A stretch of DNA of 64,000 bases from Pedobacter puniceum (GTDB lineage Bacteria; Bacteroidota; Bacteroidia; Sphingobacteriales; Sphingobacteriaceae): NCBI RefSeq assembly GCF_009674685.1, contig NZ_WKJI01000001.1, positions 930,001 through 994,000 on the forward strand, written 5' to 3'. Position numbers and translations under genes: made by a program. The notes beneath the pieces were generated by a model that was not told the origin of the DNA, did not search any database, and worked only from the letters and a program-made list of their open reading frames with translations. This document shows, piece by piece, positions 1 to 64,000 of the stretch. Each line of letters starts with the position of its first letter. Positions within the stretch are counted from its first letter, which is position 1.

Positions 1-114
1 GAAAAGTATCAGTTTGATGTGAAAGAAATTGTGCTTGAGAAAATTAAGCGAAACGCTGAAAAATACCCCGTTGAAAAGGCAAAAGGGTCAGCAAAAAAAT
101 ATAATGAGTTATGA
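1..114 (+). CDS. 3' end of an unidentified gene upstream of the McrBC-like pair
   Basis: An open frame enters from the left edge and ends at TGA at 112-114. It gives 37 residues ending in KGSAKKYNEL. The stop overlaps the next gene's ATG (ATGA), so the two genes are very probably translated from one message. The fragment is Lys/Glu-rich and carries no motif I recognise. By position it could be a further subunit of the restriction module that follows (a methylase, helicase or HNH protein would all be plausible), but that is only inference from position. Confidence 0.6.
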   Translation, partial: EKYQFDVKEIVLEKIKRNAEKYPVEKAKGSAKKYNEL

Positions 115-1727
115 CAGAACAGGTAATGATATATGAAGTAAAAAGTGCTGCTTCATCAAACGCAAAAGAACTTTTCAGTGATGATTCCAAATATTTTTAC
201 TGGAATGAAACCAAATTCAAAAATTTAAATTTAGGTGACTTCGTCTTTGTTGTTAATAGAACAGATCGTTGGGTTTTATTGAGTAAGCTTGACAATATTG
301 ACATTCCAACAACTGAAAGGGGTGACAAAACAATATTCAGCGATTTAGGGAAAGATTTTACTGTTAGTGGAAAGTGGAACAAATTCATACGATTAGAGAT
401 TCTGAATAATTTATCAATACCAAACGACTGGCAATGGCAAAGTTTGGGGAGCAGTGAGACAACATATTTAAATGGTCCACGAATTGGGTTGGACAGTTCT
501 GAGAACAGATTAAAAAACATCAGTCAATTATTACAATTATCTCAAGACGATACAATAGCACAAATACTTGAAAATTGTAAACTTAATTTCAATGGAAGCA
601 CAACTAAGCCAACTCCAATCAAACCGATTCAAAAACCTAAAGAAAATAATCAGGATGACATGAATATATTAACAGCCATAAAAACTAAACCTTTTATTCT
701 TTTAGCAGGAATATCAGGAACTGGGAAATCAAGGTTAGTTAGAACTCTTGCCTACAAAACTTGCAGTAAGGAAGAATTAAAAAAAGACCCTAAAAAACCT
801 GGCAATTTCGAACTAATTCCTGTTAGACCTAATTGGCATGACTCTTCGGAACTGATGGGATATGTTAGCAGAATCAATGGCGAAAAATATATCACTACTT
901 CTTTTTTGAAATTCATAGCTAAAGCATGGAAGCATATAGATGTCCCATTTTTCCTTTGCCTTGACGAAATGAATCTTGCTCCTGTTGAGCAATACTTTGC
1001 AGAGTATTTGAGCATCATTGAAACAAGACAAGTAAAAGATGGGAAACTGGTTACTGATTATATTATTTCTAAAGAAAGTTTTGAGAATCAAAATCTTTAT
1101 AATCAGTTATTAACCGATTTGGAACTTAGCGGAAACGAGTTCTCTGAAGGTATTAGTATTCCAAGCAATCTTGTTGTCATAGGAACTGTAAACATGGACG
1201 AAACAACACATTCGTTTAGCAGAAAAGTTCTTGACAGGGCAATGACTTTTGAAATGAACAATGTTGACCTGACTGGTGGCTTGGAATTGAATAAAGAATA
1301 CTGGAATTATCCAAAATCAGAAGATGAATATTATAAATCAGAAGACCTGATTGGAAAATATACATCAGGGGCTGAAGTATATTCTCAAGATTTCAAAGAG
1401 AAGGAAGAAATTATAGGATTCCTTCAGAAAGTAAATAATGAACTTGAGGGAACACCATTCAAAATTGCCTACAGAGTTAGGGATGAATTTTTGATTTATT
1501 GTTTTTATTCCGGTCAAAATAAAGCAGCTAATTGGTTAACAAATGCTTTAGACGAAATGACAAGTATGAAGATTTTGTCAAGAATCGAAGGGGATGAAAC
1601 AAAAACAGGAAATGTTCTAAAGAATTTACAAAGAATAATAACAGCCGATTTTAAAAAGTCATATGCGAAGATTAAGGAAATGGAGTCTCGCCTTCAATCA
1701 AACGGTTACACCTCATTCTGGTCATAA
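111..1727 (+). CDS. McrB-like AAA+ GTPase subunit of a modification-dependent restriction system
   Basis: 538 aa. Residues about 200-390 form an AAA+ motor: Walker A GISGTGKS, Walker B FFLCLDEMNLAP, and a sensor segment GTVNMDETTHSFSRKVLDRA. The last is the wording found in McrB-like AAA_5 proteins. In McrBC enzymes this subunit hydrolyses GTP and drives translocation towards the nuclease subunit. The first ~110 residues (IYEVKSA...LGDFVFVV...WVLLSKL) look like a PUA/EVE-type fold, which in this family can read modified bases; that assignment is by pattern only. The ATG overlaps the upstream stop and the gene's own stop overlaps the next start (TAATG), so all three genes look translationally coupled. 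Calling it McrB-like is secure; its substrate is unknown. Confidence 0.85.
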   Translation: MTEQVMIYEVKSAASSNAKELFSDDSKYFYWNETKFKNLNLGDFVFVVNRTDRWVLLSKLDNIDIPTTERGDKTIFSDLGKDFTVSGKWNKFIRLEILNNLSIPNDWQWQSLGSSETTYLNGPRIGLDSSENRLKNISQLLQLSQDDTIAQILENCKLNFNGSTTKPTPIKPIQKPKENNQDDMNILTAIKTKPFILLAGISGTGKSRLVRTLAYKTCSKEELKKDPKKPGNFELIPVRPNWHDSSELMGYVSRINGEKYITTSFLKFIAKAWKHIDVPFFLCLDEMNLAPVEQYFAEYLSIIETRQVKDGKLVTDYIISKESFENQNLYNQLLTDLELSGNEFSEGISIPSNLVVIGTVNMDETTHSFSRKVLDRAMTFEMNNVDLTGGLELNKEYWNYPKSEDEYYKSEDLIGKYTSGAEVYSQDFKEKEEIIGFLQKVNNELEGTPFKIAYRVRDEFLIYCFYSGQNKAANWLTNALDEMTSMKILSRIEGDETKTGNVLKNLQRIITADFKKSYAKIKEMESRLQSNGYTSFWS

Positions 1728-3940
1728 TGCAAATTATAAGAGTAGATCACATAGACTTTACTTTGGTTATTGAATGCAATAACCTAGAATCTACTTTTAG
1801 TAAAGCAAGTAATCGGCAATCACAAATTTTGAATGCCACCTCCTACTCGGTTAATGAAGGAGATATATCAATTTACAATTTCGAATCAAGGACACTTCAG
1901 AAACTTATCGATAGCAAAACCTATCCTTTAATCTTTGAGAACAAAGATTATTTTATTGGGATTACCTTCAAAGATAAAGCCGTAGTTAAATCACCTTACA
2001 TTTATTCCAAGCTCAAAGAAGTAGAAGAGAAATTTTTCTATCGTGAAGAACTTGGTTTTTTAGCGGGAACGATAAACTTCGGTAATGATCTTGGTAAAAG
2101 TCATCTGGTAATAAGATTTACAAAAGATAATTTACTCAAAGAAATTAATCTTGAATTTGAAGTCTTCCCGACCAAACTCAACTACAGAAGCGATTATGAA
2201 AAAATTGTTTCAGACATTGAAAAAGAGTATCCTTACCTAGTTCTTGATTTCCTTAAAAAAACCTATACATCATTTAAAACAGGTAGCACACCAAACACAG
2301 ACCTGATTTGGTGGCAAGTATTTGGCGGTCTTTATGCTGATTTCCTCCATTCATCAAAGTTCATTTTAAACAAGCCGCATAGCCGAATAATTAGGCAAAC
2401 CAAGTATTTAAAAGCTGACAGAATTCAAAAATGGACTACTGCTTTAGAAGAAGAATATTCACAGTTCAAATCATTTCCAAATAAGAATTACCGTTCGGCG
2501 TATAAAACGTCAAGCACAAACACTTCCGAAAACCGTTTTTTTAAACACGCTGTTTTTCAAACTCTAAGGCGATATAAAAAGGTTAAATCATTTATAGAAA
2601 GACGTTTTTCAAATTCAATAACTGAGAACTACAAATCGGAACTCTCTCAAATTGAAAAGCAACTTGAAATAATTTCAGTAAATCCTTTTTTCAGAACAAT
2701 AGACGATTTTCATGGCATAAAGCAAGAATCACTTGTTTTGCAAAAAGCTACTGGCTACAGCACAATCTATAAGTCATGGATAATGCTGAACAGTGGACTG
2801 AAGTTTTTGGATGGCATTCAGAAAATAGAACTAAAAAATATCGCTGACTTATATCAAATTTGGTGCTTCCTAGAAATAAAAAATGTTTTACAAAATCTAT
2901 TGGGCAAAGAAAATCCTGATGATGTTGATTTAGCAGAGATTCAAATTGATGATTTCGTTTTCAAAATTGAACGTGGGGTAAAGTCTAAAGTCTCTTTCTT
3001 CAATAAAGATGGAGAAATAATCGACTTGTTTCATGACTTCTCATATGATACTTCAGAATCACAAAATGTCAAATCATTTACAGTAAATCAACGCCCCGAC
3101 ATAGTTCTAAGGATAACAAAGAATGATTTGAAGGAGAACTATGTTCTCACTTATTTGTATGATGCAAAATACCGACTTGCATCAGACGACAAAGAAGGAT
3201 CTCCTGATTTACCAACTGAAGACTCTATCAATCAAATGCACCGATATAGAGATGCTATATATTATGTAAACAAGGACAAAGCAAAACCTGAAAAAGAAGT
3301 AATTGGTGCGTATATACTTTTCCCTGGCTCAGGAGAGATTGAAACCATAAAAAAACTTGACTACTATAAATCAATTGAATCTGTAAATATTGGAGCATTT
3401 CCTTTAAGACCAAACGACTATTCAAACAGAGCTTTATTAGAAGACCATTTAAGAACAATAATTGGACTTGATACTGAGTCAATTTTGAATGATGTCTCAC
3501 CACAGAAAGAAAGTGCTTACGAGTCACCAAACCCATTTGTTTTAATTGGTTTTGTTCCAACAGAAAATCATATGCTTTGTTTTACAAATAGCGCAACACC
3601 TTTTTACTTTTCAGGAAAGAAAAAACCATCCAAATTTGGTTTTAGAAACTTGAAATACTTTGCTCCTTACATCAAAGAAAAAGGAGTAAAAGAATATTAT
3701 GAGATTGTTGATTATCAAATAATACCACGTAAACAAATTTTCAAAATAAACCATCCATTATATAAAGACCAAGAAGACGAACGACTCCTAATACGACTAG
3801 GTCGACGAGTTTTTATTGACAACGGAAAATACCTTAAAATTTCAGATGGCAGTATAGGACAAATTCCATATAGATATACAAATTTGAAAAATATCAGAAC
3901 ACCAAAAGACAATAAGATCGAAGTATTAAAAGTAAGTTAG
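1727..3940 (+). CDS. McrC-like DUF2357 protein with PD-(D/E)XK nuclease domain
   Basis: 737 aa. The N-terminal third has the DUF2357 signature region (EVFPTKLNYRSDYEKIVSDI). The region around residues 440-490 has a PD-(D/E)XK nuclease core: RPDIVL followed by YLYDAKYRLA, i.e. Asp...Asp-x-Lys with the usual trailing Tyr/Arg. DUF2357 proteins are the larger cousins of McrC and pair with an McrB-type GTPase, as here. The ATG overlaps the stop of the GTPase gene by one base, consistent with a fixed stoichiometry. The C-terminal ~130 residues are uncharacterised to me and may be a substrate-sensing or structural extension. Likely role: cleavage of modified or foreign DNA together with the preceding GTPase. 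Confidence 0.82.
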   Translation: MQIIRVDHIDFTLVIECNNLESTFSKASNRQSQILNATSYSVNEGDISIYNFESRTLQKLIDSKTYPLIFENKDYFIGITFKDKAVVKSPYIYSKLKEVEEKFFYREELGFLAGTINFGNDLGKSHLVIRFTKDNLLKEINLEFEVFPTKLNYRSDYEKIVSDIEKEYPYLVLDFLKKTYTSFKTGSTPNTDLIWWQVFGGLYADFLHSSKFILNKPHSRIIRQTKYLKADRIQKWTTALEEEYSQFKSFPNKNYRSAYKTSSTNTSENRFFKHAVFQTLRRYKKVKSFIERRFSNSITENYKSELSQIEKQLEIISVNPFFRTIDDFHGIKQESLVLQKATGYSTIYKSWIMLNSGLKFLDGIQKIELKNIADLYQIWCFLEIKNVLQNLLGKENPDDVDLAEIQIDDFVFKIERGVKSKVSFFNKDGEIIDLFHDFSYDTSESQNVKSFTVNQRPDIVLRITKNDLKENYVLTYLYDAKYRLASDDKEGSPDLPTEDSINQMHRYRDAIYYVNKDKAKPEKEVIGAYILFPGSGEIETIKKLDYYKSIESVNIGAFPLRPNDYSNRALLEDHLRTIIGLDTESILNDVSPQKESAYESPNPFVLIGFVPTENHMLCFTNSATPFYFSGKKKPSKFGFRNLKYFAPYIKEKGVKEYYEIVDYQIIPRKQIFKINHPLYKDQEDERLLIRLGRRVFIDNGKYLKISDGSIGQIPYRYTNLKNIRTPKDNKIEVLKVS

Positions 3941-4091
3941 TAATGTTCTAGCCTCTAATAAATAGGACAGTTATTGACAAAGTTGCGAATTAATAAATAA
4001 CTTGATAATGAAACATTTATTAAACCTTATCGTTTTTAAGATGTTATAAGTTTACATCATCAATAATAAAGGAAAGCATATCCTCTATATC

Positions 4092-4721
4092 ATGAAAGCA
4101 AATTATTTAATAACGCTGGGTTTTTGTATCCTTTTGCTGAATAGCGTGAATGCCCAAAGTTTAATCATCCCAGCAAAAGGAAAACACATTATAAAAGATA
4201 AATCCATTAAAGAATTAAGGTTAGACTCTTTGGTGCTCAATAAAAAGTCATCTTTAGAAATACAGGGCAAAAAAGATTTTACCATTTATGCTAATCATAT
4301 CATCTTGGCAGATAAAACTTTTATCACTGCACATGATGATAAAAATAATGGAACCAATCTTATACTATCTGGTAAGTTTATAAAAATTGGTAAAACGGTT
4401 GTAGATGTATCTGGTAGAACTTACGAAGTAGGAAATAAAACCGAAGCAAATGGTAATGGTGGTAAGTTAACCATTGTGTATGATAGCGATGGTTTAAAAC
4501 CTCAGCACTTAGACAACAAAGAAAAAAATTACATCGAAACTTTAGCTAAAGGAGCTTCAACCAGTACAAACCCTTATGTTGATGTTCAAAATTTATGGTA
4601 TCGGGTAGCTTTAGGCTCCGGAATTGGTCGCTCGCCAATGGGTTTACCACAAGGAAAAGTATATGATGCCAGCGAAGGTAAGGATGGAGAAGTAGAAATT
4701 AAGCCTTTAAATGAAAATTAA
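4092..4721 (+). CDS. secreted protein of unknown function
   Basis: 209 aa with a clear Sec signal peptide (MKANYLITLGFCILLLNSVNAQ, cleavage after NAQ). The mature part is rich in short beta-strand-like stretches (SLEIQGKKDFTIYANHIILA, GTNLILSGKFIKIGKTVVDVSG), which suggests a beta-helix or jelly-roll, perhaps a surface or polymer-binding protein. I do not recognise the family. It lies alone between the McrBC-like pair and the candidate small RNA, with 151 bp of AT-rich DNA upstream. Confidence 0.7.
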   Translation: MKANYLITLGFCILLLNSVNAQSLIIPAKGKHIIKDKSIKELRLDSLVLNKKSSLEIQGKKDFTIYANHIILADKTFITAHDDKNNGTNLILSGKFIKIGKTVVDVSGRTYEVGNKTEANGNGGKLTIVYDSDGLKPQHLDNKEKNYIETLAKGASTSTNPYVDVQNLWYRVALGSGIGRSPMGLPQGKVYDASEGKDGEVEIKPLNEN

Positions 4722-4803
4722 TTTCTCTTTAATTTCTATTTATTAACTCGAATAATCAATTGAAAAAAAAACAAAAAAAATCTGTTAAAATTTTATAAAT
4801 ATT

Positions 4804-4833
4804 TTGGTAATAATAAAAATGTTCCTACATTTG
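4804..4833 (+). promoter_or_regulatory. Bacteroidota-type promoter (TTG-N19-TACATTTG)
   Basis: TTG at 4804-4806, 19 bases, then TACATTTG at 4826-4833. This is a full match to the phylum's -33/-7 consensus, with the favoured spacing. Transcription would start near 4838-4841, at the foot of the hairpin described next. Confidence 0.7.
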
Positions 4834-4835
4834 TA

Positions 4836-4905
4836 ATGCCCTCCCAAAGGGCATGTTTTTCATAGGTAGATGTAGGGTCGAATACTTGTTATTCGGCCCT
4901 TTTTT
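4836..4905 (+). ncRNA. candidate ~70-nt small RNA with 5' hairpin and intrinsic terminator
   Basis: Immediately after a consensus promoter there is a perfect 7-bp hairpin (ATGCCCT...AGGGCAT, 4836-4854), a short linker, and an 11-bp terminator stem (one G-U pair) ending in a T-run. No start codon with a sensible frame lies between. The unit could be a free-standing small RNA or a transcription attenuator in the ubiX leader. It does not look like 4.5S RNA, 6S RNA or tmRNA. Sequence and spacing are seen directly; expression is inferred. Confidence 0.5.
4874..4905 (+). terminator. intrinsic terminator
   Basis: Stem AGGGTCGAATA / TATTCGGCCCT (4874-4884 and 4890-4900), 5-nt loop, followed by six T. 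It ends the candidate small RNA just before ubiX. Confidence 0.75.
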
Positions 4906-4943
4906 ATTTCAAACTAAATCTTAGCTTAGCCGTTAATATAATC

Positions 4944-5516
4944 ATGAGAAAAAGAAAGATTGTTGTAGCCGTTACCGGAGCCAGTGGTGCTATTTATGCA
5001 AAACTTTTGTTAGATAAATTAGTGAAACTGCAAAATCAAATAGAAGCTGTAGGTGTTGTGATGTCTGATAACGCTAAAGACGTATGGCAATACGAGTTGG
5101 GTCATCAAGATTATCAAAACTATCCTTTTACTTTTTATGCTAAATCAGATTTCATGGCTCCATTTGCATCTGGCTCTGCCAAATACGATACCATGATTAT
5201 TGTACCATGTTCTATGGGTACAATGGGGCGCATTGCAGCAGGAATATCAAACGATTTAACCACCAGAGCTGCTGATGTTATCCTTAAAGAAAGAAGAAAA
5301 TTAATCTTAGTTGCCCGCGATACGCCTTTAAATCTTATTCATATCACCAATATGAAAACCGTAACAGAAGCAGGGGGTATCATTTGCCCAGCTATACCAT
5401 CTTTTTACAGTAAGCCCCAAACTATTGAAGAAGTAGCTTTAACCGTGGTGAACAGAATTATTGATTTAGCTGGTTTAGATGATGATACTTACCGCTGGGG
5501 AGAAAATCAAGCTTAA
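4944..5516 (+). CDS. ubiX: flavin prenyltransferase UbiX
   Basis: 190 aa, the full family length. The N-terminal IVVAVTGASGAIYAKLLLDKL is the flavin-binding Rossmann start of the UbiX/Pad1 family, and VPCSMGTMGRIAAGISNDL and RRKLILVARDTPL are the usual conserved blocks. UbiX joins dimethylallyl phosphate to FMN to make the prenylated flavin needed by UbiD-type decarboxylases. No ubiD lies in the window. The gene follows a terminator with about 40 bp to its ATG. Confidence 0.93.
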   Translation: MRKRKIVVAVTGASGAIYAKLLLDKLVKLQNQIEAVGVVMSDNAKDVWQYELGHQDYQNYPFTFYAKSDFMAPFASGSAKYDTMIIVPCSMGTMGRIAAGISNDLTTRAADVILKERRKLILVARDTPLNLIHITNMKTVTEAGGIICPAIPSFYSKPQTIEEVALTVVNRIIDLAGLDDDTYRWGENQA

Positions 5517-5555
5517 AGCTGATGCTGATTTAAAATACCTTTCAACCAAAATTAG

Positions 5556-5563
5556 TATCTTTG
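5556..5563 (+). promoter_or_regulatory. -7 element TATCTTTG for mtaB
   Basis: TATCTTTG matches TAnnTTTG and lies 16 bp before the ATG at 5579. It covers the TTG at 5561 that the ORF track uses as a start, so that upstream start would be at or before the transcript 5' end. No good -33 TTG is visible. Confidence 0.5.
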
Positions 5564-5578
5564 CCGCCATTAATAGAG

Positions 5579-6898
5579 ATGAATAAAAAAGTTGCTTTTT
5601 ACACTTTAGGCTGTAAGTTAAACTATTCTGAAACTTCAACCATTGGCAGGCAGTTTAGTGCGGCTGGTTTTGATACGGTAGATTTTACCGATCAAGCTGA
5701 TATATATATTATCAATACTTGTTCTGTAACAGAAAATGCCGATAAAAAGTGTAAGAAAGTAGTTAAGGAAGCTTTAAAGCACTCGCCATCTGCATATATC
5801 GCTATTGTTGGCTGTTATGCACAACTAAAACCTCAGGAAATTGCCAATATAGAAGGTGTAGATGTGGTTTTAGGTGCTGCCGAGAAATTTCAGCTGATAG
5901 AGCATATTACCGATTTAACTAAGAAGCCTAAAGCAGAAATTTATAATAAACCTATACAAGAGGATACAAGTTTTGTATCTGCCTTTTCTATTGGCGACCG
6001 TACCCGTACTTTCTTAAAAGTGCAAGATGGTTGCGATTATTCTTGTACTTTTTGTACTATTCCATTAGCCCGTGGTGAAAGTAGAAGCGATACCATTGCC
6101 AATGTTGTGAAACAAGCCGAAGAAATTGCAGCTTCTGGTATTAAAGAAATTGTACTTACAGGTGTGAATCTTGGAGATTTTGGTATTCGTGATGGCAAAA
6201 GAGAAGATAAATTCTTTGATTTGGTTAAAGCTTTAGATGAAGTGGAGGGTATCAACCGTATTCGTATATCATCTATAGAGCCTAATTTGTTAAGTACCGA
6301 GATTATTGAGTTTGTAGCACAGTCTAACAAATTTGTGCCTCATTTCCATATTCCATTACAATCTGGAACCAATAAAATATTAGCCTTAATGAAAAGGCGT
6401 TACCGCCGAGAGCTGTATGCGGATAGGGTAGCTACTATAAAAAGTATCATGCCCAATTGCTGTATAGGTGTTGATGTTATTGTTGGTTTTCCCGGAGAAA
6501 CTCGTCAGGATTTTTTAGATACTTATGAGTTTTTAAATCAATTAGACATATCATATTTACACGTTTTTACCTATTCTGAAAGAGAAAACACACCTGCCGC
6601 AACTATGGAAGGTGCTGTGCCTATGCATGAAAGGGCAGAACGTAGTAAAATGCTCCACATCTTATCAGATAAAAAAAGAAGGGCTTTTTACGAAACCGAA
6701 GTGGGCAACATAGCCGAAGTTCTTTTTGAAGGAGATATTAAAGAAGGTTTTATGCATGGTTTTACCAGAAATTATGTAAAGGTAAAAGCTAAGTATGACC
6801 CTATTCTAGTAAATGAAATTAAAACCGTTAAGTTAGAACAAATCAGTGCCGATGGGGATATGGAAGTTACTGAAGTTCAAGAAATTCTTACCCACTAA
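5579..6898 (+). CDS. mtaB: tRNA (N6-threonylcarbamoyl-A37) methylthiotransferase MtaB
   Basis: 439 aa from the ATG at 5579 (MNKKVAFYTLGCKLN). The ORF track's TTG start adds six residues but overlaps the promoter. Domains in order: UPF0004 domain with three cluster-binding Cys (TLGCKLN, NTCSVTENADKKCKK, GCYAQ); radical SAM core with CDYSCTFCTIP (CxxxCxxC); C-terminal TRAM domain. MtaB puts a methylthio group on t6A37 of certain tRNAs to give ms2t6A. The CKLNYSE wording and KKCKK context separate it from MiaB and RimO. Confidence 0.9.
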   Translation: MNKKVAFYTLGCKLNYSETSTIGRQFSAAGFDTVDFTDQADIYIINTCSVTENADKKCKKVVKEALKHSPSAYIAIVGCYAQLKPQEIANIEGVDVVLGAAEKFQLIEHITDLTKKPKAEIYNKPIQEDTSFVSAFSIGDRTRTFLKVQDGCDYSCTFCTIPLARGESRSDTIANVVKQAEEIAASGIKEIVLTGVNLGDFGIRDGKREDKFFDLVKALDEVEGINRIRISSIEPNLLSTEIIEFVAQSNKFVPHFHIPLQSGTNKILALMKRRYRRELYADRVATIKSIMPNCCIGVDVIVGFPGETRQDFLDTYEFLNQLDISYLHVFTYSERENTPAATMEGAVPMHERAERSKMLHILSDKKRRAFYETEVGNIAEVLFEGDIKEGFMHGFTRNYVKVKAKYDPILVNEIKTVKLEQISADGDMEVTEVQEILTH

Positions 6899-6913
6899 AA
6901 ACCAAAATTATTT

Positions 6914-8077
6914 ATGTTTCCTACGCTATCTTATCTTATCGAGTATTTAACAGGTGTAAATATTCCTTTGCCAATACAAACTTTTGGTTTTTTTGTTGCC
7001 TTAGCTTTTATGGCAGGTTATTGGGCTTTCTCAGAAGAGTTTAAAAGAAGAGAGAAATTAGGCGAGGTACATCCTTTTCAAAAAACGGTAGTTATAGGAA
7101 AAGGGCTTAGCACCAATGAAATTATCTTGAACGGGATATTTGGCTTTTTGATAGGCTTTAAACTGGTATACGGTATTTTTAATTATGCCGAGTTTGTAAA
7201 CAGTCCGCAAGACGTTTTATTATCTACCAAAGGGAATTTTGCTGCTGGTTTTTTAATTGCCATTTTATTTATTTATTGGGCTTATACCGAGAATAAGAAA
7301 CAAAAACTTGCTCAACCTAAAACAGTTGTTCAAACGGTTCATCCACATGAATTAATGGGAACTTTAATTGCTTGGGCTGCCATTACAGGTATTTTAGGGG
7401 CAAAAATTTTCGATAATTTAGAATATTGGGATCGCTTTATGCAAGACCCTATTCAAAACCTATTATCATTTAGTGGTTTAACTTTTTACGGTGGCTTAAT
7501 TTGTGGTGGAGCAGCAGTATTGTATATCGCCAATAAAAACGGTATCAAACCAGTTCACATGTTAGACATTGGCGGACCGGGTATGATGTTAGCTTATGGC
7601 GTTGGGCGTTTAGGCTGTCAGTTATCTGGTGATGGAGATTGGGGAATTGAAAACTTAAACGCAAAACCTAATTGGTTAACTTGGTTGCCAGATTGGGCTT
7701 GGGCTTCCAAATATCCGCATAATGTGATTAACGAGGGTGTGCCAATTGCCGGCTGCGAAGGTAAGTTTTGTTTCGAGTTAGCTAATCCTGTTTATCCCAC
7801 ACCATTATATGAAGCTTTTATCTGCATCCTACTTTTTGCCTTTCTTTGGGCTATAAGAGATAGAATTAAAGCTCCGGGTTTGTTGTTTTCTATTTACCTG
7901 ATTTTAAATGGTATAGAACGTTTTTTAATAGAAAGTATTCGTGTAAACTCTAAATATGAAGTTGCCGGACTTTCCTTCACACAAGCCGAATTAATTTCAT
8001 CAATTATGATATTAGCAGGTATAGGAGGCATTATTTGGTCTGTAAAAAATTATAAGTCGGGAAGGGCGGTAGCCTAA
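6914..8077 (+). CDS. lgt: prolipoprotein diacylglyceryl transferase Lgt (Bacteroidota type)
   Basis: 387 aa inner-membrane protein with about seven or eight hydrophobic segments. [11 protein letters not shown] and [16 protein letters not shown] correspond to the Lgt active-site loop (GRxGN... in proteobacteria). [11 protein letters not shown] and [15 protein letters not shown] match the family's C-terminal half. Lgt transfers diacylglycerol from phosphatidylglycerol to the lipobox Cys of lipoproteins; clients in this window include the IPT/TIG protein and the S41 protease. It is longer than E. coli Lgt because of a loop around residues 50-150. Its stop overlaps the next gene's ATG (TAATG). 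Confidence 0.88.
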
Positions 8078-8538
8078 TGCCTGTTTTATTAAAATCAGAG
8101 ACTTTAAATGCTTTTTATCAACATAAAATGGTGCGTTTTTTCCTTTCTGCAGGAATTGCCACCATTACAGATGTTTTGGTGTATTATACCATCATCAATT
8201 ATGTATTAAAGAATCAAAGTATACAATTTAACCAGTTTAGGGCTAGTGCCCACGAGTTTACTTTAACCATTTCTTACTCGGTTGGTATTATTGTTAATTT
8301 CTTAATTACCAAATACACCGTATTTAACGAATCTAGTCTGAAAGCCAGAAAGCAATTTATACGCTTTGCTACCATAGCTTTTATTGGTTTTTTTGCTAAT
8401 TACGCTTTATTAAGATTTTTTGTAGAGCTGTGTGGTTTTTGGCCTACGGCCGGGCGTATTAGTTCTGCTTTAAGTTTAGGTTTTGCCAGTTACTACATCC
8501 ATAAATTATTTACGTTTAAAGTTCGTACCCATGCTTAA
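8077..8538 (+). CDS. GtrA-like small membrane protein
   Basis: 153 aa with four predicted transmembrane helices. The pattern VRFFLSAGIATITDVLVYYTIIN near the N-terminus and RFATIAFIGFFANYALLRFF plus a final helix with Lys/His is that of the GtrA/DPMS family, which flips or helps use polyprenyl-linked sugars. The gene is coupled to lgt by a one-base overlap and its 3' end overlaps the next gene's ATG by 8 bases, so it sits inside an operon. Confidence 0.8.
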   Translation: MPVLLKSETLNAFYQHKMVRFFLSAGIATITDVLVYYTIINYVLKNQSIQFNQFRASAHEFTLTISYSVGIIVNFLITKYTVFNESSLKARKQFIRFATIAFIGFFANYALLRFFVELCGFWPTAGRISSALSLGFASYYIHKLFTFKVRTHA

Positions 8539-9325
8539 CTATCAGGAATTGTGTGATGAAGTTATCCGTATTGCTAAAGAAGCCGGAGCTTTTATCAGAA
8601 AAGAATCAGCATTATTTCAATCCTCAAAAATAGAATATAAAGGTACCAATGATATGGTTTCTTACGTGGATAAAACCTCTGAAGAAATGATTGTATCAGC
8701 CTTAGCAAAAGTTTTACCTGGTTCTGGCTTTATTGCCGAAGAAGGAGAACATCAAAAAGCCGAAACTTTTAATTGGATTATAGACCCTTTAGATGGCACT
8801 ACCAATTTCATTCATGGTATTCCGGCTTTTGCGGTAAGCATAGCTTTGCAAGAAGGAGATGAACTGGTTTTAGGTGTAGTTTATGAAATTGGTAAGGACG
8901 AATGCTTTTACGCTTGGAAAGGAAGCGCTGCTTTCTTAAATGGTAAAGAAATAAAAGTCTCTGCTAGTACTAAAGTAGCCGATAGCTTGCTAGCAACAGG
9001 TTTTCCTTATTATGATTTTACCCGTAAAGATGCCTATATGGCATTATTTGGAGATTTAATACAAAGCTGCCACGGTTTAAGAAGGATAGGAGCTGCTTCT
9101 GTAGATTTAGTTTATACAGCTTGTGGTCGTTTTGATGCTTATTTTGAATACAATTTAAAACCTTGGGATATTGCAGCAGGGATGTTTATTGTACAACAAG
9201 CAGGCGGAGAAAATTTTGATTTTGAAGGAGGGAAAAATGCTTTAAAAAATTGCGATATTGTATCCACAAACGGACACATATCACAAGAATTATTAAGGGT
9301 TATAAACAAGTATTTTAAATCATGA
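8531..9325 (+). CDS. inositol monophosphatase family protein
   Basis: 264 aa from the ATG at 8531 (MLNYQELCDEVIRIAKEAG). The longer ORF-track start at 8483 reads back into the GtrA-like gene and is unlikely. Metal-binding motifs of the IMPase/SuhB family are intact: EEGEH (Glu of site 1), WIIDPLDGTTNFIHG, and WDIAAGMFIVQQAGG near the C-terminus. It removes phosphate from inositol-1-phosphate or a related sugar phosphate using Mg2+. The preceding lgt and GtrA genes and the haem-binding gene after it (ATGA overlap) suggest co-transcription without an obvious shared pathway. Confidence 0.9.
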   Translation: MLNYQELCDEVIRIAKEAGAFIRKESALFQSSKIEYKGTNDMVSYVDKTSEEMIVSALAKVLPGSGFIAEEGEHQKAETFNWIIDPLDGTTNFIHGIPAFAVSIALQEGDELVLGVVYEIGKDECFYAWKGSAAFLNGKEIKVSASTKVADSLLATGFPYYDFTRKDAYMALFGDLIQSCHGLRRIGAASVDLVYTACGRFDAYFEYNLKPWDIAAGMFIVQQAGGENFDFEGGKNALKNCDIVSTNGHISQELLRVINKYFKS

Positions 9326-9807
9326 AGAAGAAAATTTTATTAGGCTTATTGGCTGTTTTGGTGATTATACAATTTATTAAACCAGAAAAAAATGTAAGCT
9401 CTACACCATCTGTTAACAGTATACACAATAAGTTTCCTGCAAATGAGGAAACCATGCAGATTTTAAAAACTGCTTGTAATGATTGCCATACCAACAATAC
9501 CGTTTACCCTTGGTATGCTCATATACAGCCAGTGGCTTGGTGGTTAGATAGCCATGTAGATGATGGTAAAAAACATTTAAATTTTGATGAGTTTTTAACT
9601 TACAAACTTAAAAAGCAAGACCATAAACTAGAAGAATTAATAGAGTCTCAGGAAGACCATTGGATGCCTTTAGATTCTTATACTTGGATACATAAAGATG
9701 CTAAGTTAGATGAAAAACAAAGACTTGCATTGGTTAATTGGGCTAAAGAAACACGTTTAAAAATTCAAAGCGACCCTGCTTTTGCATTAGAAGAAGATAA
9801 AAAATAG
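9322..9807 (+). CDS. haem-binding domain protein (Haem_bd family), membrane-anchored or exported
   Basis: 161 aa. An N-terminal hydrophobic stretch (KKILLGLLAVLVIIQF) acts as anchor or signal. The body has a single c-type haem motif in the wording of the Haem_bd family (LKTACNDCHTNNTVYPWYAHIQP) followed by WWLDSHVDDGKKHLNFDEF. The CxxCH would bind haem covalently after export. The gene starts within the stop of the IMPase gene (ATGA). Redox partner unknown. Confidence 0.85.
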   Translation: MKKKILLGLLAVLVIIQFIKPEKNVSSTPSVNSIHNKFPANEETMQILKTACNDCHTNNTVYPWYAHIQPVAWWLDSHVDDGKKHLNFDEFLTYKLKKQDHKLEELIESQEDHWMPLDSYTWIHKDAKLDEKQRLALVNWAKETRLKIQSDPAFALEEDKK

Positions 9808-9818
9808 AAAAATGTATA

Positions 9819-10970
9819 ATGGCTTCTATGCAATACTCCCCAAAGTATCAGTCGGCAAAAATTGTTGCTCCTAAAATAGAGGAGCACTTTCTGCATCATA
9901 TTGCTTTAGCAAGCCATAAAGGAGAGCAGGATATTGCTACTATACCGCAGGTAAGTATCATAGAAGCTATTATTGATGTTTGTTTCTGGGCGAGTTTTAG
10001 AAGTGAAGAAGGTAAATATCCACGTATTTCTTTAGCTTTTTTATCTCCAGAGCAAGCTTTACATCCGGTAGTATTTCAAGAGAAATTAAGTTTAAATGCT
10101 TATGTACTTTCTAAATTAGCCCCAGGTATAGAAGGTGCCGGTATACATTTAGGCGTTTGGTATCAGGATGGTGAGCTTTATGTTTGGGGCTCTACCACCA
10201 GCATTCCCGATTATTGTTTCGTTTTAGATGTTTCTGAACCTGGCTTATTGGTAATCAAACATAAGCGTATTAATGGTTACGGAAAATTTACCAACGTTGT
10301 CATCCTCAAGGGTGATGAAATTAAAATTGTGAATGAAGATAGTGGTATGCTACCTGATAGTCCGCAAATTCTGAAATCACTTTTAGGTTTTACGGCACCA
10401 TATTTAAGAAACGATACGGCTAATATCCTGATACAATTAGCAGTTTTTATGCGCTCTCATGGTAGAGGAGGGACTTTGTTGCTTACTCCTTCCAATGGTG
10501 AACTTTGGAAATCTTCATTAATACAGCCTTTTCACTATCAGTTGAATCCACCGTTTGAAGGCTTAGCTAATTTAATTTTAAAAGACGGTGCTAACATCAG
10601 TGAAAGCTTATGGGTAAGTAAGCTAAAAAGAGAAGTTGATCATATTGCTGGCTTTACAGCTATAGATGGCGCAACGGTTATTAATGATAAATATGAGCTT
10701 TTGGCTTTTGGTGTAAAGATTGGCAAGCGAGAAGGAAATACCAGCGTAAAAAAGATAGCTTTTATTGAGCCTGTTATAGGTGGTGAGGCTTCTTTGTTAG
10801 AAGTTTCGAGATTGGGTGGTACCAGACACCTTTCTGCCGCTCAGTTTGTTTTTGATAATCATGATTGTATTGCTTTGGTAGCTTCGCAAGATGGATATTT
10901 TACAGTGTTGTCTTGGTCAGAAAGTATGAAATGCGTACAAGCGCATCGTATAGAAACTTTACTTTTTTAA
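9819..10970 (+). CDS. DACNV sensor domain protein with DisA-like diadenylate cyclase domain
   Basis: 383 aa. The C-terminal ~130 residues carry both hallmarks of DisA/CdaA diadenylate cyclases: a DGA motif (FTAIDGATVINDKYELLAFGVKIG, Asp at about 283) and GTRH (RLGGTRHLSAAQFVFDNHDCIALVASQDG, about 334-337). The N-terminal ~200 residues fit the probable sensor domain called DACNV. It may make c-di-AMP or a related nucleotide, but canonical enzymes read RHR where this one reads RHLSAA, so catalysis is uncertain. It follows the haem-binding gene by 11 bp. The ATG at 9819 is used; a second one lies three codons in. Confidence 0.7.
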   Translation: MASMQYSPKYQSAKIVAPKIEEHFLHHIALASHKGEQDIATIPQVSIIEAIIDVCFWASFRSEEGKYPRISLAFLSPEQALHPVVFQEKLSLNAYVLSKLAPGIEGAGIHLGVWYQDGELYVWGSTTSIPDYCFVLDVSEPGLLVIKHKRINGYGKFTNVVILKGDEIKIVNEDSGMLPDSPQILKSLLGFTAPYLRNDTANILIQLAVFMRSHGRGGTLLLTPSNGELWKSSLIQPFHYQLNPPFEGLANLILKDGANISESLWVSKLKREVDHIAGFTAIDGATVINDKYELLAFGVKIGKREGNTSVKKIAFIEPVIGGEASLLEVSRLGGTRHLSAAQFVFDNHDCIALVASQDGYFTVLSWSESMKCVQAHRIETLLF

Positions 10971-11135
10971 CTTCTTTTTGTTTGAGCTTTCATTGTCTGT
11001 TTCAAAAATAGAAACAGGTTTATTAGCAATCTCATCGTTTCTTTTTACCAATAAATCTCTTTTAGCTTTTAGCTTTTTCCAGTCTTTTCTATTGGCTTGT
11101 GGTTCATCAAAAGTCATAGCTTTAAATTTTAGCAT
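10959..11135 (-). CDS. small basic protein, 52-58 aa, unknown function
   Basis: Not in the ORF track. Two in-frame ATGs (11133-11135 and 11115-11117) open a frame ending at TAA 10959-10961. The product is strongly basic and charged: ...FDEPQANRKDWKKLKAKR...RNDEIANKPVSIFE..., ending in KKKLKK. It overlaps the end of the 91-aa gene upstream by 14 bases if the first ATG is used, and the end of the DACNV gene (convergent) by 12. The amino-acid pattern looks like a real coding sequence rather than a chance frame, but I do not know the family. Confidence 0.45.
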   Translation of the reverse strand: MLKFKAMTFDEPQANRKDWKKLKAKRDLLVKRNDEIANKPVSIFETDNESSNKKKLKK

Positions 11136-11397
11136 GTCTAAAAATTAATAAATTAACCGTTAAAACTGCAGCACCCAATAGAAACTGAAACATATCGCCA
11201 AAAGGCAATAATTTTAAAGAAATAATCCAGCTGCCTATACTCAAAATTGATAAAACATAGAGTAAACTAGTGTATAACACATGCTGTTTGCCTTTATTTA
11301 GTTCTTCACTTAGTCTGTGTTGATGATGATTAAAATTTGTTTGTAGTGCGCTTTTGCTTTTTAAAGCTTTTACGCTACTGGCGATATTGATTTTCAT
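11122..11397 (-). CDS. small two-helix membrane protein, unknown function
   Basis: 91 aa. The N-terminal half is polar and amphipathic (SSVKALKSKSALQTNFNHHQHRLSEELNKGKQ); the C-terminal half has two hydrophobic segments (VLYTSLLYVLSILSIGSWIISL and FQFLLGAAVLTVNLLIF). I do not recognise the family. It is divergent from the B12 riboswitch operon and probably co-transcribed with the short basic ORF downstream. Confidence 0.6.
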   Translation of the reverse strand: MKINIASSVKALKSKSALQTNFNHHQHRLSEELNKGKQHVLYTSLLYVLSILSIGSWIISLKLLPFGDMFQFLLGAAVLTVNLLIFRHAKI

Positions 11398-11599
11398 AGC
11401 GATAATATTTTGGTAGACTATAAACTATAATCGATAACTGTACCAAAAAATCAATAAAATAGCTTTTACAGAAAATATATCAATTTGGGAGCTTTTAACT
11501 TAATGCTATAGCTTTTTTATAAAATTTTAGCGCCTATTGTGAATTGTTTAAAAAAAAATACAGCAGTCAATTGTTTAACTGTTATCTTCGCGGCGTTAT

Positions 11600-11765
11600 G
11601 GTTCTCGTTTTAGAACGAGATTAAAAGGGAATGAAGTGTAATTCTTCAACTGTCCCGCAGCTGTAAGCTCTTTAAAACTGTTTCTAAATTTTGCCACTTG
11701 TCTGGTTCTACAGATGGGGAAGGCTAGAAACGGGGAGTAAGTCAGAAGACCTGCCTAACAGTTAA
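11600..11765 (+). promoter_or_regulatory. cobalamin (B12) riboswitch
   Basis: The leader has the cobalamin riboswitch blocks in order: AAAGGGAA, GTGTAATTC, ACTGTCCCGCAGCTGTAA, GCCACTTGTC, GGGAAGGC, and the B12 box AGTCAGAAGACCTGCC (11740-11755). A TATCTTCG (11583-11590) just upstream may be the -7 element. About 110 nt of leader follow before the ATG, including a weak GTGGG/CTCAC hairpin right before the start codon. By family knowledge, bound cobalamin would lower expression of the uptake genes downstream. The rest of the gap 11398-11846 is AT-rich with nothing else I can name. Confidence 0.92.
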
Positions 11766-11873
11766 AAATTCATAGCTTTCGGGGATTGAAGCGTTTGAAT
11801 GAGAATACTACCATAAGGTATTTCAATTTCAAAACCAATTTTCTGTTTGCTGTGGGCTAAAACTCACAACAAA

Positions 11874-13790
11874 ATGAAAAGAAAAAACATTTACGTTGCA
11901 GCAGGCCTAGGGCTTGTTCAACTGGCATTAACAGATGCCCGGCTTTATGCACAATCGCAAAAGCCTAGTTCTTTAAACGAGGTAGTGGTTACAGCATCTC
12001 GTTCTCCAAAAAAAATCAGTGATATTGGTAAAATGGTTAGGGTAATCTCTAGAGAAGAGATAGAGCGCTCTCAAGGTAGGACTTTACCAGAATTGTTAAA
12101 CACTGTTCCAGGTTTAAATGTTACCGGTAGCGGTAGCGCTTTAGGCGAAGTAAAATCAGTTTATCTAAGAGGTGCATCAACAGCTAATACGCTTATTTTA
12201 ATAGACGGTATTCCGGTGAATGATGCATCAGGAATTTCTGGTGAATATAATTTAGCAGCTATCGCAATAGACCAAATAGAAAGAATAGAAGTATTAAAAG
12301 GTGCTAGCTCTACTTTATATGGTTCAGATGCTGTAGCAGGTGTTATCAATGTCATCACTAAAAAAGGAGAGGGCAAGCTTAAAACAAATGCCTTGTTAAG
12401 TGGTGGCTCTTACAATACTTACAAACAAGCTGTTGGTCTTAATGGTAATATCAATAAAACAGCTGTAGCTTTAAATTTTTCTAATTTAGATAGTAAAGGT
12501 TTTTCGTCTGCCCAGCCTTTAAATGCAGCTTCTCTTTTTGAGAAAGACAAATTTAGTCAGCAAGGTTTAAGTCTTAATTTATCTCAATACCTTAACAACA
12601 CCGTAAAAATATTAGGTGGTTTACAACTTAATAATAATAAATCTGGTTTAGATGGTGGAGCTTTTCAAGACAATACTAATTATAACTACAATAAAGTAGC
12701 TTTATTAGGAAATATTGGCGTTAATGTAGCTTTAAGAAAAGGTAATTTAAGCTTAATAGCTAGCCAAAATAATGTATCTAATAAGTTTAATAATAACGGC
12801 GCTAATAGTTATTATAAAGGCAGTATTACCAATGTAGAAAGTATATTCTCATACAAAGTGAATAACTTTTTAGATTTAACATCAGGGGCTAATTACAAAT
12901 ACAGTGCTACCGACCAATTTAGTGGTTTTGGTGCGCCACTTACTGCAGGAAATGCTAATAACAATATCGCTAGTCTTTTTACCTCTCTATTCTTTAACGT
13001 AAAAGATGTTTTTAGGATGGAGCTAGGTGGTAGATACAATAACCATAGCGCTTTTGGAGATAATTTTACTTATACTTTTAATCCTTCTGTATTACTATTC
13101 AATAGTATTAAGGTTTATGGTAATATTTCTTCTGCTTTTAGAGTACCAAGTTTATATCAGCTTACTTCAGAATATGCAGACCCTAATGGATTAAACCCAG
13201 AAACATCTTTTAACTATGAGGCTGGCTTTAGTACAGATTTATTCCAGAATAAATTAAACATCAATACCAGCGTCTTTTTTAGAGAGATTGATGATGTGAT
13301 TGATTTTGGCTCTAGAGCAGATGGTAGCTTTGGTTATTTAAATCAGAATCAGCAAAATGATGAGGGTATAGAAACCGAAATTGGCTTTAAACCTAGCGAT
13401 AAATTAAGCATCAGTGCATTTTATGCTTATGTATATGGTAGGGTAATTAAATCTCCGGGTACGCCAGGAGCTTTTAATCTTTCTAGAAGACCAGTAAATT
13501 CATCAGGCGCTAATGTGAGCTATAACTTGAATAAAAACTTAAGTTTTAGCCTATTATACAAATGGACAGATAGTAGAAGAGATATTTATTACGATACCGA
13601 TTTTAACGAACAAAATGTAGTTTTAACATCGTATCATAAGTTTGATGCCTATGTACAGTATAAAACAAAGAAAAATGTTACGCTTTTCGCGGATGTAAAA
13701 AATCTCTTTGATGCCAGATATAATGATTTTGCAGGCTATAATACCATGGGTACAAACTTTAATGTAGGTATAAGCTTTCTTTTTCAATAA
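11874..13790 (+). CDS. btuB: TonB-dependent receptor, BtuB-like cobalamin transporter
   Basis: 638 aa from the ATG at 11874 (MKRKNIYVAAGLG); the ORF-track start at 11847 is a TTG inside the leader hairpin. Signal peptide ending near YAQS, then the TonB box region (NEVVVTASRSPKKISDIG), a plug domain (LPELLNTVPGLNV... VYLRGASTANTLILIDGIPVND... ASSTLYGSDAVAGVINVITKKG), and a beta-barrel ending in FNVGISFLFQ. It moves its ligand across the outer membrane with TonB energy. Placement directly under a cobalamin riboswitch makes B12 or cobinamide the likely ligand. Confidence 0.88.
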   Translation: MKRKNIYVAAGLGLVQLALTDARLYAQSQKPSSLNEVVVTASRSPKKISDIGKMVRVISREEIERSQGRTLPELLNTVPGLNVTGSGSALGEVKSVYLRGASTANTLILIDGIPVNDASGISGEYNLAAIAIDQIERIEVLKGASSTLYGSDAVAGVINVITKKGEGKLKTNALLSGGSYNTYKQAVGLNGNINKTAVALNFSNLDSKGFSSAQPLNAASLFEKDKFSQQGLSLNLSQYLNNTVKILGGLQLNNNKSGLDGGAFQDNTNYNYNKVALLGNIGVNVALRKGNLSLIASQNNVSNKFNNNGANSYYKGSITNVESIFSYKVNNFLDLTSGANYKYSATDQFSGFGAPLTAGNANNNIASLFTSLFFNVKDVFRMELGGRYNNHSAFGDNFTYTFNPSVLLFNSIKVYGNISSAFRVPSLYQLTSEYADPNGLNPETSFNYEAGFSTDLFQNKLNINTSVFFREIDDVIDFGSRADGSFGYLNQNQQNDEGIETEIGFKPSDKLSISAFYAYVYGRVIKSPGTPGAFNLSRRPVNSSGANVSYNLNKNLSFSLLYKWTDSRRDIYYDTDFNEQNVVLTSYHKFDAYVQYKTKKNVTLFADVKNLFDARYNDFAGYNTMGTNFNVGISFLFQ

Positions 13791-13825
13791 GATTTAATAA
13801 ATTTACCATTCATAATTTATAACAT

Positions 13826-14404
13826 ATGTCTTTAAATAAAATAAACGTAAGAAACTGGGTATTGGTAGTGATGATTCTTGCCGCAGCTGCTACAAGATTT
13901 TTTAGCTTAGGCGAACAAACTGCTTGGTCAAATTTTACCCCTGTAGGTGCAATTGCTATGTTTGGTGGTACTTATTTTACCAATAAATACAAAGCTTATT
14001 TAGTTCCTCTAATTACCCTTTTTATAAGTGATATTTTTGTAACCTATTCTTACACAGGAGAGTTTACTTTATTTTACGATGGTTTTATTTGGGTTTATAT
14101 CTGCTTTGTAGCTATGGTATTTATTGGAAGTTTAATTAAAACAGTTAATGTAAATACTGTTTTATTAGGTTCATTAGCTGGTGTTTTAATTCATTGGTTA
14201 GTTACTGATATTGAACCTTGGTTAGGTGGCACTTTATACAATAAAGACATTACAGGTTATTACCAATCTTTAATTGCAGCAATTCCTTTTGAGAAAAACC
14301 TATTGTTAGGAAACTTAGTATTTGGTGCAGTTTTATATGGTGGTTTTGAATTAGCAAAATCTAAATTCACTATCTTAAAAAGTCAAAAAGAATTGGCATA
14401 CTAA
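13826..14404 (+). CDS. DUF6580-family membrane protein, probable cobalamin-related transporter component
   Basis: 192 aa with five or six hydrophobic segments. The opening AAAATRFFSLGEQTAWSNFTPVGAIAMFGGTYF is the signature I associate with DUF6580 putative transport proteins, which look like the S component of an ECF transporter. It lies 35 bp after the BtuB-like gene, so it is under the same riboswitch and probably carries B12 or a precursor across the inner membrane. No ATPase or T-component partner is nearby. Confidence 0.72.
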   Translation: MSLNKINVRNWVLVVMILAAAATRFFSLGEQTAWSNFTPVGAIAMFGGTYFTNKYKAYLVPLITLFISDIFVTYSYTGEFTLFYDGFIWVYICFVAMVFIGSLIKTVNVNTVLLGSLAGVLIHWLVTDIEPWLGGTLYNKDITGYYQSLIAAIPFEKNLLLGNLVFGAVLYGGFELAKSKFTILKSQKELAY

Positions 14405-14422
14405 TGCCAAATGGTATACCTT

Positions 14423-14547
14423 AAAGAGGTTGTCTAAATAATCGTATTTGTCACATTGAGCGGAGTCGAAATGTACTCTGAATTACTCAAAAAAGGCTTC
14501 GACTCCGCTCAGCCTGACAAAAAATGATGTTGTAAGACAACCTCTTT
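14423..14547. repeat. nested palindromic intergenic repeat (REP-like), also able to act as terminator
   Basis: Outer arms AAAGAGGTTGTCT (14423-14435) and AGACAACCTCTTT (14535-14547) are perfect complements and the right arm runs into T7, so RNA from the left would form a terminator. Inside is a second palindrome: TTGTCA...GAGCGGAGTCGAA (to 14470) against TTCGACTCCGCTC...TGACAA (14498-14520). This GAGCGGAGTCGAA element is a familiar dispersed repeat in Bacteroidota genomes. It separates the DUF6580 gene from cobU. Confidence 0.8.
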
Positions 14548-14574
14548 TTTTGTGTTTAAAATTTAAGAAATATC

Positions 14575-15078
14575 ATGATTTACTATATATCTGGGGGTGC
14601 CCGTTCTGGGAAAAGTAGTTATGCACAAAATCTTGCTTTATCTTTAACCAATAAGCCTGTTTATTTGGCTACGGCCCGTAATTGGGATAAAGATTTTGAA
14701 AAACGTATCATCAGGCATCAACAAGACCGAGATGAGCGCTGGGAGAATATAGAAGAAGAGAAATATCCCGCTAAAATTGATTTTACAGGCAAAGTAGTAG
14801 TTATAGATTGTGTAACCTTATGGCTTACCAATTTTTTTGTAGATACTAAATACGATGTAGAAGCATCTTTAGAACAAATAAAACAAGCTTTTGATGATTT
14901 AACGCAACAAGAGGCTACTTTCATCATCATCTCTAATGAATTAGGAATGGGCTTACATGCCGATACAGAATCCGGAAGGAAGTTTACCGATTTGCAAGGT
15001 TGGTGTAATCAATACATTGCTAAAAAATCGGATAAAGCTATCTTTATGGTATCAGGTTTACCACTTACGCTAAAATAA
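14575..15078 (+). CDS. cobU: bifunctional adenosylcobinamide kinase / cobinamide-phosphate guanylyltransferase
   Basis: 167 aa, a normal length. P-loop SGGARSGKSSYAQNLA, the RHQQDRDERW segment that carries the guanylylated His, and VVIDCVTLWLTNFF are all present, as is ISNELGMGLHADTESGRKFTDLQGWCNQ. It phosphorylates cobinamide and adds GMP in the late, nucleotide-loop part of B12 synthesis, which also serves salvage. It follows the B12 uptake genes beyond a palindromic repeat and starts a tight run with the next two genes (8-bp gap, then an 8-bp overlap). Confidence 0.92.
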   Translation: MIYYISGGARSGKSSYAQNLALSLTNKPVYLATARNWDKDFEKRIIRHQQDRDERWENIEEEKYPAKIDFTGKVVVIDCVTLWLTNFFVDTKYDVEASLEQIKQAFDDLTQQEATFIIISNELGMGLHADTESGRKFTDLQGWCNQYIAKKSDKAIFMVSGLPLTLK

Positions 15079-15086
15079 ATTGCCTT

Positions 15087-15779
15087 ATGAAAAAGAAAAT
15101 CATTGTTTTAACTGGTGCCGGTATCAGTGCGGAAAGTGGCTTAAAAACTTTTAGAGATGCCGATGGCTTGTGGGAAGGTTATGCTATTGAAGATGTTGCT
15201 ACACCAGAAGCTTGGCAAAGAAACCCAGCCTTAGTACAGCAGTTTTATAATGAAAGAAGAAAAGGTGTTTTAGCAGCAGAACCTAATCCTGCACATTTTG
15301 CCTTGAAAAAATTAGAAGAAAAGTTTGAAGTCCTAATCATCACCCAAAATATTGATGATTTACATGAGCGAGCAGGTTCTTCAAATATTATGCATTTACA
15401 TGGAGAAATTGTTTATGCCCGCTCTTCGCAGAACCCGGCCTTGCTATATAAATTAGATAAGCCTGAAATAGAAATGGGAGAATTATGTGAGTTAGGCAGT
15501 CAGCTACGCCCACATGTGGTGTGGTTTGGCGAGGCTGTACCCATGATTACCAAGGCTATGCATGAAATGCCTTTGGCGGATATAGTTATCTTAATTGGCA
15601 GCTCATTAGCTGTGTATCCCGCTGCGGGTTTATTAGAGCTTGCTCGTAAGGAGGTACCTGTTTATGTTATAGATCCTAAAATACCTGAAGTTAGAATCTC
15701 CAATCCACTTATTAAAATAGAAGAGAAAGCTAGCCTTGCTGTTCCTCTTTTAGTTGAAAAACTGTTGAAACATGAATAG
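15087..15779 (+). CDS. NAD-dependent protein deacylase, sirtuin family (lacks the zinc Cys set)
   Basis: 230 aa. NAD-binding and catalytic motifs are intact: GAGISAESGLKTFRDADGLWE, TQNIDDLHERAG, and HLHGE with the catalytic His. YNERRKG fits the Tyr-x-x-Arg pair of SIRT5-like desuccinylases. The four structural zinc Cys are missing: the zinc region reads YARSSQNPALLYK, followed by LCELGSQLRPHVVWFGE. Short zinc-free sirtuins of this form are known in the phylum. It sits between cobU and a DUF71 gene; the CobB name of sirtuins came from a link to cobalamin metabolism, so the neighbourhood may be meaningful. Confidence 0.87.
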   Translation: MKKKIIVLTGAGISAESGLKTFRDADGLWEGYAIEDVATPEAWQRNPALVQQFYNERRKGVLAAEPNPAHFALKKLEEKFEVLIITQNIDDLHERAGSSNIMHLHGEIVYARSSQNPALLYKLDKPEIEMGELCELGSQLRPHVVWFGEAVPMITKAMHEMPLADIVILIGSSLAVYPAAGLLELARKEVPVYVIDPKIPEVRISNPLIKIEEKASLAVPLLVEKLLKHE

Positions 15780-16494
15780 GAAACCATGTATTTTTAATTG
15801 GAGCGGGGGTAAAGACTCGGCTTTAGCTTTATATTACTTATTGCAAAATCCAGATTATGAGGTTAAATATTTGGTAACTACTATTAATGATAGTTTAAAT
15901 CGTATTTCTATGCATGGAGTACGAGAATCACTCTTGTTGCAACAGGCAGCAAGCTTAGGTATTCCATTATATCAAATTAGATTACCGGAAATGCCAGGTA
16001 TGTCAGTATATGATGAAATCATGCATCATCATTTAACCATTCTGAAAGAAGAAGGAATTACACATTCCGTTTTTGGAGATATTTTTTTGGAGGATTTAAA
16101 AGCTTACCGCGAAGCGAAATTACAAGAAGTAGGGATGGAGGCCGTATTTCCACTGTGGCAAAAAGATACTAAAAAATTAATTCACGACTTCTTGAATTTA
16201 GGTTTTAAAACTGTAATAGCTTGCACACAAGAAAATTTAGGAGCTTATGTAGGGAAAGTTATTGATATAGCTTTAATAAACAGTTTGCCAGAAAATATAG
16301 ACCCATGCGGAGAAAACGGAGAATTCCACACTTTTGTGTTTGAAGGCCCGATATTTAAAAACGCTATTTCTTATACTTTAGGCGAGAAAGTTTTTAAAAG
16401 CTATCCAACTCCCAAAAATGAAGATGATGTTTGCTTTACAAAAGACGATAAACCTAAAAACCTAGGCTTCTGGTATGTGGATTTGGTGGGGTAG
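15772..16494 (+). CDS. DUF71/COG2102 PP-loop ATP pyrophosphatase, B12-associated subgroup
   Basis: 240 aa. The PP-loop motif WSGGKDSALALYYLL at the N-terminus and the GDIFLEDLKAYREAKLQEVGMEAVFPLW block mark the Dph6/DUF71 family. In eukaryotes and archaea this family ligates ammonia to diphthine. Bacteria have no diphthamide, and comparative genomics has proposed that a bacterial subgroup works in B12 salvage. Its place directly after cobU and the sirtuin, in the riboswitch-led region, fits that proposal. The C-terminus has GENGEFHTFVFEGPIF, usual for the family. Substrate is inferred, not seen. Confidence 0.8.
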   Translation: MNRKPCIFNWSGGKDSALALYYLLQNPDYEVKYLVTTINDSLNRISMHGVRESLLLQQAASLGIPLYQIRLPEMPGMSVYDEIMHHHLTILKEEGITHSVFGDIFLEDLKAYREAKLQEVGMEAVFPLWQKDTKKLIHDFLNLGFKTVIACTQENLGAYVGKVIDIALINSLPENIDPCGENGEFHTFVFEGPIFKNAISYTLGEKVFKSYPTPKNEDDVCFTKDDKPKNLGFWYVDLVG

Positions 16495-16640
16495 ATGTAC
16501 TAGTTTGTTAGGTGGTTAGTTGGTTAGTTTGTTAGGTGATTGATTTATTAGTTTGTTAGGTGGTTAGGGGTTAGTTTTTTTGTTCATTGGTTCACTAGTT
16601 GATTAGGGCCTATAAATTTGTATAATTAGTCTTAAAAACA
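16495..16640. repeat. low-complexity TTAG(T/G)TTGTTAGG repeat tract
   Basis: After the DUF71 stop the DNA is an irregular tandem array of units such as GTTAGTTTGTTAGGTGGTTAG. A related tract occurs after 50780. No coding potential. Confidence 0.6.
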
Positions 16641-16676
16641 AAAAGTGCTTAAACTCTACAGAATTTAAGCACTTTT
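16641..16676. terminator. bidirectional intrinsic terminator
   Basis: Perfect 13-bp stem AAAAGTGCTTAAA / TTTAAGCACTTTT with a 10-nt loop and A/T runs on both sides. It lies between the convergent DUF71 gene and arginine decarboxylase gene. Confidence 0.8.
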
Positions 16677-16714
16677 AACTTATTACTTTTGAATTTTCAC
16701 TTTTGAATTTTCAA

Positions 16715-18106
16715 TTAAATATATCCCAGAATCTTCAAAACTTGTTTACTGTTTTGCTCTTCGCCAAAAACCTCATAGTTAAAAGTTTCGTCTCTATTTC
16801 TTCTGATGATGACATGCTTAGGAGAAGGTAATAAGCAATGGTGTATACCACCGTATCCACTTAAAACTTCTTGATAAGCACCCGTATGGAAGAAACCCAA
16901 ATATTGTACTTTACGTGTTTTAGGCATAAAAACGCTGTTCATGTGTGCTTCTTGGTTGTAATAATCTTGTCCGTCGCAGGTAATACCACCTAAGTTAACA
17001 CGTTCATATTCAGCATCCCAATTATTAATAGGTAATAAAATATAACGCTGATTTAATGCCCAAACATCAGGAAGGTTAGTGATAAAAGAACCATCAAGCA
17101 TTAACCACTTTTCACGATCGTTTTGTTGTTTTCTACCTAGTACTTTGTATAGGATACCAGAAGCTTCGGCACAAGTGTATTTGCCAAATTCGGTAATAAT
17201 ATCTGGTTCCATTACCTCATGTTCGGCACAAATTTCTTTAATACGTTTTACAATCTCATTGATCATGTATTCATAATCAAAATCAAATACCAAAGAATCT
17301 TTAAATGGCATACCACCACCAATATCTAAAGTATCTAATTCTGGATTGATTTTCTTGAACTTACAATATAAGGTAACGTATTTTTCTAACTCGTTCCAAT
17401 AATAAGGTGTATCAGAAATACCAGAGTTGATGAAAAAGTGTAGTAGTTTAACTCTAAAATTAGGGTTTTTGCTGATTTTAGAATTATAAAAGTCTATAAC
17501 ATCTTCTTGTCTTATTCCTAAACGTGAGGTGTAGAACTGAGAATCTGGCTGCTCTTCTGCTGCAATTCTAATTCCTAAGTTACAAGGGATATCTAGCTCA
17601 ACTTCATCATCATATAAATTAAACTCTTCTTTATTGTCTAAAACAGGGATAATATTTGTAAAACCATCATGCAACATATCTATAATATATTGCTTGTATT
17701 GAAAAGTTTTAAAACCGTTACAAATAACCGTAATATCTTTAGTAACTGCACCTTTCTTCTCCAAAGCATCAATCATAGGCATATCAAAAGCTGACGATGT
17801 TTCTAAGTGAATATCATTCTTTAAAGCTTCCTCTACAATATGCTTAAAGTGCGAGCTTTTGGTACAATAGCAGTATTTATAACTACCACGATAGTTGTTT
17901 TTAAGAATAGCAGTTTGAAATAGAATCTTGGCCTGCTGAATTTTTTTACTGATGATAGGTAAATAGGTGAAGCGCAGGGGAGTACCGTACGTTTCAATCA
18001 TCTCCATTAGGTTTAGATCATGAAAATATAATTCATCATCAATAATGTCAAAACCTTCTTGTGGGAAACCAACACTGAGGTCTAAGAATTCTTCGTAACT
18101 CTGCAT
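16715..18106 (-). CDS. speA: arginine decarboxylase (PLP-dependent, fold III)
   Basis: 463 aa. The alanine-racemase-fold PLP Lys is in KYCYCTKSSHFKHIVEEAL (about residue 83). LDIGGGMPF binds the PLP phosphate, and the C-terminal half has FGKYTCAEA and GGITCDGQDYYN. The protein resembles the compact arginine decarboxylases of Bacteroidota rather than the ~650-aa E. coli SpeA. Product would be agmatine. It is followed upstream on the same strand by two guanidine-modifying hydrolase genes, suggesting a shared arginine theme, although 91 bp of AT-rich DNA separate them. Confidence 0.85.
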   Translation of the reverse strand: MQSYEEFLDLSVGFPQEGFDIIDDELYFHDLNLMEMIETYGTPLRFTYLPIISKKIQQAKILFQTAILKNNYRGSYKYCYCTKSSHFKHIVEEALKNDIHLETSSAFDMPMIDALEKKGAVTKDITVICNGFKTFQYKQYIIDMLHDGFTNIIPVLDNKEEFNLYDDEVELDIPCNLGIRIAAEEQPDSQFYTSRLGIRQEDVIDFYNSKISKNPNFRVKLLHFFINSGISDTPYYWNELEKYVTLYCKFKKINPELDTLDIGGGMPFKDSLVFDFDYEYMINEIVKRIKEICAEHEVMEPDIITEFGKYTCAEASGILYKVLGRKQQNDREKWLMLDGSFITNLPDVWALNQRYILLPINNWDAEYERVNLGGITCDGQDYYNQEAHMNSVFMPKTRKVQYLGFFHTGAYQEVLSGYGGIHHCLLPSPKHVIIRRNRDETFNYEVFGEEQNSKQVLKILGYI

Positions 18107-18197
18107 TCTTTAGAATAAAATTTTCGCAAAAATGTAATTAAAAAATGAAAAAATGTTAGTCTTATTGTAAAATTAATTTGAATATACTTTTGCGCTA

Positions 18198-19112
18198 TTA
18201 TAGAGACGGTAAATGAACTTCAGCTATCATGCATCGGGCACTTCCACCACCGTTTTTTTCTATGGTTTCTAAAGGCGCTTCTACTATTTTTACAAACTGT
18301 TCTATTTCTTGTATTTGTTTAGGGTTTAAGCTATTGTAGGCACTTCTAGACATCACCAAAAGGTGCTCGCCATTTGTGTTTTGTAACGCTAACATGTTTC
18401 CTGCAAATTGATTCATTTGTGCTAAAGAAATCTCTATCAGTAATTTGCCAGTTTTACTTAAACTGTCTTTTATAAGTTGTTGCTCTTTTAAATCTTTAAC
18501 AGCAGCGAGACAAACTACAGCAAATTTTGGAGCTACGCACATCATCACGTTAGTATGGTAAATAGCTAAGCCTTTATCATCTTCTGCATGAAACATCATA
18601 GCTGTGTAACCGCTTTGTTTACAAAATTCATGTAAAACTTCTTGATGCGTTCTGGCAGATAAGCAAGCATAAGCTATTTTATTTTCACGGTCTAGCACCA
18701 TGCTACCCGTACCCTCTAAAAATTTATGCTCTTTCTCATAAAAGCTTAAATCTTTTAATGCTTTAACCTGATAATGCTTTTTTAAACTTTCAATAATATC
18801 TAATCTTCTTTCTTGCCTGCGGTTTTCTGCTAGCATTGGGTAAAGAAAAATTTCACCGTTTTCATGAAAAGAAATCCAGTTGTTGGGGAATATAGAGTCG
18901 GGGGTGTGTGGCTCTAAAGTATCTTGTATAATATTAATATTAAGTTTATTAGCTCTCAATACTTCAACAAAAGCATCAAATTCTTTTAAAGCTTTTTCTT
19001 GTACTTCTTCTTGAGCAGTTTGTGCATCCTGAAAAGCATTACTATCTAGTGTTTGTTGGTTAAGCGCAAAGGCAACGGGCCTAATCATTAATATCTGAGA
19101 TGTGGTTTGCAT
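18198..19112 (-). CDS. ctlX: CtlX-like amidinotransferase-fold hydrolase
   Basis: 304 aa. The start (QILMIRPVAFALNQQT), the PNNWISFHENGEIFLYPM block, EGTGSMVLDRENKIAYACLSARTH, and the C-terminal NGGGSARCMIAEVHLP with the catalytic Cys match the CtlX branch of the amidinotransferase/dimethylargininase superfamily, named for citrulline utilisation. It ends a two-gene unit with the arginine deiminase-like gene, 22 bp apart. Confidence 0.85.
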   Translation of the reverse strand: MQTTSQILMIRPVAFALNQQTLDSNAFQDAQTAQEEVQEKALKEFDAFVEVLRANKLNINIIQDTLEPHTPDSIFPNNWISFHENGEIFLYPMLAENRRQERRLDIIESLKKHYQVKALKDLSFYEKEHKFLEGTGSMVLDRENKIAYACLSARTHQEVLHEFCKQSGYTAMMFHAEDDKGLAIYHTNVMMCVAPKFAVVCLAAVKDLKEQQLIKDSLSKTGKLLIEISLAQMNQFAGNMLALQNTNGEHLLVMSRSAYNSLNPKQIQEIEQFVKIVEAPLETIEKNGGGSARCMIAEVHLPSL

Positions 19113-19134
19113 GGTGTCTCTTATTGATGAATCA

Positions 19135-20577
19135 TTAAATATCTGCTCTTAGTAAAGGCATACTCATACAGTGGAAACCACCACGAGCTCTTGATAGCTC
19201 TGCAGATGGCATAGTAATGAAAGTATCTGTTAAATCTTCTACCTGTAACTCGTTGTTTTCTAGCTTTTGCAGCAGTTTCTTTACTGGGATAACTTTAAAT
19301 CCTTTTTGCTTAAAAGCCTCAATGGTATGGTCGTTTCTATCATAACCCAAAACAACACCTTCTTTAATGGCAAGCAGGTTACAAGAATCTGTCCATTGCT
19401 CACGAGAATCAAAAGGAAATTTTTGGTTGCCAGAATAAATAAACTCTACTTTTTCTGTTGATTTTAAATCGTTTACACTGATATCTTCTAGTAAATCTTC
19501 AATACAAGCAAATCTTTTAGGATATTGAACTTTACCTTTAACAAATTGCGTAATTTCTGCTTTTTCTGATACTTGTTCTTTTAATAAATGGTCTATAGGT
19601 TCAGAACCATCGCCACTAAAATCTGCTTTACCAATAGCGTGTAAAATTACCCAAACATTGCGCTTAACCTGTGTAAAAACGGTATCTATGTGCATAAAAT
19701 CTCGCTTATGCGGAATTTTAACTACTGAAACTTTATCTACCACGTTCTTCTCAAATAGTATCTTTATAGCTTCGTTAATGCCACGAGCGGATGTTCTTTC
19801 GCTATGCCCAATAATCACATGGTTTTTGCTTACCACCATAACATCACCACCTTCCAAGGTGTTTTTTTCTACTTGCTCTTCACCAGGCCTCAAGAAATAT
19901 TGCAAAGAATCAGGAATTTCAATAATGTTCGCTTTATAAGCTTTAAATAAAGGGTGATTAAAGAAAATGTATTTTGCTAAAAGAGCTTCTCTGGAACGGG
20001 CTTTTTTAGCAGGTTTATTGAGTAAAACAAAATTATTGATGGTAATGCCTATATCTCTAGTAAAAATAAGATTTGGGATAGGCGCAAAAATCATAGTATC
20101 ATCATTTAAAGAACCAGAAATCATCACTTTAGCCAAATCCTCTGGTGATGTTTCTAATAACTCCTGCTGTAAAAGGTAATTGCAATCTTCTATGGCGCAA
20201 ACTGCCGCAACTAGCTTTTTCTTGATATTTTCATCAGTAAGGATGTCTTTTAATAAAAGCTGTATTTCTATTACTTTATCAGATTTATAAAAATTAGCAT
20301 GACCCGGCTTATAAAAATCTCTGCTTTTATCAGCATCAATATCTTTAAGCTTTCCTCTAATTTTAGTAGGGTCTAAAAAGTACAAGAGTAATTTTATATA
20401 ATAATCGTACTCGTCTTTTCTGATGGTATCTAAATGAACAATATCTTCAAACAACCAATCTTGCGCTTTAGATGGCACTACACGCCCCAATCCGCTATCC
20501 GGACTGTGTATGAGTAATCTTTCTAAAGTTCCAATTTCTGAGCTTACTTGTAATTTAAAATGTGGATCTAATAGCAT
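19135..20577 (-). CDS. arginine deiminase-like protein
   Basis: 480 aa. Conserved parts of the arginine deiminase family are present: IGTLERLLIHSPD at the N-terminus, FTRDIGITINN, LEGGDVMVVSKNHVIIGHSERTS, HKRDFMHIDTVFT with the catalytic His, and RGGFHCMSMPLLR with the catalytic Cys at the C-terminus. It would hydrolyse arginine to citrulline and ammonia, feeding CtlX downstream. It is longer than bacterial ArcA (about 410 aa) because of an insertion around residues 70-150. Confidence 0.85.
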   Translation of the reverse strand: MLLDPHFKLQVSSEIGTLERLLIHSPDSGLGRVVPSKAQDWLFEDIVHLDTIRKDEYDYYIKLLLYFLDPTKIRGKLKDIDADKSRDFYKPGHANFYKSDKVIEIQLLLKDILTDENIKKKLVAAVCAIEDCNYLLQQELLETSPEDLAKVMISGSLNDDTMIFAPIPNLIFTRDIGITINNFVLLNKPAKKARSREALLAKYIFFNHPLFKAYKANIIEIPDSLQYFLRPGEEQVEKNTLEGGDVMVVSKNHVIIGHSERTSARGINEAIKILFEKNVVDKVSVVKIPHKRDFMHIDTVFTQVKRNVWVILHAIGKADFSGDGSEPIDHLLKEQVSEKAEITQFVKGKVQYPKRFACIEDLLEDISVNDLKSTEKVEFIYSGNQKFPFDSREQWTDSCNLLAIKEGVVLGYDRNDHTIEAFKQKGFKVIPVKKLLQKLENNELQVEDLTDTFITMPSAELSRARGGFHCMSMPLLRADI

Positions 20578-20682
20578 AAATTTTATCTATTTACTCCAAT
20601 TTAACAGATTTACCTTAAAATATGTGTTAAGCTCATATAAAATTTACAATAGTAGGTCCCTCAATCATCTAACATAAAACAA

Positions 20683-20690
20683 TATCTTTG
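20683..20690 (+). promoter_or_regulatory. -7 element TATCTTTG for mnmE
   Basis: TATCTTTG ends 7 bp before the mnmE ATG, so the transcript would be nearly leaderless. No matching -33 TTG at 19-21 bp. Confidence 0.5.
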
Positions 20691-20697
20691 CAGGTAT

Positions 20698-22083
20698 ATG
20701 TCTTTACATCAAGAAGAAACCATTGTTGCTTTGGCAACACCAGCAGGAATAGGGGCAATTGGCGTTATCAGGCTATCAGGGCCAGAAGCTATAAGCATCA
20801 CCAATAAAGTATTTTATGGTAAAAATTTAGAAACCCAAGACTCACATACCATACATTTTGGAACCATAAGAGATGAGGGTTTTATTATTGATGAAGTTTT
20901 AGTTTCGCTTTTTATAGCTCCAAAATCATATACCAAAGAGAATGTGGTGGAAATTAGCTGCCATGGCTCAGATTATATCATTGCCAGCATCATTAAATTG
21001 ATGATTAAAAATGGTGCTAGAGCAGCAAAAGCGGGCGAATTTACTTTAAGAGCTTTTTTAAATGGTGGCTTAGATTTATCTCAGGCAGAAGCTGTTGCAG
21101 ATTTAATTGCTTCAAGTTCAAAATCGGCACACCAGCTGGCTTTACAGCAGATGCGTGGTGGTTTTTCTAACGAGTTGAAAAACTTAAGAGAGCAATTGAT
21201 TCATTTTGCTTCTATGATAGAGTTGGAATTAGATTTTAGCGAAGAAGATGTAGAATTTGCAAACCGCGACCAGCTTAAACAACTTATTTTGGCTATTAAT
21301 AAAGTAGTTTTAAGGTTAATACAATCTTTTGAGATGGGTAATGTCATTAAAAACGGCATACCCGTTGTAATTGCAGGAAAGCCCAACGTTGGGAAATCTA
21401 CCTTGTTAAATGTTTTATTAAATGAGGAAAGAGCCATCGTTTCTGATATTGCTGGTACTACCAGAGATACCGTAGAAGACGAAATTACTTTGCAAGGTGT
21501 GCGTTTTAGATTTATTGATACCGCTGGGATAAGAGAAACAGCAGACATTATTGAAGCAAAAGGAGTAGAGCGCACTTTTGAGAAGATAAAATCATCGGCC
21601 ATTGTGCTTTATCTGTTCGACCCAAGAGAGACATCCTTAACAGAATTAAAAGCTATTATTGATGATTTACAACAAGTTATCCAAGAAAATAATAGCAAGT
21701 TACTTTTGGTAGCCAATAAAACCGATGAAACACAGGTTAACGATGCCTTAAGTGGCTTTGAATCTTTAGGCGAGATTTTATATATCTCAGCAAAGGAAAA
21801 ACACAATATTCAATTATTAGAAGATGAGCTTTTAAAAGCAGCAAACCTTAGTCAAATCAATAAAGATGAAGTGATTGTAAGCAATATCCGTCATTTAGAG
21901 GCTTTACAAAAAACAGAAGCATTATTAAGCCGAGTTTTAAACGGTATAGATAACCCTGTAACTTCCGACTTTTTAGCTATGGATATTAAACAGGCTTTAT
22001 ACTATCTGGGTGAAATAACTGGCACCGTTACTACGGATGATTTGTTGGAGAATATATTTAGTAAGTTTTGTATTGGGAAGTAG
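20698..22083 (+). CDS. mnmE: tRNA uridine-5-carboxymethylaminomethyl modification GTPase MnmE
   Basis: 461 aa, full length. N-terminal folate-binding domain (IVALATPAGIGAIGVIRLSG, EISCHGSDYI), central G domain with GKPNVGKSTLLN, DIAGTTRDTVED, DTAGIRETADIIE and NKTD, and the invariant C-terminal FCIGK with the catalytic Cys. With MnmG it modifies U34 of certain tRNAs. It is the last clearly core gene before the defence island. Confidence 0.97.
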   Translation: MSLHQEETIVALATPAGIGAIGVIRLSGPEAISITNKVFYGKNLETQDSHTIHFGTIRDEGFIIDEVLVSLFIAPKSYTKENVVEISCHGSDYIIASIIKLMIKNGARAAKAGEFTLRAFLNGGLDLSQAEAVADLIASSSKSAHQLALQQMRGGFSNELKNLREQLIHFASMIELELDFSEEDVEFANRDQLKQLILAINKVVLRLIQSFEMGNVIKNGIPVVIAGKPNVGKSTLLNVLLNEERAIVSDIAGTTRDTVEDEITLQGVRFRFIDTAGIRETADIIEAKGVERTFEKIKSSAIVLYLFDPRETSLTELKAIIDDLQQVIQENNSKLLLVANKTDETQVNDALSGFESLGEILYISAKEKHNIQLLEDELLKAANLSQINKDEVIVSNIRHLEALQKTEALLSRVLNGIDNPVTSDFLAMDIKQALYYLGEITGTVTTDDLLENIFSKFCIGK

Positions 22084-22171
22084 ATTTTTTATTGACCTAA
22101 TTGTGTGTTGGCTTTCGCCGATGTATAAGAAGATTTATTAATGAAGTTTCTTACCTTGTAAAAATTGAAAA

Positions 22172-22229
22172 TTATATGTTATAGCATATAAATCATTGTT
22201 TTTCGTGAATTTTATATGTAAAAGCATAT
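22172..22229. promoter_or_regulatory. twin dyad operators upstream of the methyltransferase gene
   Basis: TTATATG-N6-CATATAA at 22172-22191 (perfect 7-bp arms) and TATATG-TAAAAG-CATAT at 22213-22229, exactly 40 bp apart centre to centre. The spacing of about four helical turns and the conserved sequence of both arms suggest binding sites of a dimeric HTH regulator. They lie upstream of the likely promoter, the usual position for activation. No such regulator gene is seen in the island. Confidence 0.45.
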
Positions 22230-22260
22230 TGAAAAAATAGTTTTTTTGCTTAAATCCTTA

Positions 22261-22292
22261 TTTGCAAAACTATTAACTTAAAATTATATTTA
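22261..22292 (+). promoter_or_regulatory. probable promoter of the defence island methyltransferase
   Basis: TTTG (22261-22264), 20 bases, then TATATTTA (22285-22292), one mismatch from TAnnTTTG. It lies 45 bp before the ATG. Confidence 0.45.
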
Positions 22293-22336
22293 CCAAATCC
22301 CAAAATTTAATACCATCATATTATTACAGAACCTAC

Positions 22337-25300
22337 ATGGATAACCTAATAAATAATTTCTCCATTGATGCTTTACAAAGCTTTTTTTACAACAAAATAT
22401 CAAGCTTTAAACCTATTAAAGAAAATCTTTCGGACATTTTATTAAAAAATAATTTCAACCAGTTTACTGATTTATTAAAAATAGGCGAAACCACTTTTAA
22501 TGGCTCCGAAGATTTATTGGTTTTTACATGTAAAGCAAAAACTATTTTATCAGAACGTTCTTCAAAAAAACAACAGTTTGAAATTGCTAAAAAAGTCCTA
22601 AAAGAAGATTTTAAAGATGGTGCCATCTTTGTTTTTTATGATGATGCAGGTAGTTTTAGATTTTCTTTCCTCCGTAAAAACTACGGAAATAAGGAGCAGA
22701 AATTCACGACTTGGAAACGCTATACCTACTACATAGAGAAAGATAAAACTAACAAAACCTTTAAAAATAGAATTGGAAATGCCGATTTTTCCTCTTTAGA
22801 CGCAATACAAAAAGCTTTCAGTGTAGAGAAACTGACTGAAGATTTTTATAAAGAGCTTTTCGCGTGGTATCAATGGACATTATCAGAAGAAATTGGGGTA
22901 ACGTTTCCAAACAATACAGAAACACATGAAGATGACCGAGTAAAATTAGAAGAACAGATTATACGTTTGATAACTAGATTATTATTCGTCTGGTTTATTA
23001 AACAGAAAAAACTTGTTCCTGCTCATTTATTTGATACTGAAAATTTAAAAAACTATTTAAAAGATTTCAATCCTAATAGTAAAGAAGATGGCAATTATTA
23101 CAATGCCATTTTACAAAACCTATTCTTTGCAACATTAAACAAGGAAATCTCCGAAAGAGCATTCTCAAAATTAGTTAAAGAACGAGATATAAAAACATTA
23201 TACCGTTATGCAGAAATGTTTTCAATCTCTGAAACAGAAGTTTTAGCCTTATTTAACCAAGTACCTTTCCTAAATGGTGGTTTGTTTGAATGTTTAGATA
23301 AAACAGAAAAAATGAACGGTACTAACCAAGTCTTAGATGGCTTTAGTAAAAACCCTACTAAATCTGCTAATGGTAATTTTAAGCACCGGGCATTTATCCC
23401 AAATTGTATCTTTTTTGATGATAAAAAAGGTATAATTCCACTTTTAGAACGCTACAACTTTACGGTAGAAGAAAATGCTCCAAATGAGATACAGGTTGCG
23501 CTAGACCCAGAATTATTAGGTAATGTTTTTGAAAATTTATTAGGTGCTTTTAACCCAGAAACTAAAGAAACTGCTCGTAAACAATCAGGGTCTTTTTATA
23601 CTCCAAAAGAAATTGTAAGTTATATGGTAGATGAAAGCTTAATCTTTTATCTGCATAATAGCTTTCCAAATTTAAAAGAAGAAAGTATCCGAGAACTATT
23701 TACAGCAGAAGAATTACCACTTGATTTTGCTAATAACCAAGCACTTTGTGAAGAAGTATCCTTAAAATTAAAAGAAATTAAAATATTAGACCCTGCTTGT
23801 GGTTCTGGTGCTTTTCCAATGGGTATTTTAAACAGAATGGTAGAGGTATTAGAAAAACTAGCTTGTCATAAAGAAAAATCTATTTACGATTTAAAACTTC
23901 ATTTAATAGAAGAATGTATTTATGGGGTTGATATACAAACCATAGCAGTACAAATAAGCAAGTTGCGTTTCTTTATATCGCTTATTGTGGAAGAACACGA
24001 TATTGATTTTACAAATCATCAAAACAACTATGGGATTCTTACCTTACCAAATTTAGAAACAAAATTTGTAGCTGCTAACACTTTAATTGGTATAAAACGT
24101 AAACCAGCGCAACACAATTTATTCGAAAATCCACAAATTGACCAAACTAAAGAAGATTTATTAGAAATTAGAAAAGAGCATTTCTACGCTAAAACAGCTA
24201 ATCGTAAAAAAACTTTGAGAGAAAAGGATGCCGAGTTAAGAGAAAAACTATCACTACTACTTCAAAACAATAACGATTATACGGCTGAAGATGCCATACA
24301 ATTTTCAAAGTGGAATCCTTACGACCAAAATGCTAGCTCTCCATTTTTTGATGTAGAATGGATGTTCGGCTTAAAAAGTGTAAGTGCTAATGAAGGTTGT
24401 TTTGATGTTGTGATTGGGAATCCACCTTATGTTCAATTACAAAAAGACGGCGGTAGACTAGCAAAAATGTATGATAAATTAGGCTATAAAACTTTTGAAA
24501 GAATGGGAGATATTTATTCGCTTTTTTATGAAAAAGGTAATCAAATTTTGAAAAATGGTGGATGTTTAACATATATAACAAGTAATAAATGGATGAGGGC
24601 TGGATATGGAGAAAGTACAAGAAGATATTTTGCAGAAAAAACTAATCCAATTTTACTAATTGATTTTGCTGGACACAAAATATTTGATAATGCAACTGTA
24701 GATACAAATATCTTAATGTTTCAAAACGCTAAAAATGAAGGTGAAACAAAATCCTGTATAGTTAAAAAAAAATGGGATGATAGTTTACATAATTATGTTA
24801 ATGATAATCAAACTATAAATAGTTTTACCTCATCTAATAGTTGGATTGTTTTAAGCCCAATAGAATTAGGAATTAAAGAAAAAATAGAAAAAATAGGTAC
24901 ACCACTTAAAGATTGGGATGTAAATATTTATCGAGGAATTCTCACAGGTTACAATGAAGCCTTTATTATTGATGGTAAAAAGAAGGATGAGTTAATAGCA
25001 GAAGATCCAAAATCTGCCGAAATTATTAGACCTATTTTAAGAGGTAGGGATATAAAACGTTATTCATACGAATTTGCTGAATTATATATAATTGCCATGT
25101 TTCCAAGTAAAAAATATGATATTGAAAATTATCCCGCTGTAAAACAGCATCTTTTAAGTTTTGGATATGATAGATTGAAACAAACTGGAGATAAAGGCGC
25201 CAGAAAGAAAACAACCAATAAATGGTACGAAACACAAGATAGTATAGGTTATTGGGAGGATTTTTATAAACAAAAAATAATCTATCCAAACATGACTAAA

Positions 25301-25675
25301 TATCTACCATTTGTATTTGATGATAAGGGATATTTAACAAACCAAAAGTGTTTTATTATTACAGGGGAGAATATCGCTTTTTTAACTGCTTTTTTAAATT
25401 CTTCTCTTTTTAAATATTGTTTTAAAGATAACTTTCCTGAATTATTGGGAGGAACAAGAGAGTTAAGTAAAATATTTTTTGAAAAGATACCTGTATTGCA
25501 AGTTTCAGAAGATATTAATACTGAATTTGAAAGATTAATTAATCAACTTCAAGATTCCATCAATAATAGTCAAGTAACTCAACTACTTGAGATACAAATT
25601 GATAATAAAATTTTTGATTTATATTGTTTAAATAATGAAGAACGAGAAATTATTGGTTTTATTGAGATTGAATAA
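22337..25675 (+). CDS. Eco57I-like N6-adenine DNA methyltransferase with switchable C-terminal specificity domain
   Basis: 1112 aa. SAM-binding motif I is ILDPACGSGAFPMG (about residue 483) and catalytic motif IV is VVIGNPPYVQ (about 694), the layout of Eco57I/type IIG and PglX-like enzymes. The N-terminal ~450 residues are helical with no nuclease motif I can call safely. From about residue 898 (RPILRGRDIK) to the end is the TaqI-like target-recognition region, with a conserved EDFYKQKII in its middle (973-982). Both segments are encoded within inverted repeats shared with a silent cassette on the other strand, so residues 898-1112 are the currently expressed version of a switchable end. Partner genes downstream (AlbA_2 ATPase, PLD-helicase) suggest it is the self-marking arm of a defence system. 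Confidence 0.88.
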   Translation: MDNLINNFSIDALQSFFYNKISSFKPIKENLSDILLKNNFNQFTDLLKIGETTFNGSEDLLVFTCKAKTILSERSSKKQQFEIAKKVLKEDFKDGAIFVFYDDAGSFRFSFLRKNYGNKEQKFTTWKRYTYYIEKDKTNKTFKNRIGNADFSSLDAIQKAFSVEKLTEDFYKELFAWYQWTLSEEIGVTFPNNTETHEDDRVKLEEQIIRLITRLLFVWFIKQKKLVPAHLFDTENLKNYLKDFNPNSKEDGNYYNAILQNLFFATLNKEISERAFSKLVKERDIKTLYRYAEMFSISETEVLALFNQVPFLNGGLFECLDKTEKMNGTNQVLDGFSKNPTKSANGNFKHRAFIPNCIFFDDKKGIIPLLERYNFTVEENAPNEIQVALDPELLGNVFENLLGAFNPETKETARKQSGSFYTPKEIVSYMVDESLIFYLHNSFPNLKEESIRELFTAEELPLDFANNQALCEEVSLKLKEIKILDPACGSGAFPMGILNRMVEVLEKLACHKEKSIYDLKLHLIEECIYGVDIQTIAVQISKLRFFISLIVEEHDIDFTNHQNNYGILTLPNLETKFVAANTLIGIKRKPAQHNLFENPQIDQTKEDLLEIRKEHFYAKTANRKKTLREKDAELREKLSLLLQNNNDYTAEDAIQFSKWNPYDQNASSPFFDVEWMFGLKSVSANEGCFDVVIGNPPYVQLQKDGGRLAKMYDKLGYKTFERMGDIYSLFYEKGNQILKNGGCLTYITSNKWMRAGYGESTRRYFAEKTNPILLIDFAGHKIFDNATVDTNILMFQNAKNEGETKSCIVKKKWDDSLHNYVNDNQTINSFTSSNSWIVLSPIELGIKEKIEKIGTPLKDWDVNIYRGILTGYNEAFIIDGKKKDELIAEDPKSAEIIRPILRGRDIKRYSYEFAELYIIAMFPSKKYDIENYPAVKQHLLSFGYDRLKQTGDKGARKKTTNKWYETQDSIGYWEDFYKQKIIYPNMTKYLPFVFDDKGYLTNQKCFIITGENIAFLTAFLNSSLFKYCFKDNFPELLGGTRELSKIFFEKIPVLQVSEDINTEFERLINQLQDSINNSQVTQLLEIQIDNKIFDLYCLNNEEREIIGFIEIE
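25027..25044 (+). repeat. outer inverted repeat, left copy (probable invertase crossover site)
   Basis: 18-bp TAGACCTATTTTAAGAGG, identical to the complement of 26278-26295. It encodes RPILRG in the methyltransferase. The 14-bp core CCTATTTTAAGAGG is an imperfect dyad (CCTnTT-nn-AAnAGG) with a 2-bp centre, as expected of a serine-recombinase site. Weaker similarity continues rightwards for about 40 bp. Confidence 0.8.
25255..25281 (+). repeat. inner inverted repeat, left copy
   Basis: 27 bp (GGAGGATTTTTATAAACAAA...) identical to the complement of 26047-26073. It encodes EDFYKQKII in the middle of the specificity region. Flanking DNA on both sides differs between copies, so identity this long at synonymous positions points to recombination. 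Confidence 0.8.
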
Positions 25676-26294
25676 AGTTAAATTCTTCATTTGTTAATTT
25701 GTACAAATTACTAACTAGAACTTCAATTTTTGATTCAAGAATTCTGGTGTCTTCGTTTTTTTTCTTTTTTACTATTATCTCATTTACTAATTTAATAAAT
25801 GATTTCTGCTCAATTTCAGATATTATTGGGATTGGGAACATGTTTACATTTTGTCCGCCAACTTGGACATCCCCAACACCTGTTTTATTCATGTTAGTAA
25901 TAAAGCTATACCATATTATAATTTTTGAATTCAAAATAGAAAGTAGATACTCTAATCCTTTACCTATCAGAATATAACAAGCATTATTGACTATATATCG
26001 ATCTGAATCTATGGAAAATGCCATTTGATTACCAATAATTTTCCAAATTATTTTTTGTTTATAAAAATCCTCCATATAAGCACAATTCCTTAAATTGTAG
26101 AGTGTATCTCCCTTATCAGTCCTTTTTGCTAAAATTTCAAAGTATTGATCTAAATGTTTTTTTATTGCAGGATAATCCTCTGCCTTAATAGGTTTTATGC
26201 CTTTTTCTTTAACTCCATTGTGTATATTGATTAACCATATATCAGCAAAATCATAAGTATATTTTTTAATATCTCTGCCTCTTAAAATAGGTCT
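25659..26294 (-). CDS. silent alternative C-terminal specificity cassette of the methyltransferase
   Basis: Reading leftwards from the outer repeat, an unbroken 211-codon frame begins NRPILRGRDIKKYTYDFADIW and ends EFNFIQSQ-stop. The ORF track shows only its last 138 residues from an internal ATG. It is homologous to the methyltransferase C-terminus at RPILRGRDIK and EDFYKQKII but otherwise different. It has no start of its own: a TAA lies three codons before the repeat. Frame relative to the repeat is identical to that in the active gene, so inversion of 25027-26295 would give an 1108-aa protein in place of 1112. It ends tail-to-tail with the active gene, the two stops overlapping by 17 bp. 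It is a silent cassette rather than a decayed gene. Confidence 0.82.
   Translation of the reverse strand, partial: RPILRGRDIKKYTYDFADIWLINIHNGVKEKGIKPIKAEDYPAIKKHLDQYFEILAKRTDKGDTLYNLRNCAYMEDFYKQKIIWKIIGNQMAFSIDSDRYIVNNACYILIGKGLEYLLSILNSKIIIWYSFITNMNKTGVGDVQVGGQNVNMFPIPIISEIEQKSFIKLVNEIIVKKKKNEDTRILESKIEVLVSNLYKLTNEEFNFIQSQ
26047..26073 (-). repeat. inner inverted repeat, right copy
   Basis: Complement of 25255-25281, 27/27 identical, inside the silent cassette and in the same reading frame as the left copy. Confidence 0.8.
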
Positions 26295-26295
26295 A
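26278..26295 (-). repeat. outer inverted repeat, right copy (probable invertase crossover site)
   Basis: Complement of 25027-25044, 18/18 identical, 35 bp before the invertase ATG. With the left copy it bounds a 1269-bp invertible segment. Confidence 0.8.
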
Positions 26296-26330
26296 TTATC
26301 TTATACAATTTTTAACAATATATTTAAGCC

Positions 26331-26948
26331 ATGATATACGGTTACATAAGAGTAAGTACTGATAAACAAACAGTAGAAAATCAAAGATTTGAAATAAATC
26401 AATTTTGTAGCAAACAAGAATTGTTTATAGAAAGATGGATAGAAGAAACTATTTCAGGCACAAAGGAAGTTGATAAACGTACTCTCGGAAAGCTTCTAAA
26501 AAAGACTCAAAAAGGTGATGTATTAATTTGTTCAGAATTATCACGTTTAGGTAGGAGCTTATTTATGATAATGGAAGTACTCAATTATTGCATGAAAAAA
26601 GAAGTGCAGGTTTGGACTATAAAAGATAATTATCGTTTAGGGAATGATATAAATTCTAAAGTGCTCGCATTTGCTTTTGGATTATCTGCCGAAATAGAAA
26701 GAAACTTGATCTCCCAAAGAACTAAAGAAGCACTTTCAAGAAAAAAAGCAGAAGGCGTTGTTCTTGGCAGGCCGATAGGAAAAAAATCAACAAAAGTTAA
26801 ACTAACTGGTAAAGAGAAAAAAATTTCAGATTTACTAAAAAAAAATGTTTCTTACAGTGCAATTGGAAGAATATTAGGAGTACATCGCTTAACTGTTTCT
26901 AAGTTTGCACATGAAAGACTAAAATCCTTAACTAATTTAAACTTTTAA
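26331..26948 (+). CDS. Mpi/Hin-family serine DNA invertase
   Basis: 205 aa. The catalytic domain opens MIYGYIRVSTDKQTVENQR, with the nucleophile Ser in RVST, and contains LICSELSRLGRSLFMIMEVL and AEIERNLISQRTKEAL. The C-terminal ~45 residues form a resolvase helix-turn-helix (SYSAIGRILGVHRLTVSKF). Length and wording match the master invertase Mpi family known from Bacteroides, which flips short inverted-repeat-bounded segments. The gene lies 35 bp outside the outer inverted repeat of the methyltransferase C-terminal segment, the same position as gin beside the Mu G segment. It very probably controls that inversion. Confidence 0.9.
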   Translation: MIYGYIRVSTDKQTVENQRFEINQFCSKQELFIERWIEETISGTKEVDKRTLGKLLKKTQKGDVLICSELSRLGRSLFMIMEVLNYCMKKEVQVWTIKDNYRLGNDINSKVLAFAFGLSAEIERNLISQRTKEALSRKKAEGVVLGRPIGKKSTKVKLTGKEKKISDLLKKNVSYSAIGRILGVHRLTVSKFAHERLKSLTNLNF

Positions 26949-27049
26949 TATATTGTTTTGTAAATTCATTCAAAAAGTAGTTCTCTTTATGGGGTTAAAA
27001 TTTCCCTGAAATATAGAAGAGTTCTTTAATTTTAAATTAGAAATTTGGT

Positions 27050-28882
27050 ATGCAAAGCCTTTCAGAAATTATCAATTTATTAAACAGTACAGATGAATGC
27101 GCTACCCTAGAAGCTAAAAGAGGTACGGCCATTGGTCATTCGGTTTTAGAAAGTATTTGTGCTTTTGCAAACGAGCCAGGTTTAGGTGGTGGTACTATTA
27201 TTTTAGGGGTAACCCGTGATGAAAGCTCCTTATTTCCTGTATATCAAATAGAAGGTATAAAAGATCCAGATAAATTACAAGCTGATTTAGCCAGTCAAAC
27301 CGCATCATTATTTAACCAACCTATTAGACCACAAATAGAGTTAGAAACAACGCCGAATAATAAATTAGTACTTAAAATTAAAGTACCTGAACTTCCAGAT
27401 GGGCAAAAACCACTATATTTTAAAAACGAAGGCTTACCCAAAGGTGCATACAGGCGTATTGGTTCTACAGACCAGCATTGTACCGAAGATGATTTATTTG
27501 TTTTTTACAACAAGGAAGATAGTTTAGATAGTACCATAGTTAATGATACTAGCTTAGAAGATATTAGTGAAGAAGCTATCACACTATACCGTAATTTACG
27601 TAGCAAAGTAAATGAATATGCAGAGGAATTAACTTATAGTGATATTGATTTACTTCGCTCGTTAGGATGTATAAAAAAGCATAAAGACGATTATAAATTA
27701 ACTTATACAGGTTTATTGGTTTTTGGTAATAGAATGGCTTTAAGACGCTTAATGCCAATGGTAAGGGTAGATTATATACGAGTTCCCGGCAACACCTGGG
27801 TAGAAAACCCCGACAGTAGGTTTACTACTGTAGATATGCGTGGCCCCATGATACAATTAGTGCAACGTATTTTTAGTGCCATAGCAGATGATTTACCCAA
27901 AGGTTTTCTATTACCAGAAGGCGAGTTACAAGCTACCAATATTGGTTTGCCATCTAAAGTGTTACGTGAAGCAATAGTTAATGCACTTATCCATCGTACT
28001 TACAGAGAGAATCAGCCTATTCAAATTATTAGGTATGGCAATCGTTTAGAAATTAAAAACCCAGGCTTTTCGCTTAAACCCGAAGAACAATTAGGAGAGC
28101 CTGGCTCTAAAAATAGAAACCCCTTTATCGCATCCATATTTCACGAAACAAACTTAGCAGAAACCAAAGGTAGTGGAATAAGGATTATGCGTAGCTTAAT
28201 GGAAAAATCATCACTAGCTCCACCAACATTTGAAAGTAACCATACAGCAAATCAATTTACAACAAGGTTATTACTGCACCACTTCCTTAGTGAAGCTGAT
28301 ATAGCATGGCTTAAAACGTTTGAAGTTTACCAATTAAACGACGCACAAAAAAGAGCTTTAATTTTTGTTAGAGAAACAGGAGCCATAGATAATCAAGCTT
28401 ATAGACAACTTAATGGATGTGATATTTTAAAAGCGAGTACAGAGTTAAGAGCCATGAGAGATGTTGCATTATTGCAGCAAAAGGGTAAAGGAAGAGCCAC
28501 TTATTATATTATAGATAGTGGGTTTAATGCACCACTTACATCGCTAAGTACACCAGTTAGTGTGCTTAGTGCATCAGTTAATACACAACCTAATACCCTT
28601 AATACAGAACCTCAATCGTTATTACATGAGTTTCCAGATCATTTGCAAAGTGAGATAGCTCAAATTACAGTGAGAGAGAAAGACATCAATAAGATAAAAA
28701 ATCTGATTTACAAAATATGTAAGCATAGAAGTTGTTCTGTAAGAGAAATTGCAGCGCTCATAAAAAGAAAAGAAAATACAGTATTAAGAAATTATATTAT
28801 ACCTATGAAAGAGGATAATAAACTTCAATACACAATTCCTGATATGCCAAATCATCCAGATCAAGCCTATCAATCTATTTAA
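27050..28882 (+). CDS. AlbA_2 (Schlafen AAA_4) ATP-binding protein with RecG-C-like ATPase domain and C-terminal winged helix
   Basis: 610 aa. Residues 1-130 are the AlbA_2 putative nucleic-acid-binding domain (ECATLEAKRGTAIGHSVLESICAFANEPGLGGGTIILGV). Residues about 300-420 are the GHKL-type ATPase seen in RecG-C-like proteins (REAIVNALIHRTYRENQPIQI... KGSGIRIMRSLMEKSSLAPP). A winged-helix region follows, then a Ser/Thr/Pro-rich linker with repeated units (STPVSVLSASVNTQPNTLNTEP) and a final HTH-like segment. Such proteins occur both as regulators and as ATPase parts of defence islands. Position between the invertase and the PLD-helicase makes a role in the same system likely. Exact function unknown. 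Confidence 0.8.
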   Translation: MQSLSEIINLLNSTDECATLEAKRGTAIGHSVLESICAFANEPGLGGGTIILGVTRDESSLFPVYQIEGIKDPDKLQADLASQTASLFNQPIRPQIELETTPNNKLVLKIKVPELPDGQKPLYFKNEGLPKGAYRRIGSTDQHCTEDDLFVFYNKEDSLDSTIVNDTSLEDISEEAITLYRNLRSKVNEYAEELTYSDIDLLRSLGCIKKHKDDYKLTYTGLLVFGNRMALRRLMPMVRVDYIRVPGNTWVENPDSRFTTVDMRGPMIQLVQRIFSAIADDLPKGFLLPEGELQATNIGLPSKVLREAIVNALIHRTYRENQPIQIIRYGNRLEIKNPGFSLKPEEQLGEPGSKNRNPFIASIFHETNLAETKGSGIRIMRSLMEKSSLAPPTFESNHTANQFTTRLLLHHFLSEADIAWLKTFEVYQLNDAQKRALIFVRETGAIDNQAYRQLNGCDILKASTELRAMRDVALLQQKGKGRATYYIIDSGFNAPLTSLSTPVSVLSASVNTQPNTLNTEPQSLLHEFPDHLQSEIAQITVREKDINKIKNLIYKICKHRSCSVREIAALIKRKENTVLRNYIIPMKEDNKLQYTIPDMPNHPDQAYQSI

Positions 28883-28890
28883 TAAACACA

Positions 28891-28936
28891 CTTAATACAT
28901 AAGCTAGCTTATGTATTAGTGCTTAATACATAAGCT
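28891..28936. promoter_or_regulatory. 26-bp perfect palindrome plus half-site repeat before the PLD-helicase gene
   Basis: TAATACATAAGCT (28893-28905) is followed directly by its complement (28906-28918). The 15-mer CTTAATACATAAGCT occurs at 28891 and again at 28922, 31 bp later, or about three helical turns. It fills nearly all of the 62-bp gap and ends 8 bp before the ATG, where a bound protein or a long hairpin would affect expression. Confidence 0.6.
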
Positions 28937-28944
28937 AAACTAAA

Positions 28945-31900
28945 ATGGCAAACAATTTTATCACCAATAACACTACTCATAAAAGCTTAAAAGGCAGGTT
29001 AAACACCTTAATTGGCATTAGTGAAGAATTAAAATTTTTAGTAGGTTTCTTTTATTTTTCTGGCTGGCAAGAGTTGTATCAAAGCTTACAAAAAAATACT
29101 ACTTTAAAATTAAAGCTATTAGTAGGTTTACAAGTTTGTAACCACTTAAATAAAGTTTTAGAGTATATTAATCAAGATGAAGCACTATCACAAGACGAGC
29201 ATTTTAATGAGTTTATTACCTCACTAGGTTTTGCATTAAATAATCAAGAATTAGATACAGAAGCATTTTACAACCAAGTAGAATTTTTCTTACAAATGCT
29301 TCAGGATGAACGCTTAATTATTCGTAAAACAGAAAACCCAAACCATGCTAAATTATATCTATTCAGATTAAATCAAGAACAAGCAGAAATCCAGAATATG
29401 GAAGGGCAATTTGTAACGGGTAGCAGCAATTTAACAAAAGCAGGTTTATCTGGTCAAGAAGAATTTAATGTTGAAATTAAAGATTATGGTTTCAAAGATG
29501 CAGAGAGTTATTTTGACGAATTATGGGGGAAAGCCATCCCAATTTCTGAAGTCGAAAATCGCAAACAATTTCTAATTCAATTTATACAACACAAATCCCA
29601 AGCGGCAACAATAACCCCATTTGAAGCTTATGCGCTCATTTTAAAAACATATTTAGATTTACAATTACAAAAACAAATTAAGCCAGAAGTAGAAGGATTA
29701 TTAGAAGAAATTGGTTTTAAAAAGTTTGCTTATCAAACAGATGCCGTAAACCAAGCATTAACTGTAATTAACGAATACAATGGAGTAATCATTGCCGATG
29801 TAGTAGGTTTAGGTAAATCAGTTATTGCATCACTTATAGCAAAAAACTTAGGTAAAAGAGGCATGGTAATTTGTCCTCCAGGATTAATTGGTGATAGAAA
29901 TTACCATACAGGCTGGTGGGAGTATATCGAAAAATTTAAACTTTACGATTGGGAAGTACAAAGTAGAGGTAGATTAGAAGAGATTGCAGAAACCATTAAT
30001 AATAAAGGTATTGAAGTTTTAATTATAGACGAGGCTCATTACTTTCGTAATCAAGACACCGCAGACTATGAAGCACTTCTAAATATATGCAGAGACCGTA
30101 CAGTTATTTTATTATCAGCAACACCATTCAATAATTCTCCAGCAGATATTTTTTCACTCCTAAAGCTTTTTATCATACCGGGTAAATCAGGTATTTCCGT
30201 CGATGACAATTTAGAGGGCTTATTTAGTAATTTTAATTACAGATATAAGCAGTTATCCACCATTACAAAAAATGCAAATTCGTTATATAGTTTAAAAATT
30301 AAAAAAGCAGAAGCTTTATATAAAATCATAATTGATGATCAATTACCTATTGATATAAAAAAGGTAAGAAGTGCAACAAAACACTTAGCTAATCAAATTA
30401 AGCAAATTATATCATCTGTAGTAATTCGTAGAAACCGTCTGGATTTAAAACAAGATTACATCTATGCTAAAGAGGTATCCGAGCTTTCAAAAGTAAAAGA
30501 CCCAATAGAGTTATTTTATCATTTAACACCAGAGCAAAGTATTTTTTATGATAGCATATTAAATGAATACTTCTCAGAAAATGGAAGGTTTAAAGGGGCT
30601 ATTTACCAGCCGTTTAGTTACGAGAAAAAAGTTGAAGATGAAGAAAAACTAGACGAAAAGGGAAACAGAGCCTTCCAACAACAGCGCAACTTATATGATT
30701 TTATGAGAAGATTGCTGGTTAAGCGTTTCGAAAGTTCTTTTGGTGCATTTGAAAAATCTATTGACAGGTTTTTAAATGTACACCTAACTGTTAAAGATTT
30801 TATTAATAGTTCTAATGGTAAATTTATTTTAGACAGAGACTTTATGGAACGTATTCTCGCTTTTGACGAGGAAGATATACTAGCCAATTTGGATAAATAT
30901 GCACAAGGAGATTTAAAAAAGAAAACTCCTAAAAATAATACAGTTTACGATATTAATAAATTTGAACGCAAAGAAGAGTTTCTAAATGATATTGATAATG
31001 ATATATCAATTTTCAAAGAGATTAAAAAAGCTTTAACTAATCTAAATATTGTTCAAAACGATCCAAAAAGAAAAGAGATTACAAAAGAAATCAAAAGAAT
31101 ACTAACTACTGATAAGAACCGTAAAATTATTTTATTTTCAGAATATGTAGATACAATTCTTCATTTAGAAGATTATCTAAGAGTAGAGTTTGGAAACAGA
31201 TTGCTTGTATGTGCTGGTAAAGTATCAAAAGAACTATCAAAAAATTTAAGTTCCGATTTTAACGCACAATACAAAGGTGGTCAAACTAATAATTTTGATG
31301 TAATAATTACATCAGATAAACTATCTGAGGGTTTTAATTTAAATAGGGCAGGAGCAATTATAAATTATGATATCCCATGGAATCCTACACGAGTAATACA
31401 AAGAGTAGGTAGAATAAATCGTATTGGTGCAAAAGTTTTTGACGAACTATATATTTATAATTATTTTCCATCAGAAATAGGTGCTGATATAGTTAAATCA
31501 AGAGAAATTGCACAACAAAAAATGTTCTTAATTCATAGTTCTTTGGGTGAAGATGCCAAAATATTTGATATAGAAGAAGAACCATCTGCATCTGGTTTAT
31601 ACAGTAAGTTAAACCAAAGTCCGGATGAAGATGGAGAATTAAACACAGTAACGATAGTGAGAAATACGTTTAAAGATATTGAGGAAAAATATCCAAGCGT
31701 TATTGAAAAAATAAACAATCTCCCACCTCGTGTTAAAACAGCTAAGAAGTTTGATACAAATAATTTGAATGTATTAAGAAAAAAGGGGTTAAGTCTTTTT
31801 GCTCAAGTGGTAGATTTAACAGAAAAGAGCAGTGGAGATATAGAAGAGGTAATATTCGAAGAATTACTTAAAAACGTGAAATGCGAATATGAAGAACCTC

Positions 31901-32301
31901 GCTTATCATTATCAGATGAGTTTTGGCCTACGTATGAAAAAATTAAAAACTTCAAACCTAATTTCAAAACAGGCAGAAGTGATATTGCATTAGAGTCAAA
32001 AGCATATGAAAACTTACAAGTCTATTTAAAGATTTTAAATGGGAAAGAAGAAACATTAGCAGAATTTATAAAAATGCTCCTTCTGGACATAAAGAAGTAT
32101 CATACACTTTCAACTCGTTCGATTGGTAGATTAGGAAGGAAAATAATTTCAAAAGAAACAAATGAAAAAGAGTTAAAAGCTTTTAGAGATGATATATTTT
32201 GGTTAAGAAATCATTTAGGATTAAACTATCTAAACAAGATTTTAGAACGTGTAGATAAATACCAAAATGAAGTAATTATTGCAGTTGAGAATATCTATTG
32301 A
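28945..32301 (+). CDS. PLD-nuclease / SNF2-type helicase fusion, defence system effector
   Basis: 1118 aa. N-terminal phospholipase-D-type nuclease domain: NHAKLYLF (about 132) and GSSNLTKAGLSGQEEFNVE (about 158), i.e. HxK...GSSN. Then a superfamily 2 helicase: ADVVGLGKSVIASLIAK (Walker A, about 288), LIIDEAHYFRN (DEAH, about 361), LLSATPFNN (motif III), and motifs V-VI SDKLSEGFNLNRAGAIINYDIPWNP and QRVGRINRIG. A long C-terminal helical region follows. Separate PLD and helicase subunits occur in CglI/NgoAVII-type ATP-dependent restriction and in DISARM; here they are fused. It would be the cutting arm that pairs with the upstream methyltransferase. Confidence 0.88.
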   Translation: MANNFITNNTTHKSLKGRLNTLIGISEELKFLVGFFYFSGWQELYQSLQKNTTLKLKLLVGLQVCNHLNKVLEYINQDEALSQDEHFNEFITSLGFALNNQELDTEAFYNQVEFFLQMLQDERLIIRKTENPNHAKLYLFRLNQEQAEIQNMEGQFVTGSSNLTKAGLSGQEEFNVEIKDYGFKDAESYFDELWGKAIPISEVENRKQFLIQFIQHKSQAATITPFEAYALILKTYLDLQLQKQIKPEVEGLLEEIGFKKFAYQTDAVNQALTVINEYNGVIIADVVGLGKSVIASLIAKNLGKRGMVICPPGLIGDRNYHTGWWEYIEKFKLYDWEVQSRGRLEEIAETINNKGIEVLIIDEAHYFRNQDTADYEALLNICRDRTVILLSATPFNNSPADIFSLLKLFIIPGKSGISVDDNLEGLFSNFNYRYKQLSTITKNANSLYSLKIKKAEALYKIIIDDQLPIDIKKVRSATKHLANQIKQIISSVVIRRNRLDLKQDYIYAKEVSELSKVKDPIELFYHLTPEQSIFYDSILNEYFSENGRFKGAIYQPFSYEKKVEDEEKLDEKGNRAFQQQRNLYDFMRRLLVKRFESSFGAFEKSIDRFLNVHLTVKDFINSSNGKFILDRDFMERILAFDEEDILANLDKYAQGDLKKKTPKNNTVYDINKFERKEEFLNDIDNDISIFKEIKKALTNLNIVQNDPKRKEITKEIKRILTTDKNRKIILFSEYVDTILHLEDYLRVEFGNRLLVCAGKVSKELSKNLSSDFNAQYKGGQTNNFDVIITSDKLSEGFNLNRAGAIINYDIPWNPTRVIQRVGRINRIGAKVFDELYIYNYFPSEIGADIVKSREIAQQKMFLIHSSLGEDAKIFDIEEEPSASGLYSKLNQSPDEDGELNTVTIVRNTFKDIEEKYPSVIEKINNLPPRVKTAKKFDTNNLNVLRKKGLSLFAQVVDLTEKSSGDIEEVIFEELLKNVKCEYEEPRLSLSDEFWPTYEKIKNFKPNFKTGRSDIALESKAYENLQVYLKILNGKEETLAEFIKMLLLDIKKYHTLSTRSIGRLGRKIISKETNEKELKAFRDDIFWLRNHLGLNYLNKILERVDKYQNEVIIAVENIY

Positions 32302-32480
32302 GTTAAATCTAAACTTAACTATAAATTAAGTACCAATTGTATTAAGGAAACTGAATATGTGGATGTTTTTTGTATAAAGATAAGCCTAACAGGTAATTAA
32401 CAGTTTTTTCCTGTGATTTCTTTTTTACCATTGATGTTTTTTAGATATATTATTAATTAGCGTAATTTAATTTATAACAA

Positions 32481-34097
32481 ATGCGTTTGATTTTTTTAAA
32501 GCACTCTTTTTGTCAGCCTTATACCATAATGGCCATTCTTTTCAGTATGTTCTTTGCTCAGCATAGTTTGGCTCAAAAGCTTAATATAAAGAACAATATT
32601 TTCTGGAATACCAAAGATGGAAAACCTATTTACAGTCAGGGCGGTGGGATATTTACTTTTAAAGACCCGAAAACTGGTCAGGAGAAATATTATTGGTACG
32701 GCGTTCATTATAAGGGAGGTGAGCTCTATCGTAATTCGCCTTATAAAACAATTTCAGAGGCTAGTTTTGAGTCTGTTACTTGTTACACTTCCACAGATTT
32801 AGTAAACTGGACATTCGAATCTGATGCTTTAATAAAAGCAGATGCTAATGAAAAGGGCAAAGGTGGATGGCTGGGACGCTTAGGTGTAGCTTACCTCAAA
32901 GATATCAAACAATACGCTATGTTTATTCAGCATGATAGCGGAGTGTTAATAGCTGTTGCTGATGAGCCTACAGGGCCGTTTAAATGGCATCATAAAATCA
33001 GTATGCTAGATAGAATTGGAACACCCAATACTGGAGATCAAACTGTTTTTACTGATGAAGACACTGGTAAATCTTACCTGGTTTATTCTTACGGAAGAGG
33101 TAGAAATAAAATTTACCTTTCTGAAATAGGTATAAAAGATGGTAAGGTGGATTTACTGAATGTAGAAAAGGTTTATGAAGGTGAAGGCAGAGAAGGAAAT
33201 TGTATGTTTAAATACAAGGATAAGTATTATATGGCTGCCTCTAATCTATACGGTTGGGATGCTTCTTTTGCTTACTATCTGGTAGCAGATAATATTTATG
33301 GGCCTTATACACCCAAAAACAACATGTTAGTTATAGAGGGTAGCGAAAAGGATTATGCCCATGTTACCCAAACCGGTTTTTTTGTTACGCTTAGAGGTAC
33401 TAAGCAAGAAACAGTTGTTTATTGCGGAGATAGATGGGCTGATTTTGCAGGTAATGGCTTAGGTTATAACCAATGGGTTCCATTATCTTTTAACGGAACA
33501 AAGCCTTATTTCAATTCTCTTGATTCTTGGAATCTTGATGCTAAAACTGGTGAATGGGAAGTAGCTATTAATAATAATTGGGTTAAAAACGGAAGTTTTG
33601 AAGCCGATAGAAAAAAAATGCCTAGCCCTTTTAAACCTGTGCAAACTTTTTTGATAGGATGGGAAAATACTATTTTAAAAGGAAATAAAATATCGCTTGA
33701 CAGCATTACATCTCCAATATTAAACTTTGTAAATAGTGAAGAAGATAGAAAAAGAGTTTTAGGAGAGAAAAGTTTAAATATAAGTGATAAGGTAAATTTC
33801 AAACGTCAGGTTTCGCAATTGATTAGTTCTTCTCCCTATGTTAAACTACCTGATGGTTATTATACCCTTACAGCAAACTTTAGAAATAGCAAAGGGTTCT
33901 CAAAATTAGAGATGTATACGGAGAGTTCAGGAAAACACCTAACAATTTCTATAAAAGGTACTCATCCAGAATGGGAGACCATACATTTAAAAAGGATACT
34001 CGTTATAGGTGGTAGAGTTGAGATTGGTTTTAAAGCCTACGGAAAAGCCAATGCTTATTGCCATATTGATGATGTTTCACTAATTAGAGAATTGTAG
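32481..34097 (+). CDS. secreted family 43-like glycoside hydrolase with C-terminal carbohydrate-binding-like domain
   Basis: 538 aa. Signal peptide through about residue 31 (...FFAQHSLAQ); the ATG at residue 17 would also give one. The body is a five-bladed beta-propeller of the GH43/62 type: YYWYGVHYKGG, VTCYTSTDLVNWTFESDAL, YAMFIQHDSGVLIAVADEPTGPF, GDQTVFTDEDTGKSYLVYSYGRG and GREGNCMFKYKDKYYMAAS, the last holding a likely catalytic Glu. Residues about 360-538 look like a galactose-binding/CBM-like fold (NWVKNGSFEADR... YCHIDDVSLI). Likely acts on a plant or algal polysaccharide outside the cell. Stands alone after the defence island; no SusC/D pair nearby. Confidence 0.78.
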   Translation: MRLIFLKHSFCQPYTIMAILFSMFFAQHSLAQKLNIKNNIFWNTKDGKPIYSQGGGIFTFKDPKTGQEKYYWYGVHYKGGELYRNSPYKTISEASFESVTCYTSTDLVNWTFESDALIKADANEKGKGGWLGRLGVAYLKDIKQYAMFIQHDSGVLIAVADEPTGPFKWHHKISMLDRIGTPNTGDQTVFTDEDTGKSYLVYSYGRGRNKIYLSEIGIKDGKVDLLNVEKVYEGEGREGNCMFKYKDKYYMAASNLYGWDASFAYYLVADNIYGPYTPKNNMLVIEGSEKDYAHVTQTGFFVTLRGTKQETVVYCGDRWADFAGNGLGYNQWVPLSFNGTKPYFNSLDSWNLDAKTGEWEVAINNNWVKNGSFEADRKKMPSPFKPVQTFLIGWENTILKGNKISLDSITSPILNFVNSEEDRKRVLGEKSLNISDKVNFKRQVSQLISSSPYVKLPDGYYTLTANFRNSKGFSKLEMYTESSGKHLTISIKGTHPEWETIHLKRILVIGGRVEIGFKAYGKANAYCHIDDVSLIREL

Positions 34098-34109
34098 CTC
34101 CATAATATT

Positions 34110-34133
34110 AAAGCCGGGATTTATCCCGGCTTT
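34110..34133. terminator. bidirectional intrinsic terminator
   Basis: Perfect 11-bp stem AAAGCCGGGAT / ATCCCGGCTTT with a 2-nt loop, between the convergent GH43-like and IPT/TIG genes. Confidence 0.85.
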
Positions 34134-34137
34134 ATCT

Positions 34138-35793
34138 TTAATTAGTTATAGTGAAATTATTTTCACTTACCACAGTTTGACCATTAGTAACAACCGTAAT
34201 TTTCATTTGACCTAATTGCACACTAGTTGGCACTGTAACACGCAAACTTGTTGATGTACCGCTTAAGACAATAGCATTGGTAGAGCCAAATCTAACTGTA
34301 TTATTACCATAGAAACTATTAAATCCGGTGCCATTGATGGTGACGATTTGCCCAGGTACGCCACTAGTTGGACTAAATGACGTGATGCTATGTCCTCTAA
34401 CAGTAAAATCTCCTGGCGCAGTATAAGTTTGACTTCCTTGTACTAAAGAAATTTTAACATTACCAATAGCTACTCCTGAAGGTACAGTAACAACTAATTT
34501 GGTACTAGTTGCCTGTCTTGAATAGGATTGATGAGAACCAAAATTTACATAATAATAAGCACCTGATTGAAAATTACCTGTAAGTTCTATCTCTTCACCT
34601 GGGCTACCACTTGTTGGACTAAAGCTTGTGATAGAAGGCGTTAATAATCTAAATTTTTGTGGAGCTTCGACATCAAAAGGACCTATCCTTAATCTTACAC
34701 TATGCTCACCAGCTGTTAAATTATGAGGAACAGTTGCGCTAATATTTGAACCATTAGAATAAAAGCTCATGATAACATTGCCGATAGAATAAGCATTATA
34801 ATACTGCCCTAAATGGCTGCCAAATAAAGTGATATTTGTTCCTGGATAGCCACTAGTTGGTGAAATAGAAGTTATAACAGGTGCCGATGCTGTAAAATCA
34901 TCAGCTAAAGTTGTTAAAGTACCATTTAAAGTATAAGATACTTTAAACTGACTTTTAGTAATATTTGTAGGTACAGTTACTCTTATCTCTCTAGAATTAA
35001 CAAGGCTGTAGTCTACCGGAATATTATCTAAGTAAATCCTTAAACTGTTACTATAACTTTGATAGTTAAAATTCTCGCCTGTTATGGTGATTGTAGAACC
35101 TATTGGCCCAGATTTAGGAAAATAATTTGTTACAACAGGTAATAAGAAAAAAGTATAGTTTCCTATAGTTTGGTTAGCAATTAAAACTTGAAGATTTACC
35201 TGATTACTGTAAGAAGATGTATTATTAATATTAGCGGGTACTTCAACCGTAATTCTAGTAGCGCTTACGGTTAAAACTTTTGCACTCACATTGGCAAATC
35301 TTACAGCAACTTTTGTAATATCTGCTGTATTAAATTGACCGGTTATAGTAATCACATCGCCTGTTTTTCCTATTGATGGTGATACATTAGTTAAAGTATA
35401 AGCTGGTAAAGTGATATTGATAACATCGCCAAATACGGTACCTCTATTATCTTTTAAATAGGCTCTTGCATATAAGATTCTTTGAAATTGAATGTTATTT
35501 AGATAAATATCAGATTCTATGGAAAAATCCCCAACAACAGGTTTGTTTCCTAAAGATAAATTAATTCCGCTAATTTCACTAATAGAAGGATCGGAGCTAT
35601 ATCTAAAACCATACTCTATAATTTCATTTTTCCCAACGCTTTTGATGTTTCCTTTAAATGAAACTTTTCCTGATGGTAATAGACTTAGAGATACACTTTC
35701 TAATTGCGGAAATTTTATATCATCCTTCTTGCAGGCAGATAAGAATGCAGTTAATACTATAAAAACTACAAATATACTTTTGATGTTTTTCAT
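34138..35793 (-). CDS. IPT/TIG-repeat lipoprotein
   Basis: 551 aa. Lipoprotein signal peptide with lipobox FLSACKKD. About five Ig-like IPT/TIG repeats follow from residue ~130, each opening like ITSFSPTSGxPGxxxxxxG (e.g. ITSISPTSGYPGTNITLFG, ITSFSPTSGVPGQIVTING). Such proteins are usually surface lipoproteins that bind glycans. The gene is co-directional with and 9 bp from an outer-membrane barrel gene, so the two probably act together at the surface. The residues before the repeats (30-130) are unassigned. Confidence 0.85.
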   Translation of the reverse strand: MKNIKSIFVVFIVLTAFLSACKKDDIKFPQLESVSLSLLPSGKVSFKGNIKSVGKNEIIEYGFRYSSDPSISEISGINLSLGNKPVVGDFSIESDIYLNNIQFQRILYARAYLKDNRGTVFGDVINITLPAYTLTNVSPSIGKTGDVITITGQFNTADITKVAVRFANVSAKVLTVSATRITVEVPANINNTSSYSNQVNLQVLIANQTIGNYTFFLLPVVTNYFPKSGPIGSTITITGENFNYQSYSNSLRIYLDNIPVDYSLVNSREIRVTVPTNITKSQFKVSYTLNGTLTTLADDFTASAPVITSISPTSGYPGTNITLFGSHLGQYYNAYSIGNVIMSFYSNGSNISATVPHNLTAGEHSVRLRIGPFDVEAPQKFRLLTPSITSFSPTSGSPGEEIELTGNFQSGAYYYVNFGSHQSYSRQATSTKLVVTVPSGVAIGNVKISLVQGSQTYTAPGDFTVRGHSITSFSPTSGVPGQIVTINGTGFNSFYGNNTVRFGSTNAIVLSGTSTSLRVTVPTSVQLGQMKITVVTNGQTVVSENNFTITN

Positions 35794-35802
35794 GATGATG
35801 AT

Positions 35803-36546
35803 TTAGAAATTATAACCTAATCTTATTCCATTGAGTAAGCGGGTGCCCACATTAAAAGAAGTATATTCTGAGGAATAAAAGTTGACATTTGTAGAGCCAC
35901 TAGAGTTTATTTCTGGTGTCTTATAAGCTATATGAGCAAAACCATAACCCAGCTCATAACCAAAAAAGAAATTTTTAGAGATATAATAGTCAAACCCTGT
36001 AAATACATTTAACCCATACTGAAAGTAAGCTCTATTATTTAAACTATAAAATGTTTGTTGGTTATTAGAATTTACAATTATCCAAATATTTTTGGTGTTA
36101 AGCGTAAGTTGTTGATTATCAAAATCACTACTTGCAGAAAAGTTTTCTAAGGAAACGTCTACACCAAAATAAGGAGATAACCTTTTAGTACCTTTAAAAT
36201 GTTTTTCTAAACCAAAATTAACTGATGTTTTTGTGCTTTTCTTTTCATAATAATACCTAAAAGGGTTAGTGCCGTAAGGATTATTATTATCTTCTAAATC
36301 TTTAATAACATTAACATTAAGGCCTAGTCTTAAAGCAATTAAATCTGAGATAAAATACCTCACTTTAATTTGATTGAGCGAGTTGTTTAAATTAACCTGA
36401 CCATTAAATGGATTAACATTTAGCTCTGTTGAAAAAGTACCTTTGTTAGCTTTTAAATGCTCAGGCTTGTTTTTTGTTGAATCTGTTTTAGAAAAAACAG
36501 AAAATGAAATGGCACTACAAAGTGCTAGGGTAAAGAGTTTCCTCAT
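35803..36546 (-). CDS. outer-membrane beta-barrel protein
   Basis: 247 aa. Signal peptide (RKLFTLALCSAISFSVFS), then alternating aromatic/polar strands (VRYFISDLIALRLGLNVNV, SVNFGLEKHFKGTKRLSPYFGVDVSLENF, FFFGYELGYGFAHIAYK) and a C-terminal LLNGIRLGYNF ending in Phe, typical of outer-membrane barrels recognised by BamA. It precedes the IPT/TIG lipoprotein in one transcription unit. Function unknown. Confidence 0.8.
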   Translation of the reverse strand: MRKLFTLALCSAISFSVFSKTDSTKNKPEHLKANKGTFSTELNVNPFNGQVNLNNSLNQIKVRYFISDLIALRLGLNVNVIKDLEDNNNPYGTNPFRYYYEKKSTKTSVNFGLEKHFKGTKRLSPYFGVDVSLENFSASSDFDNQQLTLNTKNIWIIVNSNNQQTFYSLNNRAYFQYGLNVFTGFDYYISKNFFFGYELGYGFAHIAYKTPEINSSGSTNVNFYSSEYTSFNVGTRLLNGIRLGYNF

Positions 36547-36627
36547 AAATAGAAATTAAGATTATAAATTATGTGAATTAAATTAGGTAGTAAAAGTTTT
36601 TCGTTAGGGTAGGATGGGATCAAAAAG

Positions 36628-36658
36628 AAACCCCTATCATTTTTATAGATAGGGGTTT
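36628..36658 (-). terminator. intrinsic terminator after sucC
   Basis: Stem AAACCCCTATC / GATAGGGGTTT, 9-nt loop, directly after the sucC stop on the minus strand. Confidence 0.8.
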
Positions 36659-36668
36659 AAATAAATTC

Positions 36669-37859
36669 TTATGCTAATACTTCAGAAACTAAATCTGCTG
36701 CCTCTTTTAATAAGATAGCTGAGTATACTTTCAATCCTGATTCATCAATTAGTTTCTTAGCTTCTTCTGCGTTGGTACCTTGTAAACGTACAATAATTGG
36801 AACGCGAATATCACCAATTTCTTTATAGGCATCAATAACACCTTGTGCAACTCTATCACAACGTACAATACCACCAAAAATATTAATTAAGATAGCTTTT
36901 ACGTTAGGATCTTTTAAAATGATGTTAAAAGCTGCTTTAACAGTAGTAGCGTTAGCAGTACCACCAACATCTAAGAAGTTTGCAGGCTCGCCACCAGCAA
37001 TCTTAATAATATCCATAGTTGCCATAGCCAAACCAGCACCGTTAACCATACAACCTACGTTTCCATCTAATTTAACATAGTTAAGGTTAGATTCAGAAGC
37101 TTCAACCTCAGTTGGATCTTCTTCAGTAGTATCACGCATTGCTGCATAATCCGGATGACGGAATAAACCATTATCATCTAAGTTAACTTTAGCATCAACA
37201 GCCAAAATTTTATCATCAGATGTTTTTAAAACTGGGTTAATTTCAAACATTGAAGAATCTGTAGCTTCGTATGCTTTGTATAAAGCAGCGATGAATTTTG
37301 TCATCTCTTTAAAAGCATTTCCAGATAAACCTAAATTGAAAGCTATTTTTCTAGTTTGGAAACCTTGTAAACCAACTTTAGGATCTATTTCTTCTTTAAA
37401 TATTAAGTGAGGAGTGTGTTCTGCAACCTCCTCAATATCCATACCACCTTCTGTAGAGTACATGATGATGTTACGACCTTTAGAACGGTCTAACAATACA
37501 GAAACATAAAATTCTTTAGTTTCAGACTCTCCAGGGTAATAAACATCCTGGGCAATCAATACTTTATTAACTTTCTTTCCTTCTGCACCAGTTTGAGGAG
37601 TGATCAACTGCATTCCAATAATATCAGAAGCTTTTTGCTTAACCTCGTCTAAATTTTTAGCTAGTTTAACACCTCCGCCTTTACCACGTCCGCCTGCATG
37701 AATTTGTGCTTTTACCACAACCCAGTCAGAACCAAAATCTTCTTTTAACTTTTTGGCTGCTTCAACAGCTTGTTCAGGTGTATCTGCTACTATACCTTCT
37801 TGGATACGTACGCCAAAACTTTTAAGTATTTGTTTGCCTTGATATTCGTGAATGTTCAT
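36669..37859 (-). CDS. sucC: succinate-CoA ligase (ADP-forming) subunit beta
   Basis: 396 aa, the normal length. MNIHEYQGKQILKSFGV, the ATP-grasp region VKAQIHAGGRGKGGGVKLAK, EINPVLKTSDDKILAVDAKVNLDDN and GCMVNGAGLAMATMDIIKIAGGEPANFLDVGG are standard. It makes ATP from succinyl-CoA in the TCA cycle with SucD. sucD is not adjacent, which is common in the phylum. Leader of about 25-30 nt from the promoter below. Confidence 0.96.
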   Translation of the reverse strand: MNIHEYQGKQILKSFGVRIQEGIVADTPEQAVEAAKKLKEDFGSDWVVVKAQIHAGGRGKGGGVKLAKNLDEVKQKASDIIGMQLITPQTGAEGKKVNKVLIAQDVYYPGESETKEFYVSVLLDRSKGRNIIMYSTEGGMDIEEVAEHTPHLIFKEEIDPKVGLQGFQTRKIAFNLGLSGNAFKEMTKFIAALYKAYEATDSSMFEINPVLKTSDDKILAVDAKVNLDDNGLFRHPDYAAMRDTTEEDPTEVEASESNLNYVKLDGNVGCMVNGAGLAMATMDIIKIAGGEPANFLDVGGTANATTVKAAFNIILKDPNVKAILINIFGGIVRCDRVAQGVIDAYKEIGDIRVPIIVRLQGTNAEEAKKLIDESGLKVYSAILLKEAADLVSEVLA

Positions 37860-37890
37860 CTTGTAAAAATTTGCCGTGAAAATACAAATA

Positions 37891-37898
37891 CAAAGCTA
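37891..37898 (-). promoter_or_regulatory. -7 element TAGCTTTG for sucC
   Basis: On the minus strand TAGCTTTG lies 31 bp before the sucC ATG. The -33 position has TTT rather than TTG. Confidence 0.45.
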
Positions 37899-38075
37899 TA
37901 AATGAAATGAAAACAGAAAAATAATTGGATTATTATCCAACTTTTCTTCCTATTAATGCAAATTCTTTACATAGTATTTACTTTTCTTGTAGGTATTTCT
38001 ATAATATTTGGCATTTAGCATGTTACATTTTTTGATTTACCTATGCATCTGCTTAAAAAATTATAGTTTTGTAAT

Positions 38076-38729
38076 ATGCTGAAAGCGCAATCCATCAAAA
38101 GAAAATTTGGCGACTTATCTATCCTTAAAGGTGTTGATATAAGTGTTGCAAAAGGAGAAATTGTAAGTATAGTAGGGGCTTCCGGAGCAGGTAAAAGTAC
38201 CTTGTTACATATTATAGGTACTTTAGATAAAGCTGATGAAGGCACTGTAGAGATAGACGGAATAGTTGTAAACCAATTAAACGCTAAAGCATTAAGTAGT
38301 TTCAGAAATAAAAACATAGGTTTTATTTTTCAATTTCATCATCTATTACCAGAGTTTACGGCTTTAGAAAATATTTGTATCCCGGCTTTTATAGCTAAAA
38401 CTAGTAAAGCTGAAGCAGAGAAAAGAGCAATGGAGCTTTTAGCAATTTTAGGTTTAGCAAATAGGGCTAACCATAAACCTGCTGCACTTTCTGGTGGCGA
38501 GCAGCAAAGGGTAGCTGTTGCCAGAGCATTAATAAATAAGCCGGCTTTAATTCTGGCTGATGAACCTTCAGGTAATCTAGACTCGGCAAATGCTAAAGAA
38601 TTGCATCAACTTTTTTTTAGTTTGAGAGATCAATTTAACCATACTTTTATTATTGTAACCCATAACGATGAATTAGCCGAAATGTCTGATAGAAAAATCA
38701 CGATGAAAGACGGCTATATATTTTCTTGA
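38076..38729 (+). CDS. LolD/MacB-type ABC transporter ATPase
   Basis: 217 aa. Walker [23 protein letters not shown]-loop [17 protein letters not shown], signature [19 protein letters not shown], Walker [14 protein letters not shown]-loop VTHND. The [12 protein letters not shown] wording is that of LolD, which powers lipoprotein release, or its MacB/FtsE relatives. No matching permease lies in the window. A TAGTTTTG (38064-38071) sits just before the ATG. Its stop overlaps the next gene's start region. Confidence 0.88.
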
Positions 38730-39475
38730 TTTTGAAAAAAGTACTCATTACCGCAGCGTCAAATGCTAATGCTTACCAATTGGCTTATCATTTACCTCAT
38801 CATGAAATTTTATTTGCTGATACCGAAGGTCAAAAAATCATCATCCCTGAGGGAAATAAATCTTCTTTTGCGCATGAGCTATTAAGCCTATGTCTTGATT
38901 TAGGTGTTGATCTTGTTTTTCCTTTAAAATTAAGCGAGCAAAAAGCTTTAGCAGAGGCTAAAGTATTGTTTGAAGAGTACGGAATAAGCTTAGCTTTACC
39001 AAATTTGATACAAGCTCAAAAAATTCATCAACTTAAACATCTTCATTCAGAATTAAGCATTCCATATGAAACAGTAGTAGATTTTGCCTCATTTTCTAAA
39101 GCTATCCTAGCTTTAGGATATCCAGAGAAAAAGATTGCTATCAGCCAATATGAAGGCATAGGAGATTTAATTATCATTAAAGATGATGTTAAAAATGATC
39201 TTTTTAATGGTTTAAAAATGATGACGTTTACTTTGGCTAGTAAAATTTTAAATCAAAATCCATTTACTAAAATAAATCTGTATCAGGTAGAGGGTAAGCT
39301 GCAAGTTGTGCGGTTTATTAAACTAGAGGAAGATTTTATTTATGTGAATGAGGTTACTAAAGAACTTAAAATAATAATCAAAGATCTGACAAAAGATATA
39401 TCACTTTTTGGTTTTTATGAATTAATAGCTTGCGAGGGTAAAATTCTGAGATTAAATTTAGTTGCTGCTGTATGA
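38726..39475 (+). CDS. ATP-grasp / carbamoyl-phosphate-synthase-like protein, apparently reduced
   Basis: 249 aa. The N-terminal half resembles a pre-ATP-grasp domain ([20 protein letters not shown]... [17 protein letters not shown]), and the lid region is recognisable ([14 protein letters not shown]). The C-terminal half, where ATP and metal ligands should be, reads as a weak remnant ([12 protein letters not shown]) with no clear Glu-x-Asn metal site. No ATG fits: TTG at 38726 or TTG at 38732 (LKKVLITAA) must start it, inside or just after the ATPase stop. It is coupled to the HAD gene by an ATGA overlap. I would guess a divergent ligase or a non-catalytic partner. Confidence 0.65.
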
Positions 39476-40080
39476 TAAGTTATAATGATTTAGATGCTGA
39501 TAAAAAGGCCTTTATTTTTGAATTGGATAATGTTTTAATCCCAGAAAAGGATTATGATTTACAGGTGTATTATTTGTTTGCCAACTTTATAGAGTATTTA
39601 GAAACTTTTCCGCCAGCACAAGATATGGTTGATTTTGCAAAGAAAAGATACGAGGTACATGGTAAAATCGGCATGTTTAAAGCTATTCAAGAAACTTTTG
39701 GCATTGCAGAGAAGTATGAAGAAAATTTAGCTTTACTTTTCACTAATGCTCGTTTACCCTTAAAGTTATTGTTATATAAAGAAGCTTTAGAATTGCTACA
39801 AGAAATCACTATTAACAGAAAAGAACTTTATATTTTAACATCAGGTAATCCTGCAACGCAGTTGAATAAGATTACCCAAACCGAGTGGAATGGTTTAGAA
39901 AAATATTTAAAAGTTTATTTTGTTGATGAATTTGAGTCAAAGCCTTCATACACAAGTTTTAATTTTTTATTAGAAGAAAACAAGTTGAAGAAAAGCGACG
40001 TTATTTATTTTGGTAAAAATTCTTTAGATGAGCAATTTGCTATGAATGCAGGCGTTGCTTATCAAGCTGTTTTACCTTAA
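39472..40080 (+). CDS. HAD-like protein with altered catalytic motifs
   Basis: 202 aa with HAD topology: motif I AFIFELDNVLIP, helical cap 30-95, motif II LYILTSGNP, and motif IV DVIYFGKNSLDEQFAMNAGVAYQAV. The nucleophile position reads Glu-Leu-Asp (17-19) in place of Asp-x-Asp, and the motif IV GD pair reads GK. Phosphatase activity by the normal route is unlikely. It is translated with the reduced ATP-grasp gene (ATGA) and may be a binding or regulatory subunit of it. Confidence 0.7.
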   Translation: MISYNDLDADKKAFIFELDNVLIPEKDYDLQVYYLFANFIEYLETFPPAQDMVDFAKKRYEVHGKIGMFKAIQETFGIAEKYEENLALLFTNARLPLKLLLYKEALELLQEITINRKELYILTSGNPATQLNKITQTEWNGLEKYLKVYFVDEFESKPSYTSFNFLLEENKLKKSDVIYFGKNSLDEQFAMNAGVAYQAVLP

Positions 40081-40106
40081 TTTTTTTATTTCATAAACCA
40101 ATAAAG

Positions 40107-40127
40107 AAAAAACCTATTTGGTTTTTT
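40107..40127 (+). terminator. weak intrinsic terminator
   Basis: AAAAAACC-TATTT-GGTTTTTT with a further T-run. The stem is mostly A-U, so termination may be partial. Confidence 0.4.
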
Positions 40128-40155
40128 TTCGTAAGTTTATGTAAATCTACATGAT

Positions 40156-41781
40156 ATGTTTAAAAGATTTTATACAATAGTATTATTGATAGCTTTAGGG
40201 CTTGCTTCTTGCAAGAAAGATAAGCCTGCACCAAATAATAATACAAATAATAACAACACGGGTAACGTTCCAACACCAACCACCAATAGGGCAGAGCTTA
40301 CTAAAGACTCTATTTTTTTGTATGCCAAGCAAGTTTATTTATGGAACGATGCTATTCCTGATTATAGCGTAGTTAAGCCCAGAGATATAAACTCATCAAG
40401 CAACCAATTAGATAATTTTAATGCTTTATTATTTAAAATAAGTCAATATAAAATTAATCCTTTATCAAATAAACCTTATGAATTTTATGATAGTAATAAC
40501 GATAACATATCTGATGAACCTAAATTTTCTTACATAGAAGATTTAGTTGCAAGTGGACAAATAGCTATCGTAAATCCAAAAAAATCATCTGTAAACTTGA
40601 ATGGAGAGGGAAATGACACAGGATTGAACTTGTCTTATTTCGGTAGTAATAATAGTTATATTATGGTAATCAGATATATTTCACCATCTTCTCCTGCAAG
40701 TTCAACCAGTCTTACGAGGGGCGATACAATTTTAACATTAAATGGTAGAGCCTTTGGTAGAGAGTTAAATTCAAATTTTGATAACGATATATTTTCTATT
40801 GTTAGCGCTTTAGAAAGTAATACTGTTACAATTACCGGAAAAAAAATAGGTACAAGAAGTTCTTTTTCTTATACTTTAAATAAGAATAAATACATTTCTT
40901 CTCCTGTTTTAAAAGATACTGTATTTACGGAAACTGGAGGTAAGAAAATTGGATATTTAGCTTATGCTCGTTTTTCTGATGAAACCAACTCTGTACCAGC
41001 ACTTAATGCAGTGTTTCAAAAATTTAGCTCAGCAGGTGTAACTGATTTAATAGTCGATTTGCGTTACAACGGAGGTGGCTTTGTTTCTACAGCAGAGCAT
41101 TTAGTAAATTTAATTATACCTTCTCAACACAATGGAAAAAAAATGTTTTCAGAATTTTTTAATGCCACAATGAGAGAAGGCAAAGCCATAATTCTTAAAA
41201 ACCAACAAAGAAGAGATCAAAGCGGTAACATAACAAGAGGAAATTATTTTGATGGTGTTGATTATAGTGTAGCAGGAAATACCACAAATATTGATAAGAA
41301 AAGTGGTTTAACTAATGTTAATAGAGTGGTATTTATTACAGGTCCAGGAACAGCATCATCTAGTGAATTGGTAATTAATTCTTTAAAGCCTTATTTAGGT
41401 GAAAATTTAAAAATAGTTGGAAGACAATCTTATGGTAAACCGGTTGGCTTTTTCCCTATCAGAATAGATAAGTATGATGTTTATTTTTCTATGTTTGAGA
41501 CACAAAACTCACTAGGACAAGGTGCTTATTATAATGGGTTTGTGCCAGACAGAGTAGTTCTTAATGATGATCACAGTAAGAATTTTGGTGATAAAGCTGA
41601 ACTTAATATAGCACAGGCAATCAACTTTATCAAATATGGCAGTTTTAGCTCTTCAAGTGTAGCAAGTACTAAAGGAACATCTGTAAGTAGCAGCTCTTTA
41701 AATAGCATGAAATCTTTAGATACAAAAGATGTCTTCTCGAGAGAATTTAAAGGGATGATTGATTATCCGGGCAGAAAATAG
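40156..41781 (+). CDS. S41-family (C-terminal processing type) peptidase, lipoprotein
   Basis: 541 aa. Lipoprotein signal with lipobox GLASCKKD and an Asn/Thr-rich linker (PAPNNNTNNNN). A PDZ-like domain lies around residues 150-240 (SPASSTSLTRGDTILTLNGRAF), followed by the tail-specific protease core: IGYLAYARF, VTDLIVDLRYNGGGFVSTAEHL, and FITGPGTASSSELVINSLKP with the catalytic Ser. It would cleave proteins in the periplasm or at the surface. A Ser-rich C-terminus (SSSSVASTKGTSVSSSSLNS) is unusual and probably disordered. Confidence 0.87.
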   Translation: MFKRFYTIVLLIALGLASCKKDKPAPNNNTNNNNTGNVPTPTTNRAELTKDSIFLYAKQVYLWNDAIPDYSVVKPRDINSSSNQLDNFNALLFKISQYKINPLSNKPYEFYDSNNDNISDEPKFSYIEDLVASGQIAIVNPKKSSVNLNGEGNDTGLNLSYFGSNNSYIMVIRYISPSSPASSTSLTRGDTILTLNGRAFGRELNSNFDNDIFSIVSALESNTVTITGKKIGTRSSFSYTLNKNKYISSPVLKDTVFTETGGKKIGYLAYARFSDETNSVPALNAVFQKFSSAGVTDLIVDLRYNGGGFVSTAEHLVNLIIPSQHNGKKMFSEFFNATMREGKAIILKNQQRRDQSGNITRGNYFDGVDYSVAGNTTNIDKKSGLTNVNRVVFITGPGTASSSELVINSLKPYLGENLKIVGRQSYGKPVGFFPIRIDKYDVYFSMFETQNSLGQGAYYNGFVPDRVVLNDDHSKNFGDKAELNIAQAINFIKYGSFSSSSVASTKGTSVSSSSLNSMKSLDTKDVFSREFKGMIDYPGRK

Positions 41782-41876
41782 TTAAGCTTTTCAAATATTT
41801 TTTTTACAAAAATTAGAACAAATAGTTACTATCTTGAGCGTTATAACAATAATTATAAACTCAAAAATTTTAAATT

Positions 41877-42143
41877 ATGGTAACCGGACTAATTGCAAAA
41901 GAAGACATCTTAAATTACAAAATTGTTCATGCGGTAGATCATCAAAGTGAAGAACTTTATGAAAAGTTGATGAATGCAGTGCGGTTAGGTAATACTTTTA
42001 AGGCAAAAGTAACTATTACTTTTATGACTGCCGATGGACCTAAAAAGGTAGAAACTACTGTTTGGAATGCCACTAAAGAGTATATAGAGTTAAAAGGGGG
42101 GATTTTAATAGCAACTAAAAGCTTGTTGAGTATAGAATATTAA
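41877..42143 (+). CDS. small conserved-looking protein, unknown function
   Basis: 88 aa. No signal peptide or membrane segment. The chain reads as alpha then beta (SEELYEKLMNAVRLGNTFKAKVTITFMTADGPKKVETTVWNATKEYIELKGGILIATKSLLSIEY) and would make a compact domain with a small beta-sheet. Family not recognised. It lies 95 bp after the S41 gene, with its own likely promoter region. Confidence 0.6.
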   Translation: MVTGLIAKEDILNYKIVHAVDHQSEELYEKLMNAVRLGNTFKAKVTITFMTADGPKKVETTVWNATKEYIELKGGILIATKSLLSIEY

Positions 42144-42165
42144 TAAACATTATTCAGACCATGAA

Positions 42166-42226
42166 TTTGTTAGGCTGTGCGAAGTCGAAACTTTTTTCAT
42201 TCTTTTACTAAGTTCAGGATGATTTT
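42166..42226. repeat. decayed copy of the GAGCGGAGTCGAA intergenic repeat
   Basis: TTAGGCTGTGCGAAGTCGAA resembles the complement of the right arm of the 14423-14547 element (TCAGGCTGAGCGGAGTCGAA). It is followed by AAGTTCAGGATGA, a usual partner sequence. Symmetry is mostly lost. Confidence 0.5.
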
Positions 42227-42246
42227 TCATATAAAATAACAGACAT

Positions 42247-42281
42247 AAAAAAAGCGAAATCTAATCAGATTTCGCTTTTTT
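42247..42281. terminator. bidirectional intrinsic terminator
   Basis: AAAAAAGCGAAATCT / AGATTTCGCTTTTTT with a 4-nt loop, between the convergent 88-aa gene and the SlyD-like gene. Confidence 0.85.
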
Positions 42282-42291
42282 ACTTTAATAC

Positions 42292-42786
42292 TTAGTGATG
42301 ATGACCACCTTCACCATGAACATGGCCATGGTCTATTTCTTCTTGTGTTGCAGGTCTTACATCTTGGATAGTACCGTTAAAATGTAATTCATGACCTGCC
42401 ATAGGATGGTTTAAATCAACCATAACAGCATCTTCAACAACAGATACTACTCTGCCTTGAAACTGATTACCATTATTATCCTGTAAAGGTAAAATTGTAC
42501 CAACTTCTGGTAAACCAGCTTGTGCAAACATTTCTTTAGGTAAATTAGCTATTGCAGCATCGTCATACTCTCCGTAAGCATCAGCAGCAGCTAAAGAAAA
42601 TGCATAATTATCGCCAACGGCTAGGCCGCTTAAATGTTCTTCAAATTTTGGTAACATCATACCCACACCGTATAAAAAAACTAATGGTCTTTCTGTAGTA
42701 GCGCTTTCTACGTGTTTTTTTTCTCCCTCTTCTGTAACGTATAAATCATAAGTTAATGATACTACGTGGTTGTTTTCAATTTTCAT
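42292..42786 (-). CDS. SlyD-type FKBP peptidyl-prolyl isomerase
   Basis: 164 aa. FKBP core split by an insert-in-flap domain (LVFLYGVGMMLPKFEEHLSGLAVGDNYAFSLAAADAYGEYDD), as in SlyD, then VDLNHPMAGHELHFNGTIQDVRPAT. The His-rich tail (HGHVHGEGGHHH) would bind Ni or other metals as in SlyD. Cytoplasmic folding helper and metal carrier by family knowledge. Confidence 0.92.
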   Translation of the reverse strand: MKIENNHVVSLTYDLYVTEEGEKKHVESATTERPLVFLYGVGMMLPKFEEHLSGLAVGDNYAFSLAAADAYGEYDDAAIANLPKEMFAQAGLPEVGTILPLQDNNGNQFQGRVVSVVEDAVMVDLNHPMAGHELHFNGTIQDVRPATQEEIDHGHVHGEGGHHH

Positions 42787-42820
42787 GCTGTTGTGTTTTT
42801 GAAATGGTTATCATCCATTT

Positions 42821-44827
42821 CTATTTAAATATTTGTTTAATTGCTTCGCTAACTTCGCTTAGGGGTAATTGGCAGGTTTTGTTTTTACAAACAAAAATTC
42901 TGGTGTCACCAACAAACTTGTCTTGCAGCAAAGGTAAGTTTCCTTTTTCGCCTCCTAAAATAATCTTATTAGGAATGTAATATTTTTCTAATTCTTTTCT
43001 TTTTTCTTCGAATTCTGAACCAGTAATTGCTATTTCGAAGCTTCCTTGAATCTCATCTAACAATAAAGATGCCCAATTAGAATAAGCAGAAGCATAAGAT
43101 TTTATATGAGGCTCTACTGTTTTTAGCATGTGCTGATAGATATGCTGGTAATTTTGGCAATCGTAAAAAATAGCAAGTTTTTTAAAATTCCAAGCTAAAA
43201 CCGAGTTTGAAGCCGGTATTACATTATCCATCACTTCATACTTTCTTGCTATTAAAGCTTCATCCTCATCTGAAGTATAAAAGAATAATCCTGATTCTCC
43301 ATCATGGAAATGATTGATGACAAAATCACAAAGCTTCTTAGCTTCTTGTAACCAGTTTTCATCAAAGGTAATTTCATAAACACTTATAAAAGCTTCGGCT
43401 AATAGTGCATAATCATCTAAAAAAGCATTGATACTAGCTTTACCATCTTTATAAGTCCTATACAAGCCTCCGTTTTCTTTATATAAGTTTTTGATGATGA
43501 ACTGAGCATTATTTAAAGCTAAACTTTTAAATTCTTCATCAGCGAAAGCTTTGTAAGCATCACATAAGCCTTTAATGGTTAAGGCATTCCATGAGGTTAA
43601 AATTTTATCATCTAAACCAGGTCTTACTCTGGTAGAACGTTGCTGAAACAAAATGGCTTTTGCTTGTTTTATCTTGCTATTAAAATCATCTATGGCTAAA
43701 CCAAAATGCTTGGCTACATCTTCTTTTTCTTTCCTTATCCAAGGGTTATTGATTTCTTCTTCTTCCCAATTTCCTTCTTCCGTAATTTCAAAATAGGCGT
43801 TAAATAATTCGGCATCGGCACCTAAAAGCTCATCAATTTCTGTTTTATGCCAAGTGTAAAATTTACCTTCAACACCTTCACTATCGGCATCTAAGGCCGA
43901 GTAAAAGCCTCCTTCTGGCGATGTCATCTCTCTTTTTAACCATGCTATGGTTTCATACACTATTTCTTTATAGCGTTCTTCTTTACACCATTTATAAGCA
44001 TCAGCATATAAACTTAACAACTGACCATTATCATACAGCATTTTTTCGAAATGGGGGATATGCCATTTTCCATCTACCGAGTAACGAGCAAAACCTCCGC
44101 CCAAATGATCATAAATTCCGCCAGCAGCCATTTTATCTAAAGTTAGCCTCACAATAACATGGGCTGCTTCGTCTTTAAGTAAGTGTGCAGCTTTCATTAA
44201 GAAGGCCCAGTTATTAGGCATTGGGAATTTTGGTGCTCTGTTGTGTCCGCCTTCAGAGAAATCAAAAAGTTTTTTCCAAGGTGTTAAAGCATCTTCTATA
44301 TTTTTTAAGCTATAGGGTTGATGTTCTTTAACAATAGCCAATTTGTCTGCTTGTTGGATGCCTTCTGTTAACCTTACCGCGTATTCAATGGCTTCATCTG
44401 GTTTAGTATCCCAGAAATGGGCTAAATTGGTTAATAAATTTTTCCAATCTTTTTTAGGGAAATAGGTTCCGCCATAGATAGGACGCTGGTCTGGCAAGCA
44501 AAAACAATTTAATGGCCAACCGCCTCTGCCAGTCATCAATTGTACGGCATTCATGTAAATTTGGTCTATATCTGGCCTTTCTTCTCGGTCTATCTTAACG
44601 CAAACAAAAAAACGGTTCATCAGCTTTGCTACTTCTTCATCTTCAAAGCTTTCATGCTCCATAACATGGCACCAATGGCAAGCAGAATAGCCAATACTTA
44701 CTAAAAGTAGTTTATTTTCTGCTTTGGCTTTTGTTAAAGCCTCTTCTCCCCAAGGATACCAGTCTACAGGGTTATTGGCGTGTTGTAATAAATAAGGTGA
44801 TGAGGAATGTATAAGTCTGTTTGGCAT
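42821..44827 (-). CDS. DUF255 thioredoxin-domain protein (YyaL/SPATA20 family)
   Basis: 668 aa. Starts [29 protein letters not shown], with a thioredoxin-like motif [16 protein letters not shown] and [11 protein letters not shown], all diagnostic of the family. The rest is an (alpha/alpha)6 barrel like N-acylglucosamine epimerase ([51 protein letters not shown]). Cytoplasmic; the true reaction is not established for the family. Lies 34 bp from the SlyD-type gene on the same strand. Confidence 0.9.
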
Positions 44828-44951
44828 CGTACTGTTTTATTGAAATCGAATCAAAAATGAAACCATGTTTTAATGTTGGTAAAATAATATTTAAACAAGG
44901 AATAAAAGGAGGAATATTTTAAATATTACAATACACGGATGATGATTATTT

Positions 44952-45680
44952 TTTAGAGATTTTGAACTAATTGGCTATTGCGCTCAAGGCTTTCCGGCCT
45001 CATAGGCGGCCAGCCCTAGTCACTTTTTTCTTGAAAAAAAGTGCCTAAACATTCAAGGCTGATGAATATTTGTCGTTCCGTCTAAATAAATCTTTATCCA
45101 CAATCCTGAGTGTTCTAAAGGGTTTTGCTTGATGAAAGTATTTACAACACCCGTCGGATTGTTTCCCGCCTGTGCTTTATGAAAGTTTATACAAAAGATT
45201 TATTTGCCTTCAATCCAAATCTTCATAGGCCGTCCTCGTTCTTCGGTAAGTTTGGTTTAATATTATTGGAAGTCCCTAAATATCGCTTTTTAGGCATTTT
45301 TATACTTTATACTCTGTACTTTATACTTAAAAGGCAGTTCTTAAATATCCGCTCTTTAGGGTCTTTATACTTTATACTCTGTACTTTATTCTTAAAATCC
45401 CTCCCTCTTTGATTCTCCCTCCTAAGGGAGATACTGACGGCATACCTATCAAGTGTATTATAAACAGAAATCTTATTTTAAAAGACAAATCCTCATCCAT
45501 TTGCAAAGTATCCCCCTCTTGAGGGGGTATAGGGGGAGGTTCTTTATACGCTACCTTCTACTATATCTAAATTTAAGCTATTGAGGTCTTTTTACTTTCT
45601 ACTCAATACTTTCTACGTCCAGAAAGGAACAACCATTCATAAAAAAATAGATTATCCCGAAGTGCATGAGCAACAATTAG
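44952..45680. repeat. long dispersed intergenic repeat, copy A
   Basis: Most of the gene-free gap 44828-45838. Blocks shared with copy B (58746 onwards) include GGCTTTCCGGCCTCATAGGC, CAAGGCTGATGAATATTTGT, CACAATCCTGAGTG, CAACACCCGTCGGATTGTTT and CAAATCTTCATAGGCCGTC. Within copy A a 24-bp unit starting TATACTTTATACTCTGTACT occurs at 45301 and 45366. The 95-aa frame at 45125-45412 has no protein-like composition and is not called as a gene. The gap also holds short AT-rich tracts. Confidence 0.7.
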
Positions 45681-45786
45681 TTCATTGGTTAAATTTGATT
45701 AGGTTATAAGTCCTAAATATCCGTTATTAAGTAATAAGTATAAACTATCTAATATTTAGGCATCTTTCTACTTTGTACTTTTGACT

Positions 45787-45806
45787 TTAAGCACTCGTTG
45801 CAAACA
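45787..45806 (+). repeat. TTAAGCACTCGTTGCAAAC short repeat
   Basis: TTTAAGCACTCGTTGCAAAC. Further copies lie at 59567-59600 (same strand) and 51031-51056 (opposite strand). CTCGTTGCAAACGAG is itself a small palindrome in the 59567 copy. Confidence 0.55.
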
Positions 45807-45838
45807 AGCATAAGATGAATATCCCCAACATCTATATT

Positions 45839-46720
45839 TTAATAACTTTTCTGAATCAATAAAGTACTTAAATCTACCTCATCGCCATTAAAAACATTCA
45901 TATCTACTTTACCTTTAATACCATCTATATGGGCATTATCGGCATGTTGCCAAAAATGCCAAGCTGTTTCTGGTAGTTTAAGCTTAGGCTGATAGTAATG
46001 AGCTATCCAAATAGTATAATCGCCAAACTTTTCTTTTAAATTATCTTCAAAGAATTTATAACCCGTATAAATGATAGGTTTAGTTTTGCTTTTGGCTTCA
46101 ATTTCATTAAGAAACTCTTGTAAATTTAGTTGAAGTTCTAGTTTGCTTAATCCTCCGGTTTCTTCAATATCAATAACAGGGGGGAGGTCGCCGGCTTCTA
46201 AATTAACAGTTTGCAAAAAGAACTTAGCTTGCCATTTACCAGATTTTTTAGGTTTAAAATAATGATAAGCTCCTCTAATGATACCTGCTTCTTTACTTTC
46301 TCGCCAATTTCTTTGGAAATAACTATCTACCAAGGTAACACCCTCTGTAGCTTTGATAAACGCAAAGGATAGCTTTACGTTGTATGATTCCATTGCCACC
46401 ACTTTTTCCCAATTAATCTTACCCTGATAGGAAGAAACATCTATACCATGAACATGGTACTTACGCGGAATACGGATACCAAACTCATCATCATTTGGGT
46501 ATTCATCAAAAATAAATAAGTCTTTAACCCACCTACCTGTAGAAACAGCTGTTCTAAAAAGTTTGCCATAATATAAAGGGGAAAACAATAAAAGAACAAC
46601 CAAAGTAATGATAAACTTAAGTTTATGCTTTTGAGCAAAAGTCTTTTTGGTGCTTCTTTTCTTTCTGGTAACTGGCTTTTTAGTAGTTGTACGGCTTGTT
46701 GTTTTTCTTGCTGGTGGCAT
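45839..46720 (-). CDS. GH25-family lysozyme, membrane-anchored
   Basis: 293 aa. A very basic N-terminus (PPARKTTSRTTTKKPVTRKKRSTKK) is followed by one transmembrane helix (LKFIITLVVLLLFSPLYYG). The GH25 barrel begins YHVHGIDVSSYQGKINWEKV and has FAFIKATEGVTLVDSYFQRNW, GAYHYFKP, LPPVIDIEETGG (catalytic Asp-x-Glu) and WHFWQHADNAHIDGIKGKVDMNVFNGD. It would cut peptidoglycan from the inner-membrane side of the periplasm. It begins 3 bp after the smc stop, so the two are probably co-transcribed. Confidence 0.9.
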   Translation of the reverse strand: MPPARKTTSRTTTKKPVTRKKRSTKKTFAQKHKLKFIITLVVLLLFSPLYYGKLFRTAVSTGRWVKDLFIFDEYPNDDEFGIRIPRKYHVHGIDVSSYQGKINWEKVVAMESYNVKLSFAFIKATEGVTLVDSYFQRNWRESKEAGIIRGAYHYFKPKKSGKWQAKFFLQTVNLEAGDLPPVIDIEETGGLSKLELQLNLQEFLNEIEAKSKTKPIIYTGYKFFEDNLKEKFGDYTIWIAHYYQPKLKLPETAWHFWQHADNAHIDGIKGKVDMNVFNGDEVDLSTLLIQKSY

Positions 46721-46723
46721 AAA

Positions 46724-49700
46724 TTAGGCTACTTCTCTTAAATCAACTGCTACAACTCTAGAAACGCCTTGTTCTACCATGGTAACGCCATAAATAATAT
46801 CTGTACTGGCAATGGTACGCTTGTTATGAGAAACTACAATAAACTGAGATTCGTTAGAAAACTTACGTATGATATTGTTGAATTTATCAATATTGGTATC
46901 ATCTAGCGGGGCATCAACCTCGTCAAAAATACAGAATGGTGCAGGTTTTAATAAGTATAGCGAAAACAATAAAGCTGTAGCGGTTAAGGTTTTCTCACCT
47001 CCTGATAATTGATTGATAGACAATGGTCTTTTACCTTTTGGCCTGGCAATAATATCAATATCAGAATCTAAAGGCATATCCGGGTTGGTAAGAATTAAAT
47101 CGCAGTTATCTTCTTCATTAAATAATGAGCGGAAAACACGCATAAAGTTTTCTCTTACATGAGTAAAAGCTACCATGAATTTCTCTTTCGCTGTATCGTC
47201 AATCTCTTTTATAGTTTGTAAAAGAGAGGCTTTAGCTTCTGATAAGTCTTTTTTCTGAGCCTGAATAAAAGTATAACGCTCTTCCATTTCTTTATAGGCT
47301 TCCATAGCCATGGGGTTGATAGCGCCAAATTCATCCAATTGTTTTTTGATTTTATCTACCTTTTCTTTGGTATCTTGTTCTTCGGCTCCTTCAGGGATTT
47401 CGGTATCTAATAAATCTTCAATTTCTATATTAAACTCTACCGATAAACGCTCTTTTAAAGCATTTAATTCTAGTTTGAGGTTGTTTTTCTGGTCTTTAAT
47501 CTCCGTTAGTAAAACATCTGTATTTTCTTTTTTTCTTCTGATTTCTGATAGCTGATTTTCTAAATCGTTAACCAAACCACGTACCGCATAATAGTCTTTT
47601 TCTGCTTCTTGAAGCGCTTTTTCCATTTCTTCTTTTTGGTTGTACATGGCAATAAGGTCTTCATCATCATGGTCTACAAACTGTAAAGTATCTTTAATGG
47701 TAAGCTTGGTTTCTTCTAGCTCGGCACTGTGTTTATTAATTCTATTTTCCAGATTTTCTTGTTGTGATTCTCTATACTCTAAATCTTTATCTAAACTGCT
47801 AACTTTATTTTGCTGTTGGTGGAATTTGATATTCTCGGCATTAAAAGCAGAGGAACGCATGGTTAAAACCTCGCTAAGCTCGTTAAAAGCCAATTGTTGT
47901 TCTATCAATTGCTCGTTTATGATTTGCTTTTGAGCTATCAAATCGGCAATTAAAGGCTGTTTTTCTAATAATTCTGAAGCTATATGTTGTAGCTTTTGCT
48001 CAATATCCTGTTTTCTATTCTGACTGTTTTCTATAAAGGATTGATATTGTTCTTGTTTGGTTTGCACCGATATCAACTCGTTTTGTAGAAGATTAATCTG
48101 AGCTGATAAGGTATTAATCTCCTGTATTTTAGTAGCGGCTTTAAGTGTTTGTACTTTTAAAGCGCCTTCTTCTATATGGTCTTTAAGTTTTTTAAGCTGT
48201 ACTTCTGCCTCTTTAATTTCTTTATTGAGGTTTTCAAGATTTTTAGCCCTACCAATTCTTTTACCCTCAAATAAACCAACCGAACCTCCTGAAAGGGTGT
48301 ATTTACTCTTATTAAACTTTCCTGATTTTCCTATCAATACCATAGGAGAATTTAAAAGTTCAGCATTTAAATCTTGCTCTCGGCTATCATCAACTAAAAA
48401 GACATGACTAAGCAAATGGCTGAATAGCTTTTTGTATTTCTTATCTGTTTCTGTAACAGATAATACGGGTATAGCACCTTCTGGAGCTGCTAATTCTTGC
48501 ACTTCTTTATCTTCTAAATTGTTTAATATAAAGAAGTTAGCTTTTCCTCTTGAAGAATTACTTAAAAGCTGTATAGCCTCAATTGCATCGCCATATTGCT
48601 CTACTACATAATGGTTCATCAAAGGCTCTAGAAAATTTTCTATGGCTACACGATACTCCTCATTACAAAAAAGAATATCAGAAAGTAGCGGAGCCTTTTT
48701 TGTCCATTGGGTATTCTTTCGTAAAAAGCGAATAGATTCTGGAAAGCCTTCCAAATTGTCAACCATACTTTTGGTAAGGTTATATTCATTTTGTTTGGCA
48801 TCCAGCTTTCTGCTGATGCTGTTAAATTGTTCTTTATTATCGGCTAAAATAGCCTCTGTAGAAGCTAAATTTTCCTTTAATTCTTCTTCTAGCTCTTGTA
48901 AATGTTCTAGCTGATGTTTCTTACTCTCTAAACTTTCAGAAATATCGGCTATAGCCTTATTAAAATTAGATAATTCAATTTTTCTAGAGTCGGTATCGGC
49001 TATATTTCTACGCGTTTCTTGGTCTAAAGCTTCCTTTTGGATATTTAAAATCTCGATATCTTTCTCTACCTGGTAAACCTGATTTTGCAAAGCATTAGAT
49101 TGGTTTTGCATTTGGTCTAGCCCTTGTTTAGATGATTGCTGTTGTATACGCAATTCCTCTACCTCGGCTTTTAAAGCCTCTAATTTAGCGCTGATGCTTT
49201 GCAGATTTTGCTCTTCCTGTAATCTTTCCTCGTTTAAGCGTTTGATATTATAAAAAACGTGATTAAGTTGTGTTTTATCTTTCTCTAAATCATCATTAAG
49301 TTTACTCTCTTTGTCTTGTAAAAACTTAAGCTGTTCGTTTTTAATCTTTTTCTCGCTTTCGTATGCTCTAATTTTACTTACAAACTCGTTAGTAGCTTTT
49401 TGCTGAACAGATAAGTTTTTCTCTTTTGTAAGGTTGTTAAATTTATGTTTTTGGATGTCTGCATCCAACTGATCAGCTAAAGTATTGATACCTTGTTTAA
49501 CTTCTAATTGCTCTTTTTCGCGTTCATCTAAATGTGCTAACGAATCTCTAAAACCAATAATCCTGAAAGATGCCAATACAATACTTAAAGCATGATATTG
49601 TTCCTTTAATCGATAATATCGTTCTGCCTTTTTAGCCTGATTTTCTAAGGTTTTAAGGTTTCTTTCAATCTCGAAAAGTAAATCTTCAACCCGACTTAAA

Positions 49701-50260
49701 TCTGCTTCGGTATCTTTTAACTTATTAAAAGTTTGCTTTTTGCGGAGTTTATATTTGGATATTCCTGATGCCTCTTCAAATAAAGCTCTTCTTGAGTTTT
49801 CTTTGTTGGTGATGATTTCATCTATCATTTTTAACTCGATGATAGAGTAGGAGTCTGGCCCGATACCAGTATCTAAAAATAAATCGGTAATATCTTTTAG
49901 CCTACATTGTACATCGTTTAAACGATATTCTGATTCGCCCGTACGATAAAGTTTACGGGTTATGGTTACCTGCGAAAAGTCTGTCGGCAGGATGTTTTTG
50001 GTATTGTCAAAAGTTAAAGATACTTCAGCAAGGTTTGCAGGTTTTCTGGATTTTGTGCCGTTGAAGATGATGTTTTCCATTTTCTCTGATCGCAGCATTC
50101 TGGTACTTTGCTCGCCCAAAACCCATCTGATAGCATCTACCACGTTAGATTTACCACAACCATTTGGCCCTACAATAGCGGTTACGCCTTCATTAAAGTT
50201 GATGGTAATCTTATCTCCAAAACTCTTAAAACCCTTAATTTCTAATTTGTTTAACTGCAT
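46724..50260 (-). CDS. smc: chromosome segregation protein SMC
   Basis: 1178 aa. Head ATPase halves at both ends: GPNGCGKSNVVDAIRWVLGEQS at the N-terminus, and LSGGEKTLTATALLFSLYLLKPAPFCIFDEVDAPLDDTNI (signature plus Walker B) at the C-terminus. Two long coiled coils (about 170-500 and 690-1010) flank a hinge around 520-660 (FPESIRFLRK... GGSVGLFEGKRIGR). It condenses and segregates the chromosome, normally with ScpA and ScpB, which are not in the window. Confidence 0.96.
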   Translation of the reverse strand: MQLNKLEIKGFKSFGDKITINFNEGVTAIVGPNGCGKSNVVDAIRWVLGEQSTRMLRSEKMENIIFNGTKSRKPANLAEVSLTFDNTKNILPTDFSQVTITRKLYRTGESEYRLNDVQCRLKDITDLFLDTGIGPDSYSIIELKMIDEIITNKENSRRALFEEASGISKYKLRKKQTFNKLKDTEADLSRVEDLLFEIERNLKTLENQAKKAERYYRLKEQYHALSIVLASFRIIGFRDSLAHLDEREKEQLEVKQGINTLADQLDADIQKHKFNNLTKEKNLSVQQKATNEFVSKIRAYESEKKIKNEQLKFLQDKESKLNDDLEKDKTQLNHVFYNIKRLNEERLQEEQNLQSISAKLEALKAEVEELRIQQQSSKQGLDQMQNQSNALQNQVYQVEKDIEILNIQKEALDQETRRNIADTDSRKIELSNFNKAIADISESLESKKHQLEHLQELEEELKENLASTEAILADNKEQFNSISRKLDAKQNEYNLTKSMVDNLEGFPESIRFLRKNTQWTKKAPLLSDILFCNEEYRVAIENFLEPLMNHYVVEQYGDAIEAIQLLSNSSRGKANFFILNNLEDKEVQELAAPEGAIPVLSVTETDKKYKKLFSHLLSHVFLVDDSREQDLNAELLNSPMVLIGKSGKFNKSKYTLSGGSVGLFEGKRIGRAKNLENLNKEIKEAEVQLKKLKDHIEEGALKVQTLKAATKIQEINTLSAQINLLQNELISVQTKQEQYQSFIENSQNRKQDIEQKLQHIASELLEKQPLIADLIAQKQIINEQLIEQQLAFNELSEVLTMRSSAFNAENIKFHQQQNKVSSLDKDLEYRESQQENLENRINKHSAELEETKLTIKDTLQFVDHDDEDLIAMYNQKEEMEKALQEAEKDYYAVRGLVNDLENQLSEIRRKKENTDVLLTEIKDQKNNLKLELNALKERLSVEFNIEIEDLLDTEIPEGAEEQDTKEKVDKIKKQLDEFGAINPMAMEAYKEMEERYTFIQAQKKDLSEAKASLLQTIKEIDDTAKEKFMVAFTHVRENFMRVFRSLFNEEDNCDLILTNPDMPLDSDIDIIARPKGKRPLSINQLSGGEKTLTATALLFSLYLLKPAPFCIFDEVDAPLDDTNIDKFNNIIRKFSNESQFIVVSHNKRTIASTDIIYGVTMVEQGVSRVVAVDLREVA

Positions 50261-50294
50261 GCGTTAATAAAAACAGTGTATCTTTTTAATTCCT

Positions 50295-50302
50295 CAAAAC
50301 TA
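50295..50302 (-). promoter_or_regulatory. -7 element TAGTTTTG for smc
   Basis: Minus-strand TAGTTTTG, 34 bp before the smc ATG, in the 63-bp divergent gap with the 151-aa gene. Confidence 0.4.
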
Positions 50303-50323
50303 ATTAATTTCTTAATTTGCAGT

Positions 50324-50779
50324 ATGGAAAACCTCATATACATTTTAGCACCTATCGCACTTTTTCTCTTTAAAGCTTACCAAAACTTCCAAAAAGAGCA
50401 AGAGAAGGCTAGAAAACGTAATTTAAGCATCCCAGAACAGCCAGAAATTACGGTTAAAGATGAGGTACAAACCCAACCTATGATAGAAGAGCGTACTGAG
50501 GCTACCGAACTTAAACCTGATTATAAACTTTCTAAGCCAGAAAAATACGAAAAAGAACAGTATGAACGTATGGTTTACGAAAGATTAAGATCTACAGATA
50601 AGAAACCTGCTGATTATTATAATCCTGAAATCCCTAGTGCAGAAGTTATAGAAAACAGGGCTATCCACGAAAAACATAAACATGGTATTTCACAACCCAA
50701 AAAAGAAGAACAAGAAAGCTACGACTTTGATTTAAGACAAGCCGTTATTAATGAAGCGATATTGAAAAGACCTTATTAG
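50324..50779 (+). CDS. small membrane-anchored charged protein, unknown function
   Basis: 151 aa from the ATG at 50324 (MENLIYILAPIALFLFKAYQNF). The ORF-track start 48 bp upstream overlaps the divergent promoter region. One N-terminal transmembrane helix, then a long, highly charged, probably disordered cytoplasmic tail (EKARKRNLSIPEQPEITVKDEVQTQP... EKYEKEQYERMVYERL). Family not recognised. Divergent from smc. Confidence 0.65.
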   Translation: MENLIYILAPIALFLFKAYQNFQKEQEKARKRNLSIPEQPEITVKDEVQTQPMIEERTEATELKPDYKLSKPEKYEKEQYERMVYERLRSTDKKPADYYNPEIPSAEVIENRAIHEKHKHGISQPKKEEQESYDFDLRQAVINEAILKRPY

Positions 50780-51172
50780 GTGGTTAGTTAGTTATATGGT
50801 TGGTTTGTTAGTTTGTTAGGTGGTTAGATTGTTAGGGCCGTTATTTCGATGAGGAACGAAGAAGTAAGCTGTTTTTATTGATTGAAGGATTGAATTTCTA
50901 TTTATTGATTTTTAAATGAGTGAATGATAGATTGGTTTTTTTGAATTTTTAATTCTCCCTTTTGAATTTCTATTGATTGGTTTTTTTTGAATTTTTAATT
51001 TTCCCTTTTGAATTTTTAATTCTCTTACATTGCGCTCGTTTGTAACGAGTGCTTAACATGGTTTAACGATTACATCGTTTATTTATTTAACCACAGAGCC
51101 GGATAAAGACTTATTGATTGATTTTTGATTGAGTGATTTTTTAATTTTTACTTTTGAATTTTTAATTTCTCC
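50780..51172. repeat. low-complexity non-coding tract
   Basis: 393 bp without a gene. It begins with GTTAGTTTGTTAGGTGGTTAG units like those after 16495. It holds several copies of TTTTGAATTTTTAATT(TTC/CTC)CC, the fragment ATTTCGATGAGGAACGAAGAA, and a minus-strand copy of the TTAAGCACTCGTT repeat (51031-51056). No terminator or promoter that I can support. Confidence 0.6.
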
Positions 51173-51694
51173 TCACTGCTTAGCTGCATTAAACAAAGCT
51201 TTTAGTTCTGTAGCATCATCAGGATTCATTTTTCCTGATAAGATAAGTCGTAACTGTCTGCGTCTTAAAGCGCCATCATAAAGTGCTTTTTCTTCATCAG
51301 ATTCTGGAATTAACTCTGGAACAGGAACTGTTTTACCTTCATCATTTAAAGCTACGAAAGTATAATAAGCCTCGTTAGATTTGATACGTGTTCCTGACGG
51401 AATGTTTTCTGCCCAAACATCTAACCTAACTTCAACAGAAGTATGGAAAGCCCTTGTAACTTTGGCATTTATCGTTACCACATCGCCCAATTTTATAGGC
51501 TGCTTAAAAGAAACATTATCTACAGAAGCGGTTACCACAATACGGTTGCTATGTCTTTGTGCAGAAATTGCAGCCGCAATATCCATCCAATGTAATAAAC
51601 GACCACCCATTAAATTGTTTAGGGTATTGGTGTCATTGGGTAATACCAACTCGTTCATGGTAATTAATGAATCTTTTGCTTTCTTGCCGCTCAT
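51173..51694 (-). CDS. acyl-CoA thioesterase, hotdog fold (YciA/BFIT-like)
   Basis: 173 aa. One hotdog domain with NLMGGRLLHWMDIAAAISAQRHSNRIVVTASVDNVSFKQPIKLGDVV, the usual core of this thioesterase subfamily, and YYTFVALNDEGKTVPVPEL. The Asp in HWMDIAAA is the likely catalytic residue. It hydrolyses acyl-CoA to free acid and CoA. The C-terminal ~40 residues add charged helices. It follows the T9SS plug gene by 5 bp. Confidence 0.9.
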   Translation of the reverse strand: MSGKKAKDSLITMNELVLPNDTNTLNNLMGGRLLHWMDIAAAISAQRHSNRIVVTASVDNVSFKQPIKLGDVVTINAKVTRAFHTSVEVRLDVWAENIPSGTRIKSNEAYYTFVALNDEGKTVPVPELIPESDEEKALYDGALRRRQLRLILSGKMNPDDATELKALFNAAKQ

Positions 51695-51699
51695 ATATT

Positions 51700-53022
51700 T
51701 TAGTTTGTTCTGGGTAATTGTCTGCTGTTTAATTCTCTAAAGGCTATTAATTCTTCAAATCTTGAAGCTGGGGCCCTATAATAAACCATTATTTGATAAT
51801 CATTCTCGGTTTCAAAAAAAGAACCATCAAAAGCATTATCATTGATGATTTTGCCATCTTCTGTAGCCCAAGTGTATTTATAATCATAAACACCTTGCTT
51901 TAAAAGCATCGTTTTTGAAAATTGTTTGCTTTCAGGATTATAAATCAATCTGCTATCTGCATTTTTTTGGTAAGCATTAAACTGCCCAATGATGTAAGCA
52001 TGTCCGTTTGCATCTGGCTCTTCGGCGTTTAAGGTAAAAGTTACAGCTGCGTAATCACCAGCATAGTCATCACTATTACCATCTTGATTGATGATGTAAA
52101 ACTTGCCATTTTCATCAAACTGATAGGAATAGTTTGGCGTATTTAAAACAGCATCAGGAAATAATAAAATTCTATATAAGCTATCTAGAACAATTTGCCC
52201 TACTCGTTCTGATTTAAACCTTAAACTTCTGGTATCAAACCTTCTAAACTCATTAGCGCCATCAAAATCATTAGTTAAATTATCTGCATAAACCAATAAG
52301 TTGTTTCTTACAAAAAGAGGTTTATTGATGGTTTTGATTAAATCTGTACGGTTATTTTTTAAGGTAACGATTCTAATTTCCTGATAAGGATTTTGAATAG
52401 CCAAACCCGGATGCGCAACATTGATATTAATTTTCTGACGCTCATCTCTTTTAGCTACAATTGCAGATTGTGTAATTTCTGCTTGTACATTAACCTTTGC
52501 TTGTACAATATATAACCTTCTGCTGATGAGTATTTTACGCTGGTCGCCATCTTCATAAACTTTAAGTAAGTAATTACCAGATATTTTAGGGATGATACTG
52601 CTATTGGGCAAGCTTAACTCGTAATGCGTATAGCTAATAAAAGTTCCAAAGGAATATCTAAAGTTATTAATACGCTCTTCGGTAAAGCTTTGCAAATACT
52701 CAATAGGAGATAAGGACGAAGGTTTCCAATCAGCATCGCAATGTTCTAGTGTGTAAAACAAATTTCTACTTCCACCACGTAAATCATCAAACTTTAAAAT
52801 AATTTGCTGACTGCTACCTAAATTTAAAACCGGAAAGCTTTGGTCTTTCTCGGCATTAAAAAACTCTACACTTTTAATCTCTGGGATATAATTTTTATTA
52901 TCATAAACCGTCACAGATTCTGGCGTAGGAGCAACAAAAGCCCTAACTTTTTTAGGTTTCTTTTGTGCAAAAGAAGATAAACTTAATAGCGTTAAAAACA
53001 GATATATCAAACTCTTTCTCAT
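51700..53022 (-). CDS. DUF5103 type IX secretion system plug protein
   Basis: 440 aa. Signal peptide ([19 protein letters not shown]), then the DUF5103 pattern: [67 protein letters not shown], and a C-terminal part with [39 protein letters not shown]. In Bacteroidota this protein closes the periplasmic side of the SprA translocon. Other T9SS genes are not in the window. Confidence 0.88.
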
Positions 53023-53043
53023 ACCATTAAGTTTATTTAATAT

Positions 53044-54963
53044 TTAGCCTTCCAAAATTAAAATCTCATCAGCCAGTTGCTCCCAATGTAATTGTAAAGC
53101 ACCTAACTGTTCTTTTAATTGATAATAACGCTCGTTAACCTCTTTTAATTTTTGAGGATTACTATAAACTTCTTCTTTGGCAATTTCAGCTTCAGCTTCT
53201 TTCACCAATTTATCTTGTGCTGCTACATCATCTTCAAGCTTTTGCAATTGCTGATTTAGCTTTTTCAGTTGTTTAGCTTTATCATCAGAAACTTGTGGCT
53301 TAGCTTCTTCTTTCTTTGCCTTTTCTACTTTAGCATGTTTAATGCCTCCACCCGGAACAATCTCTTTTGCTCTTCTGGCTTGCCATTCTTCATACTCGGC
53401 ATAAGTACCCGGATATTCTTTAATTTGTTTATCCTCAATAAACCAAATTTTATTAGCCACATTGTCTAAGAAATACCTATCGTGAGAAACAGCTATAAAA
53501 GTACCTTCATATTGCTGTAAGGCTTGTATTAAGATGTTTACCGATTGTATATCTAGGTGGTTGGTAGGCTCATCCAGAATCAAGAAATTAGAATCCGTAG
53601 TTAAGGATTTAGCCAAGGCAACCCTAGATTTTTCGCCTCCAGATAATACCCTAATTTTCTTAAATACATCATCACCAGAAAAAAGGAAACATCCTAAAAT
53701 AGAGCGTAGCTCGGTATCAGAATGTTTAGGTGCAAAAGCCTGTAATTCTTCTAAAATAGCATTATCTAAGTGTAAAGATTCTAACTGGTGCTGTGCAAAA
53801 AAGGTTGTGGTAACGTTATGCCCGGTTTCACATTTACCGCTAAAAGCTTCTGTACCTGCGATAATTCTTAATAGGGTAGACTTACCCTTACCATTAGCTC
53901 CAATTAAAGCTATTTTATCTCCTTTTTCTATTACTGCCTCGGCGTTTTCTAAAATATCTATAGTTGGGTAGCTTTTAGATGCATTTTCTATTCTGATAAC
54001 ATGCCTTCCTGAAGGTTTAGAGAATTTAAACCTGAAGTTTACGGTAGGGTTATCATCGTCAACATCCTCAACACGCTCCATTTTATCTAAAGCTTTCATT
54101 CTGGATTGAGCCATCTTTGCTTTAGATGCTTTAGCTTTAAAACGTTCTATCAAACGCTCTTCTTGCTTAATTTTAGCTTGTTGGTTTTTAAATTCGCCTT
54201 TTTGAATTTCTGCTCTTAAAGCTTTTTCTTCTAAATAGAACGAGTAATTACCAGAATAGATGGTTAATTTACCTTTACGAGATTCTACAATACGGTTTAC
54301 AATTCTATCTAAGAAATACCTATCGTGAGATACAATCACAATTGCACCTTCAAAGCTATTTAAATAAGTTTCTAACCACTTGATAGAAGGTAAATCCATG
54401 TGGTTGGTAGGCTCATCCAGCAATAAAATATCAGGGTTCTGTAGTAATATTTTAGCTAACATGACACGCATACGCCAACCTCCAGAGAAGGTGTTTAATG
54501 GCCTGTGTTGGTCTTCTGTACTAAAACCCAATCCGGCTAAAATCTCATTGGCTCTATACTCAATATTATAACCGTCTAAAGCCTCAAATTCTTGTTGTTT
54601 ATCACTTAATTTATTGATGAGTTCGTCTGAATAATCAGTTTCAATCTTCTTAAGTAATACTTCAATTTCATCATGCAGCTGGTTTTGACGCTCAAAAGCT
54701 TCCATAGCTACGTGTAAAATGGTATGATGAGAATCGTAAGAAAGTAAATCTTGGTTAAGGTAACCTATTTTGATGTCTTTAGACATAGAAACAGTACCTT
54801 CAGAAGGCGTATATTCGCCAACGATAATTTTTAAAAGTGTAGATTTTCCGGTTCCATTAGCACCAATTAAACCTATTTTTTCTCCTGGTTTGATATGCCA
54901 GTTAGCTTCTTCATACAAAGCTCTTGAACCTATACGGAAAGTTAAATTATTTATTGCAATCAT
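53044..54963 (-). CDS. ABC-F family ATPase (Uup/EttA-like)
   Basis: 639 aa. Two ABC cassettes in one chain: first GANGTGKSTLLK, LNTFSGGWRMRVMLAKILLQNPDILLLDEPTNHMDL; second GANGKGKSTLLR, IRVLSGGEKSRVALAKSLTTDSNFLILDEPTNHLDI. The P-site tRNA interaction linker lies between (residues about 240-310, rich in Lys/Arg/Ala), and a coiled coil (VEKAKKEEAKPQ...) ends the protein as in Uup. There is no transmembrane part. Acts on ribosomes. It follows a TACCTTTG -7 element with almost no leader. Confidence 0.92.
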   Translation of the reverse strand: MIAINNLTFRIGSRALYEEANWHIKPGEKIGLIGANGTGKSTLLKIIVGEYTPSEGTVSMSKDIKIGYLNQDLLSYDSHHTILHVAMEAFERQNQLHDEIEVLLKKIETDYSDELINKLSDKQQEFEALDGYNIEYRANEILAGLGFSTEDQHRPLNTFSGGWRMRVMLAKILLQNPDILLLDEPTNHMDLPSIKWLETYLNSFEGAIVIVSHDRYFLDRIVNRIVESRKGKLTIYSGNYSFYLEEKALRAEIQKGEFKNQQAKIKQEERLIERFKAKASKAKMAQSRMKALDKMERVEDVDDDNPTVNFRFKFSKPSGRHVIRIENASKSYPTIDILENAEAVIEKGDKIALIGANGKGKSTLLRIIAGTEAFSGKCETGHNVTTTFFAQHQLESLHLDNAILEELQAFAPKHSDTELRSILGCFLFSGDDVFKKIRVLSGGEKSRVALAKSLTTDSNFLILDEPTNHLDIQSVNILIQALQQYEGTFIAVSHDRYFLDNVANKIWFIEDKQIKEYPGTYAEYEEWQARRAKEIVPGGGIKHAKVEKAKKEEAKPQVSDDKAKQLKKLNQQLQKLEDDVAAQDKLVKEAEAEIAKEEVYSNPQKLKEVNERYYQLKEQLGALQLHWEQLADEILILEG

Positions 54964-54970
54964 TTGGGCG

Positions 54971-54978
54971 CAAAGGTA
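54971..54978 (-). promoter_or_regulatory. -7 element TACCTTTG for the ABC-F gene
   Basis: Minus-strand TACCTTTG ends 7 bp before the ATG; the message would be nearly leaderless. Confidence 0.55.
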
Positions 54979-55017
54979 CGCAATTTTAGATAGCTTTTAT
55001 TTCAGATTTCTGTTACA

Positions 55018-55407
55018 CTAACACTCGTAAAATTCTATAGGTAATCCATCAGGATCAGCAATAAAAGTGAATTTTTTACCAGTAAATTCATCTATTCTAA
55101 TATCCTCAACTTTAATGTTCTGATTTTCTAGTGTTAACTTAACATTCTCCAAATCATCAACAGCAAATGCCAAATGTCTTAGTCCGCAAGCTTCAGGAAA
55201 TGATGAGCGTAGAGGAGGTTCAGGAAAAGAAAATAATTCTATACAATAATTATTTCCCAAGGCTAAATCTAGTTTGTAAGAATCTCTAGCCTCGCGGTAT
55301 ACTTCTCTTACAATTTTAAATCCCAATATTTGAGTGTAAAAATGCTTTGAAACAGAATAATTACTACAAATAATGGCAATATGATGAATATTTTTGAGCG
55401 ATAACAT
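55018..55407 (-). CDS. VOC-family protein (glyoxalase-like, YaeR type)
   Basis: 129 aa, single VOC domain. IHHIAIICSNYSVSKHFYTQILGFKIVRE, IELFSFPEPPLRSS, GLRHLAFAVDDLENV and FIADPDGLPIEFYEC are the usual segments; the metal ligands would be the His of HHIAI, Glu of IELF, His of RHLAF and Glu of IEFYE. The exact substrate is unknown. It follows the polyprenyl synthase gene by 9 bp. Confidence 0.88.
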   Translation of the reverse strand: MLSLKNIHHIAIICSNYSVSKHFYTQILGFKIVREVYREARDSYKLDLALGNNYCIELFSFPEPPLRSSFPEACGLRHLAFAVDDLENVKLTLENQNIKVEDIRIDEFTGKKFTFIADPDGLPIEFYEC

Positions 55408-55416
55408 TAGTAAATA

Positions 55417-56391
55417 TTAATTATCTCTCAACATCAGCATATCCGCAAACTCTTTTAAAACAGATTTTCTTTCTTCATCAACTGCAATTTTGTCTAAAGA
55501 AGCTAAGCCTTTAGCTGCATAGTTTTCCATTTCTTTTTTAGCAATTTCCTGAATATTTAAACTGTTATAAATAGCGGTAACGGCTGTAACCTTCTCTTGT
55601 GGGTTAAATGTGGTTTTACTTAGCCAATTTTGAAGCTCTTCTTTTTGTGCTCCTTGCGCAAGCTCTAAAGCTCTTATCAGTAAAAAGGTTTTTTTATTAG
55701 AAATGATATCTCCGCCTACTTGTTTTCCAAATTTCTCTGGGTCGCCATAAACATCTAAAATATCATCTTGAAGCTGAAAAGCAATTCCTAGTTTCTCACC
55801 AAAATCATACAATAACTGAGCGTCATTTTCTGCTGCTTCGCCAATTAAAGCACCAATTTTTAATGCTCCGCCCAATAAAACAGCTGTCTTAAGTCTTATC
55901 ATGTTGATGTATTCATCAACTTTTACTTCCTGATAGTTTTCAAAGTTCATATCAATTTGCTGACCTTCACAAACACCAACGGCAGTATCATTAAATATCT
56001 TTAAAATATCTGGTAGGATAGCAGTTTTAACCTGCATAATGAGTTTATAAGCTTCTACCAGCATCACATCTCCGGAAAGGATAGCCACAGCCTCATTCCA
56101 CTTGGCATGTACCGTAGGATTTCCTCTTCTTAAAGGTGCTTTATCCATGATATCATCATGCATTAAGGTGAAATTATGGAAAACTTCTATCGCTAAAGCT
56201 GGTTTAATGGCCTTTTCAACATCGCCTTTGAATAAGTCTGTAGCCATTAACAACAAAGCAGGTCTTAACCTTTTACCACCTAAATTCATGAGATAGCTGA
56301 TAGGCTCATACAGTTCTGATGGGTTTACAGGATATTTTTGTTGAGCTATAGCTCTGGTGATTAATTGTTGAAGATTAGAAATGCTGTACAT
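55417..56391 (-). CDS. polyprenyl diphosphate synthase
   Basis: 324 aa. First Asp-rich motif LMHDDIMDKAPLRRG, second QLQDDILDVYGDP, and GGKRLRPALLLMA near the N-terminus: a trans-prenyltransferase of the octaprenyl/heptaprenyl (IspB-like) class. It would make the side chain of menaquinone. Product length cannot be read safely from the sequence. Transcribed from the same strand as RNase R (21-bp gap). Confidence 0.9.
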   Translation of the reverse strand: MYSISNLQQLITRAIAQQKYPVNPSELYEPISYLMNLGGKRLRPALLLMATDLFKGDVEKAIKPALAIEVFHNFTLMHDDIMDKAPLRRGNPTVHAKWNEAVAILSGDVMLVEAYKLIMQVKTAILPDILKIFNDTAVGVCEGQQIDMNFENYQEVKVDEYINMIRLKTAVLLGGALKIGALIGEAAENDAQLLYDFGEKLGIAFQLQDDILDVYGDPEKFGKQVGGDIISNKKTFLLIRALELAQGAQKEELQNWLSKTTFNPQEKVTAVTAIYNSLNIQEIAKKEMENYAAKGLASLDKIAVDEERKSVLKEFADMLMLRDN

Positions 56392-56412
56392 TTAACTGTA
56401 AAAGATAATGGA

Positions 56413-58542
56413 TTAGGAAATTAACGTAAAGTCTATTTGTCTCTTGCTTAAATCTACTCTTTTTACCCTGATACTCACTTCATCACCCAACTGATAGATT
56501 TTCTTTTTTCTTTGCCCAATAATACAATAATTTTTCTCGTCTAAGGTATAGAAATCATCAGAAATATCTCTCAGCCTAATCATTCCCTCACATTTATTCT
56601 CTTCAATTTCCACATACATTCCCCACTCAGTTACACCAGAAACTATCCCCAAATAGGTTTGCCCGATGTTATCTTGCAAAAATTCTGCTTGTTTATATTT
56701 GATAGAAGCTCTTTCTGCATCGGCAGCCTTTTTCTCCATTTGGGAAGCATGCTGACAAAGTTTTTCGTAATGTTCTGCACTGGCATTGGCACCACCGTCT
56801 AAATAATGTTGTAGTAAACGGTGTGTCATCACATCGGGGTAACGACGAATAGGAGAGGTGAAGTGCGTGTAAAAATCAAATGCTAAACCATAATGACTGC
56901 TACTTTTTGTGGTGTAAATAGCTTTCGCCATAGAGCGGATGGCTAATTGAGTTAATACATTTTGTTCTTTTTTACCTTCAATATCTGCCATTAATTTGTT
57001 TAAGGACCTGGCTGTATCTCGGTCTGATTTGGTAGAGATTTTATGCCCAAATTTTAAAGCAAACTGAGAGAAATTGGCTAAGCTTTCTGGTTTTGGCGAA
57101 TCATGAGCCCGGTAAACAAAGGTTAATTTGTTTTTTCCTTTTCCTTTTTTAGCGATAAACTCGGCGACTCTTCTGTTGGCTAGCAACATAAAATCTTCGA
57201 TAAGTTTATGTGCATCTTTACGTTCTTTGATATAAACGCCAGTAGGCTTGCCTTTATCATCAAGTTTAAATTTAACTTCGGTAGATTCAAAACTGATAGC
57301 ACCATGTTTAAACTTACGGTCTCTAAGTTTATAAGCTAAATCATTTAAAGTCAATATCTCATCAACAAAATCACCTGTTTTTTGCTCGATAATTTCTTGT
57401 ACTTCTTCATAAGCAAAACGTCTATCAGAGTAAATAACAGTTCTACCAAACCATTCATTCTGGATATTTGCTTCTGTATCTAATTCGAAAACAGCAGAAA
57501 AACATAGCTTTTCTTCTTTTGGTCGTAAAGAACATAAACCATTTGATAAACGCTCTGGCAACATTGGTATCACCCTGTCTACCAAATAAACGGAAGTTCC
57601 TCTGTCAAAAGCTTCTTTATCTAATTCTGTTTCTGGTATGACATAATGAGAAACATCTGCAATATGAACACCTACCTCATAGTTTCCATTTTCTAATTGT
57701 CGGAAAGAGATCGCATCATCAAAATCTTTCGCATCAAAAGGATCTATGGTAAAGGTGGTGATTTTTCTAAAATCTCTTCTTTTAGCTATCTCTTCTTTAG
57801 AAATCTGGTCTGATATAGCATTAGCTTCTTTTTCTACTACTTCAGGAAAAGCCAATGGGAAGCCATATTCTGCTAGAATGGCGTTCATTTCGGTGTCATT
57901 CTCACCTTGTTTTCCTAAAATACTTTTGATAATACCTACTGGGTTTTTAGCGCCATCAGGCCAATCAACAATTCTTGCTAATGCTTTTACACCGTTTCTG
58001 GCGCCATTTAAATCCTCTAAAGGGATAAAAATATCGTGAAGCATTTTTCTATCATCAGGAATGAAAAACGCAAAATGCTGAGATACTTTTACCAAACCTG
58101 TAAATTCTAATTTAGCTCTGGTGATGATTTCTACTACTTCACCTTCTTTACGCTTACCTTTTTTGCTGGCGTAAACATATAGTTTTACAATATCGCCATG
58201 TAAAGCAGTTCTTAACTTACGTGGAGCTATATAAATATCATTTTCAAAGGTATCATCAGGGATTAAAAATGCAGAGCCATCATTGGCCATATCAATTTTA
58301 CCGGTAACAAAGGTTTTAATCTCATGTAATTGATATTTGCCTTTCTCTTTTTCTATAAACAAACCTTCTTTGGTAACATCTTTAAGAACGTCGTATATAG
58401 TTTTTTTTGATTCTGGATCACTGATATTTAGTTTAGCTGCTACTTGTTTATAATTGAGAGGCTTATTACCGTTTTTTTCAAAAATATCGGTGATAAGCTG
58501 TGTAAGAACATGTTTGATATTATTTCCTTTTTGGTTAGACAT
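56413..58542 (-). CDS. rnr: ribonuclease R
   Basis: 709 aa. N-terminal winged-helix region (LNYKQVAAKLNISDPESKKTIYDVLK), cold-shock OB domains (GKIDMANDGSAFLIPDD, IVKLYVYASKKGK), RNB catalytic core with TIDPFDAKDFDDAISF (metal-binding Asp cluster) and HYGLAFDFYTHFTSPIRRYPDVMTHRLL, and a C-terminal S1 domain (IVSGVTEWGMYVEIEENKCEGMIRL). It degrades structured RNA 3' to 5'. The Lys-rich tail of E. coli RNase R is absent. Confidence 0.94.
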   Translation of the reverse strand: MSNQKGNNIKHVLTQLITDIFEKNGNKPLNYKQVAAKLNISDPESKKTIYDVLKDVTKEGLFIEKEKGKYQLHEIKTFVTGKIDMANDGSAFLIPDDTFENDIYIAPRKLRTALHGDIVKLYVYASKKGKRKEGEVVEIITRAKLEFTGLVKVSQHFAFFIPDDRKMLHDIFIPLEDLNGARNGVKALARIVDWPDGAKNPVGIIKSILGKQGENDTEMNAILAEYGFPLAFPEVVEKEANAISDQISKEEIAKRRDFRKITTFTIDPFDAKDFDDAISFRQLENGNYEVGVHIADVSHYVIPETELDKEAFDRGTSVYLVDRVIPMLPERLSNGLCSLRPKEEKLCFSAVFELDTEANIQNEWFGRTVIYSDRRFAYEEVQEIIEQKTGDFVDEILTLNDLAYKLRDRKFKHGAISFESTEVKFKLDDKGKPTGVYIKERKDAHKLIEDFMLLANRRVAEFIAKKGKGKNKLTFVYRAHDSPKPESLANFSQFALKFGHKISTKSDRDTARSLNKLMADIEGKKEQNVLTQLAIRSMAKAIYTTKSSSHYGLAFDFYTHFTSPIRRYPDVMTHRLLQHYLDGGANASAEHYEKLCQHASQMEKKAADAERASIKYKQAEFLQDNIGQTYLGIVSGVTEWGMYVEIEENKCEGMIRLRDISDDFYTLDEKNYCIIGQRKKKIYQLGDEVSIRVKRVDLSKRQIDFTLIS

Positions 58543-58745
58543 ATTGTGACGTGTTTGTTCTAAATATAGTCTTAAAAGCTTAAATTGAGGATTAAGTTTT
58601 AAAGAATTTTTAGATTTTGGTGAAATTTAGTTAATCGATATCGTTAAATATGATATGACATATCAAAAAACCTACCATTGAAGTATTCATTAAGGTTTAA
58701 AAATAAGATGTTTTTGCTCTAGCGGCAGGTAGTGGTTTCTTTTTT

Positions 58746-59225
58746 TATTGGCAATTACGCACAAGGCTTTCCGGCCTCATAGGCGGCCAGCCCTAGGCAC
58801 TTTTTTCTTGATAAAAATTGAACAAAAAACGAGGAACGAGTTCATGAATGCCTAAGAAAAACCATAAACAAAAAATGAATAAATCAAGGCTGATGAATAT
58901 TTGTCGTTTCGTCTAAATAAATCTTTAGCCACAATCCTGAGTGGTGTGAAGGGTTTTGCTTGATGATTACTTCTACAACACCCGTCGGATTGTTTTCCGA
59001 CAGTGTTTAATAAAAGTTTATGCAGAAGATTTATTTGACTACACTTCCAAATCTTCATAGGCCGTCTTCGTTCTTAGGAAAGATGAATTTTATGTTTATA
59101 GGTAGTTCCTAAATATCCACTTTTTAGGGTCTCTCTACTTTCTACTTTATACTCCGTATTTTTTACTACTAGATAGGAACAAACTTTGATAATAAAACAG
59201 CTTAAACCGAAGCGCATGATCAATC
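58746..59225. repeat. long dispersed intergenic repeat, copy B
   Basis: Shares ordered blocks with copy A over about 480 bp (GGCTTTCCGGCCTCATAGGC, CAAGGCTGATGAATATTTGT, CAACACCCGTCGGATTGTTT, CAAATCTTCATAGGCCGTC and a final AGGAACAA...GAAGCGCATGA segment). It carries an extra stretch of about 70 bp after the first block. It fills much of the gap 58543-59679. The first 150 bp of the gap hold only AT-rich DNA. Confidence 0.7.
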
Positions 59226-59426
59226 CCCCAGAGCCGGAAAGACGAAAAAACAGTAGCAGAAATTAAAAAATCTTGCACAACCAAGCCTATAGCGAATGCG
59301 GTTTTGCGTTCGAGTTTGTAAAAGCATTCATAAAGCACAAACGAGCAAAAATAAGCGCCAATTGTTTTTTGAGTGTGGGTAGGGTTTGTGCGACAAAGGC
59401 TCCTGCGGGATTGTTCAGGACTTTTG

Positions 59427-59452
59427 GTTCCTTTTGGTCCCGCAAAAGGAAC
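59427..59452. repeat. GC-richer hairpin element in the gap
   Basis: GTTCCTTTTG / CAAAAGGAAC with a 6-nt loop, in a GC-rich stretch (59390-59475). The stretch reads, if translated, FRTFGSFWSRKRNEP, a phrase seen repeatedly in translated intergenic DNA of this phylum. I treat it as a repeat and not as a protein. Confidence 0.45.
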
Positions 59453-59487
59453 GAGCCCCGCCGGCGATAGAGGCGGATATTTATGTT

Positions 59488-59543
59488 TTATAGAGATTGT
59501 GAACTAATTGGCTGTTGCGCACAAGGCTTTCCGGTCTCATAGG
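59488..59543. repeat. partial third copy of the dispersed repeat
   Basis: Repeats the first ~55 bp of copy A (TAGAGATT...GAACTAATTGGCT...CAAGGCTTTCCGG.CTCATAGG) and then stops. A TTTTAAGCACTCGTTGCAAA element follows at 59567. Confidence 0.65.
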
Positions 59544-59650
59544 TCATCGATATAATCGAAAAACCATTTTAAGCACTCGTTGCAAACGAGCGCAAGATGG
59601 TCTTTCTACTTTCTACTCCGTACTTTCTACTTCCAAGACATATAAACAAA

Positions 59651-59674
59651 AAACTCTCCTAAAAAGGAGAGTTT
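59651..59674 (-). terminator. intrinsic terminator after murA
   Basis: Stem AAACTCTCCT / AGGAGAGTTT with a 4-nt loop; on the minus strand it follows the murA stop and ends in a T-run. Confidence 0.8.
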
Positions 59675-59679
59675 GGAAG

Positions 59680-60987
59680 TTAAATTCTTCTAATATCAGC
59701 ACCAAGTGCTCGTAATCGGGTATCAATATCTTGATAACCTCTTTCTATTTGTTCAATATTGTAAATGGTAGACCTTCCAGAGGCAGAAAGTGCAGCAATT
59801 AATAAGGAAACTCCTGCTCTAATATCAGGTGAAGTCATTTCTATACCTTTTAACTGATATTTCTTATCTAAACCAATAACAGTCGCTCTGTGTGGATCGC
59901 ATAAAATAATTTGTGCACCCATGTCTATCAATTTATCCACAAAGAATAAACGACTCTCGAACATTTTTTGGTGAATCAATACCGAGCCTTTGGCTTGTGT
60001 AGCCACTACTAAAACGATAGAGAGTAAATCGGGTGTAAAACCTGGCCAAGGAGCATCAGCAACAGTTAAAATAGAACCATCAATAAAAGTATCTATTTCA
60101 TAGCTTTTCTGAGCCGGTATAAAAATATCATCACCACGCAATTCCATTTTAATACCTAATCTTTTAAAAACATCAGGTATAATACCTAATTCTTGGTAGC
60201 AAACATTCTTGATGGTGATTTCAGACTCTGTCATGGCAGCTAAGCCTATAAAAGAGCCAATTTCAATCATATCAGGTAATAAACGGTGTTCTGTACCACC
60301 TAAGGCTTCAACACCTTCTATGGTTAATAAATTAGAACCAATACCAGTAATTTTTGCACCCATGCGATTAAGCATTTTGCAAAGTTGTTGTAAATAAGGC
60401 TCACAAGCTGCATTATAAATGGTAGTAGTACCTTTTGCAAGAACTGCCGCCATCACGATATTTGCTGTACCTGTTACAGAAGCCTCATCTAATAAAATAA
60501 ATGTTCCTTTTAATTCGGTAGCATCAACATTAAAGAAATTGGTCTCTGCATTATAAATAAATTTAGCACCAAGTTTCTCGAAACCCAAAAAGTGAGTATC
60601 TAAACGTCGTCTACCAATTTTATCCCCACCTGGTTTAGGAATTGCAGCTTTACCAAAACGGGCTAAAAGCGGACCTACAATCATGATAGAGCCTCTTAAA
60701 CTACCACCTTTTGCTTTAAAAGTTTGAGATTGAAAAAACTCTAAGTTGATATTGGCTGCTGTAAACTCATAAGTATCTTTTGATAATCTATTAACTTCAA
60801 CACCTAAGTCTCCTAAAAGCTCTATAAGTTTATTGACGTCTTTAATATCGGGTATATTGCTTATGGTAACTTTTTCTGGTGTTAATAAAACAGCAGAAAG
60901 AATTTGCAATGCTTCATTTTTTGCTCCCTGGGGTATAATTTCTCCTTTTAAAGGTTTACCACCACGAATCTCAAATGCATTCATCAT
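59680..60987 (-). CDS. murA: UDP-N-acetylglucosamine 1-carboxyvinyltransferase MurA (Cys-to-Asp variant)
   Basis: 435 aa. KPLKGEIIPQGAKNEALQILSA, GGSLRGSIMIVGPLLARFGKA, ATGTAN-like SVTGTANIVMAA, and DIRAGVSLLIAAL are all standard. It makes the first committed step of peptidoglycan synthesis. The active-site loop reads PGGDKIGRRRLDTHF: Asp (about residue 122) stands where E. coli has Cys115, the residue fosfomycin alkylates. The enzyme should be active but fosfomycin-insensitive, as in other Asp-type MurA enzymes. Two adjacent ATGs make the start uncertain by one residue. Confidence 0.95.
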   Translation of the reverse strand: MMNAFEIRGGKPLKGEIIPQGAKNEALQILSAVLLTPEKVTISNIPDIKDVNKLIELLGDLGVEVNRLSKDTYEFTAANINLEFFQSQTFKAKGGSLRGSIMIVGPLLARFGKAAIPKPGGDKIGRRRLDTHFLGFEKLGAKFIYNAETNFFNVDATELKGTFILLDEASVTGTANIVMAAVLAKGTTTIYNAACEPYLQQLCKMLNRMGAKITGIGSNLLTIEGVEALGGTEHRLLPDMIEIGSFIGLAAMTESEITIKNVCYQELGIIPDVFKRLGIKMELRGDDIFIPAQKSYEIDTFIDGSILTVADAPWPGFTPDLLSIVLVVATQAKGSVLIHQKMFESRLFFVDKLIDMGAQIILCDPHRATVIGLDKKYQLKGIEMTSPDIRAGVSLLIAALSASGRSTIYNIEQIERGYQDIDTRLRALGADIRRI

Positions 60988-61008
60988 ATAAAATATTTTT
61001 TGTTTTGA

Positions 61009-61743
61009 TTAGTTTGATCTTTTACCACCACCATTGTTTTGGAAATTCCTAGGGCGGTTTTTGTTGTTGTTATTTTGGTTATTATTTTGTCTTTGGCCAC
61101 CACCACCTCTATTGTTTTGGTTGTTCTTTTGTGAGCGACCATTATTGTTGTTATTGTTGCTGGATGGAGTATTTTGTTTAACATCAACTTTGTTTAACAC
61201 AACCTGACTTAAATCTAACTCGCCACCAGATAAATCATTTAAATCAGAGATGATTTGTTCATCTGCAACATGATCTTTATTCCAAAGTACATAAGCCATT
61301 TTCATAAAATTAGCTATAGAATTTACCATATGCTGTTTTTTTTCAGGCTCGGTAATTTCTTTTGCTCTTTTAATCATGAGCTCAATGGTTTTTCCGTAAT
61401 GCTTAAATTTAATACGGTTTTGAGGATAACTTAAAACTTCTGGTTTGAAATTGATGCCTTCTTTAGTAGGAGTAGGGTAAGGCGAATCAACATCTATCCT
61501 GAAACCCGAAATGATATGTAAATGATCCCAAAGTTTATGTTTAAAATCTGGAACATCTCTTAAATGAGGATTTAAAAATCCCATCATATCTATCACCACT
61601 TGGGCGTATTTATTTCTTTCTTCTTTGGTGGGTAACTCGCAGATATACTCAACCATATTCTGCACATTTCTACCATACTCTGCCAAGATGAGTTTATCTC
61701 TTGAAGTATTGTAATCAAATTTATTTTCAACAGTGTTATTCAT
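61009..61743 (-). CDS. DUF4290 protein with Asn/Gly/Arg-rich tail
   Basis: 244 aa. Residues 1-185 are the DUF4290 domain (FDYNTSRDKLILAEYGRNVQNMVEYICELPTKEERN... INFKPEVLSYPQNRIKFKHYGKTIELMI), found in Bacteroidota. The last ~50 residues are low-complexity, with runs of Asn and RGGGGQR-type units, and are surely disordered. RGG-like tails usually bind RNA. Function of the core is unknown. It precedes murA by 21 bp on the same strand. Confidence 0.82.
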   Translation of the reverse strand: MNNTVENKFDYNTSRDKLILAEYGRNVQNMVEYICELPTKEERNKYAQVVIDMMGFLNPHLRDVPDFKHKLWDHLHIISGFRIDVDSPYPTPTKEGINFKPEVLSYPQNRIKFKHYGKTIELMIKRAKEITEPEKKQHMVNSIANFMKMAYVLWNKDHVADEQIISDLNDLSGGELDLSQVVLNKVDVKQNTPSSNNNNNNGRSQKNNQNNRGGGGQRQNNNQNNNNKNRPRNFQNNGGGKRSN

Positions 61744-61961
61744 TTTTGAATTATTAAAGCTAAATGGTGTAAGCTTTCTTTCTATACTGATAATGTTTTT
61801 TATGTATGATTAACTTATCCGTTTGATTATGAGATTATAACAATCAAAATAATTTAATAAAAGCGGGTTAAAAACAGTATGTAATTTTAATTTTTGTAGC
61901 TAAAAGCTGCAATTTAAGAAAATAAATAAAATTGCAATGTTTTTATTTATTCCTCTTCACG

Positions 61962-64000
61962 TTAATTTTTAACAATCCTCAGTTTTGCAAATTTCAGTAG
62001 TAATTGTTTTTGCCCAATCTCTTTAAAGAAAATAGTTGCTTTGATATCGGGCTTAGAGCCTTCTAAATTAATCACTTTTCCAAAGCCAAAGCGTTCGTGT
62101 TCTACCTCTTCGCCTACTTGTAGGTTAGAAGTATCATCTGGTGTAAACCCTTCGGTAGGCACATGTGCTTTTGCTAATAGGGAAGTAGTTTTTACTTTGC
62201 CAGCTACCGGTGGTTTAGGCTTAGAAAAATAATCTCCGCTACTAGTATTACTAGAACTGGTTTTACTTTGCCATTGTGTACGTTCATTCTCAAAAAACGG
62301 ATTACCTGCTGGGGCCTTCTTAACAAAATCTAATTCTAAATATTTAGGGTCTATTTCATCTAAAAACCTAGAAGGCTCACAATTAATTAAGCTACCAAAC
62401 TTAAATCTAGATGTTGCATAGCTCATATGCAATTTCTTTTCGGCCCGGGTAATCGCTACATAAAATAAACGACGTTCTTCTTCTAAATCTGCTCTAGAAT
62501 TTAAGGCCATTTGAGATGGAAACAAGTTTTCTTCTAAGCCTACAATATAAACTTGCGGAAACTCTAAACCTTTAGAAGAGTGTATGGTCATCAAGGAAAC
62601 GGTATCTTTATTGTCTCCTTTATCATTATCATCATTGGTAAGTAAAGCTACATCTTGCATAAAAACATCTAAACCTTTGTCTTCGATATCTTCACGTTCA
62701 GAAAATTCTTTAATACCATTTAACAACTCTTGGATGTTTTCATATCGGCTTAAGCCTTCTACAGATTTATCATCATATAAATCTTTTAGCAAGCCAGAGT
62801 GCTGGGCAATATGCAAAGCAGCATCATAAGCATTGCTGTTTTTAGCAACAGCGGCAAAACTTTTAATGGTAGTAGCAAAATTACTAACAGATAATGCTGC
62901 TCTATTATCAAGGTGTTGAGAAGCATTACTGATGATTTCAAACATGGTTTGATTTTGCTGATCTGCAGCAACGATAATTTTATCTATCGTAGTTTTTCCA
63001 ATTCCCCTTGCCGGATAATTGATAACTCTTTTAAAAGCTTCTTCATCACTAGGGTTAAATGTTAATCTGAAATATGCTATTAAATCTTTAATCTCTTTTC
63101 TTTGATAGAAAGATAAACCGCCATAAATTTTATAAGGGATATTTAGCTTTCTTAGAGCCTCCTCCATAGAACGAGACTGAGCATTTGTTCTATATAAAAT
63201 GGCAAAGTCATTCCAATTTAGAGCGTTATTACTTCTTTCTTGTAAGATAGATTCGGCAACACTTTTTCCTTCTTCATTATCAGAAAAAGAGCGAGTAATT
63301 TTTATTTTATCGCCGATATCGTTTTCAGAGAAAACATTTTTATCTAACTGGTTTTTATTGTTTGCAATAATGCTATTGGCAACATTTACTATATTTTGAG
63401 TAGAGCGATAGTTCTGCTCTAGCTTATAAATTTTAACGTCTGGATAATCCTTTTGGAAATTTAAGATATTTTGAATGTTAGCACCTCTAAAACCATAAAT
63501 ACTTTGCGCATCATCACCAACTACACATAAATTATAATTTACAGCAGCTAGCTTTTTTACAATCAGGTACTGCGAGAAATTAGTATCCTGATACTCGTCT
63601 ACCATTAAGTATTTAAACTTATGTTGATATTTATGTAAAACGTCTGGATGTTCTTTTAATAAAACATTGGTTTTAAAAAGTAAATCGTCAAAGTCCATTG
63701 CTCCAGCTTTAAAACAACGGGCAGCATAGGTTTCATAAACTTTACCCAACATACCTCTACCGGTAGAAAAATCTTCGGCCTGTATTTGCTCGTTCTGGTT
63801 ATACTCAGCGGCTGATATCAAATTGTTTTTGCACATTGAAATTCTTCCATATACAAAATTTGGGTTGTATAGCTTATCATCCAGATTCATCTCTTTCAGA
63901 ATAGCTTTAATTAAGCTTTTGCTATCATCAGTATCGTAAATGGTGAAGTTATTAGGATAGCCTATTTTATGTGCTTCTACACGGAGTATTTTGGCAAATA
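61962..64000 (-). CDS. UvrD/PcrA-type DNA helicase, 5' end beyond the window
   Basis: The frame is open to the right edge: before the ORF-track Met at 63890 it reads KILRVEAHKIGYPNNFTIYDTDDSKSLIKAILKE, which is part of the family. Walker A lies outside the window. Seen here: MDFDDLLFKT, LMVDEYQDTNFSQYLIVKKL (motif II), GDDAQSIYGFRGANIQNIL (III), LEQNYRSTQNIV (IV), TIHSSKGLEFPQVYIVGLEE (V) and EERRLFYVAITRAEKKL (VI). C-terminal part ends in a Tudor-like domain (GEEVEHERFGFGKVINLEG), as in PcrA. A 3'-5' helicase for repair and replication. Confidence 0.92.
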   Translation of the reverse strand, partial: FAKILRVEAHKIGYPNNFTIYDTDDSKSLIKAILKEMNLDDKLYNPNFVYGRISMCKNNLISAAEYNQNEQIQAEDFSTGRGMLGKVYETYAARCFKAGAMDFDDLLFKTNVLLKEHPDVLHKYQHKFKYLMVDEYQDTNFSQYLIVKKLAAVNYNLCVVGDDAQSIYGFRGANIQNILNFQKDYPDVKIYKLEQNYRSTQNIVNVANSIIANNKNQLDKNVFSENDIGDKIKITRSFSDNEEGKSVAESILQERSNNALNWNDFAILYRTNAQSRSMEEALRKLNIPYKIYGGLSFYQRKEIKDLIAYFRLTFNPSDEEAFKRVINYPARGIGKTTIDKIIVAADQQNQTMFEIISNASQHLDNRAALSVSNFATTIKSFAAVAKNSNAYDAALHIAQHSGLLKDLYDDKSVEGLSRYENIQELLNGIKEFSEREDIEDKGLDVFMQDVALLTNDDNDKGDNKDTVSLMTIHSSKGLEFPQVYIVGLEENLFPSQMALNSRADLEEERRLFYVAITRAEKKLHMSYATSRFKFGSLINCEPSRFLDEIDPKYLELDFVKKAPAGNPFFENERTQWQSKTSSSNTSSGDYFSKPKPPVAGKVKTTSLLAKAHVPTEGFTPDDTSNLQVGEEVEHERFGFGKVINLEGSKPDIKATIFFKEIGQKQLLLKFAKLRIVKN

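Follow-up and report, generated by a model that had tools for sequence, protein, structure and literature searches.

The window analysed here, a 64,000-nt stretch of Pedobacter puniceum DNA, very probably encodes a restriction-modification (RM) system in which DNA inversion shuffles the specificity, with an Mpi-type invertase acting on two nested site pairs to give four enzymes. Inversion very likely switches specificity across the family of related loci as a whole and, as judged from sequence, likely does so in this strain; the inner site and the four states that it allows are well supported. An earlier, sequence-only reading of this DNA had proposed an invertible specificity cassette with two states. 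The cassette, and its service by an Mpi-type invertase, are strongly supported by opposite orientations among relatives, by contig ends, by codon-level conservation of the sites and by the adjacency of the invertase, but half-shuffling predicts four specificities rather than two. The features of the locus are as follows.

22337-25675, plus strand: adenine methyltransferase of 1112 aa in its expressed form, a1b1, with a target-recognition domain at the C terminus
25027-25044, plus strand: left copy of site 2, the outer inversion site, 18 bp, TAGACCTATTTTAAGAGG, encoding RPILRG
25045-25254, plus strand: first part (half a) of the recognition domain in the expressed gene, type QDSI..YW; expressed and silent copies are hypervariable here
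25255-25281, plus strand: left copy of site 3, the inner inversion site, 27 bp, GGAGGATTTTTATAAACAAAAAATAAT, encoding EDFYKQKII
25282-25675, plus strand: second part (half b) of that domain, up to the stop codon, likewise hypervariable
25659-26294, minus strand: a2b2, the silent cassette; its 211 codons lack a start codon and run tail to tail against the methyltransferase gene
26047-26073, minus strand: right copy of site 3, 27 bp
26278-26295, minus strand: right copy of site 2, 18 bp
26331-26948, plus strand: Mpi-family serine DNA invertase, 205 aa (NCBIfam NF009949)
28945-32301, plus strand: PLD-nuclease/SNF2 helicase of 1118 aa (PLDc_2, Helicase_C), the probable partner for restriction

The methyltransferase exhibits matches to Pfam Eco57I (5e-37) and, at its C terminus, to TaqI_C (3.8e-14), in keeping with its earlier description as an Eco57I-like enzyme with a C-terminal specificity domain, and it is recognised by the PADLOC model REase_MTase_IIG (1e-140). 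DPACGSGAF and NPPY motifs are present, and structure comparison matched the fold to those of CamA, BrxX, M.BseCI and MmeI. A classical Type IIG enzyme carries an N-terminal PD-(D/E)XK nuclease in the same chain; no Pfam nuclease domain was detected in this protein, and an alignment of 39 homologues contained no invariant acidic or lysine residue before residue 98. Assignment to BREX was rejected (PglX, 95 bits against a cut-off of 500, with neighbouring genes that are not brx), as was assignment to DISARM (DrmD, 135 bits against a cut-off of 610). A phase-variable Type I RM system was also considered and rejected, as the recognition domain is the methyltransferase's own C terminus rather than a separate HsdS accompanying HsdM and HsdR. 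Phage records held no homologue at 1e-20, and plasmids yielded only matches below 60% identity.

The silent cassette corresponds well to its earlier description as a 211-codon minus-strand frame that starts with RPILRGRDIK, has no start codon, is preceded by a stop and ends tail to tail with the active gene. The open frame spans 26294-25662, the in-frame stop lies two codons upstream of it, and the expressed and silent cassettes overlap by ~15 bp at their tail-to-tail ends. The silent frame matches Pfam TaqI_C (E=3.4e-14), the same domain at the same strength as the active C terminus, and a model of it alone (mean pLDDT 83) resembles the recognition domains of CamA and M.BseCI. When the sequence is inverted in silico at the 18-bp repeat, the product is an open protein of 1108 aa; with the inner pair, four forms of the gene are predicted and not two. 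Inversion at the inner repeat gives 1110 aa and inversion at both gives 1110 aa, compared with 1112 aa as sequenced; the reading frame thus stays open in each of the four (1108-1112 aa), and residues 1-897 are constant throughout.

The outer 18-bp inverted repeat, flanking 1269 bp, was found at both of the positions previously given for it, and has exactly two copies in the 3,899,096-bp genome when up to 2 mismatches are allowed. The nested 27-bp inner repeat, absent from the earlier account, is longer than the outer one, can be extended to 33 bp at 94% (25249-25281 and 26047-26079), and likewise has only two copies genome-wide (up to 3 mismatches allowed). Because it falls within the conserved RPILRG peptide, the 18-bp repeat is by itself only moderately improbable, a doubt that is removed by comparison across loci. 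When expressed and silent copies were compared within each of 30 loci at third codon positions where the amino acid is identical, third-position identity peaked at residues 816-822 (0.96), 894-900 (0.85) and 971-978 (0.98) and was ~0.5 elsewhere, indicating that the sites are conserved as DNA and not merely as peptide. Hypervariable stretches lie between and after the sites, half a at residues ~904-970 and half b at 983-1106, and across ~40 relatives the expressed and silent cassettes are strongly divergent except at two or three short sites. The window locus lacks site 1, and its silent cassette starts exactly at site 2. A 34-bp imperfect palindrome (24776-24809) occupies the position of site 1 in the relatives (residues 814-825). 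No second copy lies near the invertase, and the palindrome may be a relic of site 1 or a product of chance.

Under the proposed mechanism, the invertase would recombine two nested pairs of inverted sites inside coding sequence, both of which are presumably active in this strain. Recombination at site 2 would swap the whole target-recognition domain, and recombination at site 3 only its second half, such that one gene could give rise to four intact enzymes, a1b1, a2b2, a1b2 and a2b1. All four would share one promoter and start codon, meaning that the enzyme would never be off and only its target would change. Halves a and b would each read a different part of the target, and restriction is expected to follow the new target.

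The invertase gene begins 35 bp outside the outer repeat, as had been noted, and its assignment to the Mpi type is confirmed by a score of 335 bits to NF009949 against a curated cut-off of 272. The catalytic RVST and SRLGRS motifs are present, Gin structures align to the protein through the catalytic serine, and a helix-turn-helix (HTH_38) is found at its C terminus. This protein is the presumed enzyme acting on sites 2 and 3. Scoring of dyad symmetry around a 2-bp crossover core gave 3.6-5.3 of 10, against ~2.7 for random sequence, with no single centre, and these scores are confounded by coding constraint; sites 2 and 3 also have no obvious sequence in common. The action of one enzyme on both site pairs is accordingly a presumption.

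The PLD/SNF2 helicase, which the sequence-only reading had not recognised as a restriction partner, is the probable partner judging from its linkage: in 80 loci it lies near the methyltransferase gene and shares its strand, either upstream or downstream, and in the closest relatives (L107, L112 and L123) it directly follows the invertase. The helicase also matches phrog_26785 (E=7e-92), a phage protein family with no assigned function, indicating that related nuclease-helicases occur in phages. Between the invertase and the helicase in the window lies a 610 aa protein (27050-28882) with Schlafen/AlbA_2 and RecG-like C-terminal domains; it is missing from the same position in these three relatives and thus has the look of an accessory gene or of a more recent insertion.

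Comparison of relatives provided the opposite orientations that the sequence-only reading had called for. The loci of Sphingobacterium lumbrici (L107) and Pedobacter sp. AJM (L123) carry the same half-domains in opposite places, the halves being 81-88% identical when compared crosswise and ~30% identical in place. At the DNA level, an inverted alignment of 1447 bp at 84% lies between direct flanks at 70%, 75% and 67%. A second such pair is formed by L071 and L079. Alignment of the window with L123 runs direct, inverted and direct again, with the switches at 25249-25278 and 26047, within the 27-bp repeat, so that these two loci differ by an inner flip; only one second half is still recognisably common to both (window expressed versus L123 silent, 62%). 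In L123 the copies of site 2 share just 8 bp, and the outer switch of that locus may now be inactive. Swapped partners exhibit dN of 0.06-0.11 and dS of 0.6-2.2, and the resulting dN/dS of ~0.1 indicates that the cassettes are under purifying selection. The swaps seen across species are old, and ordinary recombination could be in part behind them.

Half a falls into about four types, and expressed and silent half a were of one type (>55% identity) in 0 of 39 loci, where 11.8 were expected and 0 of 5000 shuffles were as low. The expressed/silent types are 1/0 in 14 loci and 0/1 in 10, and 2/0 and 0/2 in 4 loci each. Every large half-b cluster is joined to two or more half-a types.

Contig ends provide a further line of evidence. 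Among the 36 invertase records from the host's family, 9 have a contig end less than 700 bp away on the invertible side and 0 on the other, compared with an expectation of ~0.56 (P ~1e-8). In five assemblies the methyltransferase-side and invertase-side contigs stop at one place, which is site 2 for G129 and G131, site 1 for G216 and G126, and site 3 for G078. The shared contig ends measure 14-18 bp in four of the five and 260 bp in G078. An assembler ends a contig at so short a repeat only if the reads hold two continuations, and the breaks are therefore a sign, not proof, of mixed orientations within cultures. Several contigs of the first set of loci also end at the sites, and the window's own contig is unbroken at the locus.

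Several other explanations of the locus were weighed against this one. The two-state switch of the sequence-only reading, in which only the outer 18-bp pair recombines and the 27-bp repeat is a conserved peptide, accommodates both a silent cassette bounded exactly by the outer site and the conserved peptide EDFYKQKII. It is nonetheless improbable, because the inner repeat is the longer of the two and its silent positions are identical across loci, exchange of half b is uncoupled from that of half a, the window and L123 differ by just such an inner flip, and the G078 contigs end at site 3. The minus-strand cassette might instead be a duplicate that has lost both its function and its ability to invert, as its lack of a start codon would allow; this was considered the least probable of the alternatives, given that the frame is intact and under purifying selection, relatives show opposite orientations, contigs break at the sites and the invertase is intact.

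It is also conceivable that inversion proceeds by homologous recombination or through another recombinase, with the neighbouring Mpi-type gene being incidental. Repeats of 60-310 bp in some relatives would be enough for RecA, and site sequences differ between lineages. In many systems, the window locus included, the repeats are just 14-27 bp, and an invertase lies within ~100 bp of nearly all silent cassettes, including those of distant taxa, making this explanation very unlikely. Very little probability, finally, was accorded to an on/off switch in which just one of the combinations yields an active enzyme. The cloned Prevotella intermedia gene did give one motif only (PMC5608340), although a clone represents one fixed orientation. 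All four frames are intact in the window, each cassette type is expressed about equally often across species, and the expressed and silent cassettes are always of different type, as expected if both are used.

The preferred interpretation, inversion at nested sites, probably extends well beyond this strain, to single-chain methyltransferases of a widespread family, whose half-domains are mixed by a dedicated serine invertase at two (often three) nested site pairs to give four specificities per locus. A scan of species genomes yielded 80 loci. Among the loci examined, a silent cassette on the opposite strand is present in 50, 47 of which have an Mpi-type invertase, mostly less than 100 bp away. 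Within the host's family, the Sphingobacteriaceae, to which the Pedobacter and Sphingobacterium loci belong, 36 of 401 genomes carry the invertase (loci L106-L141); in the family around Prevotella, 10 of 399 genomes were hit, mostly at loci already in the set. The system was seen in Bacteroidota and in metagenome-assembled genomes labelled Proteobacteria, Planctomycetes, Elusimicrobiota, Myxococcales and Bacilli. Five loci (L045, L062, L075, L093 and L094) carry extra half cassettes that begin at residue 899 or 974, i.e., at sites 2 or 3, which suggests shufflon-like arrays with more than four states. The flavobacterial loci L038 and L040, where the same methyltransferase is accompanied by a helicase of 58% identity but by neither silent cassette nor invertase, are non-switching relatives. 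In the L124-L137 branch, methyltransferases of ~1265 aa with an inverton and invertase occur without a linked PLD helicase and may carry their own nuclease. Closely related Mpi-type invertases without a nearby methyltransferase of this family are found at L120, L138, L139 and L141.

If this interpretation is correct, inversion-driven switching of specificity, described mainly for Type I systems, extends to single-chain methyltransferases, and the recognition domain is naturally split into two exchangeable halves at the joints RPILRG and EDFYKQKII, which would be natural cut points for the engineering of new specificities. Such a switch would let populations diversify both phage defence and methylation-dependent regulation, and a single assembly would show only one of several states.

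Among known systems, Mpi of Bacteroides fragilis and the Gin/Hin enzymes belong to the same serine invertase family as the window's protein, and Gin also exchanges protein C termini. Mpi is known for promoters and Gin for phage tail fibres, whereas the target here is a DNA methyltransferase. CamA and M.BseCI provide the closest solved structures to the window's methyltransferase and recognition domain, but these enzymes have fixed specificity and their entries include no helicase partner; neither is known to undergo inversion. Inversions within coding sequence, RM genes included, have reportedly been described across bacteria, as gene-altering programmed inversions by Milman et al. in 2023 and as intragenic inversions by Chanin et al. 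in 2024. Inversion-based specificity switching is already known for Type I systems, and switching in a single-chain methyltransferase would be a variant thereof. In the pneumococcal SpnIII system, the recombinase PsrA is a tyrosine-type invertase. Inversion of hsdS in such phase-variable Type I systems (pneumococcal cod/SpnIII) exchanges recognition domains and changes the methylation motifs, with several states arising from several sites (PMC4948785), but there a separate HsdS subunit is shuffled, in contrast to the methyltransferase's own C terminus, with its two halves and a serine invertase, in the window. The AchA6III-type Type IIG-like systems combine a methyltransferase/TRD protein lacking a nuclease motif with a separate PLD endonuclease/translocase (Blow et al. 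2016, PMC4752239) and resemble the window in layout, a methyltransferase/TRD gene with an adjacent PLD gene; no inversion was described for them (PMC4752239).

The closest published parallel is in P. intermedia 17F, where a full methyltransferase (Pin17FIII) lies tail to tail with a partial one (Pin17FORF9595), with an SNF2 helicase upstream (PMC5608340). The native m6A motifs of this strain are GGYGAB, GGNYAG and CCNYAG; the cloned full gene produced GGYGAB only and the partial gene none, inversion was not proposed, two of the three motifs were left without assignment, and a close homologue was noted in Rikenella microfusus DSM 15922 (PMC5608340). The R. microfusus locus is L064 of the present set, with a silent cassette, an Mpi-type invertase and an expressed gene that is split between frames in this assembly. 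The P. intermedia locus, as published, shares with the window the tail-to-tail arrangement of full and partial methyltransferases; at the R. microfusus locus the invertase has the opposite direction to that in the window, and site 1 is in use. The R. microfusus motifs, CCGACY, CCRGAG and SCCAAB, split into halves less cleanly than those of P. intermedia and were not counted as support. The three P. intermedia motifs fit, after the fact, a mixing of half-domains in which GG or CC is combined with YGAB or NYAG, three of the four predicted combinations being among the published motifs. Half-domain mixing thus offers a testable account of this methylome puzzle: two-by-two shuffling, if true, would explain GG with YGAB, CC with NYAG and the hybrid of GG with NYAG, and predicts CC with YGAB.
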